NCBI GenBank assembly: GCA_946481275.1
Contig: CAMLMV010000036.1
Coordinates: forward strand, 1 to 64,000
Length of the DNA: 64,000 bases
Origin: an uncultured Massilia sp.
GTDB taxonomy: Bacteria > Pseudomonadota > Gammaproteobacteria > Burkholderiales > Burkholderiaceae
Direction of reading: 5' to 3'
The notes beneath the pieces were generated by a model. That model was not told where the DNA came from. It made no database searches and was given only the letters and a program-made list of their open reading frames with translations. Position numbers and translations under genes: made by a program. Below are positions 1 through 64,000 of this stretch, piece after piece; position 1 is the stretch's first letter; each line of letters starts with the position of its first letter.

Positions 1-2028
1 GTGGCGCTGGAATGGCTGCTGCGCCTGCCGCAGCAGCGCTGCCGCCAGAGCGAGGTGCGCGACCTGCTCGACGTGCCGGCGCTGGCCGCCCGCATCGGCC
101 TGGAGGAAGCCGATCTGCCCATCCTCGGGCACTGGATCGAGGGCGCCAGCGTGCGCTGGGGGCTGGACCAGCGTCACCGCGCGGGTCTCGGCCTCGGCTC
201 GGCCGGCGAGCAGAATTCCTGGCTGTTCGGCGTGCGCCGCATGCTGCTCGGCTATGCGACGGGCCACGGCGCCAGCTTCCGCGACATCGAGCCGTATCCG
301 GAAGTGGGCGGCCTCGATGCCGCGCTCGCGGGTTCGCTGGCGGAACTGGTCGAGGCGCTGCTCGCGTGGCGCGAAGACCTGGATCGCGTGCAGACGCCGA
401 TGCAGTGGGGCGATTGCGCCCGCGCGCTGCTGGCCCGCTTCTTCCGCGCGACGAACGAGGAAGACCGCCTGATGCTGCACCAGCTGGAAGAAGCGCTGCA
501 ATGCTGGCTGGAGATCTGCGAGAACGCGCTGTTCGACGAACCCGTGTCGCTCGCCGTGATGCGCGAGGCGTGGCTCGGCCAGCTGGACCAGCCGGCGCTG
601 TCGCACCAGTTCGTGTCCGGCGGCGTCACGTTCTGCACCCTGATGCCGATGCGCGCCGTGCCGTTTCGCGTCGTCTGCCTGCTCGGCATGAACGACGGCG
701 ACTTCCCGCGCCGCGGCCACCAGTCCGACTTCGACCTGCTCGCGCTGCCGGGCCTCTCCCGCCCCGGCGACCGCTCGCGCCGCGACGACGACCGCTACCT
801 GATGCTGGAAGCCGTCCTGGCCGCGCGCGACAAGCTGTACGTGAGCTGGGTGGGCCGCAACGTGCGCGACAACACGGAGCAGCCGGCGTCCGTGCTCGTG
901 TCGCAGCTGCGCGATTATCTCGCCGCCGGCTGGGACCTCGACCTGGCCGAACGCACGACGGTGCACGCCCTGCAGCCGTTCTCGCGCCGCTACTTCGAGC
1001 GCGGCGGCCTGCTCACCTATGCGGGCGAGTGGCGGTCGGCGCACGGTACCGAGACCGCAGGCGTCGGCGACGACGTGCTGCCTCCGTTCGAACTGGACGC
1101 CGACTACCGGCTCACGCTCGGCGAACTGGCGAACTTCCTGCGCCAGCCCGCGCGCTTCTTCTTCCGGCGCCGCCTCGGCGTGACGTTCACGGACCTGGAA
1201 GTCGTCGGCGAGGACGAGGAACCGTTCTCGCTCGACGCGCTCGACCGCTACTTCCTGGAGGACACGCTGCTGGACGACAGCGGCACGCCGGAAGCCCCGC
1301 ACGAGGTGCGCCAGGTGCTGGAGACGCGCGCGGCGCGGCTCGCGCGCGAAGGCGTGCTGCCCATCGGCCTCGTGGGCCGCCAGTGGCAGCAGCAGCTCGT
1401 CGACGACCTCGTGCCGGTGCGCCACGCATGGCTCGCGGCCGGCGCGCGTTATCCGAAGCCGGCGCCGAAGCTCGTCGTCAGCGCCGACGTGGGCGGCGTG
1501 CGCATCGAGGACTGGATCGACCGCCTGCGCAGCAACGACGAGGACACCGTGTGGCTGTTGCAGATGTCGTCCAAGGTGCTGGACCGCAAGGGCGAGCCGC
1601 GCGGCGACAAGGTGATCGGCCCGTGGCTGCGCCAGCTGGCCGCTGCCGCGATGGGCGAGCGCGTGGGCGGGGTGCTCGTCGCGCGCGACGCGAGCCTCGC
1701 GATGGCGCCGCTGGAACGTGGTCAGGCGCTCGCGCAACTGGAGACGCTGGTGGCGTTGTGGCGCTCGAACCTCGACCGCCCGCTGCCCGTCGCGTGCAAG
1801 ACGGCGCTGGCCCACTTCTCCGGCGGCGACGCGCGCGAGACGTACGACGGCGGCTTCGAGATCGACGGCGAAGTGATGGACCCGTGCCTCGCGCGTCTGT
1901 GGCCGGAATTCGCGCTGCTGCGCGCGGCCGGCGGCTGGCCGCTCGTGGCGGAAGCGCTGTACGGTCCCCTGGTCGCCTGGCTGAAGGACAGCGTGACGGT
2001 GACCCGCTTCGAAGGAGGCGAGCAATGA
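1..2028 (+). CDS. recC: RecC, exodeoxyribonuclease V gamma subunit (3' part)
   Basis: This is the C-terminal 675 codons of RecC; the gene begins before the window (E. coli RecC is about 1120 residues). RecC is the Chi-recognising scaffold subunit of the RecBCD helicase-nuclease that processes double-strand breaks. The visible part includes a conserved inactive-helicase segment with 'CLLGMNDGDFPR' around residue 230 and the family's C-terminal nuclease-like fold region. The identification rests on these motifs and on recB and recD following directly. The stop codon overlaps the recB start in an ATGA arrangement, so the genes are probably translationally coupled. The true start cannot be seen here. 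Confidence 0.93.
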   Translation: MALEWLLRLPQQRCRQSEVRDLLDVPALAARIGLEEADLPILGHWIEGASVRWGLDQRHRAGLGLGSAGEQNSWLFGVRRMLLGYATGHGASFRDIEPYPEVGGLDAALAGSLAELVEALLAWREDLDRVQTPMQWGDCARALLARFFRATNEEDRLMLHQLEEALQCWLEICENALFDEPVSLAVMREAWLGQLDQPALSHQFVSGGVTFCTLMPMRAVPFRVVCLLGMNDGDFPRRGHQSDFDLLALPGLSRPGDRSRRDDDRYLMLEAVLAARDKLYVSWVGRNVRDNTEQPASVLVSQLRDYLAAGWDLDLAERTTVHALQPFSRRYFERGGLLTYAGEWRSAHGTETAGVGDDVLPPFELDADYRLTLGELANFLRQPARFFFRRRLGVTFTDLEVVGEDEEPFSLDALDRYFLEDTLLDDSGTPEAPHEVRQVLETRAARLAREGVLPIGLVGRQWQQQLVDDLVPVRHAWLAAGARYPKPAPKLVVSADVGGVRIEDWIDRLRSNDEDTVWLLQMSSKVLDRKGEPRGDKVIGPWLRQLAAAAMGERVGGVLVARDASLAMAPLERGQALAQLETLVALWRSNLDRPLPVACKTALAHFSGGDARETYDGGFEIDGEVMDPCLARLWPEFALLRAAGGWPLVAEALYGPLVAWLKDSVTVTRFEGGEQ

Positions 2029-5000
2029 GCCAACTCCTCGACGCACTGGGCTTCCCGCTGCACGGCTCGCGCCTCATCGAGGCCAGCGCGGGCACCGGCA
2101 AAACGTGGACGATCGCCGCGCTGTACCTGCGGCTCGTGCTGGGCCACGGTGGCGACAGCGGTTTTACGCGCCCCTTGATGCCGCCCGAGATCCTCGTGAT
2201 GACCTTTACACGCGCCGCCACGCGCGAGCTGTCGAACCGCGTGCGCGAGCGCCTCGTGCAGGCGGCGGCGTGCTTCCGCGGCGAGATGGAGCCGGACGAT
2301 CCGTATCTGGAAGCGCTGGCCGATGCGTACGACGACGAGGCGTCCCGGCTCGTCGCCGCGCACCGGCTGGTCCTCGCGGCCGAGACGATGGACGAGGCGG
2401 CGATCTTCACCATCGATGCCTGGTGCCAGCGCATGCTGCGCGAGCACGCGTTCGACAGCGGCAGCCTGTTCGACGAAGAACTCGTCAGCGACGAGCGTGC
2501 GCTGTTCGAGGATGCGGCGCACGATTACTGGCGGCAGCACGTGTACCCGCTGTCCGGCGCGGCGCTGACGAGCCTCCTGTCCTGCTGGAGCGACGTCGAA
2601 GCGCTGAAACGGACCGTGCGCGAGCTGGTGCAGCGCGCGGGCCGCATCGACGACCGCATCGGCAACCTGAGTGAGCGGCCGCTGGGCGCGATCATCGCCG
2701 AGGCGGAACGCGAGCAGCGCGATGCGCTGAAGCGGCTGAAGGACGGCTGGCAGGCGCGTGCCGATGCGATGGCGTCGTGGATCGCGGCGCAGCGCAGCGT
2801 GAATCCGAAGGCGTTCAACGGCAACAAGATGCGCCCGGATTCGCTGGCGAAAGCGTTCGATGCGCTGCGCCGCTGGGCGGACGACCCGCAAGCACACTAT
2901 CCGCAACTAACCGACGCGCTGTGGGCCCGACTGACGCCCGACGGCATCCTCGATGCGTTCAGCAAGGATTACAGCGCGCCGATCCCGGAGTGCTTCGAGC
3001 ATACCAAGGCATTGAAAGAGGGGCTGGACGCCATCGCCCCCGTGGCGCACGCGCTGCTGCGCCATGCCGCCTGCGCCATCGCGCACCGCATGGCGGAGCT
3101 GAAGCGCCGCAACCGCCAGTTCGGTTTCGCCGACATGCTGGCGCGCCTGAAGGACGCGCTGGAGGGGCCGAACGGCGAGGCGCTGCGCCGGCGCATCCTC
3201 GACCAGTATCCGGTGGCGATGGTCGACGAATTCCAGGACACGTCGCCCGACCAGTACCGCATCTTCGACCTGCTGTACCGCGTGGCCGACAACGATCCGG
3301 CGCGCGGCCTGTTCCTCATCGGCGATCCGAAGCAGTCGATCTACGGCTTCCGCGGCGCGGACATCCACAGCTATCTGTCGGCGCGGCGGGCCACGCACGG
3401 CCGCCACTACCAGCTCGGGACGAACTACCGCTCGACGCGCCAGCTCGTCGCCGCCGTCAACCAGCTGTTCCGCCACGCGGAAGGGAATTACGCTGCGGGC
3501 GCCTTCCGCTTCCGCAAGGGCGAGGAGAATCCGTTGCCGTTCGATGCCGTCGACGCGGCGGGCCGCAAGCAGCAGCTGGTCGGCGTCGAGGGGCCGTTCC
3601 AGGCGCTGGCCGTCGGCGTGGCGGAGGTCGAGGACCTGCGCGCGGACGACTATCGCGAATTCTTCGCGCAGCACTGCGCGGAACACATCGTCCGGCTGCT
3701 GAACGATCCACGCGTGGGCTTCGCGGACGATGCCGGAAAGTTGACCCGCCTGATGCCCGCCGATATCGCGATCCTCGTGCGCGACCGGCGCGAGGCGGCG
3801 GCGGTCCGGCGCGCGCTCGTGCAAAGGAAGGTCGCGAGCGTGTATCTCTCCGACCAGGACTCGGTGGTGGAGAGCGACGAGGCGCGCGACGTGCTGCGCT
3901 GGCTGCAGGCGGTGGCGAATCCGCTCGACGTCACGCTTGCGCGCGCCGCGTTCGCGACCGCCACGTGCGCGCTGCCGCTGGCGGAACTGGCGCAGCTCGC
4001 GAGCGACGAACTGGCGTGGGAAGTCCGCGTCGAGCAACTGAAATCGCTGCACCAGGCATGGCAGCGGCAGGGCGTGCTGGCGATGCTGCGCCGCTTCATC
4101 CACGAACTGGGCCTGCCCGCCAAGCTGCTGGCGGCGCCGGGCGGCGAGCGGCGCCTGACGAACCTGCTGCACCTGGCGGAGCTTCTGCAGGAAGCGAGCC
4201 GCGAACTGGATGGCGAGCAGGCGCTGATCCGCTGGTTCGCCGAACAGGTCGAGGGCGTGGGCGAGGGTGGCGACGAACGGGTGCTGCGGCTGGAATCGGA
4301 CGCGGAACTGGTGAAGGTCGTCACGGTGCACAAGTCGAAGGGCCTGGAATATCCGCTCGTGTACCTGCCGTTCGCCGTCACCGCGCGCAAGACGGACCGC
4401 CGCAACCGCGCGTTCTTCGAATACGTGGAAGAGGATGGCGAGCGCCGCATCGATCTCGCGCTGTCCGACGCCGCAATGGAAGCCGTCGACCGCGCGCGCC
4501 TGGAGGAGGACCTGCGCCTGCTGTACGTGGCGCTGACGCGGGCGCGCCATTTCCTGTGGCTCGGCGTCGCCGCCGTCGCCGCGCGTAAAAAGGGCGAGAA
4601 CCAGCTGCACGAATCGGCGCTGGGCTATCTGCTGACGGGCGGCGCACCCGTGCCCGCGGCCGCCGTGCGCGAGCGCTGGGAACACCTGCGGGGCGACGTG
4701 GACGGGATCGAACTGCATGCGCTGGCCAGCCCGGACGGCTGTACGCGGCTGGCAAGGCAGGACGTGCGGCCGGATCTCGTCGAGCCGCCCCGTTTCGAGG
4801 CGCGCTTCGAACGCAACTGGGCCGTGGGTTCGTTCACGTCGCTGACGAAGAACACGGTGGCGGTGGCGCCGCCCACGCGGCCGCAGGAAGAGAATTTGCT
4901 GGAGGAAGAGGACCCGGGCGTCGTCCCCGTCACGCACAGCGAGGACGCGCCGTGGCACCGCTTCCCGCGCGGCGCCGGTCCCGGCAACTTCCTGCACGAG

Positions 5001-5675
5001 CAGCTCGAATGGATGGCCAGGGAAGGCTTCGGCCAGGTCGACAATGACGAGTTCCGCGTCCGCCTCGCACAGCGCATCCAGCGCGCCGGCTGGGGCAATC
5101 GTCTCGACGATGCGTTGGCCTGGCTGCGGATGATCGCCGTCACGCCGCTACCTCCGGTCGGCTGCGCGCTGGCGGACATCGACGCGCCGCTGGCCGAGAT
5201 GGAATTCTGGTTCCCCAGCCGCCAGCTGGACGTGGCCGCGCTCGACCGCCTGTGCCGCCAGCGCATGCTGGGAAACACGCCGCGTCCGATCCTGCCGGAG
5301 CGCCAGCTGCACGGCATGCTGAAGGGTTTTACGGACCTCGTGTTCGAATGCCACGGCCGCTACTGGGTGCTGGACTACAAATCGAATGCGCTCGGGCCGG
5401 GCGACACCGCGTACACGCAGGCCGCGATGGCGGCCGGCATGGCCGGGCACCGCTACGACATCCAGGGCGCCATCTACATGCTGGCGGTGCACCGCCTGCT
5501 GCGCGCGCGGTTGGGCGCCGAGTATTCCCCGCACGAGCACCTGGGCGGCGCGGTGTTCCTGTTCCTGCGCGGGATCGGCAACCCGGCCACGCACGGCTGC
5601 TACCTGATCGAGCCGGACGTGGAACTGCTGGACGGCCTCGATCGCCTGCTGGGAAAGGAGACGCATGAAGCCTGA
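2025..5675 (+). CDS. recB: RecB, exodeoxyribonuclease V beta subunit
   Basis: 1216 residues, close to E. coli RecB (1180). RecB is the 3'-5' helicase and the only nuclease of RecBCD. Walker A (ASAGTGKT) is at residues 20-27, the UvrD-type Walker B 'VDEFQDTSPDQ' near 400, 'GDPKQSIYGFRG' near 433, helicase motif VI 'LLYVALTRAR' near 830, and the C-terminal nuclease signature 'LDYKSN' near 1117. All the key motifs are intact. The ATG overlaps the recC stop by 4 bases, and a GGAGG lies just upstream ('gaaggaggcgagcaATG'), which supports this start over the longer upstream open frame. The last 11 bases overlap recD. Confidence 0.96.
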   Translation: MSQLLDALGFPLHGSRLIEASAGTGKTWTIAALYLRLVLGHGGDSGFTRPLMPPEILVMTFTRAATRELSNRVRERLVQAAACFRGEMEPDDPYLEALADAYDDEASRLVAAHRLVLAAETMDEAAIFTIDAWCQRMLREHAFDSGSLFDEELVSDERALFEDAAHDYWRQHVYPLSGAALTSLLSCWSDVEALKRTVRELVQRAGRIDDRIGNLSERPLGAIIAEAEREQRDALKRLKDGWQARADAMASWIAAQRSVNPKAFNGNKMRPDSLAKAFDALRRWADDPQAHYPQLTDALWARLTPDGILDAFSKDYSAPIPECFEHTKALKEGLDAIAPVAHALLRHAACAIAHRMAELKRRNRQFGFADMLARLKDALEGPNGEALRRRILDQYPVAMVDEFQDTSPDQYRIFDLLYRVADNDPARGLFLIGDPKQSIYGFRGADIHSYLSARRATHGRHYQLGTNYRSTRQLVAAVNQLFRHAEGNYAAGAFRFRKGEENPLPFDAVDAAGRKQQLVGVEGPFQALAVGVAEVEDLRADDYREFFAQHCAEHIVRLLNDPRVGFADDAGKLTRLMPADIAILVRDRREAAAVRRALVQRKVASVYLSDQDSVVESDEARDVLRWLQAVANPLDVTLARAAFATATCALPLAELAQLASDELAWEVRVEQLKSLHQAWQRQGVLAMLRRFIHELGLPAKLLAAPGGERRLTNLLHLAELLQEASRELDGEQALIRWFAEQVEGVGEGGDERVLRLESDAELVKVVTVHKSKGLEYPLVYLPFAVTARKTDRRNRAFFEYVEEDGERRIDLALSDAAMEAVDRARLEEDLRLLYVALTRARHFLWLGVAAVAARKKGENQLHESALGYLLTGGAPVPAAAVRERWEHLRGDVDGIELHALASPDGCTRLARQDVRPDLVEPPRFEARFERNWAVGSFTSLTKNTVAVAPPTRPQEENLLEEEDPGVVPVTHSEDAPWHRFPRGAGPGNFLHEQLEWMAREGFGQVDNDEFRVRLAQRIQRAGWGNRLDDALAWLRMIAVTPLPPVGCALADIDAPLAEMEFWFPSRQLDVAALDRLCRQRMLGNTPRPILPERQLHGMLKGFTDLVFECHGRYWVLDYKSNALGPGDTAYTQAAMAAGMAGHRYDIQGAIYMLAVHRLLRARLGAEYSPHEHLGGAVFLFLRGIGNPATHGCYLIEPDVELLDGLDRLLGKETHEA

Positions 5676-7614
5676 CGTCATCGACACCGGCGCGTTCTGG
5701 GCTGAAGTGGAACGCCTGACGGAGGCGGGCGAGCTACGCCGCCTGTCCGGCGTGTTCGCGCGCTTCGTGGCGAGCCTCGGCGATGGCGCCTGCGCCAAAT
5801 CGACGCCGTTGCTGCTCGCGTCCCTCGTGCTGTCCGAACTGGAAGGGCGAGGCCACAGCTGCCTGCTGCTGGACGACCTGGTGGGCGATCCGGCCGCGCT
5901 GCTCGGCTGGGCGGACGAGGACTGGAAGGCCCTGGCGAAAGCGGCAAAGCCGCTGCCGCGCGGCGTGAAGGGGTGGGTCGCGCAGCTGGCCGGGTGCGAG
6001 CAGGTGTGGCGCGTGGGCGACCTCGATTGCGACCAGCCGCTCGTGCTGGACGACACGCGCCTGTACCTGCGCCGCTACTGGCGCGACGAGACGCTGGTGG
6101 CCGCGTGCGTGCGCACGCGCGCGCAGGAACGCCGCGACGTCGACCTCGACCAGGCGCATACGTGGCTGGAAGCCCTGTTCGGCGCCCAGCGCGCGGGCGA
6201 GACGCCCGACTGGCAGCGCATTGCCTGCGCCGTCGCGCTGCGCGGCGCGTTCGCCATCATCACGGGCGGTCCGGGTACGGGTAAAACGTACACCGTGGCG
6301 CGGCTGCTGGCGCTGCTGTTCGCGACGGCGCCGGACGCCGCGCGCCAGCGCATCGCGCTCGCTGCCCCGACGGGCAAGGCCGCGGCGCGGCTGAAGCAGT
6401 CGATCGACAAGGCGCTGACCGAGCTGGCCGACCGCGTGGGCGGCGCATTGCCGCTGCGCGAACTGACCACGCGCATGGGCGCCGCGCGCACCCTGCACAG
6501 CCTCCTGGGCGCGCGCCCGGACACGCGCAGCTTCGCGCACCACCGCGGCAATCCGCTCGACGTCGACGTGCTGATCGTCGACGAAGCGTCGATGGTCCAT
6601 CTGGAAATGATGGCGTCGCTGCTGGACGCGCTGCCCGCGGGCGCCACCCTGATCCTGCTCGGCGACAAGGATCAACTGGCGTCGGTGGAAGCGGGCGCCG
6701 TGCTGGGCGACCTGTGCCACGACGCGCAGGCCGGCCGCTACGACGCGGACACGCTCGCGTATGTGCGCGCCGCCAGCGGCGAGACGATTCCCGCCGGGTA
6801 TGAAGGTCATGGCGGCCCGCTCGCCCAGCAGACCGTCATGCTGCGCCACAGCCGCCGCTTCGGCGGCCCGATCGGCAAGCTGGCGCTGGCCGTCAATGCG
6901 GGCGACGTCGACGGCGCGGCCGCCGCGCTGCGTGCGCCCGATGCGGCCGGCGTGCTGCGCTGGATCGACCACGCGCACCAGCACCACGTGATCCAGCTGG
7001 CGAACGAGGGTTATCGCCCCTATCTCGAACTGCTGCGTGCCGGCAGTGCGGGACACGGGAGCCACGAGGACTGGGTGCGCGCGGTGCTGCAGCGCTTCGA
7101 AGCGTTTCGCGTGCTGTGCGCCGTGCGCGAAGGCGAGTGGGGCGTCGAAGGCCTGAACGAGGCCATCGAACTGCGTCTCGCGCACGCGGGCCTGATCGTG
7201 CGCGGCGACTGGTACGTGGGCCGCCCCGTCATGGTCACCCGTAACGACTACCCGACAGGGACGTTCAACGGCGACATCGGCCTCGCGCTGCCGGATCCGG
7301 CCCGTCCCGGTTCGCTGCGCGTGTGGTTCCTGGAAGGCGACAACGTGCGCAGCGTGCTGGCCACGCGCCTGCGCCACGTGGAGACGGCGTACGCGATGAC
7401 GGTCCATAAATCGCAGGGCTCGGAATTCGCGCACACGGTGCTGGCCCTGCCGAAAGAGGGGGGCGCCGTGCTGGCGCGCGAGCTAGTCTATACGGGCATC
7501 ACGCGCGCGAGCCGCCAGTTCACCCTGACGACGCCGGCGCCGGCCGTGCTGGGCGACGCCATCCTGCGCCGTACGCACCGGGCCAGCGGGTTGCGGGGGA
7601 TGGTCGAACAATAG
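5665..7614 (+). CDS. recD: RecD, exodeoxyribonuclease V alpha subunit
   Basis: 649 residues (E. coli 608). RecD is the 5'-3' SF1B helicase of RecBCD. Walker A 'GGPGTGKT' is at about residues 201-208, Walker B 'VDEASM' near 305, 'GDKDQLASVEAG' near 333, and the C-terminal UvrD_C_2 motif 'TVHKSQGSEF' near 580. The start overlaps the end of recB by 11 bases and is preceded by 'ggaaaggagacgcATG', a strong ribosome binding site. The gene closes a recC-recB-recD operon. A loop insertion rich in Gly and His around residue 375, between motifs III and IV, is not clearly matched in E. coli by eye. Confidence 0.95.
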   Translation: MKPDVIDTGAFWAEVERLTEAGELRRLSGVFARFVASLGDGACAKSTPLLLASLVLSELEGRGHSCLLLDDLVGDPAALLGWADEDWKALAKAAKPLPRGVKGWVAQLAGCEQVWRVGDLDCDQPLVLDDTRLYLRRYWRDETLVAACVRTRAQERRDVDLDQAHTWLEALFGAQRAGETPDWQRIACAVALRGAFAIITGGPGTGKTYTVARLLALLFATAPDAARQRIALAAPTGKAAARLKQSIDKALTELADRVGGALPLRELTTRMGAARTLHSLLGARPDTRSFAHHRGNPLDVDVLIVDEASMVHLEMMASLLDALPAGATLILLGDKDQLASVEAGAVLGDLCHDAQAGRYDADTLAYVRAASGETIPAGYEGHGGPLAQQTVMLRHSRRFGGPIGKLALAVNAGDVDGAAAALRAPDAAGVLRWIDHAHQHHVIQLANEGYRPYLELLRAGSAGHGSHEDWVRAVLQRFEAFRVLCAVREGEWGVEGLNEAIELRLAHAGLIVRGDWYVGRPVMVTRNDYPTGTFNGDIGLALPDPARPGSLRVWFLEGDNVRSVLATRLRHVETAYAMTVHKSQGSEFAHTVLALPKEGGAVLARELVYTGITRASRQFTLTTPAPAVLGDAILRRTHRASGLRGMVEQ

Positions 7615-7628
7615 AACCGGGAGGGCAT

Positions 7629-7895
7629 ATGAGCAACGACTGCACGCACTTTCATCACATCGTGACCCGCGCGGGCAACACGGACGGTTGCGAGGAATGC
7701 CTTCAGATGGGCGACACGTGGGTGCACCTGCGCGTCTGCCTGACGTGCGGCCATGTCGGGTGCTGCGACCAGTCGAAGAACAAACACGCCACCAGGCATT
7801 TTCATGCGACCGGACACCCCGTGATCCGCTCGAAAGAGCATGGGGAAACGTGGGGCTGGTGCTACGTCGACCGGGTCGTCAAGGACCCGGTGTAG
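7629..7895 (+). CDS. UBP-type zinc finger protein
   Basis: 88 residues, essentially a single zf-UBP domain. Cys and His ligands are visible: 'CTHF' at the start, 'CEEC', 'CLTCGHVGCCDQS', then 'HATRHFHATGHPV'. In eukaryotes this fold binds the free C-terminus of ubiquitin. The bacterial stand-alone versions have no established role. It lies 14 bases after recD with a GGGAGG ribosome binding site, so it may be cotranscribed with the recBCD operon, although nothing links it to repair directly. Confidence 0.85.
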   Translation: MSNDCTHFHHIVTRAGNTDGCEECLQMGDTWVHLRVCLTCGHVGCCDQSKNKHATRHFHATGHPVIRSKEHGETWGWCYVDRVVKDPV

Positions 7896-8066
7896 CGGCG
7901 TGCTTGCGGACGAGCCGCACGAACGCGTTCGGACTGACCGGGCTGGTCCCGAGCTTGTAGGTCAGCGACAGCAGCATCTATTGACCAACACTCACGCACA
8001 ACCTTTGCTTTCCCAGTGGCAACAATGTTAAAGTTGCGTTCTGGGAATAGTTATCGGGGCATTATC

Positions 8067-8927
8067 GTGTTGATCGTGGTGGGTTTCATCATCGTGCTGC
8101 TGGCGGTATTCGGCGGCTTCGTGCTGCAGGACGGCCACCTGGCCGCGCTGTTCCAGCCCTACGAACTTCTGATGATCTTCGGCGGCGCGCTGGGCGCGTT
8201 CGTCATCGCCAACGACCGCAAGGCGATCGGCCTCACGTGGCAAAGCCTGCCGATGCTGTTCCACGGCTCGCGCTATACCCGCGAACTGTACATGGCGCTG
8301 ATGGCCCTGATGTTCGACCTGTTGACGAAAGTGCGCCGGGAAGGGCTGATGGCGCTCGAGAACGAGATCGACGCGCCGTACGAAAGCGCCGTCTTCACGA
8401 AGTACCGCATCATCCTGCTCGACGATCACCTGATGGATTTCATCACGGACTACCTGCGCCTGATGGTGTCCGGCACGATGAACAGCTACCAGCTGGAAAA
8501 CCTGATGGACAACGAGATCGCGACCTACCAGGAAGACGCCGACATCCCCGTGCAGGCGATCCATAAACTGGCCGACGGCATGCCGGCGTTCGGCATCGTC
8601 GCGGCCGTGATGGGGGTGGTGCACACGATGGGTTCCATCGGCCGGCCGCCGGCGGAGCTGGGCGGCCTGATCGCGGCCGCGCTCGTGGGGACGTTCCTCG
8701 GCATCCTGCTGTCGTACGGCCTCGTCGCGCCGCTCGGGAGCCTGCTGCACCGGCGTCACCAGGAAGTCGTCAAGGCGCTGCAATGCGTGAAGGTGACGCT
8801 GCTGGCGTCCATGAACGGCTATGCGCCGACGATCGCCGTGGAGTTCGGCCGCAAGGTCATCTCGGCGACGGAGCGCCCGACCTTCGCCGAGCTGGAAGGC
8901 CACGTGCGCCAGCTCAAGTCGCGCTAA
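8067..8927 (+). CDS. motA: MotA-type flagellar stator protein (orphan)
   Basis: 286 residues from the GTG at 8067 (E. coli MotA 295). MotA forms the proton channel of the flagellar motor with MotB and acts in the inner membrane. From this GTG the N-terminus 'LIVVGFIIVLLAVFGGF' aligns with the E. coli MotA N-terminus, and a GGGG lies 7 bases upstream. An in-frame ATG at 8025 would add 14 residues of poorer character. Four membrane segments are visible: about 1-20, 30-50, 170-190 and 200-225. The segment 'PAFGIVAAVMGVVHTMGS' is the conserved proline region of the channel. No motB follows; the next gene is convergent and its stop overlaps this one's (CTAA). Confidence 0.85.
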   Translation: MLIVVGFIIVLLAVFGGFVLQDGHLAALFQPYELLMIFGGALGAFVIANDRKAIGLTWQSLPMLFHGSRYTRELYMALMALMFDLLTKVRREGLMALENEIDAPYESAVFTKYRIILLDDHLMDFITDYLRLMVSGTMNSYQLENLMDNEIATYQEDADIPVQAIHKLADGMPAFGIVAAVMGVVHTMGSIGRPPAELGGLIAAALVGTFLGILLSYGLVAPLGSLLHRRHQEVVKALQCVKVTLLASMNGYAPTIAVEFGRKVISATERPTFAELEGHVRQLKSR

Positions 8928-9448
8928 CCGCGCGGCAGTTCGATCCCCGCCAGCTTCCAGCTCCACAGGCCGTCGCGCCGGAACACGAAGCTGCCGCCTT
9001 CCTCCGCCGTGACGGCGAAGTGACTCCAGCCGCGGTAGTGCAGCGCATAGTGCGGCCTGTCCCGCGGCGGCTCCGCGTCGGACGTTTGCGCTTCCCGTGC
9101 GGGCTTGCCGATCGATACCTTGCCGTGTTCGACCATCGCCGCGACGCCGGCCGGCGACACGATCGCGTCCACGAGCGGATCCGTGACGACCCGTGCGAAG
9201 GCCTGGCCGATCGCGGCGAACGGATTGCCGCCCGCGTCACGGTCGAGCGACCCGAGCAGCTGGCTTTTCACGCTGTCGCGCAGGGCAGGGAAGTCGACCT
9301 GGGCGGAGACGCCCTCGGCATCATGGCGCTCCGCGGCCGCGCGCAGGCGGTTCAGTGTCCACCAGGGGCTGGCGAAGCTCGTGGCGGCCACGACGAGGAG
9401 GGCGCCCACGGCGCCGGCGGTGAGGATTCGGGTACGGTTCATAGACAT
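8924..9448 (-). CDS. DUF2939 family membrane-anchored protein
   Basis: 174 residues with an N-terminal membrane anchor or signal segment (about residues 8-25), followed by a soluble domain that looks like DUF2939: the 'WWTLNRLRAAAERHD' opening and the 'VDFPALRDSVKSQL' segment. The function is unknown and the domain is predicted to face the periplasm. No clear ribosome binding site was found; ATG codons at 9448 and 9442 are both possible. The 3' end overlaps the motA stop by 3 bases, tail to tail. Confidence 0.7.
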   Translation of the reverse strand: MSMNRTRILTAGAVGALLVVAATSFASPWWTLNRLRAAAERHDAEGVSAQVDFPALRDSVKSQLLGSLDRDAGGNPFAAIGQAFARVVTDPLVDAIVSPAGVAAMVEHGKVSIGKPAREAQTSDAEPPRDRPHYALHYRGWSHFAVTAEEGGSFVFRRDGLWSWKLAGIELPRG

Positions 9449-9458
9449 TTGAAACGAC

Positions 9459-9488
9459 AAGGCCGGAACAGTCGCCCGTCCCGGCCTT
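9459..9488 (-). terminator. 8-bp perfect hairpin after the pbpG-type gene
   Basis: AAGGCCGG pairs perfectly with CCGGCCTT around a 14-base loop, between the end of the endopeptidase gene and the start of the DUF2939 gene, both on the minus strand. Only a broken T-run follows. It could terminate the upstream transcript, but it is not a classical terminator. Confidence 0.4.
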
Positions 9489-9511
9489 CGGTATTGATAT
9501 CAATCGCCCAC

Positions 9512-10483
9512 TCAGCGATGGCGGCGGTGACGCGTGACGGTCACGTGCTTGTGGCTGCGGCGCGTGGTGCCGCCGGCGGTTGCGCGGATGCGCGGACCAC
9601 CCGCCGTGGCGCGGATGCGCGGGCCGCGTGCGGAAGCGCGCACGCGCGGGGCGCCGCCGGCCGTCGCCACGGCGCGCGTCGCCACGGGGCCGGCGTCGCC
9701 CAGCACGTGGCGGCGAATGTTCAGGGCGTCCAGGATGCGGACCGACGAGGCGCCCGCGTTCAGCAGCACCATCGTCGCGTTCTTGCCGGCCGCCTTTACG
9801 CGCATGATCAGGCAGCGGCCCGCTTCCTGCGTGTAGCCCGTTTTCGACAGGCCGATGTCCCAGCCCTTGGCGCCGACGAGGCGGTTCGTGTTGTGGTATT
9901 CGACTTCGCGGCCCTTGATGTTGATCAGGTCCTTCGACGACGTCGTGATGCGGGTGATCTCCGCGTAGTTCGATGCCGCGGTCGCCATCTTGACGAGGTC
10001 GGCGGCGGTCGAGCGGTTGTTCGGGGAGAGGCCCGTCGGTTCCTCGATGACGGTCTGGGTCATGCCCAGCGCGGCGATCTTGCGCTTGACGGCGGCGCGG
10101 AACCCGTCGATGCCGCCCGGATAGGTGCGGGCCAGCGCGGCGGCTGCGCGGTTGTCGGACGACATCAGGGCCAGCTGCAGCACGTCACGGCGCGGGATGG
10201 TGGCGCCGACGGGCACGCGCGACGTGCTGTGCTTGAGCATGTCGACGTCCTGCTTTTCGATCTCGATCGGCTCGTTCATGTCCTGGTGGGCATCGAGCAC
10301 GACCATGGCGGTCATGAGCTTGGTCAGCGAAGCGATCGGCGCGACGGTGCTGGCGTTCTTTTCGAACAGCACCTTGCCGGTGTCGTCTTCGACCACCAGC
10401 ACCGATTGCGATCCGAACGGCACGGCGAAGGCCGCTGCACTGGAGATCGTCATCACTACGGCAGCGAGGAATTTTTTGATCAT
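9512..10483 (-). CDS. pbpG: D-alanyl-D-alanine endopeptidase (PBP7/PbpG type)
   Basis: 323 residues from the ATG at 10483, which begins a clear signal peptide (residues 1-20, ending AFA). This is an S11-family penicillin-binding protein acting in the periplasm, where it cleaves D-Ala-meso-DAP cross-links. All three catalytic motifs are intact: SxxK as S52-L-T-K55, SxN as S109-D-N111, and KTG at 214-216. The length to about residue 270 is normal. It is followed by a basic, repetitive tail in which 'RGPRIRATAGG' and 'GPRIRATAGG' occur in tandem, ending in 'RHRRHR'. That tail is not a usual part of the family. The longer open frame reaching 10804 has no sensible start. Confidence 0.9.
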   Translation of the reverse strand: MIKKFLAAVVMTISSAAAFAVPFGSQSVLVVEDDTGKVLFEKNASTVAPIASLTKLMTAMVVLDAHQDMNEPIEIEKQDVDMLKHSTSRVPVGATIPRRDVLQLALMSSDNRAAAALARTYPGGIDGFRAAVKRKIAALGMTQTVIEEPTGLSPNNRSTAADLVKMATAASNYAEITRITTSSKDLINIKGREVEYHNTNRLVGAKGWDIGLSKTGYTQEAGRCLIMRVKAAGKNATMVLLNAGASSVRILDALNIRRHVLGDAGPVATRAVATAGGAPRVRASARGPRIRATAGGPRIRATAGGTTRRSHKHVTVTRHRRHR

Positions 10484-10660
10484 GGATGGTTGTCTGGGTA
10501 CGGTTAATGGTCGGGCGCCGGACGGCGGCGGAGCATCAAAACGTCGGGTTGGCAGATAGCGACATGCTATACAGCAACAAAATTGAACGATAGCACCAAA
10601 GATTGACATATGTCCATGTCTCTCAGTGAAATATCGAGTCCAACGGCAAGATTCTACAAG

Positions 10661-10688
10661 AAAAAAAAGCCCCGCGTTGCCGCAGGGC
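10661..10688 (-). terminator. Intrinsic terminator of the sulfate-binding protein gene
   Basis: On the minus strand an 8-bp stem GCCCTGCG/CGCGGGGC (one G-T pair) closes a GCAA tetraloop and is followed directly by eight T residues. It lies 30 bases after the stop of the sulfate-binding protein gene. The rest of the gap, 10484-10718, shows no gene. Confidence 0.85.
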
Positions 10689-10718
10689 CTTCTTTTTGAA
10701 CGGACTATCCGATCTGTC

Positions 10719-11735
10719 TCATTTAGAGGTATAAATTTTGTCGAATTCTCCACCGTCATCGAAATGGCGTTTCTGCGCGGCACGCCATCCGCCGAACACA
10801 TCATCCACCGTGAACAGCTGGATCGGCTTGTAGTTGGCGGCGAACTGCTTCATGACTTTCTCGTTGCGCACGCGCATGTAGTGCTTGGCGCCGATCGTCT
10901 GGCCCGTTTCCGTGTACAGGAAGTTCAGGTAGCCGGTCGCCTGCTTGCGGATGCCCTTGCGGTCGACGACCTTGTCCACGACGGCCACCGGCGACTCGGC
11001 CAGCACGGAGATCGACGGGTACACGACTTCGAAGTCGTTGCCGAATTCTGCGCGCACGAGGTTCACTTCGTTCTCGAACGTGACGAGGGCGTCGCCGATC
11101 TGGCGCTGCGTGAACGTGGTGGTGGCGGCGCGGCCGCCGGCGTCCAGCACGGGCACGTTCTTGAAGATCTTGCCGACGAGGTCGCGCGCCTGCGCTTCGT
11201 TGCCGCCTTTCTTGATCACCGAGCCCCAGGCGGCCAGGTACGTGTAGCGGCCGTTGCCGGCGGTCTTCGGATTCGGGATGACGACCTTCACGCCCGGCTT
11301 GGCCAGGTCGGCCCAATCCTTGATGCCTTTCGGATTGCCCTTGCGGACGAGGAACACCATGGTCGAGTAGTAGGGCGCCGCATTGGCCGGGAATTTCTTG
11401 GCCCAGTCCTTCGCGACGAGGCCGCGGTCGGCCAGCATGTCGATGTCGTTGGCCTGGTTCATCGTCACGACGGACGCTTCCAGGCCGTCCGCGACGGCGC
11501 GGGCCTGCTTGCTGGAACCGCCGTGCGATTGCTTGATCGTGACGGTCTCGCCCGTCGATTTCTTCCATTCGGCGACGAAGGCCGGGTTGATGTCCTTGTA
11601 CAGCTCGCGTGCCACGTCGTAGGACACGTTCAGCAATTCCACGTCGGCAGCCTGTGCGGCAAACGGGACGACGGCACTGCCGAGCGCCAGCGCCAGCAGC
11701 GCGCGACGCAGCGAGGAAACGGATGGGATCGCCAT
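10719..11735 (-). CDS. sbp: Periplasmic sulfate/thiosulfate-binding protein
   Basis: 338 residues with a signal peptide ending 'AAQA' near residue 30. It is the high-affinity sulfate- or thiosulfate-binding component of the CysTWA ABC importer. Family signatures are visible: 'LLNVSYDVARELY' after the signal, 'QSHGGSSKQARAV', 'VTMNQANDID', 'NPKTAGNGRYTYLAAWG' and 'YLNFLYTETGQ'. The ATG at 11735 has an AAGGAAA ribosome binding site; the upstream extension is spurious. No cysT, cysW or cysA genes are adjacent, so the transporter partners are elsewhere. The gene is monocistronic and ends in a strong terminator. Confidence 0.93.
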   Translation of the reverse strand: MAIPSVSSLRRALLALALGSAVVPFAAQAADVELLNVSYDVARELYKDINPAFVAEWKKSTGETVTIKQSHGGSSKQARAVADGLEASVVTMNQANDIDMLADRGLVAKDWAKKFPANAAPYYSTMVFLVRKGNPKGIKDWADLAKPGVKVVIPNPKTAGNGRYTYLAAWGSVIKKGGNEAQARDLVGKIFKNVPVLDAGGRAATTTFTQRQIGDALVTFENEVNLVRAEFGNDFEVVYPSISVLAESPVAVVDKVVDRKGIRKQATGYLNFLYTETGQTIGAKHYMRVRNEKVMKQFAANYKPIQLFTVDDVFGGWRAAQKRHFDDGGEFDKIYTSK

Positions 11736-11921
11736 ATTGTTTTTCCTTGTAAGACTCTCTAGGGATGGTCGATGATCCGTTAAAAAATAGCAAAACAAAA
11801 GTACAGTTTTGTCATATGCTTAGACGCCCTATGAGGCATGCATACGCTTCGGGCCGCCACAAAGCAGGCAAGTTCTGTTTGGGGTATAGTCCGGCCTTCG
11901 CTGAAACATCGTTCTAGGTTG

Positions 11922-12449
11922 ATGCTGAAAACAATGGGTATCGAAATTCGCCAGGCAACACCGAATGACGCGCCGGCCGCATGCGGGCTGCTGCGCCGCT
12001 CGATCGAAGAGGGCTGCGTGCGCGACCACGGCGACCGTCCCGAGATCCTGCAGGCCTGGCTCGGCAACAAGACGACCCAGAACGTGCTGGGCTGGTTGTC
12101 GTCGCCCAGCAACTTTGCCGTCGTGGCGGAGCGTGACAGGGAAGTGGTTGGCTTCGCCCTGCTGAACCAGGCAGGTAAGGTGCCCCTGTGTTATGTCCGG
12201 CCGGACCTGTTGCGCCAGGGTGTCGGACGCGCGCTGCTGCGGGCACTGGAAACCCAGGCGCGCGCGTGGAACATCACCAAGGTGCACATGCAGAGCCCGG
12301 AGTCCGCCAGCGGCTTTTTCGAGCGCCAGGGCTATGTCAACGCGGGCAAGGACAAGGCCTGTTTCGGCCTCGAATGCGACTTCCTGTGGAAGCAGCTGGA
12401 CGCCGAAACCGTGCCAGCACGCAAGAGATTTTGCAATTGCAGTCAGTGA
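11922..12449 (+). CDS. GNAT family N-acetyltransferase
   Basis: 175 residues. The acetyl-CoA binding motif appears as 'CYVRPDLLRQGVGRALLRALE' (the R/Q-x-x-G-x-G/A region) around residues 85-105. A strand-helix pair 'ITKVHMQSPESASGFFERQGY' follows and is typical of the family. The substrate cannot be predicted. The start is uncertain: ATG 11922 and ATG 11934 are both possible and neither has a strong ribosome binding site. The gene is divergent from sbp across a 186-base gap that must hold promoters for both. Confidence 0.8.
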   Translation: MLKTMGIEIRQATPNDAPAACGLLRRSIEEGCVRDHGDRPEILQAWLGNKTTQNVLGWLSSPSNFAVVAERDREVVGFALLNQAGKVPLCYVRPDLLRQGVGRALLRALETQARAWNITKVHMQSPESASGFFERQGYVNAGKDKACFGLECDFLWKQLDAETVPARKRFCNCSQ

Positions 12450-12554
12450 GCGGACGCCTGCTTTGATCGTTGTGTAACATTACGCAACGTGAACTCATCT
12501 TTTTTCCTGTTGGCGCTTGCGCTATAGTAGTCGGGTTTCAATGATGAGTTCGTT

Positions 12555-13217
12555 ATGGCTTCCCGTAGAGATTTTCTTCACCACGGCTTGCGCCTGACCG
12601 CGCTGGGGCTCGTCGCCGTCCCGTTGATGGACGCGCAGGCAGCCCGCGCCTACGCCGGCCGCTCCCAGTCCGACGCCCCAGGCACGGACCTGGAACCGCC
12701 TCCCGATCTGTTCGATGCCCAGGTCGTCGACATCGACTTCTGGGTCAAGCCGCGCACGTTGTCCGTGATCCGTCCGCAAAGCGGCGAACGCGCCAATGTC
12801 ATGTACTGGAAAGACGGCGAGGTGATCGACGCCGCTTACCAGGAACTGTGCCATCTGCTGCGCGACGTGAACGGCAAGGCGTCGATCGCCATCGACCCGA
12901 AGCTGATCGAGACGCTGTGGGCGTCGCAGGCATTCGTCGCCCGTTACGGCCTCGACCGGCCGCTGGAAATCCTGTCCGGCTACCGCACCCCCGCCTCCAA
13001 CAACCGCCTGATCGAGCAGGGCGTGCCGGCCGCGCGCCAGTCGCTGCACATGTCGGGCAAGGCGGCGGACGTGCGCATCGCCGGCCTCACCGAGGAAGTG
13101 CTGGGCGGGCTCGTGAAGAGCTTCCGCAAGGGCGGCGTCGGCTTCTACTACCGTTCCGGCCCGAAAGGCGGCTGGATCCACACCGACACGGGCCTCAACC
13201 GTACCTGGAAGGGCTGA
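12555..13217 (+). CDS. YcbK-like DUF882 (M15-type) exported protein
   Basis: 220 residues. The N-terminus 'SRRDFLHHGLRLTALG' is a twin-arginine (Tat) signal (residues 3-30). The C-terminal half is the DUF882/peptidase M15A domain related to zinc D,D-carboxypeptidases. 'ILSGYRTPASNN', 'SLHMSGKAADV' (the HxxxxxxD metal pair) and 'GWIHTDTG' carry the putative zinc ligands. E. coli YcbK is the nearest well-known relative, and its activity is still poorly defined. A cell-wall role in the periplasm is likely. A TATAGT about 27 bases upstream could be the -10 of its promoter, but no good -35 was found. Confidence 0.85.
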   Translation: MASRRDFLHHGLRLTALGLVAVPLMDAQAARAYAGRSQSDAPGTDLEPPPDLFDAQVVDIDFWVKPRTLSVIRPQSGERANVMYWKDGEVIDAAYQELCHLLRDVNGKASIAIDPKLIETLWASQAFVARYGLDRPLEILSGYRTPASNNRLIEQGVPAARQSLHMSGKAADVRIAGLTEEVLGGLVKSFRKGGVGFYYRSGPKGGWIHTDTGLNRTWKG

Positions 13218-13224
13218 GCGGGAC

Positions 13225-13260
13225 GCGCCGCCGCCGGATTCCCGGCCGGATAGGCGGCGC
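13225..13260 (+). terminator. Strong GC hairpin after the YcbK-like gene
   Basis: GCGCCGCC pairs perfectly with GGCGGCGC, and the loop can form a smaller CCGG/CCGG stem. A T5 run follows 12 bases later. It is probably the transcription terminator of the upstream gene, but the distance to the T-run is unusual. Confidence 0.5.
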
Positions 13261-13315
13261 ACGCATTCCACCGTTTTTGCTATCGTGGTCGTACCAACCG
13301 TTCCCCAAGGAGGAC

Positions 13316-13606
13316 ATGATGGCAACCATGAATGCACCGACAATGGAACGCCGGCACCTGCCCGAACGACGCGCTGCCGTGCGCGAAGGCACGACCGCGA
13401 TGTCCGGGATCGACTACGCCGCAATGGCGCTCCTGATCATCGGCGGCCTGAACTGGGCGATGGTGGGCCTGTTCGACGTCGACGTCGTCGCCACGCTGTT
13501 CGGTCCGGGCAGCCCGGCCAGCCGCGTCGTGTATGTCGTCGTCGGCCTCGCGGCCCTGTACTCGATCTATACGGCGATCAAGATGAGCCGCCACCATCCC
13601 CACTGA
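13316..13606 (+). CDS. DUF378 family small membrane protein
   Basis: 96 residues. The soluble N-terminal 30 residues are rich in Arg and Glu. They are followed by the DUF378 core 'IDYAAMALLIIGGLNWAMVGLF' and a second membrane segment 'VVYVVVGLAALYSIYTAIK'. The function of DUF378 is unknown. A strong AAGGAGG sits at 13307-13313; its spacing favours the second of two adjacent ATG codons (13319) over 13316. The gene is followed 4 bases later by the phosphodiesterase gene, so they may be cotranscribed. Confidence 0.85.
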   Translation: MMATMNAPTMERRHLPERRAAVREGTTAMSGIDYAAMALLIIGGLNWAMVGLFDVDVVATLFGPGSPASRVVYVVVGLAALYSIYTAIKMSRHHPH

Positions 13607-13610
13607 ACCG

Positions 13611-14075
13611 ATGCGGGTCGGCCTGATTTCCGACACGCATGGCCTGCTGCGGCCCGAGGCGCTCGACTTTCTTGCCGGGTCCGACCACATCGTCCACGGC
13701 GGCGACATCGGCGGCCCGGAGATCCTCGAGCGCCTCGCGGCCATTGCCCCGCTGACTGTGGTCCGCGGCAACAACGACACGGCGCCGTGGGCGCGGGCGA
13801 TCCCGGAAACGGCCCGCGTCGACTTCGGGCCGGTGGCGCTGTACGCGATCCACGACCTGAAGCAGCTCGACATCGACCCGCGCGCGGCCGGTATGCGTGT
13901 CGTCGTGTCCGGCCACTCGCACAAGCCCGCATGCAGCGAGCGCGGTGGCGTGCTCTACGTGAATCCGGGCAGTGCGGGCCGGCGCAGGTTCAGCCTGCCA
14001 ATCGCGGCCGCCGAGTTGATCATCGAGGGCGATGCCGTCGCAGTAAAGCTGGTGACGCTCCGCGAAATGCCGTAG
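13611..14075 (+). CDS. YfcE/MJ0936-type metallophosphodiesterase
   Basis: 154 residues, a compact calcineurin-like phosphoesterase. Metal and catalytic motifs are intact: 'ISDTHG' (residues 6-11), 'GGDIG' (31-35), 'RGNND' (52-56), 'GHSH' near 100 and the C-terminal 'NPGSAG'. Relatives hydrolyse small phosphodiesters in vitro; the cellular substrate is unknown. It starts 4 bases after the DUF378 gene. Confidence 0.88.
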   Translation: MRVGLISDTHGLLRPEALDFLAGSDHIVHGGDIGGPEILERLAAIAPLTVVRGNNDTAPWARAIPETARVDFGPVALYAIHDLKQLDIDPRAAGMRVVVSGHSHKPACSERGGVLYVNPGSAGRRRFSLPIAAAELIIEGDAVAVKLVTLREMP

Positions 14076-14111
14076 CATACGCGCCGTCCTCCAGCCTGAT
14101 CGATCGCCAAC

Positions 14112-14522
14112 ATGACGCCTGACACCAACGACACTGAACGCCCCCGTTTCCGCCCCGTCCCGTGGACGTCGCTGGAAACCCCGCAGGACGTCGAACTGTG
14201 GATCGAGGAGCACAACCGCACGATGCAGGAGCTCGTCAAGCCGCAGGAGACGGGCGTTGGCGTGCGCTTCCGCCTCGCGCCCGGCGGCGACGTTTACATG
14301 CAGACGGCGGCGGATGCCGTCATCCTCGACGTCGAACCGGACGCCAGCTGGATCGCGCCGCTCATCATGGCCGCGACGGGTGCCGGGCAGCCGGCCGGGT
14401 CGATCTGGGTGCTGCCGGACGACAAACTCGTCCAATTGCTGCTGGGTCTGTCGACCCTCGTGGAGAGCTCGCTGATCGTCACGGGCCACAACTTCGGCAA
14501 GCACGGCCGGCGACAGTTTTAG
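14112..14522 (+). CDS. Hypothetical protein, unknown family
   Basis: 136 residues with no signal peptide. It is acidic at the N-terminus with 'PVPWTSLETPQDVELWIEEHN'. The body has alternating hydrophobic strands, and its C-terminal part 'DDKLVQLLLGLSTLVESSLIV' is probably helical. I do not recognise a family. Codon use matches its neighbours and the open frame is clean, so it is likely a real cytoplasmic protein. It lies 36 bases after the phosphodiesterase gene. Confidence 0.65.
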   Translation: MTPDTNDTERPRFRPVPWTSLETPQDVELWIEEHNRTMQELVKPQETGVGVRFRLAPGGDVYMQTAADAVILDVEPDASWIAPLIMAATGAGQPAGSIWVLPDDKLVQLLLGLSTLVESSLIVTGHNFGKHGRRQF

Positions 14523-14546
14523 CATATATTTACGACAATATTTCCT

Positions 14547-14575
14547 TTGCGCATAGTCAGGATTCGGTGTTAAAT
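14547..14575 (+). promoter_or_regulatory. Candidate sigma-70 promoter for the amino-acid-binding protein
   Basis: TTGCGC and TTAAAT are separated by exactly 17 bases in an AT-rich gap and end 30 bases before the ATG at 14606. This is the best promoter-like match in the 83-base gap. Confidence 0.45.
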
Positions 14576-14605
14576 CAGCTCTGTCTCGTACGATGAGCTG
14601 AGCCG

Positions 14606-15406
14606 ATGCCTACACGATTCCCGACCGCCACGCGGCGCGCGCTGCTGTTGTCTCTCGTTCTCGCAGCTGTCGCGCTGCCGGCCCGCGCGGCCGACCTGCT
14701 CGACGCCGTCAGGACGCGCGGAACCCTGCGCATCGCGCTGGAAGGCACCTATCCTCCATTCAATTTCAAGGATGCGAAGACGGGGCAACTGGCCGGGTAC
14801 GACGTCGACGTCGCGAAGCTCGTCTGCGCGAAGCTTGGTGTGAGGCCGGAATTCGTGACGACGGAATGGTCGGCGATCCTCGCCGGCCTGGGGGCGGGCA
14901 AGTACGATGTGATCGTCAGCCAGGTGGGCATCACGCCGCGGCGCCGGCAGGCATTCGATTTTTCCCAGCCTTACACCTATTCGGCGCCGCAATTGATCGT
15001 GCGCCGCAACGAGGCCTCCACTTATAAAAGTCTCGCCGACCTCAAGGGCCGGACGATCGGCGTGGGGCAGGGCAGCGTGTTCGAGCAGCAGGTGCGCGCC
15101 GTGCCCGGCATCGAGGTCAAGCGTTATCCGGCCGCGCCGGAAAACCTGCAGGACCTCGCGTTCGGCCGCATCGACGCGGCCCTCAACGACAGCCTGATGG
15201 TGGCCTATCTCCTCAAGAATTCGCAGCTGCCGATCCGCGCCGGCGCACGCGTGGGCGACGTCGAGCGCATGGGCATTGCGTTCCGCAAGGGCAATCCGAC
15301 ATTCCATGCGGCCGTCGACAAAGCCCTCGATGACGTGCGTGCCGACGGCAGCCTGAAGCAGGTATCGCTCAAATGGTTCGGTACTGACGCCACACGCGCC
15401 CCGTGA
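14606..15406 (+). CDS. Amino-acid ABC transporter, periplasmic binding protein
   Basis: 266 residues with a signal peptide ending 'ARA' near residue 28. It is a family 3 solute-binding protein: 'GTLRIALEGTYPPFNFKD', 'GQLAGYDVDVAKLV', and the C-terminal 'LKQVSLKWFGTD'. It probably binds a polar or sulfur amino acid such as cystine, but the ligand cannot be fixed from sequence. Its stop overlaps the GTG of a following permease remnant, and no ATP-binding subunit is nearby. The importer encoded here is therefore incomplete. Confidence 0.88.
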   Translation: MPTRFPTATRRALLLSLVLAAVALPARAADLLDAVRTRGTLRIALEGTYPPFNFKDAKTGQLAGYDVDVAKLVCAKLGVRPEFVTTEWSAILAGLGAGKYDVIVSQVGITPRRRQAFDFSQPYTYSAPQLIVRRNEASTYKSLADLKGRTIGVGQGSVFEQQVRAVPGIEVKRYPAAPENLQDLAFGRIDAALNDSLMVAYLLKNSQLPIRAGARVGDVERMGIAFRKGNPTFHAAVDKALDDVRADGSLKQVSLKWFGTDATRAP

Positions 15407-15848
15407 CGGAACTGATCGACCTGCTGCGCGAAGCCGCGATCCTTCGCCTGGCGCCGTGGGCATCCTCGCGCTGTCGCTGAACGCGGGCGCGTACCTGCCC
15501 GAGAGCCTGCGCGGGGCCATCCTCGGCATCGGCAAGGGGCAGTGGAACGCGGGCTTCAGCCTCGGCCTCACGTATCCGCAGACGCCGGGCCTCGTGATCC
15601 TGCCGCAGGCGCCGCGCACGGCCGTGCCCGCGATGAGCAACACGTTGATCAGCCTGATCAAGGACACGGCCCTCGTGTCCGTCATCACCGTGACGGAATT
15701 GATGCTCGTGACGAAGGAACTGATCGCAGTGACGTTCCGGCCTTTGCCGCTGTACGTGGCGGCGGCCGTCGTGTACTGGCTGCTGAGCCTGTTTTTCGAA
15801 GCCGTGCACCGCCGCGCGGAGCGGCATTTCAACCGCGCGCACAGATGA
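15403..15848 (+). pseudogene. Amino-acid ABC transporter permease, internally deleted
   Basis: A GTG at 15403 overlaps the binding-protein stop and encodes a normal permease opening ('TELIDLLREAA'). The frame then runs into a stop after about 25 codons. The C-terminal half of a HisM/GlnP-type permease continues in another frame: 'GILALSLNAGAYLPESLRGA', then the EAA loop region 'GQWNAGFSLGLTYPQT', to a natural end at 15848. About 70-80 codons, including the first membrane segments, are missing between the two parts. A functional protein is unlikely. Confidence 0.8.
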
Positions 15849-15870
15849 AAAACGGCGCCGCAGCGCCGTT
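15847..15870 (-). terminator. Intrinsic terminator of the ETF-QO gene
   Basis: On the minus strand AACGGCGC-TGCG-GCGCCGTT is a perfect 8-bp stem followed by TTTTC. It lies 6 bases after the stop of the ETF-QO gene and touches the end of the decayed permease on the other strand. Confidence 0.8.
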
Positions 15871-15875
15871 CGGTC

Positions 15876-17552
15876 TTACATGTTCGGGTAGTTCGGCCCG
15901 CCGCCGCCTTCCGGCGTGACCCACACGATGTTCTGCGTCGGATCCTTGATGTCGCAGGTCTTGCAGTGGACGCAGTTCTGCGCGTTGATCTGCAGGCGAT
16001 CCTTGCCTTCATCCGTTTTCACGAATTCGTAGACGCCGGCCGGGCAATATCTCTGTTCCGGACCGGCGAACTTGGCCAGGTTGATCTCGACCGGCACGTT
16101 CGGGTTCTTCAGCGTGAGGTGCACGGGCTGGTCTTCCGCGTGGTTCGTGTTCGAGATGAACACGGACGACAGGCGGTCGAACGTCAGCTTGCCGTCCGGC
16201 TTCGGATAGACGATGGGCTTGAAGTCGGATGCGGGGCGCAGGCATTCGTGGTCCGCGTGGTTGTGGTGCAGCGTCCACGGCGCCTTGCCCTTGAACAGGA
16301 TCTGGTCGATGCCGGTCATGATCGTGCCGACGACGAGGCCCTTGCTCATCCACGGCTTGAAGTTGCGCGCGACATGCAGTTCCTCATGCAGCCACGACTG
16401 TTCGAACGCGACCGGATAGCTCAGCAGCTCGTCGTGGTGACGGCCGGCGCCCAGTGCGGCGTAGGCGGCGTCGGCCGCGAGCATGCCCGTCTTGATGGCT
16501 GCGTGGCTGCCCTTGATGCGGCTCGTGTTGAGGAAGCCCGCGTCGCAGCCGATCAGCGCGCCGCCCGGGAACACGGTCTTCGGCAGCGACTGCAGGCCGC
16601 CCGCCGTGATCGCGCGCGCGCCATACGAGATGCGCTTGCCGCCTTCGAAGAAGTGGCGGATCGCCGGGTGCGTTTTATAACGCTGGAATTCTTCGTACGG
16701 CGACAGGTACGGGTTCTGGTACGACAGGCCGACGATGAAGCCGACGGCGACCTGGTTGTTTTCCAGGTGGTACAGGAAGGAGCCGCCATAGGTATCGTTG
16801 TCCAGCGGCCAGCCGGCCGTGTGGATCACGAGGCCAGGCTGGTGCTTGGCCGGATCGATTTCCCACAGTTCCTTGATACCGATGCCGTACGTCTGCGGAT
16901 CCTTGCCCTTGTTCAGGTCGTATTTCGCCATCAGCTGCTTGCCGAGATGGCCGCGCGAACCTTCCGCGAACAGCGTGTACTTCGCGTGCAGCTCCATGCC
17001 CAGCTGGAACGCGTCGGTCGGCTGGCCGTGGCGGTTGACGCCCATGTTGCCAGTGGCGACACCCTTCACGGAGCCGTCGTCGTTGTACAGGATTTCGGCG
17101 GCCGGGAAGCCAGGGAAGATCTCGACGCCCAGCGCTTCCGCCTGCTGGCCCAGCCAGCGCACGACGTTGGCCAGCGAGATCACGTAGTTGCCGTGATTCG
17201 TCAGCATCTTCGGCATCATGAACGACGGCGTCTGGTAAGCCTTCGTCTCCGAGAGGAACAGCATGCGGTCTTCCGTCACGGGCGTGTTCAGCGGTGCGCC
17301 CAGTTCCTTCCAGTTCGGGAACAGTTCGTCCAGTGCGCGCGGATCCATCACGGCGCCCGACAGGATGTGCGCGCCCAGCTCGCCGCCTTTTTCCAGCACG
17401 CAGACCGACACGTCCTGGCCCTTTTCGGCCGCCAGCTGCTTCAGGCGGATCGCGGCCGACAGGCCTGCGGGGCCGCCGCCGACGATGACCACGTCGTATT
17501 CCATTGCTTCGCGGGGGCCGTATTCTTCGAGGAGGGAGTTGGTCTGAGTCAT
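15876..17552 (-). CDS. Electron transfer flavoprotein-ubiquinone oxidoreductase
   Basis: 558 residues, the usual length. It passes electrons from reduced ETF (fatty-acid and amino-acid oxidation) to ubiquinone at the inner membrane. The FAD-binding 'VVIVGGGPAGLSAAIRL' begins near residue 21. 'CDAGFLNTSRIKGSHAA' is the second FAD/quinone region. The C-terminal 4Fe-4S cluster ligands are present as 'CPAGVYEF' and 'CVHCKTCDIKDPTQNI'. The gene is monocistronic, with a terminator just after it. Confidence 0.95.
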   Translation of the reverse strand: MTQTNSLLEEYGPREAMEYDVVIVGGGPAGLSAAIRLKQLAAEKGQDVSVCVLEKGGELGAHILSGAVMDPRALDELFPNWKELGAPLNTPVTEDRMLFLSETKAYQTPSFMMPKMLTNHGNYVISLANVVRWLGQQAEALGVEIFPGFPAAEILYNDDGSVKGVATGNMGVNRHGQPTDAFQLGMELHAKYTLFAEGSRGHLGKQLMAKYDLNKGKDPQTYGIGIKELWEIDPAKHQPGLVIHTAGWPLDNDTYGGSFLYHLENNQVAVGFIVGLSYQNPYLSPYEEFQRYKTHPAIRHFFEGGKRISYGARAITAGGLQSLPKTVFPGGALIGCDAGFLNTSRIKGSHAAIKTGMLAADAAYAALGAGRHHDELLSYPVAFEQSWLHEELHVARNFKPWMSKGLVVGTIMTGIDQILFKGKAPWTLHHNHADHECLRPASDFKPIVYPKPDGKLTFDRLSSVFISNTNHAEDQPVHLTLKNPNVPVEINLAKFAGPEQRYCPAGVYEFVKTDEGKDRLQINAQNCVHCKTCDIKDPTQNIVWVTPEGGGGPNYPNM

Positions 17553-17731
17553 GTCTTATGGGAGTTATAAAAATTTAAGCACGAGTGTGCACTTTTTTGC
17601 GCTCGTTGGCAACGCCGAGCGCCATTGTAGGGCAACTATTAGACGCGGCAATCTAATCGGTGTGAAATAGGTGAAGTGTGTAATCATTATGACTTCGCAA
17701 CAGAATTTAGTTCGGAGACAGGGGGCGTAAC

Positions 17732-18508
17732 GTGGGGATTGAAGTCAATTTCGAAGGAAAGATCGCGATGGTCACGGGCGCATCCAGCGGGTTGGGTGCG
17801 CGGTTCGCCAAGGCGCTGGCCGGCGCCGGGGCGCAGGTCGTGCTCGCGTCGCGCCGCATCGAGCGCCTGAAGGAATTGCGTGCCGAGATCGAGGCGGACG
17901 GCGGTGCGGCCCACGTCGTGGCGCTGGACGTGACGGACCTGGCCAGCATCAAGGCCGCGATCGCCCACGCGGAGACGGAAGCGGGGCCGATCGACATCCT
18001 CGTCAACAACTCCGGCGTCTCGACGACGCAGCGCCTGCTCGACGTGAGCGAGGAAGACTACGGCTACGTGATGGACACGAACCTGCGCGGCGCCTTCTTC
18101 ATGGCCCAGCAGACTGCGAAGCGGATGATCCAGCGCGCGAAGGGCGACCCGAAGAAGCAACACCGCATCGTCAACATCGCGTCCGTCGCGGGCCTGCGCG
18201 TGCTGCCGCAGATCGGCGTGTACTGCATGAGCAAGGCGGGCGTCGTGCAGATGACGAAGGCGATGGCCGTCGAGTGGGGCCGCTACGGCATCAACGTGAA
18301 CGCCATCTGCCCGGGCTATATCGCGACCGAGATGAACGAGGATTATTTCGACACGGAGCAGGGCAAGAAGCTGATCGAGATGCTGCCGCGCCGCCGCACG
18401 GGCAAGCCGGAAGATCTCGACGGTTTGCTGCTGCTGCTCGCGGCCGAGGAAGCCCATTTCATCAATGGCGCCATCATCACGGCCGACGACGGCATGACGG
18501 CGCAATGA
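17732..18508 (+). CDS. SDR family oxidoreductase
   Basis: 258 residues from a GTG start with GGGGG 8 bases upstream. Classical short-chain dehydrogenase: the cofactor motif 'TGASSGLGARFAKAL' (residues 14-28), 'NNSG' near 92, catalytic Ser in 'IVNIASVAG' and the Y-x-x-x-K as 'YCMSKAG' near 170. The substrate is unknown; the 'DMLLL...FINGAIITADDGMTAQ' type C-terminus resembles acyl-CoA-linked dehydrogenases. Its stop overlaps the start of the following hydrolase (ATGA), so the two are translationally coupled. Confidence 0.85.
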   Translation: MGIEVNFEGKIAMVTGASSGLGARFAKALAGAGAQVVLASRRIERLKELRAEIEADGGAAHVVALDVTDLASIKAAIAHAETEAGPIDILVNNSGVSTTQRLLDVSEEDYGYVMDTNLRGAFFMAQQTAKRMIQRAKGDPKKQHRIVNIASVAGLRVLPQIGVYCMSKAGVVQMTKAMAVEWGRYGINVNAICPGYIATEMNEDYFDTEQGKKLIEMLPRRRTGKPEDLDGLLLLLAAEEAHFINGAIITADDGMTAQ

Positions 18509-19272
18509 GCGCGTCCCGGCCGCGGCTCCTGCTGATCCACGGCCTGCTCGGCTCACTGGATTATTTCGAGCCGCGGCGCTACCTGCCCGGCGTCGACATT
18601 TTTACGCCCGATCTCATCGGCTACGGCCAGCGCCGCAGCGAGGACGCCCACATCACGCTGCCCGACCAGGCCGCCATGCTGGCCCGCTTCCTGCACGACG
18701 AGATCGGCAGCCCGGCCTGGGTGCTGGGCCACAGCGTGGGCGGCGCCGTCGCGATGCTGCTGGCCGACCTCGTGCCGGAGCTCGTGCGCGGCGTCATCAA
18801 TGTCGAGGGCAACTTCACGTTGAAGGACGCCTTCTGGACGGGCCGCATCGCCGCCTTGCCCGACGCCGATTGGGCCGCGGAATACGGCGCGATGGAAGCG
18901 AACCCGGCCGCGTGGCTGGAAAAAAGCGGCGTCGAGGCGAGCGACGAGCGCATCGCGTGGGCGACGGAGATCCTCGCGAATCAGCCGTACACGACCGTGC
19001 AAAAGATGGCGCAATCCGTGCTCGACACGACCGGCGCGCCCGATTACCTGGGCTGCGTCGGCCGCGTCCTGGCGCGCGCGACGCCGCTGTACCTCGTGGG
19101 CGGCGAACAGTCCAGCGCCGGGTGGGACGTGCCCGACTGGGTGCTGGCGCAGGCGCGCCGCGTGTGCATACAGCCGAAGACGGGGCACATGATGATGCTG
19201 GAAGATCCGGGGAATTTTTGCCGGATCGTCGAGTCCACCCTCTACGAAGAGAACTGCCGTTCCGGCGCTTGA
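18505..19272 (+). CDS. Alpha/beta hydrolase
   Basis: 255 residues. The oxyanion loop 'LLIHGLLGSLDY', the nucleophile elbow 'GHSVGG' (Ser near residue 77) and a late His in 'KTGHMMMLEDP' make a complete catalytic triad scaffold. The substrate is not predictable. It overlaps the SDR by 4 bases and is followed 41 bases later by a thioesterase. The three genes could form a small acyl-metabolism operon. Confidence 0.83.
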   Translation: MSASRPRLLLIHGLLGSLDYFEPRRYLPGVDIFTPDLIGYGQRRSEDAHITLPDQAAMLARFLHDEIGSPAWVLGHSVGGAVAMLLADLVPELVRGVINVEGNFTLKDAFWTGRIAALPDADWAAEYGAMEANPAAWLEKSGVEASDERIAWATEILANQPYTTVQKMAQSVLDTTGAPDYLGCVGRVLARATPLYLVGGEQSSAGWDVPDWVLAQARRVCIQPKTGHMMMLEDPGNFCRIVESTLYEENCRSGA

Positions 19273-19313
19273 CGCCGTATCATGCCGGCTTTTGGCAACG
19301 ACGTAGAGCAACG

Positions 19314-19733
19314 ATGACTCAAAAGAAGCAGGTCCACACCATGCGCCAGGCCATCCGCTGGGGCGACATGGATGCATTCGGCCACGTGAACAACACGGTG
19401 TATTTCCGGTACATGGAGAGCGGGCGCATCGCCTTCCTCGAACAGGCGGCGGGCGACCTCGACATCCAGGGCGAAGGCCCCGTGATCGTCACGGCCTATT
19501 GCAGCTTCATCAGGCAACTGAAGTATCCGGGCGAGATCGAGATCCGCACGTTCGCCGGTCCGGCGGGACGCTCCAGTTTCGAAGTGACGCACGAGATCCG
19601 CATGGTCGACGAGCACGGCAATGCCGACGTCGTGGCCGCGGAGGGCGGGGGCAAGGTCGTCTGGATCGATTTCGCGGCCGAGAAGTCCGTGCCGTTGCCG
19701 GCGCGGGTGCGGGAGATGCTGCCGGCGGGATGA
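19314..19733 (+). CDS. 4HBT-type acyl-CoA thioesterase
   Basis: 139 residues, hotdog fold. The active-site segment 'WGDMDAFGHVNNTVYFRYME' (residues 15-34) has the catalytic Asp and the 'GHVNN' signature of 4-hydroxybenzoyl-CoA thioesterase-like and YbgC-like proteins. It hydrolyses an acyl-CoA in the cytoplasm; the exact substrate is unknown. It is the last gene before the aryl polyene cluster but is separated from it by 239 bases, so it is probably not part of it. Confidence 0.87.
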   Translation: MTQKKQVHTMRQAIRWGDMDAFGHVNNTVYFRYMESGRIAFLEQAAGDLDIQGEGPVIVTAYCSFIRQLKYPGEIEIRTFAGPAGRSSFEVTHEIRMVDEHGNADVVAAEGGGKVVWIDFAAEKSVPLPARVREMLPAG

Positions 19734-19740
19734 ATCCCCC

Positions 19741-19766
19741 CACGCGGGAGGGCATCGTCCCGCGTG
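19741..19766 (+). terminator. 9-bp perfect hairpin after the thioesterase gene
   Basis: CACGCGGGA pairs perfectly with TCCCGCGTG around an 8-base loop, 7 bases after the thioesterase stop. There is no T-run, so termination would have to be Rho-assisted or weak. Confidence 0.4.
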
Positions 19767-19972
19767 TGACATTCCGTGAATCTTTTGCCCGTGTTTACGT
19801 GGCAATATCCCCCCTTCGCCCGCGACCGTGGGCGATGTCCTGAGCATGCCCGCATGTTGCGAAACGGTGCAATTACGGCATGAAATTATTCCTGTAGGCA
19901 AACCTTGGGATTATAATAATTACCGTTTGTCCATGTCGCACGATTGCGGCGCTTTCCCCTGGCTTGTGATTT
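19767..19972 (+). promoter_or_regulatory. Upstream region of the aryl polyene cluster
   Basis: This AT-rich region holds a perfect TATAAT at 19912-19917, 56 bases before the first ATG. No convincing -35 hexamer sits 16-18 bases upstream of it, which would fit a promoter needing an activator. No gene was seen in the region. It is the only long gap before about 16 kb of genes with overlapping or near-overlapping ends. Confidence 0.5.
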
Positions 19973-20707
19973 ATGTCTGAGAACGAGGTCGTCTTTTCCA
20001 TTGCCCGCCACGCGGCATGGGCACCCGGCGTCACCTCGCCCGAGCGGTGGGAGGCGTGGACGCGCGAGCCCTGGCGGCTCGCCGGCGCCGACGAGCCGAA
20101 GGTGGCCGCCATGCCCGCCATGCTGCGCCGGCGTGCCGGCCAGCTGGGTCGGATGGCGCTCGAAGTCGCGTACGAATGCCTGGGGCAGCGTACGGACGTG
20201 CCGACCGTGTTCTGTTCGCGTCACGGCGAGGTGGGGCGCGCCGTCGACCTCCTCGACGACCTGGCGCGTGGCGAACCGCTGTCGCCCACGGCGTTCGGCC
20301 TGGCCGTGCACAATGCCAGCGCGGGCCTGTTCTCGATCGCGCGCGCGGACCGCGCGAACCACGTGGCGCTGGCGGCCGGTTCCGCCACGCTCGAACACGC
20401 CGTAATCGAAGCCTGCGGCCTGCTGGCCGACGGCGCCGACATGGTCCTGCTGGTGGCCTGCGATGCGCCGCTGCCGGACGTGCTGGCCGGCTTCGAGGAT
20501 TGCGACGAGCAGCCGTATGCATTCGCCTGGGCGATGGTGCCCGCCGCCGCGCAGCCCGTGCGGCTGTCGTGGCGCGCAGGACAGGCGAGCGCCGCGGCGC
20601 CGCGCCAGCCCGGCGCGCTGGATGTCCTGCGCTTCCATCTCGCGCAGGCGCCCACGCTCGTGCGCCATGCCGCCGGGCGCCGCTGGACCTGGTGCCGCGA
20701 TGCTTGA
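19973..20707 (+). CDS. apeC: Aryl polyene chain length factor, ApeC-like
   Basis: 244 residues of the beta-ketoacyl-synthase N-terminal-like family (Ketoacyl-synt_2). It is far shorter than an active ketosynthase and lacks the Cys-His-His set; only a 'VHNASAGLFSIAR' stretch resembles a ketosynthase active-site region. In known aryl polyene systems the corresponding short protein pairs with the ketosynthase ApeO as a chain length factor. It opens the cluster here. The last 8 bases overlap the next gene. The role is inferred from family and position. Confidence 0.8.
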   Translation: MSENEVVFSIARHAAWAPGVTSPERWEAWTREPWRLAGADEPKVAAMPAMLRRRAGQLGRMALEVAYECLGQRTDVPTVFCSRHGEVGRAVDLLDDLARGEPLSPTAFGLAVHNASAGLFSIARADRANHVALAAGSATLEHAVIEACGLLADGADMVLLVACDAPLPDVLAGFEDCDEQPYAFAWAMVPAAAQPVRLSWRAGQASAAAPRQPGALDVLRFHLAQAPTLVRHAAGRRWTWCRDA

Positions 20708-21473
20708 CAGGATCGGTCTCGGCTGGCGTGTGTTCGCGACCGGCCTGAGTTTTGCGCTGTTCGGACTGGGCGGCCTGCTGCTGCGGGTGCTCGTCTTTCC
20801 CCTGCTGGCGCTGTGTGTGACCGATACGGCGGCCCGCGTGCGCGCCGCGCGCGCCACCGTGCGCCTGAGCTTTCGCGCGTTCGTCGGCATCATGCGCGGG
20901 CTCGGCGTGCTGCGCTACGAACTGCACGGGATCGACAAGCTCGATCGCGAAGGCCAGCTGATCCTGGCCAACCACCCCACCTTGATCGACACGGTCTTCC
21001 TGATGGCCTTCGTGCGCAACGCCGACTGCATCGTCAAGGGCGGCCTGTGGACCAACCCGTTCACGCGGGGACCGGTGCGCGCGGCCGGCTATATCTGCAA
21101 CGACCGCGGTCCGGAACTGATCGAGGATTGCATCGCCTCGCTGCGCGCGGGCGGGAACCTGATCATTTTTCCCGAGGGGACGCGCACGCCGCGCGGCGAG
21201 CCGCCCGCGCTCAAGCGGGGCGCCGCCAACATCGCCGTGCGCGGTGCGCGGCCGGTGACGCCGGTGCGTATCTCGTGCGAACCGCTCACGCTGGGCAAGG
21301 GCGACAAATGGTGGCATGTGCCGCCGCGCCGGGCCAGCTTTCGCATCGACGTCATGGACGATATCGGCACCGAGCGTTTTCTCGCGCCCGGCGTGGCGGA
21401 CGTCGTGGCCGCGCGGCGCCTGACGGACTACCTGCAACACTATTTTATGGAAGAAGACCAGCAACATGCTTGA
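20700..21473 (+). CDS. Lysophospholipid acyltransferase-like protein (ApeD position)
   Basis: 257 residues. N-terminal membrane segment (about 8-40), then the PlsC domain with the 'NHPTLID' HX4D motif near residue 85 and 'FPEGTRTPRGE' near 160. It probably transfers an acyl group, perhaps attaching the polyene to a lipid, at the inner membrane. It overlaps both neighbours by 8 bases. The second gene of aryl polyene clusters is usually an acyltransferase of this type. Confidence 0.83.
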   Translation: MLDRIGLGWRVFATGLSFALFGLGGLLLRVLVFPLLALCVTDTAARVRAARATVRLSFRAFVGIMRGLGVLRYELHGIDKLDREGQLILANHPTLIDTVFLMAFVRNADCIVKGGLWTNPFTRGPVRAAGYICNDRGPELIEDCIASLRAGGNLIIFPEGTRTPRGEPPALKRGAANIAVRGARPVTPVRISCEPLTLGKGDKWWHVPPRRASFRIDVMDDIGTERFLAPGVADVVAARRLTDYLQHYFMEEDQQHA

Positions 21474-21720
21474 ACAGGAAGTGAAGGAACTGATCGTCGA
21501 CGTGCTCCAGCTCGAAGACATCGAAGCGGCGGACATTGACAGCGAGGCGCCGCTGTTCGTCGAAGGTCTGGGGCTGGACTCGATCGACGCCCTGGAAATC
21601 GGCGTGGCGCTGCAGAAGCGCTACGGCATCACGCTGTCGCCCGAAGCGCAGGAAACCCGGCGGCATTTTGCATCGGTGCGCGCGCTCGCAGCGATGATCG
21701 AAACCCACCGCAAGAAATAG
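21466..21720 (+). CDS. apeE: Acyl carrier protein, ApeE-like
   Basis: 84 residues, acidic, four-helix ACP. The phosphopantetheine site is Ser39 in 'GLGLDSIDALE'. The DSID variant, rather than DSLE/DSLD, is typical of the ACPs of aryl polyene clusters. It carries the growing chain in the cytoplasm. It overlaps the acyltransferase gene by 8 bases and is followed 9 bases later by a second ACP. Confidence 0.88.
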   Translation: MLEQEVKELIVDVLQLEDIEAADIDSEAPLFVEGLGLDSIDALEIGVALQKRYGITLSPEAQETRRHFASVRALAAMIETHRKK

Positions 21721-21729
21721 GAGCAGGCC

Positions 21730-22026
21730 ATGGTAGCCCTGAACGAAATGAGCCGCGACGAACTGTTCGCGTGGGTCGCGGACCTCCTGGCCGAGATGTT
21801 CGAACTCGATCGCGCGGCGCTGACCCCCGCGTCGAACCTGTACGCGGACCTCGACATCGACAGCATCGATGCCGTCGACCTGGCCGTGAAGCTCAAGCAG
21901 ATGACCGGCAAGCGCCTGCAGCCGGAAGTCTTCAAGACCATCCGCACGATCGGCGACGTGGTCGATGCGCTGGCCGGTCTGGCCCAGGCCGAGCCCGAAC
22001 CGCAATCCGAAGCGCAGGCCGTCTGA
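21730..22026 (+). CDS. apeF: Acyl carrier protein, ApeF-like
   Basis: 98 residues. Ser45 in 'LDIDSIDAVDL' is the phosphopantetheine site. The fold is a normal ACP up to about residue 82, followed by an acidic, low-complexity tail (alternating Glu, Pro and Gln). The two ACPs in tandem, with different surrounding helices, suggest distinct partners, for example starter loading versus elongation. GGAG precedes the ATG. Confidence 0.88.
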   Translation: MVALNEMSRDELFAWVADLLAEMFELDRAALTPASNLYADLDIDSIDAVDLAVKLKQMTGKRLQPEVFKTIRTIGDVVDALAGLAQAEPEPQSEAQAV

Positions 22027-22030
22027 TCCG

Positions 22031-22576
22031 ATGGCGTGGAACGTCCTGGCGGGTGCGCTGACGCTCGTCTATCCGCTGGCGATCTGGTTCGGCCATGGCA
22101 CCATCGAGCCGCGCTGGCTCGCCGGCCTGCTGTTGCTGGCGGCGGCCACGCGCCTGCCGGCGCTGAGGCTGAGCGCGGCCGCGCGCTGGTCGGCCGCGGC
22201 CGCGCTGGGACTGGCCGCGCTCGCGATCGGCGCGAATGCCGTGCTGCCCCTGAAGCTGTATCCGGTGCTCGTCAATGCTGCGTTCCTGGCCGCTTTCGGC
22301 TGGAGCCTCGTGCACGGCCCGTCGATGGTCGAACGCTTCGCGCGCCTGCGCGAGCCCGACCTGCCGCCGGCCGCGGTCGGCTACACGCGGCGCGTGACGC
22401 AGGCATGGTGCGTATTCTTCGCCGCCAACGGCACGGTCGCGCTGCTCACGGCCGTGTTCGCGCCGGAAGCCGTGTGGTCGCTGTACACGGGCGTCGTCTC
22501 GTATGTGTTGATGGGCCTGATGTTCGGCGGCGAATACCTGCTGCGCATGCGTTTCCGGCGGCTGCACCATGCGTGA
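22031..22576 (+). CDS. COG4648-type membrane protein (ApeG position)
   Basis: 181 residues with about five hydrophobic segments: 3-22, 28-45, 55-72, 75-95 and 130-165. 'AWCVFFAANGTVALLTA' and 'YTGVVSYVLMGLMFGGEY' are characteristic of the membrane protein found in nearly all aryl polyene clusters. Its role is unknown. It starts 4 bases after the second ACP and overlaps the ligase gene by 8 bases. Confidence 0.83.
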   Translation: MAWNVLAGALTLVYPLAIWFGHGTIEPRWLAGLLLLAAATRLPALRLSAAARWSAAAALGLAALAIGANAVLPLKLYPVLVNAAFLAAFGWSLVHGPSMVERFARLREPDLPPAAVGYTRRVTQAWCVFFAANGTVALLTAVFAPEAVWSLYTGVVSYVLMGLMFGGEYLLRMRFRRLHHA

Positions 22577-24287
22577 CCTGTTCACCGCTCTCGCCGCGCG
22601 TTCCCCGGATGCGCCGGCCGGCTGGCGCCCCGGTGAATCGGTCAGCCACGGGGCGCTGCTGGCGCGCGTGCGTGCGTGGGCCGCGCTGGGCCGCCGCACC
22701 GGTCCCGGGCCGGTCGCGCTGTACCACGAGGACAGCCTGGAATTCGCGGCCGCCCTCATCGGCGCCTGGCTCGCGGAGAAGACGGTCTGGCTGCCGGCCG
22801 ACGTCCTGCCCGCGACCTGCGCCGCGCTGGCCGGCAATGTCGACGCGTTCTGGGGCGACTTCCCCGCAACCCACGCGCCGCAGGCGCCCGACAACACCGA
22901 CGACGCCGGCATCGACTGGCGCACGCGGTCGCCCGACTTTCCCGCGCTCGTGGTGTTCACGTCCGGGACGACGGGCACGCCGGTCCCGATCCCAAAACTC
23001 TTCTCCCAGCTGACGAGCGAGCTCGATGCGCTGGAGACGCAGTTCGGCGCCGCGCTGGGCCCTGCGGACGTCGTCGCCACCGTATCGCACCAGCATATCT
23101 ACGGCCTGCTGTTCCGCGTCCTGTGGCCGCTTGCCGCGGGCCGTCCGGTGCATGCGGCACGCCACGAATATCCCGAAACGCTGGCGCCGGCGCTGGCCGC
23201 GCGTCCCTGCGTGCTGCTGGCCAGTCCGGCCCACCTGAAGCGCCTGCCGGACCACCTCGACTGGCGCGGCGCGGCCGCCAACCTGCGCGCTGTGTTCTCG
23301 TCCGGCGGCATGCTGGACGCCGCGGCGGCACGGCACGCGGGCGCGCTGCTCGGCCGGACGCCCATCGAAGTGTACGGCAGTTCCGAGACCGGAGGCATCG
23401 CCTGGCGCCAGCGCGCGGACACCGCCGACGAAGGCTGGGCGGCGCTGCCGGGCGTAGCCTGGCGGTGCGATGCCGACGGCCTGCTCGCCGTGCGTTCCGC
23501 CCAGGCGGGCACGGATGACTGGCTGGTTCTCGCCGACCGCGTCGACGACCTGGGCGACGGCCGCTTCGCGCTGCGCGGCCGCGCCGACCGTATCGTCAAG
23601 GTCGAGGAAAAACGCATCTCGCTCGACGCCATCGAGGCGGCCCTGATGGCGGGCGGCCTGGCGCGCGAGGCGCGCGTGCTCGCGTGCCCGCACGACGGCC
23701 AGGGACGCCAGGTGCTCGCGGCGTTCGTGGTGCCGTCGGAGGCCGGCCGCACCGTACTGGACGAGGGCGGCAAGACGGCACTGAACAACCGCCTGCGCGC
23801 GCAGCTGGCGCCTGGCCTGGATGCCGTGGCGTTGCCGCGCCGCTGGCGCTACCTGGACGCGCTGCCCGTCGATGCGCGCGGCAAGACGACGGCGGCGCAA
23901 CTCCTTGCGCTGCTCGATCCGGCACCGGCGCGCCCGCGCCACCCGGCCGTGCGCGTGCTTGAGCAGGGCGACGCGCGCGTGCTGCTGGAGCTGACGGTGC
24001 CGGCCGACCTGCTGTACTTCGACGGCCATTTCGACGTCGCGCCCGTGCTGCCGGGCGTCGTGCAGGTCGACTGGGCCATCCACTATGGTGCGCACTACCT
24101 GGGCCGCGGCGGCAGCTTCGCCGGCATCCAGGCCCTGAAATTCCAGCAGATGATCCGTCCGGAACAGCCGGTGCGGCTCGAACTCTCGCGCGATGCCGCC
24201 AAAGGCAGCCTCGCATTCCGTTACTTTTCCGAGGCCGGCGCCCACGCCAGCGGACGTATCCTGTTCGGGCCCGACCAAGCATGCTGA
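22569..24287 (+). CDS. Acyl-AMP ligase fused to a hotdog dehydratase (ApeH-ApeI)
   Basis: 572 residues in two parts. Residues about 1-450 form an AMP-dependent ligase: 'VFTSGTTGTPVP' near 134, 'EVYGSSETGGI' near 270, 'LADRVDDLGDGRFALRGRADRIVKVEEKRIS' split over the hinge, then the mobile C-terminal domain. Residues about 455-572 form a FabZ/ApeI-like dehydratase with 'GHFDVAPVLPGVVQVDW'; His487 is the probable catalytic residue. The ligase would activate the aromatic starter for ACP loading and the dehydratase would act on 3-hydroxyacyl-ACP. In the described E. coli and Xenorhabdus systems these are separate proteins. It overlaps the next gene by 7 bases. Confidence 0.85.
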   Translation: MRDLFTALAARSPDAPAGWRPGESVSHGALLARVRAWAALGRRTGPGPVALYHEDSLEFAAALIGAWLAEKTVWLPADVLPATCAALAGNVDAFWGDFPATHAPQAPDNTDDAGIDWRTRSPDFPALVVFTSGTTGTPVPIPKLFSQLTSELDALETQFGAALGPADVVATVSHQHIYGLLFRVLWPLAAGRPVHAARHEYPETLAPALAARPCVLLASPAHLKRLPDHLDWRGAAANLRAVFSSGGMLDAAAARHAGALLGRTPIEVYGSSETGGIAWRQRADTADEGWAALPGVAWRCDADGLLAVRSAQAGTDDWLVLADRVDDLGDGRFALRGRADRIVKVEEKRISLDAIEAALMAGGLAREARVLACPHDGQGRQVLAAFVVPSEAGRTVLDEGGKTALNNRLRAQLAPGLDAVALPRRWRYLDALPVDARGKTTAAQLLALLDPAPARPRHPAVRVLEQGDARVLLELTVPADLLYFDGHFDVAPVLPGVVQVDWAIHYGAHYLGRGGSFAGIQALKFQQMIRPEQPVRLELSRDAAKGSLAFRYFSEAGAHASGRILFGPDQAC

Positions 24288-25363
24288 ACAAAAAATTCTC
24301 GCCAGCGCGCCAGAGCGCATTCGACGCCCGTTTCGACGCCCAGAAGATCGCCTTCGGCCCCGTCGTATTCCAGTGCGTGCGCTACGCATGGAAGCGCGGC
24401 ATCCTGCAGGCGGTGGCCGATGCGGGCGACGCGGGCCGGTCCACCGCCGAGCTCAATGCCGCAGGCGGCTGGAGCGAGTACGTGCTGAAGGTCGTGCTGG
24501 AGACGTGCCTGTCCGCCGGCGTCGTGTACCTGGAGGAGGGCCGCTGGGTGCTCGACAAGGCCGGCTTCGTCGTCCTCACCGATCCGATCACCCAGGTCAA
24601 CATCGACTTCAACCACGACGTCTGCTACCAGGCCCTGTTCGACCTCGAGCGTACGCTCGACGCCGAGCGGCCGCTCGGCCTGAAGGTGTTCGGCGACTGG
24701 TCCACGGTGTACGAGGGTCTGGCTCAGCTGCCGGAACCGGCGCGCACCAGCTGGTTTGCGTTCGACCATCATTATTCCGACGTGTCGTTCCCCGCGATCC
24801 TGCCCGACGTGTTCGCCACCAGACCGCGCAAGCTGATGGACATCGGCGCCAACACGGGCAAGTTCGCGCTCGCCGCACTGGGGTTTGACGCGCACGTCGA
24901 GCTGCATGCCGTCGACCTGCCGGGCCAGCTGGCGGTCCTCGACGGCAACCTCGCCGCGGCCGGCCTGCGCGAACGCGCCGTGCTGCATCCGACCGACATG
25001 CTGGACGACGCGGCGTCGCTCCCGGGCGGCATGGACATCGTCTGGATGAGCCAATTCCTCAGCTGCTTTTCCGAGGACGCGATCGCCAGCATCTTCCGCC
25101 GCGTGGCCGCGGCGCTGGCCCCACGCGGCCAGGTGCTCGTGATGGACACGTTCTGGGACCGCCAGCGCTTCGACATCGCGTCCTACTGCCTGATCAACAC
25201 GTCGCCGTACTTCAACAACCTCGCGAGCGGCAACAGCAAGGTGTACGAGAGCGGCGACTACATCCGTCTCGCGCGCGCCGCCGGGCTGGAACTGCAGACG
25301 GCGCGCGACGGCATCGGCTACTGTCATTCGCTGTTGCGCTTCGTCCGGGCGGAGAACGGCTGA
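24281..25363 (+). CDS. SAM-dependent methyltransferase
   Basis: 360 residues. The N-terminal winged-helix-like dimerisation part (about 20-110) is followed by a class I methyltransferase domain: SAM-binding 'LMDIGANTGKFALAAL' near residue 186, acidic 'LHAVDLPGQ' near 208, and 'VLVMDTFWDRQRFD' near 285. Aryl polyenes are usually methylated on the aromatic ring, so this is the likely O- or C-methyltransferase for the head group. It shares bases with both neighbours. Confidence 0.83.
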   Translation: MLNKKFSPARQSAFDARFDAQKIAFGPVVFQCVRYAWKRGILQAVADAGDAGRSTAELNAAGGWSEYVLKVVLETCLSAGVVYLEEGRWVLDKAGFVVLTDPITQVNIDFNHDVCYQALFDLERTLDAERPLGLKVFGDWSTVYEGLAQLPEPARTSWFAFDHHYSDVSFPAILPDVFATRPRKLMDIGANTGKFALAALGFDAHVELHAVDLPGQLAVLDGNLAAAGLRERAVLHPTDMLDDAASLPGGMDIVWMSQFLSCFSEDAIASIFRRVAAALAPRGQVLVMDTFWDRQRFDIASYCLINTSPYFNNLASGNSKVYESGDYIRLARAAGLELQTARDGIGYCHSLLRFVRAENG

Positions 25364-26103
25364 TGTTCCAGCCCTGCGTCGTCATCCCCGTCTACAACCA
25401 CGAGCACGCGATCGGCGGGGTGCTCGCGCAGGTGCTCGCGCACGGCCTGCCCGTGATCGTCGTCGACGACGGCTGCTCGGCCGCGTGCGCCGCGGTGCTC
25501 GACGGCCTGGCCGCCGCCCATCCGGCGCGCGTCGTGCTGGAGCGCCACGCCGTCAACCAGGGCAAGGGCGGGGCCGTGCTGACGGGCTTTGCGCGCGCCG
25601 CGCGCGACGGGTACACGCACGTGTTGCAGGTCGACGCGGACGGCCAGCACAGCGTGTCCGACGTGCCCCGCTTCCTCGCCGCCGCGCGCAAGGATCCGCA
25701 CGCCGTCATCGCGGGCTGCCCGGTGTACGACGAATCGGTGCCGGCGCTGCGCCTGTACGCGCGCTACCTGACGCACATCTGGGTATGGATCAACACGCTG
25801 TCGCTCGCGATCCGCGATTCGATGTGCGGCTTCCGCGTCTATCCGGTCGCGCCAGTGCTGGCGCTGGCGCGCCGCCGCCGGCTCGGCCTGCGCATGAACT
25901 TCGACATCGAGATCCTCGTGCGCCTGTACTGGGAGGGTCTCGCCATCGTCAACCTGCCCACGCACGTGGGCTATCCGGAAGACGGCGTGTCGCACTTCAA
26001 GGCCTGGACCGACAACGTCCTGATCTCGCGCCTGCACATGACGCTGTTCTTCGGCATGCTGCCGCGCATTCCTTCGCTGCTGGTGCGGGCATGGCGCAGC
26101 TAG
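25363..26103 (+). CDS. Family 2 glycosyltransferase
   Basis: 246 residues. GT-A fold with 'CVVIPVYNHEHAIGGVL' at the N-terminus, 'IVVDDGC' and the DxD-type 'VDADGQHSVSD' near residue 90. There is no membrane segment. It probably glycosylates the polyene or its lipid anchor. The next gene is a lipid A-type acyltransferase overlapping by 13 bases. In E. coli-type clusters these two activities are, as I recall, in one protein (ApeJ), which would make this a split version. Confidence 0.82.
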   Translation: MFQPCVVIPVYNHEHAIGGVLAQVLAHGLPVIVVDDGCSAACAAVLDGLAAAHPARVVLERHAVNQGKGGAVLTGFARAARDGYTHVLQVDADGQHSVSDVPRFLAAARKDPHAVIAGCPVYDESVPALRLYARYLTHIWVWINTLSLAIRDSMCGFRVYPVAPVLALARRRRLGLRMNFDIEILVRLYWEGLAIVNLPTHVGYPEDGVSHFKAWTDNVLISRLHMTLFFGMLPRIPSLLVRAWRS

Positions 26104-27044
26104 GCACGTCCACCGGCGACGCGCGCCACTGGGCCGCCATCAACGAGGCGACCTGCGTGGCCGGCATGCGCCTGCTGTTCTGGGTCTGCCGCACGTTCGG
26201 CCGCTGGCCGTTCCGGGTCGTGCTGTACCCGGTCCTGCTGTGGTACGTGGCGACCCAGCCGCGCGCCCGGCGCGCCTCCGCCGCGTACCTGGCGCGCGTG
26301 GACATGCCTGCCGGCGTGACGGGCGTGCTGCGCCACTTCGGCGCGTTCGCCGAAGCGATCCTCGACAAGATGCTGCTGTGGGGCGGCGGGTTCGACTTCG
26401 ACCGCGTGCGCCTGCACGGCGCCGAGCCGCTGATCGAGACGTCGCGCCGGGGCCGCGGCGCGCTGCTCGTGTGCGCGCACCTGGGCAACCTCGACCTGTG
26501 CCGCGCGCTGTCGCTGCGCACGCCCGGCCTGCGCGTGACGGTGCTCGTGCACACGAAGCACGCGCAGGCGTTCAACGACGTGCTGGCGCAGCTCGACCCG
26601 AAGAGCCGCCTGAACCTGATGCAGGTGACGGACATGGACGCTGCGATGGCGATGCAGCTGTCCGAGCGCATAGGACGGGGCGAATTCGTCGTGATCGCCG
26701 GCGACCGCGTGCCGGTGTCGGCCAACCCGCGCGTGGCGCTGGCGCCTTTCCTCGGCCGCACGGCCGCGTTCCCGATCGGCCCGTACGTGATGGCCGCGGT
26801 GCTGGGCTGCCCGCTCGTCGCGATGTTCGCCGCGCGCTCCGGCGGGCGCTATGACGTGCATTTCGAGCTGCTGCGCGACAAGGTCGTGCTGCCGCGGGGC
26901 GCCCGTGCGCAGGCGCTGGCGGAACTGGCCGGCGCCTACGCGGCCCGCCTCGAGCACCATGCGCGCCGTGCGCCGCTCGAGTGGTTCAATTTCTATGACT
27001 TTTGGCATTTACCCGAAACGGATTCTCCCGATGCTGCTCAGTGA
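26091..27044 (+). CDS. Lipid A acyltransferase (LpxL)-like protein
   Basis: 317 residues. An N-terminal membrane-associated helix (about 25-50) is followed by an LpxL/HtrB-like domain: 'LLVCAHLGNLDLCRAL' holds a HX4D motif, and 'FVVIAGDRVPVSANPRVA' and 'FLGRTAAFPIGPYVMAA' follow. It probably acylates a glycosylated or lipid intermediate of the pigment at the inner membrane. The ATG lies inside the end of the glycosyltransferase gene, and the last 14 bases overlap the ammonia-lyase gene. Confidence 0.82.
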   Translation: MAQLGTSTGDARHWAAINEATCVAGMRLLFWVCRTFGRWPFRVVLYPVLLWYVATQPRARRASAAYLARVDMPAGVTGVLRHFGAFAEAILDKMLLWGGGFDFDRVRLHGAEPLIETSRRGRGALLVCAHLGNLDLCRALSLRTPGLRVTVLVHTKHAQAFNDVLAQLDPKSRLNLMQVTDMDAAMAMQLSERIGRGEFVVIAGDRVPVSANPRVALAPFLGRTAAFPIGPYVMAAVLGCPLVAMFAARSGGRYDVHFELLRDKVVLPRGARAQALAELAGAYAARLEHHARRAPLEWFNFYDFWHLPETDSPDAAQ

Positions 27045-28590
27045 CATCAACACGCCCCGGCGCACCGTGCGCTTCGACCGCTCGCGCCTGACGCTGGACG
27101 ACATCGTCGACATCGCGCGCGGCACCGCCCGCCCGGCGCTGTCGGACGATCCCGCGTTCCGCGCCGCGATCGCGCGCGGCGCCGACTTCCTCGACCGCCT
27201 GCTGCGCGAGGATGGCGTCGTGTACGGCGTCACGACCGGCTACGGCGATTCGTGTACGGTCGAAGTGCCGCTCGCCCTGGTGCCGGAGCTGCCGCATCAC
27301 CTGTATACGTACCACGGCTGCGGTCTCGGTGCCCCCCTGGCGCCGCCGCAGGCGCGTGCCGTCATGGGCGCGCGCCTCGCGTCGCTGTCCAAAGGGTATT
27401 CCGGCGTCAGCGTCGAGCTGCTCGACCAGATCGTGCGCCTGTTCGACGCCGGGCTCGTGCCCGTGATCCCGAGCGAAGGCTCGGTCGGCGCCAGCGGCGA
27501 CCTGACGCCGCTGTCGTATCTCGCGGCCGTGCTGTGCGGCGAGCGCGAGGTGCTGCGCGGCGGCGAGGTCGTGCCGGCGGCGCAGGCGCTGCGCGACGCG
27601 GGCATCGAGCCGCTGCGCCTGCGGCCGAAGGAGGGTCTCGCGATCATGAACGGGACTGCCGTCATGACCGGCCTGGCCTGCCTCGCGTGGGACCGCGCCG
27701 CGTACCTGACGCGTCTCGTCACGCGCATCACGGCGCTGGCCTCGTTCGCGCTCGACGGCAACGACCACCATTTCGACGAGACGCTGTTCGCGGTGAAGCC
27801 GCACGCCGGCATGCAGGGCGTGGCCGCATGGCTGCGCCAGGACCTGGAGTACGGCGGCCAGCTGGAACGCAACGGCAAGCGCCTGCAGGACCGCTACTCG
27901 ATCCGCTGCGCGCCGCACGTGATCGGCGTGCTGGCCGACGCGCTGCCGTTCTTCCGCACCGCCATCGAGAATGAACTCAACAGCGCGAACGACAACCCGA
28001 TCATCGATGCGGAAGGCGAGCGCGTACTGCACGGCGGCCACTTCTACGGCGGCCACATCGCCTTCGCCATGGACGGCATGAAGAATGCCGTCGCCAACCT
28101 GGCCGACCTGCTGGACCGCCAGATGGCGCTGCTCGTCGACGCGCGCTACAACGCCGGGCTGCCGGCGAACCTGTCGGGCATGCAGGGCGAACGGGCGCCG
28201 ATCAACCACGGCCTGAAGGCGCTGCAGATCAGCGCCTCGGCATGGACGGCGGAAGCGCTCAAGCTGACGATGCCGGCGTCCGTGTTTTCGCGCTCGACCG
28301 AATGCCATAACCAGGACAAGGTCAGCATGGGCACGATCGCCGCGCGCGACTGCCTGCGCGTGCTGGAACTGACAGAGCAGGTCGCGGCCGCGCTGCTGAT
28401 CACGGTGCGCCAGGGCGTCTGGCTGCGCCGGCGCGTCGATCCGGAGAAGGTCCTGCCGGCGCCGCTGGCGCGCATGGTCGACCTGCTGGGCCAGGACATC
28501 GTCCCCGTCACCGAGGACCGCCGCCTCGATCCGGAGCTGCACCTCCTGCTGGGCCGCATCCGCGACCAGGCGTGGAGCCTGTATGCGTAA
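27031..28590 (+). CDS. PAL/TAL/HAL-family aromatic amino acid ammonia-lyase
   Basis: 519 residues. The MIO prosthetic group forms from Ala154-Ser155-Gly156 in 'SVGASGDLTPLSYLA'. The catalytic Tyr65 in 'VYGVTTGYG' and the downstream 'NSANDNPIID' and 'CHNQDKVSMGT' regions are all intact. It removes ammonia from an aromatic amino acid to give a cinnamate-type acid or urocanate. Inside this cluster it most plausibly makes the aromatic starter. The selectivity dyad aligned by hand with His-Leu of tyrosine lyase and Ser-His of histidase reads Tyr94-His95, so the substrate is uncertain. It overlaps both neighbours. Confidence 0.88.
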   Translation: MLLSDINTPRRTVRFDRSRLTLDDIVDIARGTARPALSDDPAFRAAIARGADFLDRLLREDGVVYGVTTGYGDSCTVEVPLALVPELPHHLYTYHGCGLGAPLAPPQARAVMGARLASLSKGYSGVSVELLDQIVRLFDAGLVPVIPSEGSVGASGDLTPLSYLAAVLCGEREVLRGGEVVPAAQALRDAGIEPLRLRPKEGLAIMNGTAVMTGLACLAWDRAAYLTRLVTRITALASFALDGNDHHFDETLFAVKPHAGMQGVAAWLRQDLEYGGQLERNGKRLQDRYSIRCAPHVIGVLADALPFFRTAIENELNSANDNPIIDAEGERVLHGGHFYGGHIAFAMDGMKNAVANLADLLDRQMALLVDARYNAGLPANLSGMQGERAPINHGLKALQISASAWTAEALKLTMPASVFSRSTECHNQDKVSMGTIAARDCLRVLELTEQVAAALLITVRQGVWLRRRVDPEKVLPAPLARMVDLLGQDIVPVTEDRRLDPELHLLLGRIRDQAWSLYA

Positions 28591-29017
28591 GGCGAAAGCG
28601 CCGTCGCGCTGGAGTGCCGACGTCGAGATCCAGGTGCAGTTCTACGACCTCGATCCGATGGAAGTGGTCTGGCACGGCAACTACGTGAAATACCTCGAGG
28701 TGGCGCGCTGCGCGCTGCTCGACGCCATCGGCTACAACTATGCCGAGATGAAGGCGTCCGGCTACATGTGGCCGGTCGTCGACATGAACCTGCGCTACGC
28801 GGCGCCCGCCACGTTCGGCCAGCGCCTCTCCGTGCGCGCCGAGATCGTCGAGTGGGAAAACCGCCTGCGCATCGACTACCTGGTCAGCGACGCCGCCTCC
28901 GGCCGGCGCCTGAACCGCGCGTCGACGACGCAGGTGGCCGTCGACATCGCCAGCGGCGAGATGTGCTTCGTCTCGCCGCCCGTCCTGTTCCAGAAACTGG
29001 GAGTGCAAGCACCATGA
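28583..29017 (+). CDS. apeK: Acyl-CoA/acyl-ACP thioesterase, ApeK-like
   Basis: 144 residues, hotdog 4HBT type. The active-site segment 'VQFYDLDPMEVVWHGNYVKYLE' (split here by residues 17-38) carries the catalytic Asp and the 'HGNYVKYLE' signature. It probably releases or edits polyene intermediates from the carrier protein. It overlaps the ammonia-lyase by 8 bases and the LolA-like gene by 4 (ATGA). Confidence 0.85.
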   Translation: MRKAKAPSRWSADVEIQVQFYDLDPMEVVWHGNYVKYLEVARCALLDAIGYNYAEMKASGYMWPVVDMNLRYAAPATFGQRLSVRAEIVEWENRLRIDYLVSDAASGRRLNRASTTQVAVDIASGEMCFVSPPVLFQKLGVQAP

Positions 29018-29622
29018 AATATCTTTCCGTCGCCGGCCTGCTGCTGGCAGCGCTGCTGGGTGCGTCCGCGCAGGCCGCCGCGCCCGTCGCGAAGATCCAG
29101 GCCATGCTGGCCAAACCGGAGCAGCTGTGCGGCCGCTTCGAGCAGAGCAAGCAGCTGGCCGGCATGAAGAAGCCGCTGGCGTCGAGCGGGCGTTTTTGCG
29201 TCGTCGCCGGCAAGGGTGTCCTGTGGCGCACGCTGAAACCGTTCCCGAACACGCTGCGCCTGTCGCGCGACGAGATCGTGCAGCTGCAGGGCGACCGCGT
29301 GGCGATGCGCATGGAGGCGAGCCGCGAACCGACCGTCCGCATGATCAACGGCGTGCTGTTCTCGCTGCTGTCCGGCGACCTGGGCCAGCTCGACACGCTG
29401 TTCGAGGTCGACGGCACGGCGGGCGACGGCGCGTGGAAGGTGGCGCTGAAGGCCCGCAATCCGGCGCTGGCACGCGCGATCGGCGCGATCTCGCTGGAAG
29501 GCGGCGCGTACGTGCGCACCATCCACATGGTGGAGGACAGCGGCGACCGCACCGACATCGTGTTCTCCGACATCAGGACCGGCCCCGGCGCCTTCCTGCC
29601 CGAAGAGGCGGGCCAGCTTTGA
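29014..29622 (+). CDS. LolA-like periplasmic carrier protein (ApeL position)
   Basis: 202 residues with a signal peptide ending 'AQAA' near residue 23. The body has the LolA-type half-barrel pattern: 'CGRFEQSKQLAGMKKPLAS' and 'GVLWRTLKPFPNTLRLS'. It is expected to carry the hydrophobic aryl polyene lipid across the periplasm to the outer membrane. It has two Cys residues after the signal (in 'LCGRF' and 'RFCVV'), which may form a disulfide. Confidence 0.84.
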   Translation: MKYLSVAGLLLAALLGASAQAAAPVAKIQAMLAKPEQLCGRFEQSKQLAGMKKPLASSGRFCVVAGKGVLWRTLKPFPNTLRLSRDEIVQLQGDRVAMRMEASREPTVRMINGVLFSLLSGDLGQLDTLFEVDGTAGDGAWKVALKARNPALARAIGAISLEGGAYVRTIHMVEDSGDRTDIVFSDIRTGPGAFLPEEAGQL

Positions 29623-31982
29623 TCACGCACCGCCGCCTGGCGCTCGCCTGGGCCCTCGTCGCGTGCCTGCTGGCCGGGCACAATGCCTGGCTGTGGCTGG
29701 GCAAGCGCATCGTGCCCGACACCGACATCCTCGCGCTGCTGCCGGCCGGCGAGCGCGATCCGGTGCTGCAGCGCTCCTTCACGCACATGGTCGACAGCGC
29801 CCAGCAGCGCGTCGTCGTGCTGGTCGGCGCCGCGCAATGGAACGACGCCGTGCGTGCCGCGGCGGCGTTCCAGGCCGTGCTGCGGCCCCACGCGGACCTG
29901 CTGAAGGCGGACGCGGGCGCCAACGCGCAGGCCGCGTGGCTGGACGGTTTCACGCCGCATGCGACCCTGCTGGTCGGCGCGGCGGACGAACGGGCGCTGC
30001 GTACCCAGCCCGCGGCATACTGGACGGAGAACGCGCTGGCCCGCGCGTACGGCGCGTTCGGCGGGCCGAAGCTGGGCAGCTTCCGCGACGATCCGTTCGG
30101 CCTGTTCGCGAGCTGGATGCAGGAACGGGCCGGCGAGACGCCCGTGCGTCCCCGCGACGGCCATTTGTACGTGGGCGGCGAAGGGCGCGAATACGTGCTG
30201 CTGACGTACACGCTGGCGCCGTCCGCGTTCGCGCTGTCCGCGCAGCGCCGTGCGGTGCCCCTGCTGGACGCCGCCGCCGCCGCCGCGCGCCGCGCCGTGC
30301 CGGCGGCCGAGGTGATCGAGGCCGGCGTCGTGCTGCATGCGGCCGCCGCGGGCAGCCAGGCCAGCAGCGAAGTCGAGACGATCGGCGCCGGCTCGCTCGT
30401 GGGCATCGTCGTGCTGACGTGGCTGACGTTCCGTTCCGTGCGGCCAATCGGCGTGATCGTGCTGGCCATCGGCATCGGCTTCCTCGGCGCGCTGTCCGTG
30501 TGCTGGCTCCTGTTCGGCCGCATCCATTTGCTTACGCTGGTGTTCGGCGCGAGCCTGATCGGTGTCGCCCAGGACTACGGCCTGTATTTCCTCTGCCACC
30601 GGCTCGGCGCGGGGCCGCATGAGGATTCGGTGCGCCTGCTGCGCCGCCTGCTGCCCGGCCTCGGCCTGACCTTGCTGGCCGCCGTGATCGGCTACATGGG
30701 GCTCGCGCTGACGCCGTTCCCGGGCCTGCGCCACATGGCCGTCTTTTCCGCGTTCGGCCTCGTGTTCGCGTGGCTCACCGTCGTGTGCTGGTTCCCTGCA
30801 CTGGTCAAGCCGGGCACCTTGCAGCGCGGCTGGCTCGCGCGCCGCTACCGGGGCCTCGTCGTGCGCTGGCCCCGCGTGTCGGCGCGGCCGAAGGTGCTGG
30901 CCGCGCTCGCGCTTCTGGCCGTGTTCGCCGCAGTCGGTTGCGCGCGTCTCGGCACGGACGACGACATCCGCTCGCTGCAATCGTCGCCGCAGCACCTTGT
31001 GCGCGACCAGATCAAGCTGGGCCGCCTGCTGGACGCGCCCACGCCCGTCCAGTACTACCTCGTGCGCGGCGCATCGGACGAACAGGTGCTGCAGCGCGAG
31101 GAAGCGCTCAAGCGCCGCCTCGAGCCGCTCGTCGCAAGGGGCGACATCACGGGCTGGCAGGCGCTGTCGAACTGGGTGCCCTCGGCGCGCACGCAGGCCG
31201 AGCGGCTGGCGCTGCTGGATGCGACCGTGCTCGCACCCAGCGGCCCGCTGGCCGCGCTGGCGCAGGCGCTCGGGGAGGACCGCGACTGGGTCGCGGCCAC
31301 GCGCACTCACCTGCGCGACCGCGCGGCGCCCCTGAGCGCGGAGGCCTTCCTGCGCACGCCGGCCAGCGAACCGTGGCACCACCTGTGGCTGGGCGAGGTG
31401 GACGGCGTCCACGCCAGCATCGTCGCGCTGCGGGGCATGCGTTATGCGGCTATCCCCGCGCTGAGCCGCGCGGCCGATGGGCTGGAAGGCGTGCAATGGG
31501 TCGACAAGGTCGGCGGCATCTCGGCCGTGCTGGGCCGCTACCGCGCCGTCATGGGCGCCGTCGTGCTCGGGGCCTACGCGCTCGTGTTCGTGGCGCTGCT
31601 GCCGCGCTACCGGGGCCGTACCTGGCGCGTGCTGGCGCCGACGGCCGCCGCCAGCGTGCTCACGCTGGCCATCCTCGGCGTGACCGGCCAGCACCTGCAG
31701 CTGTTCCACGTGCTGGCGCTGATGCTGCTGCTGGGCGTGGGCGTCGACTATGGCATCTTCATGCAGGAAGATCCGCAGCGCGGCGACGACGCGCCGTGGC
31801 TCGCCGTCGGCCTGTCCGCCGCCAGCACGCTGCTGTCGTTCGGCCTGCTGGCGCTGTCCGGTACGCCGGCGCTGCGCGCGTTCGGGCTCACCATGCTGCT
31901 CGGGACCGCGCTCGTCTGGTTCATTGCCCCCTGTTTCACCGTCACCGCGAAGGAGCGCCATGAAGCGACCGTTACCGCTTGA
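29619..31982 (+). CDS. MMPL/RND-type exporter (ApeM position)
   Basis: 787 residues with a probable TTG start overlapping the upstream stop (TTGA). From that start the first residues form a membrane helix 'LALAWALVACLLAG', as expected, while the longer open frame upstream is only a shadow. Two repeats each have a periplasmic loop and a bundle of membrane helices (about 245-410 and 640-780). The family exports lipids across the inner membrane; here the likely cargo is the aryl polyene lipid. The last 23 bases overlap the DUF3261 gene. Confidence 0.85.
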   Translation: MITHRRLALAWALVACLLAGHNAWLWLGKRIVPDTDILALLPAGERDPVLQRSFTHMVDSAQQRVVVLVGAAQWNDAVRAAAAFQAVLRPHADLLKADAGANAQAAWLDGFTPHATLLVGAADERALRTQPAAYWTENALARAYGAFGGPKLGSFRDDPFGLFASWMQERAGETPVRPRDGHLYVGGEGREYVLLTYTLAPSAFALSAQRRAVPLLDAAAAAARRAVPAAEVIEAGVVLHAAAAGSQASSEVETIGAGSLVGIVVLTWLTFRSVRPIGVIVLAIGIGFLGALSVCWLLFGRIHLLTLVFGASLIGVAQDYGLYFLCHRLGAGPHEDSVRLLRRLLPGLGLTLLAAVIGYMGLALTPFPGLRHMAVFSAFGLVFAWLTVVCWFPALVKPGTLQRGWLARRYRGLVVRWPRVSARPKVLAALALLAVFAAVGCARLGTDDDIRSLQSSPQHLVRDQIKLGRLLDAPTPVQYYLVRGASDEQVLQREEALKRRLEPLVARGDITGWQALSNWVPSARTQAERLALLDATVLAPSGPLAALAQALGEDRDWVAATRTHLRDRAAPLSAEAFLRTPASEPWHHLWLGEVDGVHASIVALRGMRYAAIPALSRAADGLEGVQWVDKVGGISAVLGRYRAVMGAVVLGAYALVFVALLPRYRGRTWRVLAPTAAASVLTLAILGVTGQHLQLFHVLALMLLLGVGVDYGIFMQEDPQRGDDAPWLAVGLSAASTLLSFGLLALSGTPALRAFGLTMLLGTALVWFIAPCFTVTAKERHEATVTA

Positions 31983-32514
31983 ACTGGGCGCCGGCCTCGT
32001 CGCCGCGCTGCTGCTGGCCGGTTGCGCCAGGACGCCGGAAGCCCCGGCGCGCCTGGGCCTGCGCCTGCCGCCGGCCGCGCTGGGTACCGCGATCAGCGTG
32101 CAGCAGCACCTGACCGTCGAACGGCCCGGCGGCACGAACGACCTCGACGTCGCGCTCGAAGTGGATGCCGCGCACGTGGGCCTCGTCGGCCTCGCGTTCG
32201 GCCAGCGCGTGCTGAGCCTCGACTACGACGGCCACGCGCTGAAGGAATGGCGCCACGCGATGCTGCCGGCCCAGGTGCGCGCGGCCGACGTGCTGGAAGA
32301 CCTGCAACTGACGTTGTGGCCGGTCGAGGCGATCGCGCAGGCGCTGCCCGCCGGCTGGCGTATCGAAGAGCAGGGACTGACGCGCACCCTGCGCCGCGAC
32401 GGCGAGGTGATCGCGACGATCACGTATGGCGGCATGCCGCGCTGGCAGGGCCGGGCGGTGCTCGACAACGTGCGCTACCACTACCGGCTGACCATCGAGT
32501 CGGCTTCCGAATGA
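31960..32514 (+). CDS. DUF3261 lipoprotein (ApeN position)
   Basis: 184 residues. A lipobox 'LLLAGC' gives Cys at about residue 22, so it is a lipoprotein, most likely in the outer membrane. The rest is a DUF3261 domain with 'LVGLAFGQRVLSLDYDG' and a C-terminal 'YHYRLTIES'. It is consistently found with aryl polyene export genes and is thought to receive the lipid at the outer membrane; that role is inferred. Confidence 0.83.
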   Translation: MKRPLPLELGAGLVAALLLAGCARTPEAPARLGLRLPPAALGTAISVQQHLTVERPGGTNDLDVALEVDAAHVGLVGLAFGQRVLSLDYDGHALKEWRHAMLPAQVRAADVLEDLQLTLWPVEAIAQALPAGWRIEEQGLTRTLRRDGEVIATITYGGMPRWQGRAVLDNVRYHYRLTIESASE

Positions 32515-32522
32515 GGTCCACC

Positions 32523-33704
32523 ATGCTGTACCTGAACGATTGCGCGCTGCTGTGCGCACTGGGCGACGAGCGCGGCACGATCGCGCGGCGCCTGCTCGAC
32601 GACGCCGAGGGCGGCCTCACGGTGTCCGACGCGTGCTCGCCCGGCCGGCTGCTGCCGCTGGGCCGCGTGGCCGCCGCGCTGCCCGCCGTGGAGCACCTGC
32701 CGCTGGTGCTGCGCAGCCGGAACAACCAGTTGGCGCTGGCCGCGCTGGCGCAAATCCGGCCGGCCGTCGACGCGGCCATCGCCCGCTACGGCGCGGACCG
32801 CGTCGGCGTCATTGTCGGCACCAGCACGTCCGGCGTGGCCGCCACCGAGGCCGCGCTGGCGGCGCGGGCCCGCACGGGCGCGCTGCCGGGCGGTTTTCAT
32901 TACGGCCAGCAGGAGATGGGATCGCCGGCCGCGCTGCTGGCGCACGAGCTGGGCGTCGGCGGACCGGCCTACGTCCATTCGAGCGCGTGCTCGTCGAGCG
33001 CCAAGGCGCTGGCCAGCGCGGCGCGCCTGATCCGCATGGGCTTGTGCGACGCGGTCGTCACGGGCGGCGTCGACACGCTGTGCGGCTTCACGGTCGCCGG
33101 CTTTTCCGCCCTCGAATCCGTCAGCGCCGCGCGCTGCAATCCGCTTTCCGCCGCGCGCAACGGCATCAACCTGGGCGAGGGCGCGGCGCTGTTCCTCATG
33201 TCGCGCGAGCCGGCCGCCGTGGCGCTGTGCGGCTGGGGCGAATCGTCCGACGGCCACCACATGTCGGCCCCGGATCCGGCCGGCGGCGGCGCGCGCCTGG
33301 CGATGCGCGAGGCGCTGCGGCGCGCGGGCATCGAACCGTCCGACGTCGACTACATCAACCTGCACGGCACCGCGACCGTCCAGAACGACGCGATGGAGTC
33401 GCACGCCGTCGCCGACCTGTTCGGCGCCGGCGTTGCCGTCAGTTCGACGAAACCGTTCACCGGCCACACGCTGGGCGCGGCGGGCGCCGTCGAGGCGGCG
33501 TTCTGCTGGCTGGCGATGCAGGACGATAACCCGGCAGGCAAGCTGCCGCCGCACCTGTGGGACGGCGCGCAGGATCCGGCACTGCCCGCGTTGAACGTCG
33601 TGCGCCCCGGCGCGCGCCTGGGCCGTCCGCTGCGCTGGGCGCTCAGCAATTCGTTCGCGTTCGGCGGCTCGAACGCGACCCTCGTATTCGGGAGGACGGA
33701 TTGA
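32523..33704 (+). CDS. apeO: Beta-ketoacyl-ACP synthase, ApeO-like
   Basis: 393 residues. Complete ketosynthase triad: Cys156 in 'HSSACSSSAK', His281 in 'NLHGTATV' and His315 in 'FTGHTLGAAG'. It elongates the polyene with malonyl units. The start chosen is the ATG at 32523, which has GAGG 6 bases upstream and the family-like opening 'MLYLNDCALLCALG'; an ATG at 32511 would add 4 residues and overlap the lipoprotein stop. Its position before the second dehydratase fits ApeO, which pairs with ApeC. The assignment to ApeO rather than ApeR is by gene order. Confidence 0.86.
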   Translation: MLYLNDCALLCALGDERGTIARRLLDDAEGGLTVSDACSPGRLLPLGRVAAALPAVEHLPLVLRSRNNQLALAALAQIRPAVDAAIARYGADRVGVIVGTSTSGVAATEAALAARARTGALPGGFHYGQQEMGSPAALLAHELGVGGPAYVHSSACSSSAKALASAARLIRMGLCDAVVTGGVDTLCGFTVAGFSALESVSAARCNPLSAARNGINLGEGAALFLMSREPAAVALCGWGESSDGHHMSAPDPAGGGARLAMREALRRAGIEPSDVDYINLHGTATVQNDAMESHAVADLFGAGVAVSSTKPFTGHTLGAAGAVEAAFCWLAMQDDNPAGKLPPHLWDGAQDPALPALNVVRPGARLGRPLRWALSNSFAFGGSNATLVFGRTD

Positions 33705-34159
33705 GCCTGCCCGACATCCGCACGCTCGTGCCGCACAGCGGCGCCATGTCGCTGCTCGGGCGCCTGCTCGCGGCCGATGACGAGACCCTGTGCGCCGAGG
33801 TGGCGATCGGCCCCGGCACGCTGTTCCTGGACGGCGGCGGCGTGGGCGCATGGGTCGGCGTCGAATACATGGCGCAGGCCGTGGCCGCGCATGCTGGCCA
33901 TGGCGCGCGCCTGCGCGGCGAGCCGGTGCGGGTGGGCTTTTTGCTCGGCACCCGGCGTTATGCGTGCACCGTCCCGGCGTTCCCGGCCGGGAGCGTACTG
34001 CACGTGCATGCGCAGCGCGTCATACAGGGCGAGAACGGCCTGGGCGCCTACGACTGCCGCATCGTCGACGCCGCCGGCGGCGCCGAATGGGCGAGCGCAA
34101 CGATCACCGTCTTCCAGCCCGACAATGTAGAAGAGTTTTTGCAACGGAGTTCCGAATGA
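33701..34159 (+). CDS. apeP: 3-hydroxyacyl-ACP dehydratase, ApeP-like
   Basis: 152 residues from a TTG start that overlaps the ketosynthase stop; GGGAGGA lies 8 bases upstream. FabZ-related hotdog fold: 'LVPHSGAMSLLGRL' near the start and 'VEYMAQAVAAHAGH' on the central helix, where Glu replaces the usual dehydratase residue pattern. In described systems ApeP forms a heterodimer with ApeI, which here is the C-terminal domain of the ligase fusion protein. It overlaps the ketoreductase by 4 bases. Confidence 0.83.
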   Translation: MSLPDIRTLVPHSGAMSLLGRLLAADDETLCAEVAIGPGTLFLDGGGVGAWVGVEYMAQAVAAHAGHGARLRGEPVRVGFLLGTRRYACTVPAFPAGSVLHVHAQRVIQGENGLGAYDCRIVDAAGGAEWASATITVFQPDNVEEFLQRSSE

Positions 34160-34890
34160 GTAGTATCGACAAGAGTGTGCTGGTGACCGGTTCGTCGCGC
34201 GGCATCGGCAGGGCGATCGCGCTGCGCCTGGCGCGCGACGGCTACCGTGTGGTGGTGCATTGCCGCAGCCGCCGCGCGGAGGCCGATGCAGTGGCGGCCG
34301 AGATCGAAGCCGCTGGCGGCAGTGCGCGCGTGCTGCAGTTCGACATCGCCGAGCGCGACGCCACGGCTGCCGCGCTGCTGGCCGACATCGAGGCGCATGG
34401 CTGCTACTACGGCGTGGTGTGCAACGCCGGCGTCGCGCGCGACACGGCCTTTCCCGCCATGACGGGCGAGGAGTGGGACCAGGTGTTGGGCACGAACCTG
34501 GACGGCTTCTTCAACGTCCTGAACCCGGTCGTGATGCCGATGGTCCAGCGCCGCAAGCCGGGCCGCATCGTGACGATGGCGTCGGTGTCGGGCCTGATCG
34601 GCAACCGCGGCCAGGTCAACTACAGCGCCGCCAAGGCCGGCGTCATCGGCGCCACCAAGGCGCTCGCGCTGGAACTGGCCAAGCGTGCCATCACCGTCAA
34701 CTGCGTGGCGCCGGGCCTGATCGAGACCGACATGATCGGCGACGTACCGCTGGACGAAGCGCTGAAGCTGATCCCCGCGCGGCGCGTCGGCCGGCCGGAG
34801 GAGGTGGCGGCTGCCGTCAGCTACCTGATGTCGGAGGATGCCGGCTACGTCACGCGCCAGGTCATTTCCGTCAACGGGGGGCTGGCATGA
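34156..34890 (+). CDS. apeQ: 3-ketoacyl-ACP reductase, ApeQ-like (FabG family)
   Basis: 244 residues, SDR fold. NADPH motif 'TGSSRGIGRAIALRL' (residues 11-25), 'NAGVA' near 91, Ser in 'MASVSGLIG' near 142, and Y-x-x-x-K as 'YSAAKAG' near 156. It reduces the 3-keto group in each elongation cycle, which is then dehydrated to keep the conjugated polyene. Overlaps of 4 bases on both sides (ATGA) show tight coupling with the dehydratase and the next ketosynthase. Confidence 0.88.
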   Translation: MSSIDKSVLVTGSSRGIGRAIALRLARDGYRVVVHCRSRRAEADAVAAEIEAAGGSARVLQFDIAERDATAAALLADIEAHGCYYGVVCNAGVARDTAFPAMTGEEWDQVLGTNLDGFFNVLNPVVMPMVQRRKPGRIVTMASVSGLIGNRGQVNYSAAKAGVIGATKALALELAKRAITVNCVAPGLIETDMIGDVPLDEALKLIPARRVGRPEEVAAAVSYLMSEDAGYVTRQVISVNGGLA

Positions 34891-36119
34891 GTACGGGAAT
34901 GAAACGCGTCGTCGTCACCGGCATGGCCGGCATCAGCCCGCTGGGCAACGACTGGGAGTCGATCCGCGCGCGCCTCGTCGAGGGCCGCAACGCCATCGTG
35001 CGGATGGCCGCATGGGACGATTACGAAGGCCTGAACACCCGCCTCGGCGCGCCTGCCGCGCCGTTCGAGCTGTCCGACCGCTACCACCGCAAGGCGATCC
35101 GCAGCATGGGCCGCGTCGCGCTGATGGCCACGCGCGCGAGCGAACTCGCGCTGGCCGACGCCGGACTGCTCGACCATCCGCTGCTTACGAGCGGCCGGAT
35201 GGGCATCTCGTTCGGCTCGTCGGCCGGTACGCCCAGCGCCATCGGCGACTTCGGCCGCATGATGGAGGAGCGCACGACGAAGGGCATCAATGCGACCACC
35301 TACATCAAGATGATGGCGCACACGGCGCCCGTCAACATCGGCGTGTTCTTCGGCGTCACGGGCCGCGTGTTCACGACGTCGTCCGCCTGCACGTCGGGCA
35401 GCCAGGGCATCGGCTACGCCTACGAGGCGATCAAGACGGGCAAGCAGACGGCGATGATCGCCGGCGGTGCCGAGGAGCTGTGCGCGACGGAGGCTGCCGT
35501 GTTCGACACGCTGTTCGCGACCAGCGTGCGCAACGACGCGCCGCACACGACGCCGCGCCCGTTCGACCGCGCCCGCGACGGCCTGGTGATCGGCGAAGGC
35601 GCCGGCTGCCTGATCCTGGAAGAGCGCGACCATGCGCTGGCGCGCGGCGCCACGGTGTACGCGGAAATCGTCGGCTTCGGCACCAACAGCGACGGCTGCC
35701 ACGTCACCCAGCCCAACGCGGACACGATGCGCATCGCGATGGAACTGGCGCTGGAGGATGCCGGCCTGGCGCCGGCGGCGATCGGCTACGTCAACGCCCA
35801 CGGCACGGGCACGCAGCACGGCGACGTGGCGGAGACGGCGGCGACGAACGCCGTGTTCGGCGCGCGCATGCCCATCAGCTCCCTGAAGAGCTACATGGGG
35901 CACACGCTGGGCGCGTGCGGCGCGCTCGAAGCCTTGATCAGCATCCGGATGATGCGCGAGGGCTGGTTCGCGCCGACCATCAACCTCGACGAGATCGACC
36001 CGGAGTGCGGGGAGCTCGACTATATTCGGGGCGACGGCCGGCGCCTCGAGTGCGAATACGTCATGTCGAACAATTTTGCGTTCGGCGGCATCAACACGTC
36101 GCTGATCTTCAAGCGGTAG
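34887..36119 (+). CDS. apeR: Beta-ketoacyl-ACP synthase, ApeR-like (FabF family)
   Basis: 410 residues. Catalytic Cys168 in 'TSSACTSGSQG', His305 in 'NAHGTGTQHGD' and His339 in 'SYMGHTLGACG'. This is the FabF-like second active ketosynthase of the cluster. Its division of labour with the other one is not clear from sequence; priming of the aromatic starter is one possibility. ATG 34887 overlaps the ketoreductase stop; an internal ATG at 34899 is the alternative. It is the last of the tightly overlapping genes. Confidence 0.86.
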   Translation: MSTGMKRVVVTGMAGISPLGNDWESIRARLVEGRNAIVRMAAWDDYEGLNTRLGAPAAPFELSDRYHRKAIRSMGRVALMATRASELALADAGLLDHPLLTSGRMGISFGSSAGTPSAIGDFGRMMEERTTKGINATTYIKMMAHTAPVNIGVFFGVTGRVFTTSSACTSGSQGIGYAYEAIKTGKQTAMIAGGAEELCATEAAVFDTLFATSVRNDAPHTTPRPFDRARDGLVIGEGAGCLILEERDHALARGATVYAEIVGFGTNSDGCHVTQPNADTMRIAMELALEDAGLAPAAIGYVNAHGTGTQHGDVAETAATNAVFGARMPISSLKSYMGHTLGACGALEALISIRMMREGWFAPTINLDEIDPECGELDYIRGDGRRLECEYVMSNNFAFGGINTSLIFKR

Positions 36120-36149
36120 TTCCACCCCAACCTAGAAACGGAGAGAAAA

Positions 36150-36737
36150 ATGAACAACAAGCACCGGACCGTCCTGCTGGCATCGGCAATCGCGAGCGTC
36201 GTACTGCTGCAAGGCTGCGCGACGAGCATCAAGGCCTCGTCGACGGCCAACCCGCCGCCTGCGAAACCGTTCTCGGCCTACAGCCGCATCGAGGTCAAGC
36301 CCGTCGTGTTCAAGGACGGCTACAAGGGCGATGCCGCCGGCCTGGCCAAGATCGACGAAAACTTCAAGAAAGACCTGGCGCCGCGCCTGGCGCAGTGGAA
36401 TAGCCGCGCGGCCGACGGCAATACGCTCGTGGTCGAGCCGGTGGTGGAAGAACTGTCCTTCAAGCACGGCGCCAAGCGCGTGCTGCTGGGCCCCCTGGCC
36501 GGCAGCTCGGGCGTGCTGATGCGCGTGACCTTCCGCGACAACACGGGCAAGGTCATCGCGACGCCGGAATTCTTCCAGCGCACGGCCGCGTTCAGCGGCG
36601 GCTATTCGTTCGGCGTCAACGACAACATGATGCTGACGCGGGTGGCGAACCTGGCCAGCGGCTATATCGTCGCCAACTACGACAAGGCTGTCGGCGGCCC
36701 GACGGGTGCCGACGACCAGGCCGTCAAAGCCAACTGA
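36150..36737 (+). CDS. Predicted lipoprotein, DUF4410-like
   Basis: 195 residues with a lipobox 'VLLQGC' giving Cys23. After a Pro/Ala linker the body has the alternating strands of the DUF4410-like family ('YSRIEVKPVVF', 'LVVEPVVEELSFKHG'). The gene has a good GGAGAG ribosome binding site and follows the last ketosynthase by 30 bases. It is probably cotranscribed with the cluster, but a role in pigment export is only a guess. Cellular location is predicted to be the outer membrane. Confidence 0.72.
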   Translation: MNNKHRTVLLASAIASVVLLQGCATSIKASSTANPPPAKPFSAYSRIEVKPVVFKDGYKGDAAGLAKIDENFKKDLAPRLAQWNSRAADGNTLVVEPVVEELSFKHGAKRVLLGPLAGSSGVLMRVTFRDNTGKVIATPEFFQRTAAFSGGYSFGVNDNMMLTRVANLASGYIVANYDKAVGGPTGADDQAVKAN

Positions 36738-36749
36738 TCGGGGGAACGC

Positions 36750-37199
36750 ATGACTATCACGAAAACGAAGACGGTACTGGCCTGTGCACTGCTGGCGCTG
36801 GGGGCGACGACCGCACAAGCGCGCGACACCAAACTCCTGCTGCCGTTGTCGGCCGCGATGAGCGCGAACGATGCCCAGACCCGCCTGGGCGACTCGGTGA
36901 AATTCTATTTCGGCAATCAACCGACGCCGAAGGTGCTGGAACGCCTCGGTTCCGACAAGACCAGCCAGAAGACCAATTCGTTCGGCAAATCGCCAGAACA
37001 GGCATGCAACTGGGCTTTCTTGTCGGCCATGCTGCGCCTGCAACAGCGCGCCCGCGAGCTGGGCGCCGACGCCGTGATCAACATCGTCAGCAATTACAAG
37101 AACGAGGAAATGTCCAGCGACACCCAGTTCGAATGCCATGACGGGGCGATCATGTCGGGCGTGGCCCTGAAGGGCGAGTTCGTCAAGCTGGCCAAATGA
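36750..37199 (+). CDS. Exported YbjQ/RcsF-fold-like small protein
   Basis: 149 residues with a signal peptide ending 'AQA' near residue 22. The C-terminal half 'LRLQQRARELGADAVINIVSNY' followed by '...TQFECHDGAIMSGVALKGEFVKL' resembles proteins often labelled excinuclease ATPase subunit in databases, which is a misnomer. The fold looks like YbjQ/RcsF: helix, then a strand holding an A-D-A-V-I-N segment. It contains two Cys (in 'ACNW' and 'FECHD') that may pair. The function is unknown. Its last 4 bases overlap the PPTase start. Confidence 0.7.
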   Translation: MTITKTKTVLACALLALGATTAQARDTKLLLPLSAAMSANDAQTRLGDSVKFYFGNQPTPKVLERLGSDKTSQKTNSFGKSPEQACNWAFLSAMLRLQQRARELGADAVINIVSNYKNEEMSSDTQFECHDGAIMSGVALKGEFVKLAK

Positions 37200-37801
37200 C
37201 GGATCGGGCGGCAATTGTCCGCCTGCTCGACGCCCGTACCCTGGACGACCGGGTGCTGTCGGGCTATACAATGTGGCTGGACGATTCGGAGCGCCGGCGC
37301 CTGGCCCGCTTCGTCCGGCGCCAGCGTCGCAACCAGTTCATCGCGGGCCGGGTGCTGGCACGGCGGATGCTCGGCGCCGTGCTGGGCGTGGCGCCGGAGA
37401 CGGTGCGCCTGGTCGAGCGTCCGGGCGCCGCGCCGGCCCTGGCCATGCCCGATGCCGGCACGGCCGGCTTCAGCATTTCTCACAGCGGTTCGTGGATCGC
37501 GTGCGCGGCCAGCGCGACGGGCCGGGTCGGGTTGGATGTCGAGGTCGTCGATCCGGCGCGCGACATCGACGCACTCGCGGCCCACGCATTCGACGCGTCG
37601 CAGCAAGCATGGCTCGCCGCACGCCCCACGGAAACGCGCTTGTCCGATTTCTATCGGACCTGGAGCACGCTGGAGGCGCGCTTCAAGCTGGGCACGGCGG
37701 CCGCGGCGACGTTCGACCTGTCCCGTCCCGGGCTGGCGATCGTCGTATGTTGCGAGCATGAACCGGCGGCGCCGCCGGTCGTGGAGTCCGATCGCCTGTG
37801 A
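37196..37801 (+). CDS. Sfp-type 4'-phosphopantetheinyl transferase
   Basis: 201 residues. Metal-binding core 'VGLDVEVVD' (Asp114, Glu116) and the second motif 'WSTLEARFKL' (Trp156-Lys164). In the canonical W-x-x-K-E-S/A-x-x-K pattern the first Lys is Leu159 here, while Glu160 and Lys164 are kept. It would attach the phosphopantetheine arm to the two carrier proteins of the cluster. It is the final gene in the same direction and converges on the LuxR regulator 13 bases further on. Confidence 0.82.
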   Translation: MTDRAAIVRLLDARTLDDRVLSGYTMWLDDSERRRLARFVRRQRRNQFIAGRVLARRMLGAVLGVAPETVRLVERPGAAPALAMPDAGTAGFSISHSGSWIACAASATGRVGLDVEVVDPARDIDALAAHAFDASQQAWLAARPTETRLSDFYRTWSTLEARFKLGTAAAATFDLSRPGLAIVVCCEHEPAAPPVVESDRL

Positions 37802-37813
37802 CGCGCGGATTGC

Positions 37814-38374
37814 TCAGCGCGACATGCCGACCAGCTTGTGCACGAGTTCCGACGACGTCGACGCCGAGAACTTGCGCATGAGCTTGGCGCGGTGCATCTC
37901 CACCGTGCGCGGCGACAGATCCGTCTCGCGCGCGATCACCTTGCTGGTCTTGCCTTCGACGAGCAGCGCCGCGATCTCGCGTTCGCGGGGCGTCAGCTCG
38001 GCCGTCACGGGGCGCTTTTCGCTGACGTCCTCGAACGTCCAGACGCCGGCGCCCAGCGGCTCGGCCGGGTCGAGTGCGCGGCCCGTCACGTGGCACCAGA
38101 ACAATTCCCCATTTCCCCGGCGCATGATGCGCTCGTCCGAGTAGCGGCCCTTCGCATTCATGATCGGGATGATGCGGTCGCCCGTGCGCAGGAACTCGTC
38201 GATGCTGGGGTAGAGTACCGAGAACGACTGGCCGTCCAGCTGCGTCCGCTGGTAGCCGAACATCGCCGCCAGCGCATGGTTGCAGGACTGGATCACGCGG
38301 TTTACCGAAATGCACATCCCGACGGGCGCGTGCTGGAAAATCATCTCGTAATCGATGGCGTATGATGCGTTCAT
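37814..38374 (-). CDS. PAS domain LuxR-type transcriptional regulator
   Basis: 186 residues. An N-terminal PAS domain (about 8-110, 'MIFQHAPVGMCISVNRVI' opening) is followed by a GerE/LuxR helix-turn-helix (about 122-185, 'LTPREREIAALLVEGKTSKVIA', split). There is no receiver domain, so it probably senses a small ligand, redox state or another protein through the PAS domain. It sits convergently at the end of the aryl polyene cluster and divergently from the CoA-transferase genes. It could regulate either. Confidence 0.85.
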   Translation of the reverse strand: MNASYAIDYEMIFQHAPVGMCISVNRVIQSCNHALAAMFGYQRTQLDGQSFSVLYPSIDEFLRTGDRIIPIMNAKGRYSDERIMRRGNGELFWCHVTGRALDPAEPLGAGVWTFEDVSEKRPVTAELTPREREIAALLVEGKTSKVIARETDLSPRTVEMHRAKLMRKFSASTSSELVHKLVGMSR

Positions 38375-38502
38375 TTGATGGTAGTCGACTGTCCCCGCAG
38401 GAAGCCCTTGCCGGTATTTCTACGGTATTGTGCTTAGCAGGGCGCTATTTTATTCTGCAATTCTACTCTGCTGTATAGAACCTCATTATTAAAGGGACGG
38501 GT
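38375..38502. promoter_or_regulatory. Divergent promoter region between the LuxR gene and scoA
   Basis: 128 bases with no gene. A TATAGA at 38474-38479 could be the -10 for the CoA-transferase genes, but no clear -35 was found at the right distance. No obvious inverted repeat for a LuxR-type regulator was found by eye. Confidence 0.35.
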
Positions 38503-39201
38503 ATGAACAAAGTGTATCCTGATGCGCGCTCGGCGCTCGAAGGGGTGGTTGCGGACGGCCAGACGATCGCCGTGGGCGGTTTCGGCCTGTGCGGGATTCC
38601 GGAAGCGCTGATCCTGGCGCTGCGCGATTCCGGCGTGAAAAACCTGACTGCCATCTCGAACAATGCCGGCGTCGACGACTTCGGCCTGGGCCAGCTGCTC
38701 ACGACGCGCCAGATCAGGAAGATGATCGCCTCGTACGTGGGCGAGAACAAGGAATTCGCGCGCCAGTACCTGGCCGGCGAGCTGGAACTGGAATTCACGC
38801 CGCAGGGCACGCTGGCCGAGAAGCTGCGCGCCGGCGGCGCCGGCATCCCCGCCTTCTTCACCAAGACCGGCTACGGCACGATCGTGGCGGAAGGCAAGGA
38901 GACCCGCGAATTCGATGGCGAGATGTACGTGATGGAGCGCTCGCTCGTCCCGGACGTCTCGCTGGTGAAAGCCTGGAAGGCCGACCGCGCCGGCAACCTC
39001 GTGTTCCGCAAGACGGCACGCAACTTCAACCCGAACGTGGCCACCGCAGGCAAGGTCTGCATCGTGGAAGTCGAGCAGCTGGTCGAGATCGGCGAGATCG
39101 ATCCGGACCAGGTGCATACCCCGAGCATCTTCGTGCACCGCATCGTTCACAACCCGACGCCGGAAAAGCGCATCGAACAGCGCACCGTGCGTCAAGCATA
39201 A
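38503..39201 (+). CDS. scoA: 3-oxoacid CoA-transferase subunit A
   Basis: 232 residues. Family I CoA-transferase alpha subunit: '[13 protein letters not shown]' near residue 24, '[12 protein letters not shown]' near 51 and 'FFTKTGYGT' near 121. With subunit B it moves CoA from succinyl-CoA to acetoacetate, which links ketone-body and polyhydroxybutyrate breakdown to the TCA cycle. Ribosome binding site 'AAAGGGACGGGT' precedes the ATG. It is followed 16 bases later by subunit B. Confidence 0.93.
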
Positions 39202-39217
39202 GACCAGGGAGACAGAC

Positions 39218-39868
39218 ATGGCATGGACTCGTGATGAAATGGCCGCGCGCGCGGCCAAGGAACTGCAGGACGGTTTCTACGTGAACCTGGGCATCGGCCT
39301 GCCCACGCTGGTGGCCAACTACGTCCCGAACGATATCGAAGTGTTCCTGCAGTCGGAAAACGGCTTGCTGGGCATCGGCCCGTTCCCGACCGACGCCGAA
39401 GTGGACGCCGACCTGATCAACGCCGGCAAGCAGACCGTCACCGCGCTGCCGGGCGCCGCCTACTTCAGCTCGGCCGACTCGTTCGGCATGATCCGCGGCG
39501 GCAAGATCAACCTGGCGATCCTCGGCGCGATGCAGGTGTCGGAAAAGGGCGACCTGGCCAACTGGATGATTCCGGGCAAGATGGTCAAGGGCATGGGCGG
39601 TGCGATGGACCTCGTGGCCGGCGTCAAGCGCGTCGTCGTCGTGATGGAACACGTGGCAACGGCCAAGGATGGCTCGACGAGCCACAAGATTCTCAAGAAA
39701 TGCGACCTGCCGCTGACGGGCGTCGGCGTCGTCGACCGCATCATCACCGACCTGGGCGTCATCGACGTCACGGACACCGGCCTCAAGCTCGTCGAGCTGG
39801 CGCCGGGCGTCTCCAGGGATGAAGTCGTGGCTGCCACGTCGGCCGAACTGGACGTCTCAGGCGTTTGA
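39218..39868 (+). CDS. scoB: 3-oxoacid CoA-transferase subunit B
   Basis: 216 residues. The catalytic Glu lies in '[10 protein letters not shown]' near residue 46, and '[11 protein letters not shown]' and '[12 protein letters not shown]' are further family signatures. It forms the active enzyme with subunit A. The gene has a GGGAGA ribosome binding site. A 3-hydroxybutyrate dehydrogenase gene is 8 kb away in the same window, so both steps of hydroxybutyrate use are present. A hairpin GGGCGGC/GCCGCCC at 39878-39899 may end the transcript. Confidence 0.94.
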
Positions 39869-39913
39869 TGTCCTTCCGGGCGGCGCCGCGGTGCCGCCCG
39901 TCCTCTCCAATGC

Positions 39914-40273
39914 CTAGCGCAGCGTCCACACGTACAGGACGTTGGTCCATTGCTGCACGGACTTGCCGTTCTTGCGCGCAGGCTGGAAGCTGCATTGCGC
40001 CAGCGCCGAGCGCGCAGCCTCGTCCAGCGTCGCGAACCCGCTCGACGTCATCACTTTCGAATCCTTCACCTTGCCTTTCTCGTCGACGAGAAAGGCGAGC
40101 TTGACCGTGCCCTCATGCGCGGCCTGTACGTCCGCATGCGGGTACTCCGGCTTGGCGCAGCTGCCGAAGTCGAGCTTGGCGCTGCTGCCGCCTTGCGGTG
40201 CCGCCTGGGCGGATGCCGCGCAGGCGAGGGCGATGGACAGGCATTGCAGGGTTGTGCGAATGATGCGGGACAT
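39914..40273 (-). CDS. Small exported TonB C-terminal domain protein
   Basis: 119 residues. A signal peptide ending 'AQA' near residue 24 is followed by a TonB_C-type domain: 'SCAKPEYPHADVQAAHEGTV' (split) and 'FQPARKNGKSVQQWTNV'. Two Cys residues flank the domain and could form a disulfide. It lacks the membrane anchor and Pro-rich spacer of real TonB, so it cannot span the periplasm alone. It is closely related to the C-terminal domain of the M56 protein encoded just upstream on the same strand. Confidence 0.82.
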   Translation of the reverse strand: MSRIIRTTLQCLSIALACAASAQAAPQGGSSAKLDFGSCAKPEYPHADVQAAHEGTVKLAFLVDEKGKVKDSKVMTSSGFATLDEAARSALAQCSFQPARKNGKSVQQWTNVLYVWTLR

Positions 40274-40318
40274 GGTGGTCTCCTTGTGGTGGGAACTGAT
40301 GACCTTCAGTTCGTCAGG

Positions 40319-40345
40319 GCGTAAGGGCGCAGTGCGCCCTTACGC
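40319..40345 (-). repeat. 12-bp perfect inverted repeat upstream of the TonB-domain gene
   Basis: GCGTAAGGGCGC and GCGCCCTTACGC are separated by only three bases. It lies between the M56 gene stop and the TonB-domain gene start, 46 bases before the latter, both on the minus strand. No T-run follows on either strand. It may be a processing or termination hairpin, or a dyad operator. Confidence 0.6.
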
Positions 40346-40433
40346 GAAACGGGGCGCCGCGCGCCGTCTTGCGCGAATGCTTTATCGATGAATGAGGGCG
40401 AGCCGCCCGGCCGCACAGCGCGGCGGCGTCACG

Positions 40434-41840
40434 TCATCCGAGGGTCCAGACATACAGGACCGGCTGCCACGACGACACGGGTTGGCCGTTGCGCAGTGCC
40501 GGCGCGAACCGGCAGCGGTGCAGGGCGCCGCGGGCCGCCTCGTCCATGCTGGCGTAGCCGCTGGAACGCAGGATGGTCGAGTCCGTGACGACGCCGGAGG
40601 CGTCAACGCGGAAATTCACCGTGACCGTGCCCTCGTGACCGGCCGCAATGTCAGCCTGCGGGTATTGCGGTTTCCTGCAGGTCGAGAAATCCGCGATGGC
40701 GGACCGCGTAATGCCGGCCGTCGGGGCGACCGGCGGGGCGTCGCGGGTCGCCAGCGCATGGGCGCTCGCCGCGCACGCCAGGACGAGGCCGAGCACGGGG
40801 ATCGCGGCGCGCCAGTCCAGCGCCTGCGGATCCGGACGGACGAGGCGGCGGATGCGCGCCATCAGGTCGCCGCCGGCCGCAGCCTGGGCGAGGTGGTGGT
40901 GCGAGAACTGCAGTCGTTCCAGTTCCGACAGCGCCTTGGCCAGGCGGCGCGGTTCGCCCAGCCGGCGCGCGGCGAAATCGTCGGCGATCTGCTCGCGTTC
41001 GTGGCGGATGCGGCGCGAGATCCACCACACGGCCGGGTGGTAGAACAGCACGGCCTCGATCACGTTTTGCACGAGGTTGACGAGGTAGTCGTGGCGCCGG
41101 ACGTGGCCCAGCTCGTGCGCCAGCAGCGCTTCCAGCAATTGCGGCGGCATGCCCGTCACGAGGGCGGCCGGTACGAGCACGACGGGCCGCCAGAAGCCGG
41201 CCGTGACCGGGCTGGCCAGGCTGTCGACGATACGCAGGCGCACGGTGCGGTCGATGCCGCAGCGGGCGGCCAGTTGCGCCAGCTTCGCTTGCCAGACGCG
41301 TTCGTCGTCACCGGCTTGCCGTGCCGCCGCAGGCCGACCATGCGTCGCACGTCCGACCCACACGAGCCCCAGCGCCATGCGCAGCCCGAGCGCCGCCGCG
41401 CAGGCCGCCCACGCGCCGACGATCCAGTGGAGATGCTGCTGCAGCCAGGCGAGCAGGCCCACGGCGTCGCGCAACACGGCCGCCGGAGCCGCTGCCAGCG
41501 GTAGCGCACGCGCGGCTGCCATGTTGCGGTCGTCCAGCAGCATCCTCACGAAGTCGGCGGCCGGCCAGGCAACGCACAGCAGCAAGGCGAAGCATGCCAC
41601 GACATAGCGGCGCTCCGGCCGGGCGTTGCGCAGCGCCACCAGCAGTACCGCGGTCGCACAGCCGATCAACGCGCCTTGCCACACGAAGTGCAGCAACGCC
41701 CATCCGAGGCTGGGTACGAAGGACTGCGACAACGGGGACGGCAGTCTCGTCAACACGTCCGGCAGGTGCGAGGGCAGCGGCGCGAGCGGGCTCGTCGGCA
41801 GCAATATCGACAACAGCCCAGTGACGAGCCCGGCGCTCAT
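40434..41840 (-). CDS. M56 (BlaR1-type) membrane protease with a TonB C-terminal domain
   Basis: 468 residues. The N-terminal half has about four membrane segments (45-70, 80-100, 128-155 and one near 300-370). The metalloprotease motif HELGH is at residues 242-246, with 'RIRHEREQIADDFAA' downstream carrying the third ligand. Residues about 380-468 form a periplasmic TonB_C-like domain instead of the penicillin-sensor domain of BlaR1. It probably senses an envelope signal and triggers cleavage of the BlaI-type repressor. It starts by overlapping the blaI stop by 4 bases, so it is the second gene of the blaI operon. Confidence 0.87.
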   Translation of the reverse strand: MSAGLVTGLLSILLPTSPLAPLPSHLPDVLTRLPSPLSQSFVPSLGWALLHFVWQGALIGCATAVLLVALRNARPERRYVVACFALLLCVAWPAADFVRMLLDDRNMAAARALPLAAAPAAVLRDAVGLLAWLQQHLHWIVGAWAACAAALGLRMALGLVWVGRATHGRPAAARQAGDDERVWQAKLAQLAARCGIDRTVRLRIVDSLASPVTAGFWRPVVLVPAALVTGMPPQLLEALLAHELGHVRRHDYLVNLVQNVIEAVLFYHPAVWWISRRIRHEREQIADDFAARRLGEPRRLAKALSELERLQFSHHHLAQAAAGGDLMARIRRLVRPDPQALDWRAAIPVLGLVLACAASAHALATRDAPPVAPTAGITRSAIADFSTCRKPQYPQADIAAGHEGTVTVNFRVDASGVVTDSTILRSSGYASMDEAARGALHRCRFAPALRNGQPVSSWQPVLYVWTLG

Positions 41841-42223
41841 TGTTCGTCTCCATCTTTCAACAATTGTTCGATCTCATCGCGTTCCTTTTTCGAGATGCCG
41901 CTCTTGAGCGCCGCCAGCACCAGCGCCTTGGCCGACCCGGCGAAGGCGCGCTGCATCAGGTCCTTCAGCAGATTCGTCTGCAGCGATTCCTGCGCCTGGG
42001 CCGGTGCGTACACGTGAGACCGTTCGCTCTCGTCGCGGATCAGCAAACCTTTGCCGTGCATGATCTGCATCAGGCGGAGCACGGTCGCGTACGTCACCTC
42101 CGGGCGCTCCTTGACGATTTCCTCATGGACCCGGCGTGCGGTGGCCGAGCCGAGCGGCCACAGGACCTGCAACAGGTCGAGTTCGGCGGGCGTGGGCTTG
42201 GGAAGGGCGGGGGATTTGGCCAT
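41837..42223 (-). CDS. BlaI/MecI-family transcriptional repressor
   Basis: 128 residues. The winged helix occupies about residues 8-80 ('LPKPTPAELDLLQVLWPLGS', 'VTYATVLRLMQIMHGKGLL'), followed by a C-terminal dimerisation helix with the region normally cleaved by the M56 partner. It represses its own operon and probably the divergent SIMPL gene. Candidate operators lie in the 148 bases between them. In this window there is no beta-lactamase, so the regulated function is something else. Confidence 0.9.
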   Translation of the reverse strand: MAKSPALPKPTPAELDLLQVLWPLGSATARRVHEEIVKERPEVTYATVLRLMQIMHGKGLLIRDESERSHVYAPAQAQESLQTNLLKDLMQRAFAGSAKALVLAALKSGISKKERDEIEQLLKDGDEQ

Positions 42224-42253
42224 GGCGGTCTCACGGAACGTGGTCGATAAATC

Positions 42254-42269
42254 TAGACTAACTCGTCTA
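42254..42269. promoter_or_regulatory. Candidate BlaI operator 1
   Basis: TAGAC-N6-GTCTA, extended on both sides into a perfect 9-bp inverted repeat (AATCTAGAC/GTCTAGATT, 42250-42273). It lies 31 bases upstream of the blaI start. Confidence 0.6.
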
Positions 42270-42283
42270 GATTGAGTTGTCTA
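42268..42283. promoter_or_regulatory. Candidate BlaI operator 2, overlapping operator 1
   Basis: TAGAT-N6-GTCTA, one base off the other two copies and sharing the TA of the previous site. A perfect palindrome TACATGTA follows at 42282-42289. Confidence 0.45.
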
Positions 42284-42336
42284 CATGTATATTTTATGCG
42301 CGACGGCTTGTGTTGGCGTACGGTCCGGGAATAACA

Positions 42337-42352
42337 TAGACATCATTGTCTA
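42337..42352. promoter_or_regulatory. Candidate BlaI operator 3
   Basis: TAGACATCATTGTCTA, that is TAGAC-N6-GTCTA with the same 6-base spacing as operator 1. It lies 20 bases before the SIMPL gene start codon, in the position of its promoter or leader. Confidence 0.6.
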
Positions 42353-42371
42353 CATAAAAAAGGGAGTGTCC

Positions 42372-43124
42372 ATGCTGAAAGCCCGTCTGCGCACCGCCGT
42401 CCTCGTCCTCCTGCTGGCGTCAAGCGGCGCCGGCGCGTCGTCCGTCCCCGATTACCCGTTCGTGCATGTTACCGGCAGCTCTTTCCTGGCCGTCGTGCCC
42501 GACATTGCCAGCCTCGATTTCGAGATCGTCGTTCCCGATGCCGATCCGGCCGCGGCGCGTGCCGTCCTCGAGGCGCGCGTGGGTGAGGTGCGCGATCTCG
42601 CGCAGCAGCTGGGCATAGGCGCTGACGACCTCGCGGTGCGCGAGGTGCGCCAGGGCATCCGCAAGGAGGAACGGGCGGCGAACGGCGCGCCGGTGTACGA
42701 GCTGCGCTGCGACGTCCGCATCAACGTGCGCAACGTCGCCAACTGGGCCGCGCTGGCCGGCGGCCTGCTCGGCAAGCCGAACCTCGACGGCTTCGCGACC
42801 AGCTTCGACCGTACCGACATGGACACGATCCACGACGAACTCGTGACCCAGGCCATCCAGGATGCCCGGCGCCGGGCCGACGTGATGGCGGCCGCGGGCG
42901 GGCGGCGCGTCGGCGGCCTGATGGGCGCGACGCCGGACACGCTGAAGAACCTCAGCACGGCGATGGGCCTGGAGCGCGGCGAATTCCGGCGCGACGGCAG
43001 CGCGGACCGGGCGCGCGCCCAGGACGTCGACCGCGAGCAATGGCTGGCCGTGCCGGCGCTGAAGCTGCGCCAGCCCGTCGACGTCATCTTCCGCCTGGAA
43101 AACCTGCCGCGGCGCACGCGCTGA
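42372..43124 (+). CDS. SIMPL/DUF541 domain exported protein
   Basis: 250 residues from the ATG at 42372, which has an AAAGGGAG ribosome binding site; a longer open frame starting at 42285 covers the operators and is unlikely. A signal peptide ends 'GASS' near residue 25, followed by a DUF541 domain: '[20 protein letters not shown]' and 'VTQAIQDARRRADVMAAAGG'. Periplasmic proteins of this family are often linked to oxidative or envelope stress. It is divergent from the blaI operon and shares its control region. Confidence 0.85.
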   Translation: MLKARLRTAVLVLLLASSGAGASSVPDYPFVHVTGSSFLAVVPDIASLDFEIVVPDADPAAARAVLEARVGEVRDLAQQLGIGADDLAVREVRQGIRKEERAANGAPVYELRCDVRINVRNVANWAALAGGLLGKPNLDGFATSFDRTDMDTIHDELVTQAIQDARRRADVMAAAGGRRVGGLMGATPDTLKNLSTAMGLERGEFRRDGSADRARAQDVDREQWLAVPALKLRQPVDVIFRLENLPRRTR

Positions 43125-43194
43125 CGGCATGCACGCTTGAGGCAGCGCAGGCGCCGGACGGGAGCCTGACGCCGCCAGGACGGTCAAACCCGGC

Positions 43195-44979
43195 ATGACC
43201 GCCGACACCGCCGCCGCCGACCGTGCCGCCCGCCGCCGCTTCACGGCCGAGCTGTGGGGCGTGATGCGCGCCAACCGCTGGCGCGTGGCCGTGTCCATCG
43301 TACTGTTGCTGGCCGCGAAAGTGGCCACGGTGGCCGTGCCGCTGCTGCTCAAGCGCATCATCGACGCGTTTTCGCAGGCAACGCTCCCGGCGCTGCTGCC
43401 CTGGTACCTGCTGGTGGGCTATGCGCTGCTGCGCTTCGCGAGCACGCTGTTCAACGAGTGGCGCGACCTGCTGTTCGCGCGCGTGACGCTGGGCGCGGTG
43501 TCCGCATATGCGGGCAAGACGTTCGCGCACCTGCATGCGCTCGGTCCGCGCTTCCACGCCCGGCGCCAGGTCGGGAGCCTGCTGCCGGACATCGACCGCG
43601 GCACCAGCGGCATTGCCTTCCTGCTGGGCGTCGGGTTGTTCACGATCGTCCCGACGCTCGTCGAGATCGGCCTCGTGCTCGCCGTCATGCTGCGCCGTTA
43701 TCCGGCCGGCTACGCCGCCAACATCGTCGCGACCTTCCTCCTGTACTCGGGGTTCACGCTCGTGTTCACGGCGCGGCGCGTCGTCTACCAGCGGCGCGTG
43801 AACAAGCTCGATTCGCGCGCCAAGGGCCAGCTGGCGGACAGCCTGCTGAACTACGACACGGTCAAATACTTCACGAACGAGGCCCACGAGGCGGCGAAGT
43901 TCGCGGGCACGATGGACCGGTGGCGGGACGCGGGCATCCAGAACCAGCGCGCGCTGTTCCTGCTGCACGTCGGGCAGAGCGGCGTGATCGCGCTGGGCGT
44001 GGCCGCGATCATGCTGCTGGCCGGGCAGGACGTGCTGGCGGGCCGCATGCGCGTGGGCGACCTCGTGCTGATCAATGCGTACGCGCTGCAGGTCTGCCTG
44101 CCGCTGAACGCCCTCGGCTTCGTCTACCGCGAATCGCGCGACGCCTGGGTCAACGCGGAGCGCCTGTTCGCCCTGCTGGGCGAGCGGCCCGAGATGCCTG
44201 AGCTGCCCGGCTTGCCGGCGCTCGTGCCCGGCGCGGGCGAGGTCGTGTTCGAGCACGTGGGCTTCGACTACGAGCCGGGCCGCACCGCGCTGGACGGCGT
44301 CAGCCTGCGCATTCCGCCCGGGACCACGCTGGCCGTCGTCGGGCGCAGCGGTTCGGGCAAGTCGACGCTGGCGCGGCTGCTGTTGCGTTTCTACGACCCC
44401 GATCGGGGGCGCATCCTCATCGACGGCCAGGACATCCGCCAGTGCAGCCCCGCCAGCGTGCGCCGCGCGATCGGCGTCGTGCCGCAGGATGCCGCGCTGT
44501 TCAACGACACGGTGGCGAGCAACATCGGCTACGCGCGGGCGGGTGCCGGGCGCGACGAGATCGTGGCCGCGGCGCGGGCGGCGCAGTTGCACGATACGAT
44601 CGCCGCGTTGCCGGACGGTTACGACAGTCCGGTCGGCGAGCGGGGCGTGAATTTTTCCGGCGGCGAGCGCCAGCGCATCGGCATCGCGCGCGCGATCCTC
44701 AAGCAGCCGACCATCCTCGTGTTCGACGAAGCGACGTCGGCGCTGGATGCCGTGTCCGAACACGCCATCGTCAAGGAGCTGGAGCGCCTGTCGGCGCAGC
44801 GGACGACACTCGTCATCGCGCACCGGCTGTCGACCATCGTGCATGCGCACGCGATCATCGTCATGGACCAGGGCCGCATCGTGGAGCGGGGCACGCACGA
44901 GGAACTGTTGAGCAGAAAAGGCGTGTATGCGCGGCTGTGGCTGCTGCAAAAAAAAACGCCGGGCGAACCCGGCGTCTGA
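43195..44979 (+). CDS. ATM1-type ABC exporter (half transporter)
   Basis: 594 residues, membrane domain first and ATPase second. About six membrane helices occupy 30-310. Walker A 'GRSGSGKST' is near residue 383, the signature 'FSGGERQRIG' near 488, and Walker B 'ILVFDEATSALD' near 510, followed by 'IAHRLSTI'. The 'YDTVKYFTNE' segment is typical of ATM1/HMT1-type exporters, which move glutathione-linked or Fe-S-related compounds. It works as a homodimer in the inner membrane. It follows the SIMPL gene by 70 bases and may be cotranscribed. Confidence 0.87.
   Translation: MTADTAAADRAARRRFTAELWGVMRANRWRVAVSIVLLLAAKVATVAVPLLLKRIIDAFSQATLPALLPWYLLVGYALLRFASTLFNEWRDLLFARVTLGAVSAYAGKTFAHLHALGPRFHARRQVGSLLPDIDRGTSGIAFLLGVGLFTIVPTLVEIGLVLAVMLRRYPAGYAANIVATFLLYSGFTLVFTARRVVYQRRVNKLDSRAKGQLADSLLNYDTVKYFTNEAHEAAKFAGTMDRWRDAGIQNQRALFLLHVGQSGVIALGVAAIMLLAGQDVLAGRMRVGDLVLINAYALQVCLPLNALGFVYRESRDAWVNAERLFALLGERPEMPELPGLPALVPGAGEVVFEHVGFDYEPGRTALDGVSLRIPPGTTLAVVGRSGSGKSTLARLLLRFYDPDRGRILIDGQDIRQCSPASVRRAIGVVPQDAALFNDTVASNIGYARAGAGRDEIVAAARAAQLHDTIAALPDGYDSPVGERGVNFSGGERQRIGIARAILKQPTILVFDEATSALDAVSEHAIVKELERLSAQRTTLVIAHRLSTIVHAHAIIVMDQGRIVERGTHEELLSRKGVYARLWLLQKKTPGEPGV
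44948..44975 (-). terminator. Intrinsic terminator of dctA, inside the ABC transporter coding end
   Basis: On the minus strand ACGCCGGG-TTCG-CCCGGCGT is a perfect 8-bp stem with a UUCG loop followed by a run of nine T. The convergent ABC transporter reads through the same bases as its last residues ('KKTPGEPGV'). Confidence 0.85.
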
Positions 44980-45004
44980 ACGAGGAATCGTTCCCTGTCC
45001 TGGC

Positions 45005-46306
45005 TTAGGCGGCTTCGCGAACCGGGTGCAGGTCGCCGGTTGCGTCGTCCGGGCTCGGATTCTTCAGTTCGGAGGTCAGGCGCTCTTTGTCCAGCTCGCC
45101 TTCCCATTTCGACACGACGACCGTTGCGACGCCGTTGCCGATGATGTTGGTCAGGGCGCGGCATTCGCTCATGAACTTGTCGATGCCGAGGATCAGGGTC
45201 ATGCCTGCCACCGGGATCGTCGGGACGACGGCCAGCGTGGCGGCCAGCGTGATGAAGCCGGCGCCGGTGATGCCCGAGGCACCTTTCGAGGTCAGCATCG
45301 CCACCAGCAGGATCGTCAGCTCTTGCGTCAGCGTCAGGTCGGTGTTCGTGGCCTGGGCGACGAACAGGGCGGCCATCGTCATGTAGATGTTGGTGCCGTC
45401 CAGGTTGAACGAGTAGCCGGTCGGCACGACGAGGCCCACGACCGATTTCGGGCAACCCATTTTTTCCAGCTTGCGCATGATGGCCGGCAGGGCGCTTTCC
45501 GACGAGCTCGTACCCAGGACGATCAGCAGCTCTTCCTTGATGTAGGCGAGGAAGCGGAAGATCGAGAAGCCGGTCAGGCGGGCAATGGTGCCGAGGACGA
45601 GGATGACGAACAGGAAGCAGGTCAGGTAGAACGAGCCGACGAGCGAGGCCAGCGGGATCAGCGACTTGACGCCGTATTTGCCGATGGTGAAGGCCATGGC
45701 GCCGAACGCACCGATCGGGGCGGCTTTCATGATGATGTTCACGACGCCGAAGATGGCGTGCGACATGTCGTCGATGAAGCGGGTCAGCGGACGGCCGCGT
45801 TCACCCAGCATCGACAGCGAGAAGCCGAACAGGATCGCGATCAGCAGGACCTGCAGGATTTCCCCTTTGGCGAACGCATCCACGAATGTGTTCGGGATGA
45901 TGTTCATGAGGAAGTCGGTGGTGGTCAGCGCCTTGGTCTTCTCGGTGTACTGGGCGATCGAGTGGGTGTCCAGCGTGGCCGGGTTGACGTTGAAGCCGGC
46001 GCCGGGCTTGACCAGGTTGGCGACGAGCAGGCCGATGGCCAGCGCGAAGGTCGAGACGACTTCGAAGTAGAGCAGGGCCTTGCCGCCGACACGGCCGACC
46101 TTTTTCATGTCCTGCATGCCGGCGATACCGGCGACGACCGTACAGAAAATCACCGGGGCGATGATCATCTTGATGAGTTTGACGAAGCCGTCTCCCAAAG
46201 GCTTCATCGCGGTTGCGATGCCCGGATCGTAGATGCCCAGCAGGACGCCCACGATAATCGCAAACAATACCTGGACATAAAGGACTTTATAGAATGGTTT
46301 TTTCAT
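45005..46306 (-). CDS. dctA: C4-dicarboxylate/proton symporter DctA
   Basis: 433 residues, glutamate-transporter (DAACS) family, an inner-membrane importer of succinate, fumarate and malate. Signature regions: '[20 protein letters not shown]' near residue 43, the Ser-rich hairpin '[19 protein letters not shown]' near 270, '[19 protein letters not shown]' near 305 and '[19 protein letters not shown]' near 345. The length and all motifs are normal. It is monocistronic with a strong terminator. Confidence 0.95.
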
Positions 46307-46426
46307 GGCTAGGCTTCATGCGCTATTAGTAACACCGTCATCATCACGCAAAATATCTGCATCGGCTATTGTGGAAAACCGCAACGTCGCGGCCGATATC
46401 AGGAATGCGGATTGGTGAATAACGGC

Positions 46427-47704
46427 CTACTGATTCCGGTACACCGTTCCGCCCTTCATCACGAATCCCACCTTGCGCAGTGCAGCAATATCCGCCGTCG
46501 GATCGCCATCGACCGCGACGACATCCGCCAGCATGCCGTTGCGGATCGCGCCCAGGTCCTTGCGGTCGAGGATGTTGGCGGCGACGACCGTCGCGGCGCG
46601 CAGCGCCTCCGTCGGGCTCATGCCCAGGCGAACCATCCACTCCAGTTCGCGCTCGTTCGTGCCGTGCGCAAACACGCCGACGTCGCTGCCGTTCCCGATG
46701 GTCACGCCCAGCTTGCGGGCGAGGCGGAAGGCGCGCTCCGCCTGCTGCATCGCGGGCGTGGGCGCGCCGCCGCGCACGTGGCGCTGGAAGTATTCGCCGA
46801 TGGCTTCCGGCGCCGTCAACGTGGGCACATAGGCCACCTTGCGTTCCAGCATCAGCCTGAACGTCGCTTCGCTGGCGCCGTAGCCGTGTTCGATCGTGTC
46901 GGCGCCGGCCAGCACGGCCAGGCGGATCGCGTCGTCGCTGCTCGCGTGCGCGGCCACCTTGCGTCCGCTTGCGTGGGCAGCCGCGACGATCGCCTTCATT
47001 TCCTCGAGCGCGAACGTGGGCCGCGTGCCGCCGTCCGGACCAGTGCGGTAGTCGGCGTAGAACTTGATCCAGTCGGCGCCGTGGGCGGCCTGTTCGCGCA
47101 CGGCCTTCGTCGCCTCGTCGACGCCCGTCGCCTGCTGGGCGCCGTACGGGATGTCCATGTCCGGACGATAGCTGCGTTCGGCGGGGCCGTAGCTCGCGGT
47201 CGCGACGATGGCGCGCGTGGCGACGAGCAGGCGCGGGCCGGGGATCTGTCCTTCCTCGATGGCGCGCTTGATGCCGACGTCCGCATAGTCCGCGCCTTCC
47301 GTGCCGAGGTCGCGCAACGTGGTGAAACCGGCCTGCAGCGTGTCGGCGGCGTGGCGCACGGCCAGCGCGACGCGGTAGGCCGGCGCTTCCTTGATCACCT
47401 GGTCGTCCCACGTCGTTTCGTTATAGGGGTGCAGCAGGACGTGCGAGTGCAGGTCGATGAGACCCGGAATCAACGTCTTGCCGGGCAGGGCGATGCGGTC
47501 GACGTCGGCGGGGACGGGCAGGGTCGAAGCCGGGCCCACGCCCTGGATGCGGCCCTGCGCGACGAGCACGCTCCAGCCCGCGTGCGGGGCGCCGTCGCCG
47601 GTCCAGACTTTATCGGGCGTGAGCAGCACGGGGCGCTGGTCGGCGGCACTTGCCATGCCGGTCATCAGGATGAAAGCGGCAGCAGCGAGTGCCCGGATGC
47701 GCAT
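46427..47704 (-). CDS. Exported amidohydrolase (imidazolonepropionase-like)
   Basis: 425 residues. The signal peptide ends 'ASA' near residue 21. Metal-binding 'DLHSH' lies near residue 85 ('[16 protein letters not shown]'), with a later 'HGYG' and the Asp in '[14 protein letters not shown]'. It belongs to the amidohydrolase superfamily branch that includes prolidase-type and Xaa-Pro dipeptidases, but the substrate cannot be fixed. It is probably periplasmic. The ATG at 47704 has AAGGAAAA upstream. It follows the small hypothetical gene and bdhA on the same strand. Confidence 0.85.
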
Positions 47705-47714
47705 CGGTTTTCCT

Positions 47715-48113
47715 TTATTCGAGGTCCTGCATCGACTGCGCGATGCCGGTCTCGACATCGTGCAGGAACGCCGCGCCCTTTTGCGACAGCGCGATGCCGG
47801 GCACGGCCAGTTCGACGAGGCAGGCGAGCGCCTGCCGGAACCATTCCATGTCGGTGCCCATCAGCGGCAGCGCGTGGGCGTCGACGAGGTAATGCACGGC
47901 GCGGGCCAGCAGCGCCGTGTTGCGGCCCGCGTTGGCGACGAGCAGCGCGAAGTCGGCCGCCTCCCGTTCGAAGCGGTCGGCCAGCGTTTCCAGGATGTCG
48001 CGCGACACCTGCGGCTGGCTAGAGGCGAGCACGACGTGCGCGAGTTCCAGGCAGGCGTCGTGCAGGCCCGCGATGTCGAAGCCCGACCCTTCGAGAGGTT
48101 CGTCGATGGGCAT
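47715..48113 (-). CDS. Hypothetical all-helical protein
   Basis: 132 residues, acidic, predicted mostly helical: '[12 protein letters not shown]', '[23 protein letters not shown]', '[18 protein letters not shown]'. No signal peptide or known motif was recognised. It begins exactly where bdhA ends and is followed 10 bases later by the amidohydrolase gene, so it belongs to that operon. The position suggests a link with hydroxybutyrate metabolism, but nothing in the protein shows this. Confidence 0.7.
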
Positions 48114-48908
48114 TTACTGCGCGACCCAGCCGCCGTCCATGTTCCACGCGACGCCGCGCACCTGGTTCGCGGCCGGGCTGCAGAAGAACACGGCCAGCGC
48201 GCCCAGCTCTTCCGGCGTGACGAATTCGCCCGACGGCTGTTTTTCCAGCAGCAGGTTTTTCTTGGCCTGTTCGTTGCTGATGCCTTCGCGCGTCGCGCGG
48301 TCGTCGACCTGCTTCTGCACGAGCGGCGTCAGCACCCAGCCCGGGCAGATCGCGTTGGCGGTGACGCCGGTCGGTGCGGTTTCCAGCGCCGTCGATTTCG
48401 TCAGGCCGACGAGTCCGTGCTTGGCGGCGACGTACGCGGACTTCTGCGCGGACGCGACGAGGCCGTGGGCCGACGCGAGGTTGATGATGCGGCCCCAGTT
48501 CTTCTGCTTCATGTAGGGCAGGGCGAGGCGCGTGGTATGGAAGGCCGAGCTGAGGTTGATGGCGATGATCGCATCCCATTTCTCGACCGGGAAATCCTCG
48601 ACGTTCGCGACGTACTGGATGCCGGCGTTGTTGACGAGGATGTCGACGCCGCCGAACTTGTCGGCCGCGAACGCCATCATGGCGGCGATCTGGTCCGGCT
48701 TCGACATGTCGGCGTTGTGGTAAGCGGTCTGTACGCCGAATTCCTGGCCGATGTCGGTGTACAGCTTTTCGATCTGCTGCGCGTCGCCGAAGCCGTTGAA
48801 GACGATGTTGGCGCCTTGCTCGGCCAGCGCGCGGGCGATGCCGAGACCGATGCCCGAGGTCGAGCCGGTGACGAGTGCAGTCTTGCCGCTTAACATGGTG
48901 GATTTCAT
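48114..48908 (-). CDS. bdhA: 3-hydroxybutyrate dehydrogenase
   Basis: 264 residues, SDR family. 'GKTALVTGSTSGIGLGIARAL' cofactor motif (residues 8-28, split), 'NNAGIQYV' near 96, Ser in 'NLASAHGLVASAQKSAY' and Y-x-x-x-K as 'YVAAKHG' near 162. The 'ICPGWVLTPLVQKQV' segment and the length are typical of D-3-hydroxybutyrate dehydrogenases, which feed acetoacetate to the CoA-transferase. The start at 48908 has GAGG 6 bases upstream; the longer upstream frame is spurious. Confidence 0.92.
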   Translation of the reverse strand: MKSTMLSGKTALVTGSTSGIGLGIARALAEQGANIVFNGFGDAQQIEKLYTDIGQEFGVQTAYHNADMSKPDQIAAMMAFAADKFGGVDILVNNAGIQYVANVEDFPVEKWDAIIAINLSSAFHTTRLALPYMKQKNWGRIINLASAHGLVASAQKSAYVAAKHGLVGLTKSTALETAPTGVTANAICPGWVLTPLVQKQVDDRATREGISNEQAKKNLLLEKQPSGEFVTPEELGALAVFFCSPAANQVRGVAWNMDGGWVAQ

Positions 48909-49062
48909 TCGTTCCTCTTTCTCGTGGACAGTTTCTATGAGAGCCGGGTGGTCCCGGGCCAGACTTGGTAGAATTCTAATCGCTCCACCGGGTAAAATGT
49001 TGGCGGCCGCCTGGTCCTTGATGTTTCCGGCGGATGCATGGTGATCGTCGGAACTTTTGAAA

Positions 49063-49935
49063 ATGAGCGAACCGAAGCTGAAATCCGTGCTGTGCAGTTC
49101 GCCCGCCGGCCTGCACCGCATGACATACAAGGAGTGGGGCGACCCCGCCAACACGAACGTGCTCGTCTGCGTACACGGCGTGACGCGCGTGGCGGACGAT
49201 TTCGACGCACTGGCGCGGGCCATGAGCGACCGCTACCGCGTCGTGTGCCCGGACGTCGTGGGCCGCGGCCGTTCCGGGCGGCTGCGCGACCCGGCGCTGT
49301 ACGTCATTCCGCAATACGTGGCCGACATGGTGACCCTGGTCGCCCGCGTCACCGCCGCGGATGAAGGCGTCCACTGGTTCGGCACGTCGATGGGCGGCCT
49401 GATCGGCATCGCCCTCGCGTCGCTGCCGGGCAGCCCGATCCGCCGCATGGTGCTGAACGACATCGGGCCCGTGCTGGACCCGGTGGCGCTGGCGCGCATC
49501 GGCGACTACATCGGCCAGGAGATCCGCTTCGCGACCTTCGCAGAAGGGGCCGCGTACGTGCGGATGGTCTCGACGCCGTTCGGGCCGCACAGCGACGCCC
49601 AGTGGGACAAGCTGGCGCGCGACGTGCTCGTGCAGCAGCCGGACGGGCAATGGGCGCTGCACTACGACCTCGGGCTCGCGCAGCCGTTCAAGGCCATGAC
49701 GCCGCAGAAGGTGGCGCAGGACGAGGCGCAGCTGTGGGCCGCGTACGACGCGATCCGCTGCCCGACCCTGCTCGTGCGGGGAGAACGGTCGGACCTGCTG
49801 TCGCGCGCGACGGCGGAAGAGATGACGCGGCGCGGTCCGAAGCCGGTCTTGCGGGAGATCGCCGGCGTGGGCCATGCGCCCACGTTCCTGCAGCCGGAGC
49901 AGATCGCGATCGCACGGGAATTTTTGACCGGCTGA
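49063..49935 (+). CDS. Alpha/beta hydrolase
   Basis: 290 residues. 'VCVHGVTRVADDFDALARAM' has the oxyanion region near residue 35, the nucleophile is in 'GTSMGG' near residue 110, and a late 'GVGHAPTF' carries the His. The triad looks complete. Substrate unknown. No good ribosome binding site was found; a TTG two codons earlier is an alternative start. The gene is divergent from bdhA across a 154-base gap. Confidence 0.82.
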   Translation: MSEPKLKSVLCSSPAGLHRMTYKEWGDPANTNVLVCVHGVTRVADDFDALARAMSDRYRVVCPDVVGRGRSGRLRDPALYVIPQYVADMVTLVARVTAADEGVHWFGTSMGGLIGIALASLPGSPIRRMVLNDIGPVLDPVALARIGDYIGQEIRFATFAEGAAYVRMVSTPFGPHSDAQWDKLARDVLVQQPDGQWALHYDLGLAQPFKAMTPQKVAQDEAQLWAAYDAIRCPTLLVRGERSDLLSRATAEEMTRRGPKPVLREIAGVGHAPTFLQPEQIAIAREFLTG

Positions 49936-50010
49936 ATCAGGGCCGGAGGTGTTCGGCTCCACGGCCGGGCGAAATGGCCGCAAGGCCTGGTTTTATTACT
50001 AGAGAAAAGC

Positions 50011-50361
50011 ATGGAAATCAAACGACTGCACGTAGGCAAACGACTGTCCGAAGTCGCCATCCACAATGGTACGGTGTACCTGGCCGGCCAGGTCGCCAGC
50101 GACACGACGCAGGACATCCTCGGCCAGACGCGCGAAGTGCTGGGTCATATCGACCGCCTGCTGGCGGAAGCGGGCAGCGACAAGAGCCGCATCATCTCGA
50201 CCCAGATCTACATCACCGACATGGCCAACTTCCCGGCCATGAACACCGTGTGGGAAGCGTGGGTCGTGCCGGGCCAGACCCCGCCGCGCGCCACCGTCGA
50301 AGCCAAGCTGGCCGATCCGGCCGGCCTGGTCGAAATCGTCGTCGTGGCCGCCCAGGCGTAA
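50011..50361 (+). CDS. RidA family protein
   Basis: 116 residues. RidA/YjgF fold with 'VAIHNGTVYLAGQVASD' near residue 15, 'SQIYITDMANFPAMN' near 68 and 'PPRATVEAKLADPAGLVEIVV' at the end; Arg in 'PPRATVE' is the usual catalytic Arg of 2-aminoacrylate deaminases. It removes reactive enamines and imines in the cytoplasm. It sits 9 bases before relA, an arrangement common in related bacteria. 'AGAGAAAAGC' precedes the ATG. Confidence 0.9.
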   Translation: MEIKRLHVGKRLSEVAIHNGTVYLAGQVASDTTQDILGQTREVLGHIDRLLAEAGSDKSRIISTQIYITDMANFPAMNTVWEAWVVPGQTPPRATVEAKLADPAGLVEIVVVAAQA

Positions 50362-50370
50362 GCACACGCG

Positions 50371-52611
50371 ATGGTATCGATTGTCGCGCTCGGCGACGCC
50401 ACCACCCAGCTGGTCCACGGCCTCGGCCCCGATGACTGCGCGCGCGTAAAAGGCGCGCTCGATTTCGCGGCCGAGCGCTATGTCGAACGCACGGCCGGCA
50501 CCGGCCAGAGCGCGTTCGAGTTCTCGCTGGGCGTGGCCGGCACGCTCGCGCTGTTGCGCAGCGATGCCGAGACCCGCATCGCCGGCCTGCTGTTCGAGCT
50601 GGCGATCGTGGACCCGGGCGTGGCCGAGGCGCTCGAGGAGCGCTTCGGCAAGGAAGTGGCGGACATGGTGCGCGGCGTGCACCAGCTGATCCGCCTGCGC
50701 GACCTGACGGCGGCCCAGGCCCCCGTCGGGCGCGGCAAGAATGCGGCCCAGGAGGCCATGGCGCAGGTCGAGACCCTGCGCAAGATGCTGCTGGCGATGG
50801 CCAGCGACATGCGCGTCGTGCTGATCCGCCTCGCGTCCTGCGTGACCACGTTGCGCTACTTCGCGGAGCACAAGCGCTTCGACGACGTCACGCGCAACTA
50901 CGGCCGCGAAGTGCTCGACCTGTACGCGCCGCTCGCCAACCGGCTCGGCATCTTCCAGCTGAAATGGGAACTGGAAGACCTGTCGTTCCGGATGATGGAG
51001 CCGGACACGTATAAACGCATCGCCAAGATGCTCGAAGAAAAGCGCATGCTGCGCGAGAGCTTCGTGGCGTCGTCGATCGAGCGCCTGCAGAAGGAACTCG
51101 CGGCGGCCGGCATCAAGGCCGAAGTGTTCGGCCGGCCGAAGCACATCTACAGCATCTGGAAGAAGATGCGCGGCAAGGAGCTCGATTTCTCCGAGCTGTA
51201 CGACGTGCGCGCGTTCCGCGTGATCGTCGGCGACATCAAGACGTGCTACACGGTGCTGGGCGTCGTCCACAACATCTGGACGCCGATCCCGAAGGAATTC
51301 GACGACTACATCTCGCGCCCGAAGCCGAACGGCTACCAGTCGCTGCACACGGTCGTGACGGCCGAGGACGGGCGCCCGCTGGAAGTGCAGATCCGCACGC
51401 AGGAGATGCACAACTTCGCCGAATACGGCGTCGCCGCGCACTGGCGCTACAAGGAAGAAGGCGGCTCGAATTTCAAGAGCCAGGAGTACGACGAAAAGAT
51501 CGCGTGGCTGCGCCAGCTGCTGGCGTGGAAGACGGAAGTCGCGAGCGCCGTCACGGGACAGGAAGAGCTGCAGCGCGAGTGGGTCGAGAAGCTGAAATCG
51601 ACGACCCTCGATGACCGCATCTTCGTGCTGACGCCGCAGGCGCGCGTGCTCGAACTCCCGGTCGGCGCCACGCCGATCGACTTCGCCTACCACCTGCACA
51701 GCGAGGTCGGGAACCGCTGCCGCGGCGCCAAGGTCGACAACGTGATGGTGCCGTTGAACACGCCGCTGAAGAACGGCCAGACGTGCGAGATCATCACGGC
51801 CAAGGGGCCGGCCGGCAGCCAGGGACCGTCGCGCGACTGGCTCAGCCCCGGCTATACGGTCAGCAGCCGCACGCGCTCGAAGATCCGCGCCTGGTTCCAT
51901 GCGCTGGAGCTGGCGGAGACGCTGGCCCACGGCCGCGCGCTCGTCGAGAAATCGCTGCAGCGCGAAGGCAAGACCGCGGTCAACCTGGATACGCTGGCCC
52001 ACAAGCTGGGCTTCGCCAAGGTCGACGACCTGTTCATTGCCGTCGGCAAGGAAAAATTCAGCCTGCGGCATGTGGAAGCCGCGCTGCACGATGGGGCGCC
52101 GGCGGCCCCCGTGCCGGACGAAGCCGTCGTCAACAAGAGCCGCGCGTCGAGCGTCGAGCAGGGCGCCAAGTCGGGCGTGCTCGTCGTCGGCACGGAAGGC
52201 CTCATGACGCAACTGGCGCGCTGCTGCAAGCCGGCGCCGCCGGACCCGATCGTGGGCTTCGTCACGCGCGGCAAGGGCGTGTCGATCCACCGCGCGAGCT
52301 GCAAGAACTTCGCCGAGATGGCGGCGCGCAACCCGGAACGCGTGCTCGAGACGGAGTGGGGCACGACCGGCCTGGAAACCGTGTTCCCGGTCGATATCTT
52401 CATCCTCGCGGCGGACCGCCAGGGCCTGCTCCGCGATATCTCGGAAGTGCTCGCGATCTCGAAGATCAACGTGATCGGCGTGAACACGCAGAGCAGCAAG
52501 GGTACGGCGAAGATGGTGTTCACGGCGGAGATCAGCTCGACCGGGCAGTTGCAGAAGGCGCTCGCGGCGATCGCGGAAGTGAAAGGCGTACAGGAAGCAC
52601 GCAGGACGTAA
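50371..52611 (+). CDS. relA: RelA, GTP pyrophosphokinase
   Basis: 746 residues. The N-terminal hydrolase-like domain lacks the His-Asp pair ('AGLLFELAIVDPG' where an HD motif would be), as in RelA. The synthetase domain is intact: 'KELDFSELYDVRAFRVIV' near 270, 'KPNGYQSLHTVV' near 315 and 'QIRTQEMHNFAEYGVAAHW'. TGS follows ('RVLELPVGATPIDFAYHLHS' near 425), then a zinc-finger-like 'ARCCKPAPPDPIVGF' and an ACT domain at the end. It makes (p)ppGpp on stalled ribosomes. The gene follows ridA by 9 bases, and the next gene starts 2 bases after it. Confidence 0.93.
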   Translation: MVSIVALGDATTQLVHGLGPDDCARVKGALDFAAERYVERTAGTGQSAFEFSLGVAGTLALLRSDAETRIAGLLFELAIVDPGVAEALEERFGKEVADMVRGVHQLIRLRDLTAAQAPVGRGKNAAQEAMAQVETLRKMLLAMASDMRVVLIRLASCVTTLRYFAEHKRFDDVTRNYGREVLDLYAPLANRLGIFQLKWELEDLSFRMMEPDTYKRIAKMLEEKRMLRESFVASSIERLQKELAAAGIKAEVFGRPKHIYSIWKKMRGKELDFSELYDVRAFRVIVGDIKTCYTVLGVVHNIWTPIPKEFDDYISRPKPNGYQSLHTVVTAEDGRPLEVQIRTQEMHNFAEYGVAAHWRYKEEGGSNFKSQEYDEKIAWLRQLLAWKTEVASAVTGQEELQREWVEKLKSTTLDDRIFVLTPQARVLELPVGATPIDFAYHLHSEVGNRCRGAKVDNVMVPLNTPLKNGQTCEIITAKGPAGSQGPSRDWLSPGYTVSSRTRSKIRAWFHALELAETLAHGRALVEKSLQREGKTAVNLDTLAHKLGFAKVDDLFIAVGKEKFSLRHVEAALHDGAPAAPVPDEAVVNKSRASSVEQGAKSGVLVVGTEGLMTQLARCCKPAPPDPIVGFVTRGKGVSIHRASCKNFAEMAARNPERVLETEWGTTGLETVFPVDIFILAADRQGLLRDISEVLAISKINVIGVNTQSSKGTAKMVFTAEISSTGQLQKALAAIAEVKGVQEARRT

Positions 52612-52613
52612 CC

Positions 52614-53420
<807 letters not shown>

Positions 53421-53423
53421 AAC

Positions 53424-54359
53424 ATGATCGACAAAGACACCCCTCCCGACGAACCGAAGCACGTGGAAGCGAAGGCGCTGTTCCTGCTCGTCCTGATCGG
53501 CGCGCTGATCGTCGCGTTCTTCCTGTACGTGATGTATGCCCGCGGCGTGTTCGAGAAGACGCAGGAACTGGTGCTCGTCGCCGACGATTCCTCCGGCGTG
53601 ATCCCGGGCATGGACATGACGTTTGCCGGCTTCCCCATCGGGCGCGTGCGCCAGGTGGGGCTGGGCAAGGACGGCAAGGTGAACATCCTCGTCGACATCG
53701 CGCAGAACGATGCGAAATGGCTGCGCACGACCAGCGTATTCACGCTCGAGAGCAGCGTCGTCGGCGAGACCCGGCTGCGTGCCTACAGCGGCGTGCTGAC
53801 GGATCCGCCGCTGCCCGATCACGCCCAGCGTCCCGTGCTGCGGGGCGACGCGGCGGCCGAGATCCCGCGCCTGATGGCCACGGCGCGCACGCTGCTGGAA
53901 AACCTGGAGACGATGACGCGCGCCGATTCCCACATCGGCAACACGCTGGCCAACGTCGATGCGTTGTCGGGCCGCCTGTCCGGCCGCTACGGCGTGCTGG
54001 GCACGGCACTGGGCGGCGACGCCGAGGCGGAAAAGCTGCTGCAGACCCTGCACCGCGTGGACGCGCTGCTCGCCAAGACCGACCAGCGCGTGTTCGGCAA
54101 GAAGGGCGTGATGGACGATGCGCAGAGTGCGATCCGCGAACTGAACGGCCTGCTGGCCGACGCGCGCGGGACGCTCCAGAAGGCCGATGGCGTGCTGGCC
54201 GAGGCGCAGGCCGTCGCCAGGAACGCGCACGCCGCCACGGACGACCTGGGCCGCCTGCGCGGCGAGGTCGATGCGAGCCTGCGCAAGGTAAACCGCCTCG
54301 TCGACGAGATCAACCGCAAATGGCCGTTCAAGCAGGACACGGAGATCAAGCTGCCATGA
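53424..54359 (+). CDS. MlaD-like MCE domain protein
   Basis: 311 residues. One N-terminal membrane anchor (about 19-40) is followed by the MCE domain: 'ELVLVADDSSGVIPGMDMTFAGFPIGRVRQVGLG' over residues 48-80. A long helical region (about 140-300) with heptad-like Leu/Ala spacing then forms the tunnel part typical of this family. It is expected to move lipids through the periplasm with the MlaE-like permease. The stop overlaps the lipoprotein start (ATGA). Confidence 0.85.
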   Translation: MIDKDTPPDEPKHVEAKALFLLVLIGALIVAFFLYVMYARGVFEKTQELVLVADDSSGVIPGMDMTFAGFPIGRVRQVGLGKDGKVNILVDIAQNDAKWLRTTSVFTLESSVVGETRLRAYSGVLTDPPLPDHAQRPVLRGDAAAEIPRLMATARTLLENLETMTRADSHIGNTLANVDALSGRLSGRYGVLGTALGGDAEAEKLLQTLHRVDALLAKTDQRVFGKKGVMDDAQSAIRELNGLLADARGTLQKADGVLAEAQAVARNAHAATDDLGRLRGEVDASLRKVNRLVDEINRKWPFKQDTEIKLP

Positions 54360-54988
54360 TGACCAGAACCCTCATTGCCACCGCGCTGATCGTATTGTCC
54401 GGCTGCGCCAGCAAGCCGCAGCCGCCCGCCTGGGAAGGCGATGCGAAGAGTTCTCTCGGCGGTTTCACGGACGACTTCCTGCGGGGCGACTCGGCCGCCG
54501 CCGACGCCGAGTTCGCGCGCGCCCGCCGCGCGAGCGCCAGCACGGGACGGTTCGACGTCGTCGCCCAGGCGGAACTGGTACGCTGCGGCGTGAAGGCGGC
54601 GGCGCTCGACTACGAGTGCCCCGGCTTCGCGGCGGTCGCGAACGATGCGACGCCGGCCCAGCGCGCGTACGCCGCCTACCTGGACGGCCGCTGGCAGGGG
54701 CTGGAAACAAGCCTGCTGCCGGAACAGCATCGCGCCGTCGTGGCGAGCGGCTCGTTGGCCGCCGTCGCCGATCCGCTGTCCCGGCTCGTCGCGGCCGGGG
54801 CGCTGCTGAAGGCAGGCCGCATCACGCCGGCCGACATCGGGGCGGCCGTCGACACGGCATCGAGCCAGGGCTGGCGCCGTCCGCTGCTGGCGTGGCTGGG
54901 CGTGCAGGAACAGCGCGCCCGTGCGGCCGGCGACACCGCCGCGGTGGAACGCATCCGCCGTCGCATCGAACTGGCCGGGCAGGGATAG
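54356..54988 (+). CDS. Lipoprotein of the Mla-like locus
   Basis: 210 residues. The lipobox 'IVLSGC' gives Cys17 counting from the first of two adjacent ATG codons. The remainder is helical, with TPR-like Ala-rich repeats ('DSAAADAEFARARRAS', 'TPAQRAYAAYLDGRWQGLE'). It does not look like MlaA, MlaB or MlaC. It overlaps the MCE gene by 4 bases, so it is probably a working partner in the envelope. It converges on a frameshifted gene. Confidence 0.75.
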   Translation: MMTRTLIATALIVLSGCASKPQPPAWEGDAKSSLGGFTDDFLRGDSAAADAEFARARRASASTGRFDVVAQAELVRCGVKAAALDYECPGFAAVANDATPAQRAYAAYLDGRWQGLETSLLPEQHRAVVASGSLAAVADPLSRLVAAGALLKAGRITPADIGAAVDTASSQGWRRPLLAWLGVQEQRARAAGDTAAVERIRRRIELAGQG

Positions 54989-55301
54989 TTATTTGACGCG
55001 AACGACCCGCGCGGCGCTGTTGTTTGCTTCCAGTTGCAGGTAATAGGCGCCGAGCGCGCCCCGCTCGATGCGCACGGCGGGGTCAAGGAGGTCCGGCAGG
55101 GCGGCATCAATGTCGTCGACCACGCGCCACACCTGGCCGTTGGCGAGCGTCAGCTGGGTGCCGTAGCGCCAGCCGTCGAGGCGGCCGAGCACGGTGCTGC
55201 GGATCGCCTCCGGCTCGTCGTCGACCTTCTTTTCCAGGCGTTTGCCGCCGAAGCGCTGCTCCGCCGGCGGCGAACAGCAGGAGGAGGGCGAGCGTTCTCA
55301 T
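54989..55301 (-). pseudogene. Small exported protein, single-base frameshift
   Basis: An ATG at 55301 opens a signal-peptide-like frame ('RTLALLLLFAA'), but that frame then becomes Arg/Pro-rich nonsense. From the same point the neighbouring frame encodes a well-behaved domain beginning 'EQRFGGKRLEKKVDDEPEA' and ending 'AARVVRVK' at 54989. Removing one G in the GGCGG stretch at 55261-55271 joins them into a protein of about 103 residues. It is either a recent inactivation or a sequencing error in a GC-rich run. No family was recognised. It follows the reductase gene by 13 bases. Confidence 0.7.
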
Positions 55302-55314
55302 CCCCCCATTATAG

Positions 55315-56319
55315 CTATGCGCTCGTCCCCGGCGCGGCCTCAAGGTGGCGGCGCGGCGGGCGCAGCGCGGGCGGCAACTGGTTGTGGATGCGGACGGCGG
55401 CGCGCGCCGCCTGGCCCGCCGCCACGGCGATCTGGTTCAGGCCCACGACGACGTCGCCGATCGCGTACAGGCCCGGCACGGTCGTCTGTTGGTGGTCGTC
55501 GACGACGATCTCGTCGCACTGCGCCGTGCGTGCGCCCAGCTTCGCCGCCAGGCCCGATCTCGCATTCTCGCCCAGCATCGGGTAGAACACGTCCGCCTCG
55601 AAGTCCCGACCGTCCTCCGTGTGCAGCACGGGTTTCATCGACGCGTCCAGCGTGACGGACAGCAGCGGCGAATCGATGGTGCGCACGCCCGCCGCATCGA
55701 GCCGGCGCCGGTCCTCATCGCCCAGCATCGACGGCGAGCCCCGTTCGAACAGGGTGACGTCCGCGCTGAACGTGCGCATGAACAGCGCGTGGCCGACAGG
55801 ATTCACTTCGGACGTGGCGACGGCGATGCGCTTGTCGATCACGTCGAAGCCGTCGCACACGGGGCACAGCCGCACGGACCCGAACGCGACGGCTTCGCGC
55901 CAGTTCTCGACCGGCAGGCCGGCGTCCGCGACGCCCGTCGCCAGCAGCACCGTGTGGGCGCGGATCTGCACGATGTTCTCTTCGTCTTCGGGCTGGTAGT
56001 CGCCGACGAACAGGCCGTCTTCGATGCGCAGGTCGACGATTTCGCCCGGCATCACGCTGCCGCCGTAGCGCTGCAGCTGCGACGCGAGGTTGCCCAGCAG
56101 GATGTGGCCGGGCACGCCTTCGGGAAAGCCGGGGTAGTTGTGCGAGACGGGAATCAGGCGCAGGCGGCTGTTGCCCTTGTCGACGAGGGCGACGTTGCGG
56201 GTGAAACGGCGCAGGTAGATGGCGGCGGTGAGGCCGCCCGGGCCGCCGCCCACGATCAGCGTGTCGTAAACATGCGCGTCGGCGACGTGGGCGGTGGCGA
56301 GTTCGGTGGAGGTAGGCAT
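55315..56319 (-). CDS. Thioredoxin-reductase-like flavoprotein
   Basis: 334 residues. FAD motif 'LIVGGGPGGLTAAIYL' (residues 21-36), redox pair Cys152-Pro-Val-Cys155 in 'RLCPVCDGFDV', and a late 'GLYAIGDVVVGLNQIAVAAGQ' FAD site. The second GxGxxG for NADPH is replaced by 'VATSEVNPVGHALF', so it may not use NADPH in the normal way. The substrate or partner is unknown. It is followed by the small frameshifted gene. Confidence 0.85.
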   Translation of the reverse strand: MPTSTELATAHVADAHVYDTLIVGGGPGGLTAAIYLRRFTRNVALVDKGNSRLRLIPVSHNYPGFPEGVPGHILLGNLASQLQRYGGSVMPGEIVDLRIEDGLFVGDYQPEDEENIVQIRAHTVLLATGVADAGLPVENWREAVAFGSVRLCPVCDGFDVIDKRIAVATSEVNPVGHALFMRTFSADVTLFERGSPSMLGDEDRRRLDAAGVRTIDSPLLSVTLDASMKPVLHTEDGRDFEADVFYPMLGENARSGLAAKLGARTAQCDEIVVDDHQQTTVPGLYAIGDVVVGLNQIAVAAGQAARAAVRIHNQLPPALRPPRRHLEAAPGTSA

Positions 56320-56389
56320 GTGCCGATTATCCGCAGGGTGCCTGCGGCTGGGATATCGGCGTGCGTCCCGAGGCCGGGTCGGAACCGGC

Positions 56390-57316
56390 TTACAGAGCGT
56401 CGGAGCGCTGGACAGGTTCGGGCTGCAAGGTGACGTGGTCGATGCCGTGCTTGTCGAGCAGCATGGTCTTGACCGCCCGGAGCACGTCGGGCCAGGCGTT
56501 CAGGTCGTCGATTTCCAGGTGGCCGATCAGCGCGGGCTCGCCCGGCGACATGTCCCACACGTGCAGGTCGTGCACGGAGCGCACGCCCGGGATCGCCGCC
56601 AGGTCGGCGCCGATTTTCAGGTAGTCGATCTGGTGCGGCACGCCTTCCATCAGGAAGTGATAGGACTCGCGCAGCACGCTCACCGTCGACTTCAGGATCA
56701 GCAGCGACACGAAGATCGACAGGATCGGGTCGATGCGCACCCAGCCCGTGAAATGGATGACGGCGCCCGCCGCGATGGCGGCGATGGAGCCGAGCAGGTC
56801 GCCCAGCACGTTGACGAGGGCGGCGCGCGTGTTGATGCTCTGCTCGTCGCGCGACAGCACCCACGCGACGGCGATGTTGATGCACGCGCCGATGGCCGCG
56901 ACGATCAGGACGGTCTTGCCGCCCACGTGCTCGGGATGCGCGAGGCGCTGGACGGCCTCGAACACGATCCAGCCGACCAGCAGGAGCATCGCGAGGCTGT
57001 TGACGAAGGCAGCGAGCGCCTCCGCGCGCACGAAGCCGAACGAATGGCGCGCGGACGGCGGCCGCCGCGCGATCAGCTGGGCCAGCAGCGCGAGGCCGAG
57101 GGCGGCGGCATCGGTGACCATGTGGCCGGCGTCCGAGATCAGCGCGAGCGAGTTCGACAGGAAGCCGCTGACGGCCTCCACCAGCGCATACAGCAGGGTC
57201 AGCCCGAGCGCGATGGCCATCGCCCACTGGCTGCGGCCTTCGATCGTGTGGGCGTGGCGGGCGTCGCCGTCGAGGTGGGCGTGGAGGTGGGCGGAAGAGC
57301 CGGCTTGGTCGGACAT
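56390..57316 (-). CDS. Cation diffusion facilitator (CzcD/ZitB-type)
   Basis: 308 residues with a His-rich N-terminus, six membrane helices and a C-terminal cytoplasmic ferredoxin-like domain ('VRSVHDLHVWDMSPGEPALIGHLEI', split). The metal site is His65-x3-Asp69 in 'SDAGHMVTD' on helix 2, but on helix 5 the usual His-x3-Asp reads Asn169-x3-Asp173 ('NVLGDLLGS'). It exports divalent metal ions such as zinc across the inner membrane. The gene is divergent from tRNA-Val. Confidence 0.88.
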   Translation of the reverse strand: MSDQAGSSAHLHAHLDGDARHAHTIEGRSQWAMAIALGLTLLYALVEAVSGFLSNSLALISDAGHMVTDAAALGLALLAQLIARRPPSARHSFGFVRAEALAAFVNSLAMLLLVGWIVFEAVQRLAHPEHVGGKTVLIVAAIGACINIAVAWVLSRDEQSINTRAALVNVLGDLLGSIAAIAAGAVIHFTGWVRIDPILSIFVSLLILKSTVSVLRESYHFLMEGVPHQIDYLKIGADLAAIPGVRSVHDLHVWDMSPGEPALIGHLEIDDLNAWPDVLRAVKTMLLDKHGIDHVTLQPEPVQRSDAL

Positions 57317-57360
57317 GAACTTGGACGATGTGGAAACAGGCGGGCAGTATACCGGTGTCC

Positions 57361-57389
57361 TTGCAGGATGGGGGCTATCCCCTTATAAT
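57361..57389 (+). promoter_or_regulatory. Sigma-70 promoter of tRNA-Val
   Basis: TTGCAG and TATAAT are separated by exactly 17 bases and end 10 bases before the tRNA. The bases after the -10 (GGCGGC) are GC-rich, as in stable-RNA promoters that respond to ppGpp. It may also drive the thrS leader and thrS. Confidence 0.8.
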
Positions 57390-57399
57390 GGCGGCATAC

Positions 57400-57476
57400 G
57401 GGCGGTTAGTTCAGCTGGTTAGAATACTTGGTCGACATCCAAGGGGTCGCAGATTCGAATTCTGCACCGCCCACCA
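57400..57476 (+). tRNA. tRNA-Val (GAC)
   Basis: 77 bases including the encoded CCA. The acceptor stem GGGCGGT/ACCGCCC is perfect, with discriminator base A. The anticodon stem CTTGG/CCAAG closes the loop TCGACAT, giving anticodon GAC (Val, GUC/GUU codons). The T arm has TTCGAAT. It lies directly upstream of the thrS leader in the same orientation. Confidence 0.95.
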
Positions 57477-57485
57477 GAACACAAA

Positions 57486-57521
57486 GACAAGCGCGGGGAA
57501 CTACGGTTTTCCGCTCTTGTC
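57486..57521 (+). other. Hairpin in the tRNA-Val trailer
   Basis: GACAAGCGCGG pairs with CCGCTCTTGTC (one mismatch) around a 14-base loop. It starts 10 bases after the tRNA and has no T-run. It may guide tRNA 3' processing or be part of the thrS leader RNA. Confidence 0.45.
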
Positions 57522-57552
57522 GTCAGTAAGAGCGAGAAAGGCACAAACGGTT

Positions 57553-57594
57553 ATGACACCGCGAACTACAACGACGTTGTGGGGAAATCGCTAG
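57553..57594 (+). CDS. thrS leader peptide, Thr-rich
   Basis: A 13-residue open frame reads MTPRTTTTLWGNR. Five of thirteen codons are Thr, four of them consecutive (ACT ACA ACG ACG, 57565-57576). GAAAGG lies 11 bases before the ATG. The Thr codons can fold as a small hairpin (ACAAC/GTTGT, 57568-57580), and the start region (57552-57560) can pair with 57604-57612. It is followed 50 bases later by an intrinsic terminator and then by thrS. This is the arrangement of a ribosome-stalling attenuator leader. Confidence 0.7.
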   Translation: MTPRTTTTLWGNR

Positions 57595-57644
57595 ACGCGG
57601 TAGGGTGTCATATTGTCTTTCGCAGCAGTTCGACGACACTGAAT

Positions 57645-57671
57645 AAAACGCGCCTGGTGCGCGTTTTTTTT
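57645..57671 (+). terminator. Intrinsic terminator/attenuator before thrS
   Basis: AAAACGCGC pairs perfectly with GCGCGTTTT around CTGGT, followed by a run of eight T in all. It is 62 bases upstream of the thrS start. ACGCG at 57595-57599 could pair instead with the right arm (CGCGT), which would prevent the terminator. Confidence 0.85.
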
Positions 57672-57733
57672 CGTCCAGATTTTTTCATTCCTTTAATTTT
57701 AACGGGCGCAACGGCGCCGAGATGGAGCTCACA

Positions 57734-59644
57734 ATGTTGAATGTTCGCCTCCCGGACGGCTCGAGCCGTCAATTCGAAGGTCCGGTGACGGTCGCCCAGG
57801 TGGCGTCCAGCATCGCCCCGAGCCTGGCCAAGGCCGCGCTGGCCGGCAAGGTCAACGGCAAGGTCGTCGATACGTCGTTCCTGATCGAGAGCGACGCCGA
57901 CCTGGCCATCGTCACGGACAAGGACCCGGAAGGCCTGGACGTCATCCGCCACTCGACCGCCCACCTGCTGGCCTATGCCGTCAAGGAATTGTTCCCGGAA
58001 GCGCAGGTCACCATCGGCCCCGTGATCGACAACGGTTTCTACTACGACTTCTCGTACAAGCGTCCGTTCACCCCGGACGACCTGCAAGCCATCGAGAAGA
58101 AGATGGCGGAACTCGCCAGGAAGGACGAGCCGGTCACCCGCAAGGTGCTGCCGCGCGACGAAGCCGTGGCGTATTTCAAATCGATCGGCGAAGACTACAA
58201 GGCCGAGATCATCGCGTCGATCCCGGCGAACGAGGACGTGTCGCTGTACAGCGAAGGCAAGTTCACCGACCTGTGCCGCGGTCCGCACGTGCCGTCGACC
58301 GGCAAGCTGAAAGTCTTCAAGCTGATGAAGCTGGCCGGCGCGTACTGGCGCGGCGACTCGAAGAACGAGATGCTGCAGCGCGTCTACGGCACCGCCTGGG
58401 CGAAGAAAGAAGACCAGGAGCAATACCTGCACATGCTGGAGGAAGCCGAGAAGCGCGACCACCGCAAGCTGGGCAAGCAGCTGGACTTCTTCCACTTCCA
58501 GGACGAAGCGCCGGGCCTGATCTTCTGGCACCCGAAAGGCTGGACCATCTGGCAACAGATCGAGCAATACATGCGCAAGACCTACCAGGTCACCGGCTAC
58601 AACGAGGTCAAGGCGCCGCAGATCATCGACGTCACCCTGTGGCAGAAGACCGGTCACTGGGACAATTATCGTGAAAACATGTTCACGACCGAGTCGGAAA
58701 ACCGCACCTATGCGCTGAAGCCGATGAACTGCCCTGGCCACGTGCAGATCTATAACGCGGGCCTGCGTTCGTACCGCGACCTGCCGCTGCGCTACGGCGA
58801 GTTCGGCCAGTGCCACCGCAACGAATCGTCGGGCGCGCTGCACGGCCTGATGCGCGTGCGCGGCTTCACCCAGGACGACGGCCACGTCTTTTGTACTGAA
58901 GATCAAATTGCGCCGGAAGTCGTCGCGTTCCACGCCCAGGCAATGAAGGTATACGAGGACTTCGGCTTCGAGAACATCGACGTCAAGATCGCGCTGCGTC
59001 CGGAAAACCGCATCGGTTCCGACGAAGTGTGGGACCAGGCGGAAGAGGCGCTGCGTTCGGCGCTGCGCGGCTGCGGCGTGACCTGGACGGAGCTGCCGGG
59101 CGAGGGCGCGTTCTACGGTCCGAAGATCGAGTACCACCTGAAGGATAGCCTCGGCCGTCCGTGGCAGGTCGGCACGATGCAGGTCGACTTCTCGATGCCG
59201 GGCCGTCTCGGCGCGGAATATGTCGCGGAAGACAATTCCCGCAAGGTGCCGGTGATGCTGCACCGCGCGATCGTCGGCTCGATGGAACGCTTCATCGGCA
59301 TCCTGATCGAGAACTACGCGGGCGCGTTGCCGCTGTGGCTGGCGCCGGTTCAGGTTGCCATCCTGAACATTTCGGATGCACAGGCCGATTACGTCAAACA
59401 GGTCGAGGCGAAGCTGAAGGCGGCGGGCCTGCGTGTTCACGCTGATTTGCGGAACGAGAAGATTACCTATAAAATTCGGGAGCACTCCGTCCAAAAACTG
59501 CCGTACATCCTAGTTGTCGGCGATAAAGAGCGGGATGCCAACACTGTGGCCGTTCGCGCCCGTGGCAATATCGACCTTGGCGTCATGCCGGTCGATGCGC
59601 TGCTGGAACGCCTCCAAGGCGAGGTAGCATCCAAGGCGAAGTAA
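57734..59644 (+). CDS. thrS: Threonyl-tRNA synthetase
   Basis: 636 residues. TGS domain at the start, then the editing domain with 'HSTAHLLAY' near residue 75 and '[10 protein letters not shown]' near 180. The class II core follows: zinc Cys in '[10 protein letters not shown]' near 334, motif 2 '[15 protein letters not shown]', and the C-terminal anticodon-binding domain. It charges tRNA-Thr. The start at 57734 has GGAG 6 bases upstream and gives the family's '[10 protein letters not shown]' opening; an ATG at 57722 lies inside that ribosome binding site region. A Thr-rich leader and terminator precede it. Confidence 0.96.
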
Positions 59645-59697
59645 TCAAGCAAGCGCCTTGAGACGGCACTATCCATCTTACTTTCAAAGGAAACAAC

Positions 59698-60222
59698 ATA
59701 GCTACTGACAAGTCGTCACATCGCATCAATGGCGAAATCAACTATCCCGAAATGCGTCTGAACGGGGTGGACAACGAGCCGCTGGGCATTGTGAGCCTGG
59801 CCGAGGCGTTTCGTCTGGCTGAAGAAGCGAACGTGGACCTGGTCGAGATCGCGCCGAACGCGACCCCGCCGGTGTGCCGCCTGATGGACTACGGCAAGTT
59901 CAAGTATTCGGAGCAGAAGAAGGCGCACGAAGCGAAGCTGAAGCAGAAGATCATCCAGGTCAAGGAAATCAAGTTCCGTCCGGGTACGGACGAGGGTGAC
60001 TACAGCATCAAGCTGCGTAACCTGATCAAGTTCCTGGAAGAGGGTGACAAGACCAAGATCACCCTCCGCTTCCGTGGCCGCGAGATGGCTCACCAGGATA
60101 TCGGCCAGCGCATGCTGGAGCGTCTGCGCGGTGACCTTGAGCCGTATGGCCAGGTCGAGCAGTTTCCGAAGCTGGAAGGCCGCCAGATGATCATGGTTGT
60201 CGCGCCGAAAAAGAAGAAGTAA
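59698..60222 (+). CDS. infC: Translation initiation factor IF-3, non-canonical ATA start
   Basis: 174 residues when started at ATA 59698. IF-3 binds the 30S subunit and checks the start codon. The conserved 'RINGEI' near residue 8 lies upstream of the first ATG (59752), and the frame has no ATG, GTG or TTG between the in-frame stop at 59659 and that point. AAAGGA sits 6 bases before the ATA. E. coli infC starts at AUU and is autoregulated because IF-3 rejects such codons, so the same logic probably applies here. The rest, including '[15 protein letters not shown]' and the C-terminal '[14 protein letters not shown]', is normal. Confidence 0.93.
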
Positions 60223-60242
60223 TTCTTCGTCGAGTCTAGCCG

Positions 60243-60288
60243 GGCCAGGCCCGGGCCCCGGGAGGTGTCCCGCGGCCCGGGCTTGGCC
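60243..60288 (+). terminator. Large GC hairpin after infC
   Basis: GGCCAGGCCCGGGCC pairs with GGCCCGGGCTTGGCC (15 bp, one G-T), with an inner CGGGA/TCCCG stem, followed by a T-rich stretch (TATTCCGTTTTC). It lies 20 bases after infC. It probably acts as a partial terminator or attenuator before rpmI. Confidence 0.7.
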
Positions 60289-60506
60289 TATTCCGTTTTC
60301 CGGTTGCTGATGTGCATGGCGCAGATGTGCATTGGCGTAAAACTGTGCTAGAATCTGCGGTTCCCATGTTCGCAAGGACGGGAATGCAAGACTGTAGTGG
60401 ACCCGCTTCCGCTGCAGAGACAAGTGAAAGTAGGCATCCAAGAGCAGCGTTGCTGCCACCTGCAATCCTGTCACATATGAGGCTGCCTGTAAGAGGGCAG
60501 AAGACT
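60289..60506 (+). promoter_or_regulatory. rpmI-rplT leader region with a candidate promoter
   Basis: 218 bases without a gene. An extended -10 element TGC-TAGAAT (60346-60354) could start a separate rpmI-rplT transcript. A small hairpin CTGCC/GGCAG just before the rpmI ribosome binding site (60484-60500) is a possible site for L20-type autoregulation, by analogy with other bacteria only. Confidence 0.45.
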
Positions 60507-60707
60507 ATGCCGAAAATGAAAACCAAAAGCTCCGCGAAGAAGCGTTTTCGCGTGCGCCCGGGTGGTACCGTCAAATCGGGTATGGCGTTCAAGCGTCACA
60601 TCCTGACCAAGAAAACCACCAAGAACAAGCGTCAGCTGCGTGGCACCCGTAACATCAATGCGTCCGACGTCCAAAGCGTCTACCGCATGATGCCGTCGGC
60701 CGTTTAA
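60507..60707 (+). CDS. rpmI: 50S ribosomal protein L35
   Basis: 66 residues, very basic. '[18 protein letters not shown]' opening and '[12 protein letters not shown]' are family signatures. The ATG at 60507 gives the standard 'MPKMKTKS' N-terminus; the longer open frame upstream is leader sequence. rplT follows after 25 bases. Confidence 0.96.
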
Positions 60708-60732
60708 TCTCACATCAAACTAAGGAGCTACT

Positions 60733-61092
60733 ATGCCTCGAGTAAAACGTGGGGTTACTGCACGTGCCCGTCACAAGAAGGTTCTTGAGCTTGCCAAAGG
60801 CTATCGTGGCCGCCGCAGCAAAGTATTCCGTATTGCCAAGCAAGCAGTCATGCGCGCTGGCCAGTACGCATACCGCGACCGCCGCAACAAGAAGCGCGTT
60901 TTCCGCGCCCTGTGGATCACCCGTATCAACGCAGCTTCGCGTTCGCACGGCATGACCTACAGCGCATTCATGAACGGCCTGAAGAAAGCCGCGATTGAAC
61001 TGGACCGTAAAGTCCTGGCCGACATGGCTGTCAACGACAAGCCGGCTTTTGCCGCTATCGTGAACACCGTCAAGGCAAAGCTGGCTGCTTAA
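60733..61092 (+). CDS. rplT: 50S ribosomal protein L20
   Basis: 119 residues, basic, normal length. '[18 protein letters not shown]' and '[21 protein letters not shown]' (split) are the L20 signatures. It is essential for early 50S assembly and in other bacteria represses its own operon by binding leader RNA. 'AAGGAG' lies 9 bases before the ATG. Confidence 0.97.
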
Positions 61093-62247
<1,155 letters not shown>

Positions 62248-62280
62248 GAACACGTCCGATAAATACCAAGGCAAACGAAT

Positions 62281-64000
62281 ATGCAATTCTCTGAAAACTG
62301 GCTCCGTTCCATGGTCGATCCGAAGTTGAATTCGGACGAACTCGCGCACCTGCTCACGATGTCCGGCCTCGAAGTGGAAGAGGTCGAACCGGTCGCGCCG
62401 CCGTTCTCGAACGTCGTCGTGGCGGAAGTCAAGGAAGTGGCCAAGCACCCGAACGCGGACCGCCTGAACGTGTGCCAGGTCGACGTCGGCACCGGTACCC
62501 TGCTGAACATCGTCTGCGGCGCGCCGAACGTGCGCGCGGGCATGAAGGCCATCTGCGCCAAGGCCGGCGCCGTGCTGCCGCCGGGTCCGGACGGCAAGCC
62601 GTTCGAAATCAAGGTCGGCAAGCTGCGCGGCGTGGAATCGCAGGGCATGATGTGCTCGGCCAAAGAACTCAAGATCTCGGAAGAGAGCAACGGCCTGATG
62701 GAGTTGCCGGAAGACGCGCCGATCGGCCAGAACATCCGCGACTACCTGGGCCTGAACGACCTGAAATTCACGATCAAGCTCACGCCGAACAAGGCCGACT
62801 GCCTGTCCGTGCTGGGCGTGGCGCGCGAAGTGTCGGCGCTGACCGGCGTGCCGCTGGCGCTGCCGGCCTTCCGCCCCGTGCCCGTGAACACGGACGAAGT
62901 CGTGCCCGTCAAGGTGTCGGCGCCGGACCTGTGCGGCCGTTTCGCCGGCCGCGTCATCCGCGGCCTGAACGCGAAGGCGGCGACGCCGGAGTGGATGAAG
63001 CGCCGCCTCGAGCGCAGCGGCCAGCGTTCCGTGTCGGCCCTCGTCGACATCTCGAACTACGTCATGCTGGAAGTGGGCCGTCCGTCGCACGTGTTTGACC
63101 TGGACAAGATCCACGGCGGCATGGACGTGCGCTGGGGCCGCAAGGGCGAGACGCTGAAGCTCTTGAACGGCAACACGGTCGACATCGACGAGTGGGTTGG
63201 CGTGATCGCCGACGAGAAGGAACTCGAATCGCTGGCCGGCATCATGGGCGGCGACGCCACGGCCGTGTCGCTCGACACGACGAACATCTACCTGGAAGCC
63301 GCATTCTGGTGGCCAAACGCCATCCAGGGCCGCGCCCGCCGTTATAACTTCTCGACGGATGCGGCGCACCGCTTCGAACGCGGCGTCGACTATGCGACGA
63401 TTCCCGAGCACCTCGAGCGCATCACGTCGCTGATCGTGGAGATCTGCGGCACGGCCGACACGAAGGTCGGCCCGATCGACGACCAGGCGCCGAACCTGCC
63501 GCAGCGCAAGCCGGTCACCCTGCGTACCGCGCGCGCCGCGAAAGTCATCGGCGTGCCGGTCACGGACGACATGGTTGCCGACATCTTCACGCGGTTGCAC
63601 CTGCCGTTCGAGCGCCAGTCGGACAGTACGTCTGGCGGCCTGTTCCACGTGACGGCCCCGTCGTACCGCTTCGACATCGAGATCGAGGAAGACCTGATCG
63701 AGGAAGTGGCGCGCGTGTATGGCTTCGAGAACATCCCCGCACTGCCGCCGGTGGCGCCGTCCGCGATGCTGATCGAGCCGGAGAACGCGCGTTCGCTGTT
63801 CGCCATCCGCCACGAGCTGGCCGACCTGGGCTACCAGGAAGTCGTGAACATGAGCTTCGTCGAGCAGCAGTGGGAAGCGGACTTCGCGAACAACACGAAT
63901 CCGATCCGCCTGCAGAACCCGATCGCGAGCCAGATGAGCGTGATGCGTTCGTCGCTGATCGGCAGCCTCGTCGCCAACGTGCGCTACAACCTGAACCGCA
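62281..64000 (+). CDS. pheT: Phenylalanyl-tRNA synthetase beta subunit (5' part)
   Basis: The first 573 codons; the gene runs off the window (E. coli PheT is 795 residues). '[13 protein letters not shown]' opening, then the tRNA-binding domain '[26 protein letters not shown]' (split, residues 42-67). The B3/B4 editing domain follows with '[24 protein letters not shown]' near 240, and B5 near 400. The ATG follows pheS by 33 bases with AAGG 10 bases upstream. Confidence 0.95.

Follow-up and report, generated by a model that had tools for sequence, protein, structure and literature searches.

A candidate threonine-codon attenuator between tRNA-Val and thrS in betaproteobacteria

The region between tRNA-Val and thrS

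The window, a stretch of 64,000 nucleotides from an uncultured Massilia sp. (contig CAMLMV010000036.1 of assembly GCA_946481275.1), carries on its forward strand a gene for tRNA-Val (GAC) (57400..57476; ARAGORN, and Rfam RF00005 at 62 bits), followed by thrS (57734..59644), which was identified by tblastn to named thrS relatives, the nearest of which are from Massilia. The mechanical ORF starts at 57722, and we prefer the ATG at 57734 because of its spacing to a GGAG. Downstream of thrS come infC, rpmI, rplT and pheS, named from reading the ORF translations. Just before pheS there is an 8-bp inverted repeat, CCTGTTTT / AAAACAGG (61180-61218); it stands alone, without a clear T run or a Phe-rich leader, and a Phe leader at this place was rejected.

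Between the tRNA, which ends 76 nt upstream, and thrS lies a short forward-strand ORF, MTPRTTTTLWGNR (57553..57594), read from the sequence and its relatives. Its codons are ATG (57553) ACA CCG CGA ACT ACA ACG ACG TTG TGG GGA AAT CGC and the stop TAG (57592-57594), so that the frame of 13 codons with five Thr codons, as originally predicted, is what the sequence reads, with Thr at codons 2, 5, 6, 7 and 8. A Shine-Dalgarno-like GAGAAAGG (57534..57541, + strand) precedes it, and in the alignment of 30 Oxalobacteraceae leaders its GAAAGGC does not vary; the conservation of this element and of the ORF suggests a translatable leader. ACN triplets make up 5.3% of the window, from which the chance probability of at least five Thr in 12 codons is 2.5e-4. 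Among the 218 ATG frames of 8-20 codons on both strands of the window, only two contain at least five Thr or TTTT, namely the leader and a frame at 6941 (+). The run of four consecutive Thr codons is present in the window and does not hold as a conserved feature, since codon 8 is T, W, M, G, Q, K, L or R among Massilia loci; the mostly conserved Thr codons are 2 and 5-7.

The leader is followed by an intrinsic terminator (57645..57671, +), with a stem of 9 pairs (57645-57667), a loop at 57654-57658 and a T run; the terminator ends 66 nt before the preferred thrS start, is conserved and agrees with the original prediction, as does a 7-bp hairpin over codons 5-10 (57566..57582, +), which might act as a pause hairpin. 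Three further segments of the forward strand can pair in alternative ways. Segment 1, around the start codon (57552..57560), forms a perfect 9-bp helix with 57604-57612, which belongs to segment 2 (57590..57612). The other parts of segment 2, 57590-57599 and 57605-57609, would form the antiterminator with segment 3 (57635..57658), the main helix joining 57590-57599 to 57649-57658, the left arm and loop of the terminator, and a smaller one joining 57605-57609 to 57635-57639, which are complementary on reading the sequence. Both the 9-bp helix and this smaller pairing had been proposed beforehand. Folding of 57477-57675, a stretch which includes the terminator and a hairpin of the tRNA-leader spacer, gave a better energy than any of 200 shuffles (z -4.75). 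The spacer hairpin (57486..57521, +) is imperfect, and by eye it occurs in only some close relatives.

Recurrence of the leader in relatives

Named thrS relatives were represented by the best 80 of at least 585, of which 50 (L001-L050) are Oxalobacteraceae by their record titles. The strict finder detected leader and terminator together in 47 of these 50 loci, and in 48 when L025, where an insert exceeds the distance allowed by the finder, is added; L039 and L048 have no leader. The insert of L025, about 100 nt of hairpin-rich DNA, separates the leader stop from the remaining parts of the attenuator. Ten of the 30 other named loci also have the leader, and a search within the genus recovered it in 30/30 loci, counts that are not independent as the two sets overlap in species (L001 and L081, for instance, are alike). 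In the comparison of tRNA-Val/thrS intergenic regions that had been proposed as a check, the Thr codons, the frame, the terminator and the alternative helices recur together.

For the order, an even draw of 145 genomes gave 143 with a thrS match, and the upstream regions of 134 were examined, second copies being left out. Three genomes of the order (G069, G113 and G153) carry such second, diverged thrS copies, with 55-58% identity to thrS of the window. A strict leader is present in 36/134 regions, a few of which may be due to chance, as about 3% of shuffles also yield one, and is absent from the other 98, some of which have looser Thr frames and many none. By the criterion used, a terminator is found in 80 of the 134. 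When only terminator-bearing regions outside the family of the window are considered, the leader occurs in 31/75, against 118/3750 shuffles. Of the 50 families covered (mapped by hand), 18 have a recognisable leader, with variants such as MSFRTTTT, MFRTCTTT, MFKRTTTT, MQLNRTTTTS and MTPLT. No strict leader was detected in the 25 non-beta loci of a phylum survey, drawn from the best-scoring 30 of 116 matching genomes.

A search of 300 genomes of the order for the exact 16-nt start motif gave 34 occurrences, and in all 24 loci examined it lies 139-249 nt upstream of thrS. With one mismatch allowed there were eight matches, and thrS was in the 3-kb locus of one of the six examined; the reversed pattern, used as a control, also matches occasionally at one mismatch. 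Thr-rich frames sought without any motif requirement were found at p 1e-3 in 8/129 order regions and 1/801 shuffles, and in none of 29 other named beta regions or 25 phylum regions, with next to nothing at 1e-4; Thr enrichment alone is a weak test because the ORFs are so short.

Competing helices and modelled ribosome states

Two leader sets were used for the comparative tests. The swap and shuffle tests and the codon table are based on 117 leaders, selected with a terminator criterion without stems running into the T tract, while tRNA distance, register, folding and the pause hairpin were analysed in 124 leaders, which include such stems. In the swap test, native pairings were compared with pairings to partners from other genomes, using 38 representatives with less than 75% identity and 5000 permutations. 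Segment 1 pairs better with its own segment 2 (start region with post-stop region, z -4.85, 0/5000), and segment 2 with its own segment 3 (post-stop region with the left part of the terminator, z -4.24 when the segments do not overlap and -5.25 when they do, 0/5000). The control pairings gave z -1.84 for 1:3 (177/5000, weakly better than swapped, for a pairing which is outside the attenuator model), -0.95 for 1:4 (848) and 0.02 for 2:4 (2545). Shuffles of each sequence's own composition gave Stouffer values of -5.6 for 1:2 and -5.9 for 2:3, against 0.33, 0.01 and 1.01 for 1:3, 1:4 and 2:4. With 14 representatives below 65% identity the counts were 15/5000 for 1:2, 0/5000 for 2:3 and 110/5000 for 1:3. 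The 2:4 value bears on one pairing of the original prediction, 57595-57599 with the right arm of the terminator, which finds no support in this comparison and was rejected; the supported partner of segment 2 is the left arm and loop.

The alignment of 30 Oxalobacteraceae leaders has 88.6% of the antiterminator paired, where slid versions reach 55.0% at most; for the terminator 97.3% of cells are paired, and slid versions reach 80.0% at most. Two pairs of the inner antiterminator helix show both U-A and C-G (15 and 11 sequences for one, 8 and 11 for the other). The number of double-change pairs in the antiterminator of these 30 leaders is not above that of shuffles (247/500), and further pair types are fewer than in shuffles, 499/500 of which are at least as high. 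The register of the antiterminator, measured from the stop codon, has a peak of 0.766, compared with 0.534 at most, and varies among Oxalobacteraceae leaders. In at least 6 of 40 Oxalobacteraceae stop/terminator combinations (L009, L011, L013, L014, L017 and L019) the stop comes earlier and CGCTAGTC is still found downstream, which indicates that there is more to this RNA motif than the stop codon. Swap tests, shuffles and pair counts together point to the three mutually exclusive helices of an attenuator, 1:2, 2:3 and 3:4.

The hairpin over the Thr codons scored better than shuffles in 51 interrelated Oxalobacteraceae segments (Stouffer -5.18) and weakly in 28 others (-1.47), and a pause hairpin was therefore rejected as a general feature.

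Ribosome positions were modelled by folding transcripts from which the RNA under the ribosome had been removed, with approximate footprints. Before the right arm of the terminator is made, the left arm is sequestered with a mean probability of 0.79 when the ribosome is stalled at Thr, 0.50 without a ribosome and 0.53 with the ribosome at the stop (124 leaders); the stalled value exceeds that of the stop state in 103/124 and that without a ribosome in 105/124. The corresponding values for the window are 0.80, 0.47 and 0.25. At equilibrium of the full-length RNA the terminator of the window still wins in the stalled state (0.98), so that one has to assume a kinetic race; under these conditions the antiterminator wins in 6 of the 22 loci displayed. 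The native switch of 42 leaders was +0.183, compared with -0.016 for shuffled linkers (p 5e-5), while native and shuffled linkers were alike in the terminator probability of the stalled state (p 0.45). As modelled, the ribosome states would give the logic expected of an attenuator.

Proposed control of thrS, alternatives and known systems

The features of the leader recur together, the competing helices co-vary and folding gives a switch, all of which support the original prediction of a Thr-reading attenuator of thrS. We consider it very probable that the leader is a ribosome-mediated transcription attenuator which reads charged tRNA-Thr from within the transcript of the upstream tRNA-Val, and control probably extends to the whole thrS-infC-rpmI-rplT-pheS operon. 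Transcription would start before tRNA-Val, and a ribosome would initiate at 57553. With ample Thr-tRNA the ribosome would reach the stop and cover segment 2, the terminator would form, and the product would be mainly tRNA-Val. When Thr-tRNA is scarce, the ribosome would stall at codons 5-8 and cover segment 1, leaving segment 2 (57590-57599 and 57605-57609) free to trap 57649-57658 and 57635-57639, and the polymerase would continue into thrS. Without translation, segment 1 would pair with segment 2 and the terminator would form. In this scheme the frame, the Thr codons, the three helices with their co-variation and the position before thrS are taken from the comparison of sequences; ribosome stalling, read-through and the physiological range are inferred.

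The codons show which parts of the leader are under constraint. The 87 distinct leader ORFs show little nucleotide variation in the codons up to and including the anchor (CCG in 69, CGA in 79, ACT in 72), partly because the finder required C[GTC][AG]AC at the anchor, besides two Thr in all; near-fixed nucleotides are also as expected of a segment that pairs. The anchor demand is not needed for the homology-based Oxalobacteraceae alignment, the rows of which were taken from the finder's list, and there GGTTATGACACCGCGAAC around the start codon is invariant. The two positions that follow the anchor Thr behave differently. The first encodes Thr in 58/87 ORFs (ACA 18, ACG 16, ACC 14, ACT 10) and the second in 61/87 (ACC 34, ACG 14, ACT 9, ACA 4); as all four synonyms follow the conserved Arg-Thr, it is the amino acid that is kept. 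By this comparison, both the peptide and the RNA of the leader are kept.

The nucleotide conservation of GGTTATGACACCGCGAAC in Oxalobacteraceae exceeds what coding needs, as would be the case if ThrRS itself bound the leader RNA in an E. coli-like autoregulation to which the Thr codons were secondary; E. coli ThrRS is described as an RNA-binding protein regulating its own expression in the excerpt of PMC2965389. Part of this conservation is accounted for by the pairing of segment 1, and the synonymous Thr codons, a terminator ending 66 nt before the preferred thrS start and the helix switching point instead to control by the ribosome. We regard ThrRS binding as very improbable.

Under another explanation, the hairpin does no more than terminate tRNA-Val, and the Thr frame is there by chance. 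This draws on the position of the leader, as tRNA-Val (GAC) is found upstream of 108/124 leaders; for the other 16, some of which are near contig ends, a search of the 400 nt upstream detected no tRNA, and these speak against it. It also draws on loci that have lost the leader and retained the terminator, which had been named as a possible refutation. A terminator without leader is present in L048 and L118, and a terminator-like hairpin, by eye, in L039 and several Polynucleobacter loci. Judged by sequence, L118, L048 and the Polynucleobacter loci displayed have a tRNA-Val upstream, so that the tRNA transcript could still be ended there by the terminator, and we read these few lineages as losses of the leader rather than as refutation. 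L118 and L048 both belong to the family of the window; in them the terminator comes after tRNA-Val, with hardly anything in between in L118. A mere tRNA terminator does not account for a leader frame, Thr synonyms and competing helices that are conserved and co-vary, and we find this explanation very improbable. That the leader senses general translation, or acts through an M-T-P-R-T nascent-peptide effect, instead of sensing Thr-tRNA is hardly credible: within the peptide P-R-T does vary least (CGA as above, partly imposed by the finder), but several families have another residue in place of P or R and keep Thr (MSFRTTTT, MFRTCTTT, MQLNRTTTTS, MTPLT, MRPPTT), and the gene after the leader is thrS.

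A ribosome-read attenuator inside the tRNA-Val transcript agrees with the spacing of the two genes. The tRNA end is a median of 44 nt from the leader ATG (minimum 17), and in 78/108 loci the gap is at most 60 nt, so that a promoter would hardly fit, if at all; 82/108 have a -10-like box (TA[TA]NNT) within 22 nt before the tRNA. In the window, TTGCAG and TATAAT (57384-57389), 17 nt apart (57361..57389, +), are the probable promoter of the tRNA-Val/leader transcript, as read from the sequence; the candidate is absent from the list of a consensus scan and its -35 matches at 3/6 positions. For C. metallidurans, the excerpt of PMC9045368 assigns a mapped transcription start to thrS; its locus tag, Rmet_R0015, is in the style of an RNA gene, and its hexamer regions are TTGCACGCGA and GTTATACTTG. 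This promoter sequence, with its 12-nt spacer, matched 2/398 genomes of the family, both of the same genus, and in both the site lies directly before tRNA-Val (GAC), followed by the frame MSKTTRTTTAG, a terminator by eye and thrS. A single transcript of tRNA-Val and leader is well supported in these two genomes; in the window, where they are 76 nt apart, they probably share one as well. A plasmid-collection search with the Cupriavidus stretch as query matched, among the matches listed, about one fifth of the query, the tRNA part only. Locus L009 has two tandem tRNA genes before thrS (1105-1178 and 1239-1312).

Taken more broadly, we lean towards a view in which one promoter in betaproteobacteria makes both tRNA-Val (GAC) and an attenuated thrS-infC-ribosomal-protein-pheS operon, tRNA-Thr charging would set the share of transcripts that continue, tRNA processing would make the 5' end of the leader, and an unrelated Thr mini-leader (MSTTTA..) would have arisen before thrS in a gammaproteobacterial family.

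In E. coli, thrS is under autogenous translational control, a protein-RNA interaction in which ThrRS binds anticodon-arm-like stem-loops of an operator that overlaps the thrS ribosome-binding site. The logic there is also autogenous and concerns the same gene, but the window has instead a transcription terminator with Thr codons. T-box riboswitches of Gram-positive thrS genes sense tRNA-Thr charging and act by termination, like the leader proposed here, but bind the tRNA directly. No T-box was detected by Rfam in 56500-60500 of the window up to E = 1, and at the gathering cut-off Rfam 15 recognised tRNA alone in this region and in 13 related loci (12 beta). A match to RF02420 (Bp1_162) was rejected, with 25.6 bits against a cut-off of 50, on the opposite strand, and with the three places of this family in 150 genomes not at thrS.

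Ribosome-mediated attenuators are classically those of the trp, his, thr and ilv amino acid operons. Synthetase cases are pheST of gammaproteobacteria, trpS and leuS, as stated in the excerpt of PMC1262725, and pheST, as far as described there, resembles thrS in being a synthetase operon. With the classical and pheST attenuators the thrS leader shares a cognate-codon-rich ORF, the 1:2, 2:3 and 3:4 helices and an intrinsic terminator; it differs in its cognate gene, thrS, in following tRNA-Val, probably on the same transcript, and in a very short ORF whose start codon is within segment 1. Closest in position is thrL of Streptomyces lividans, a short ORF with two Thr codons annotated before thrS as an attenuator; according to the excerpt of PMC8079986, this actinobacterial leader encodes MKRVRPFLETTPGFVPAR with 2 Thr, is leaderless and has no clear terminator in its authors' view, and by eye its peptide does not resemble that of the window. 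Among the matches listed from open-licence PMC papers, none described a Thr attenuator of thrS in Proteobacteria. The mechanism is a known one, and what is new is the setting, the proposed control of thrS inside a tRNA transcript. It offers a concrete and testable idea of how an essential synthetase and its operon may be controlled in many betaproteobacteria, by a route unlike that of E. coli and tied to a tRNA transcript. The conserved leader might be used to report threonine starvation, and it might be curated as an RNA family.

A different mini-leader, M-S-T-T-T-A.., was observed upstream of thrS in a gammaproteobacterial family (L273-L299). An M.?TT frame is present in 25/27 of these regions, that of L284 being probably spurious, and a terminator-like hairpin follows it in 21 of the 25.
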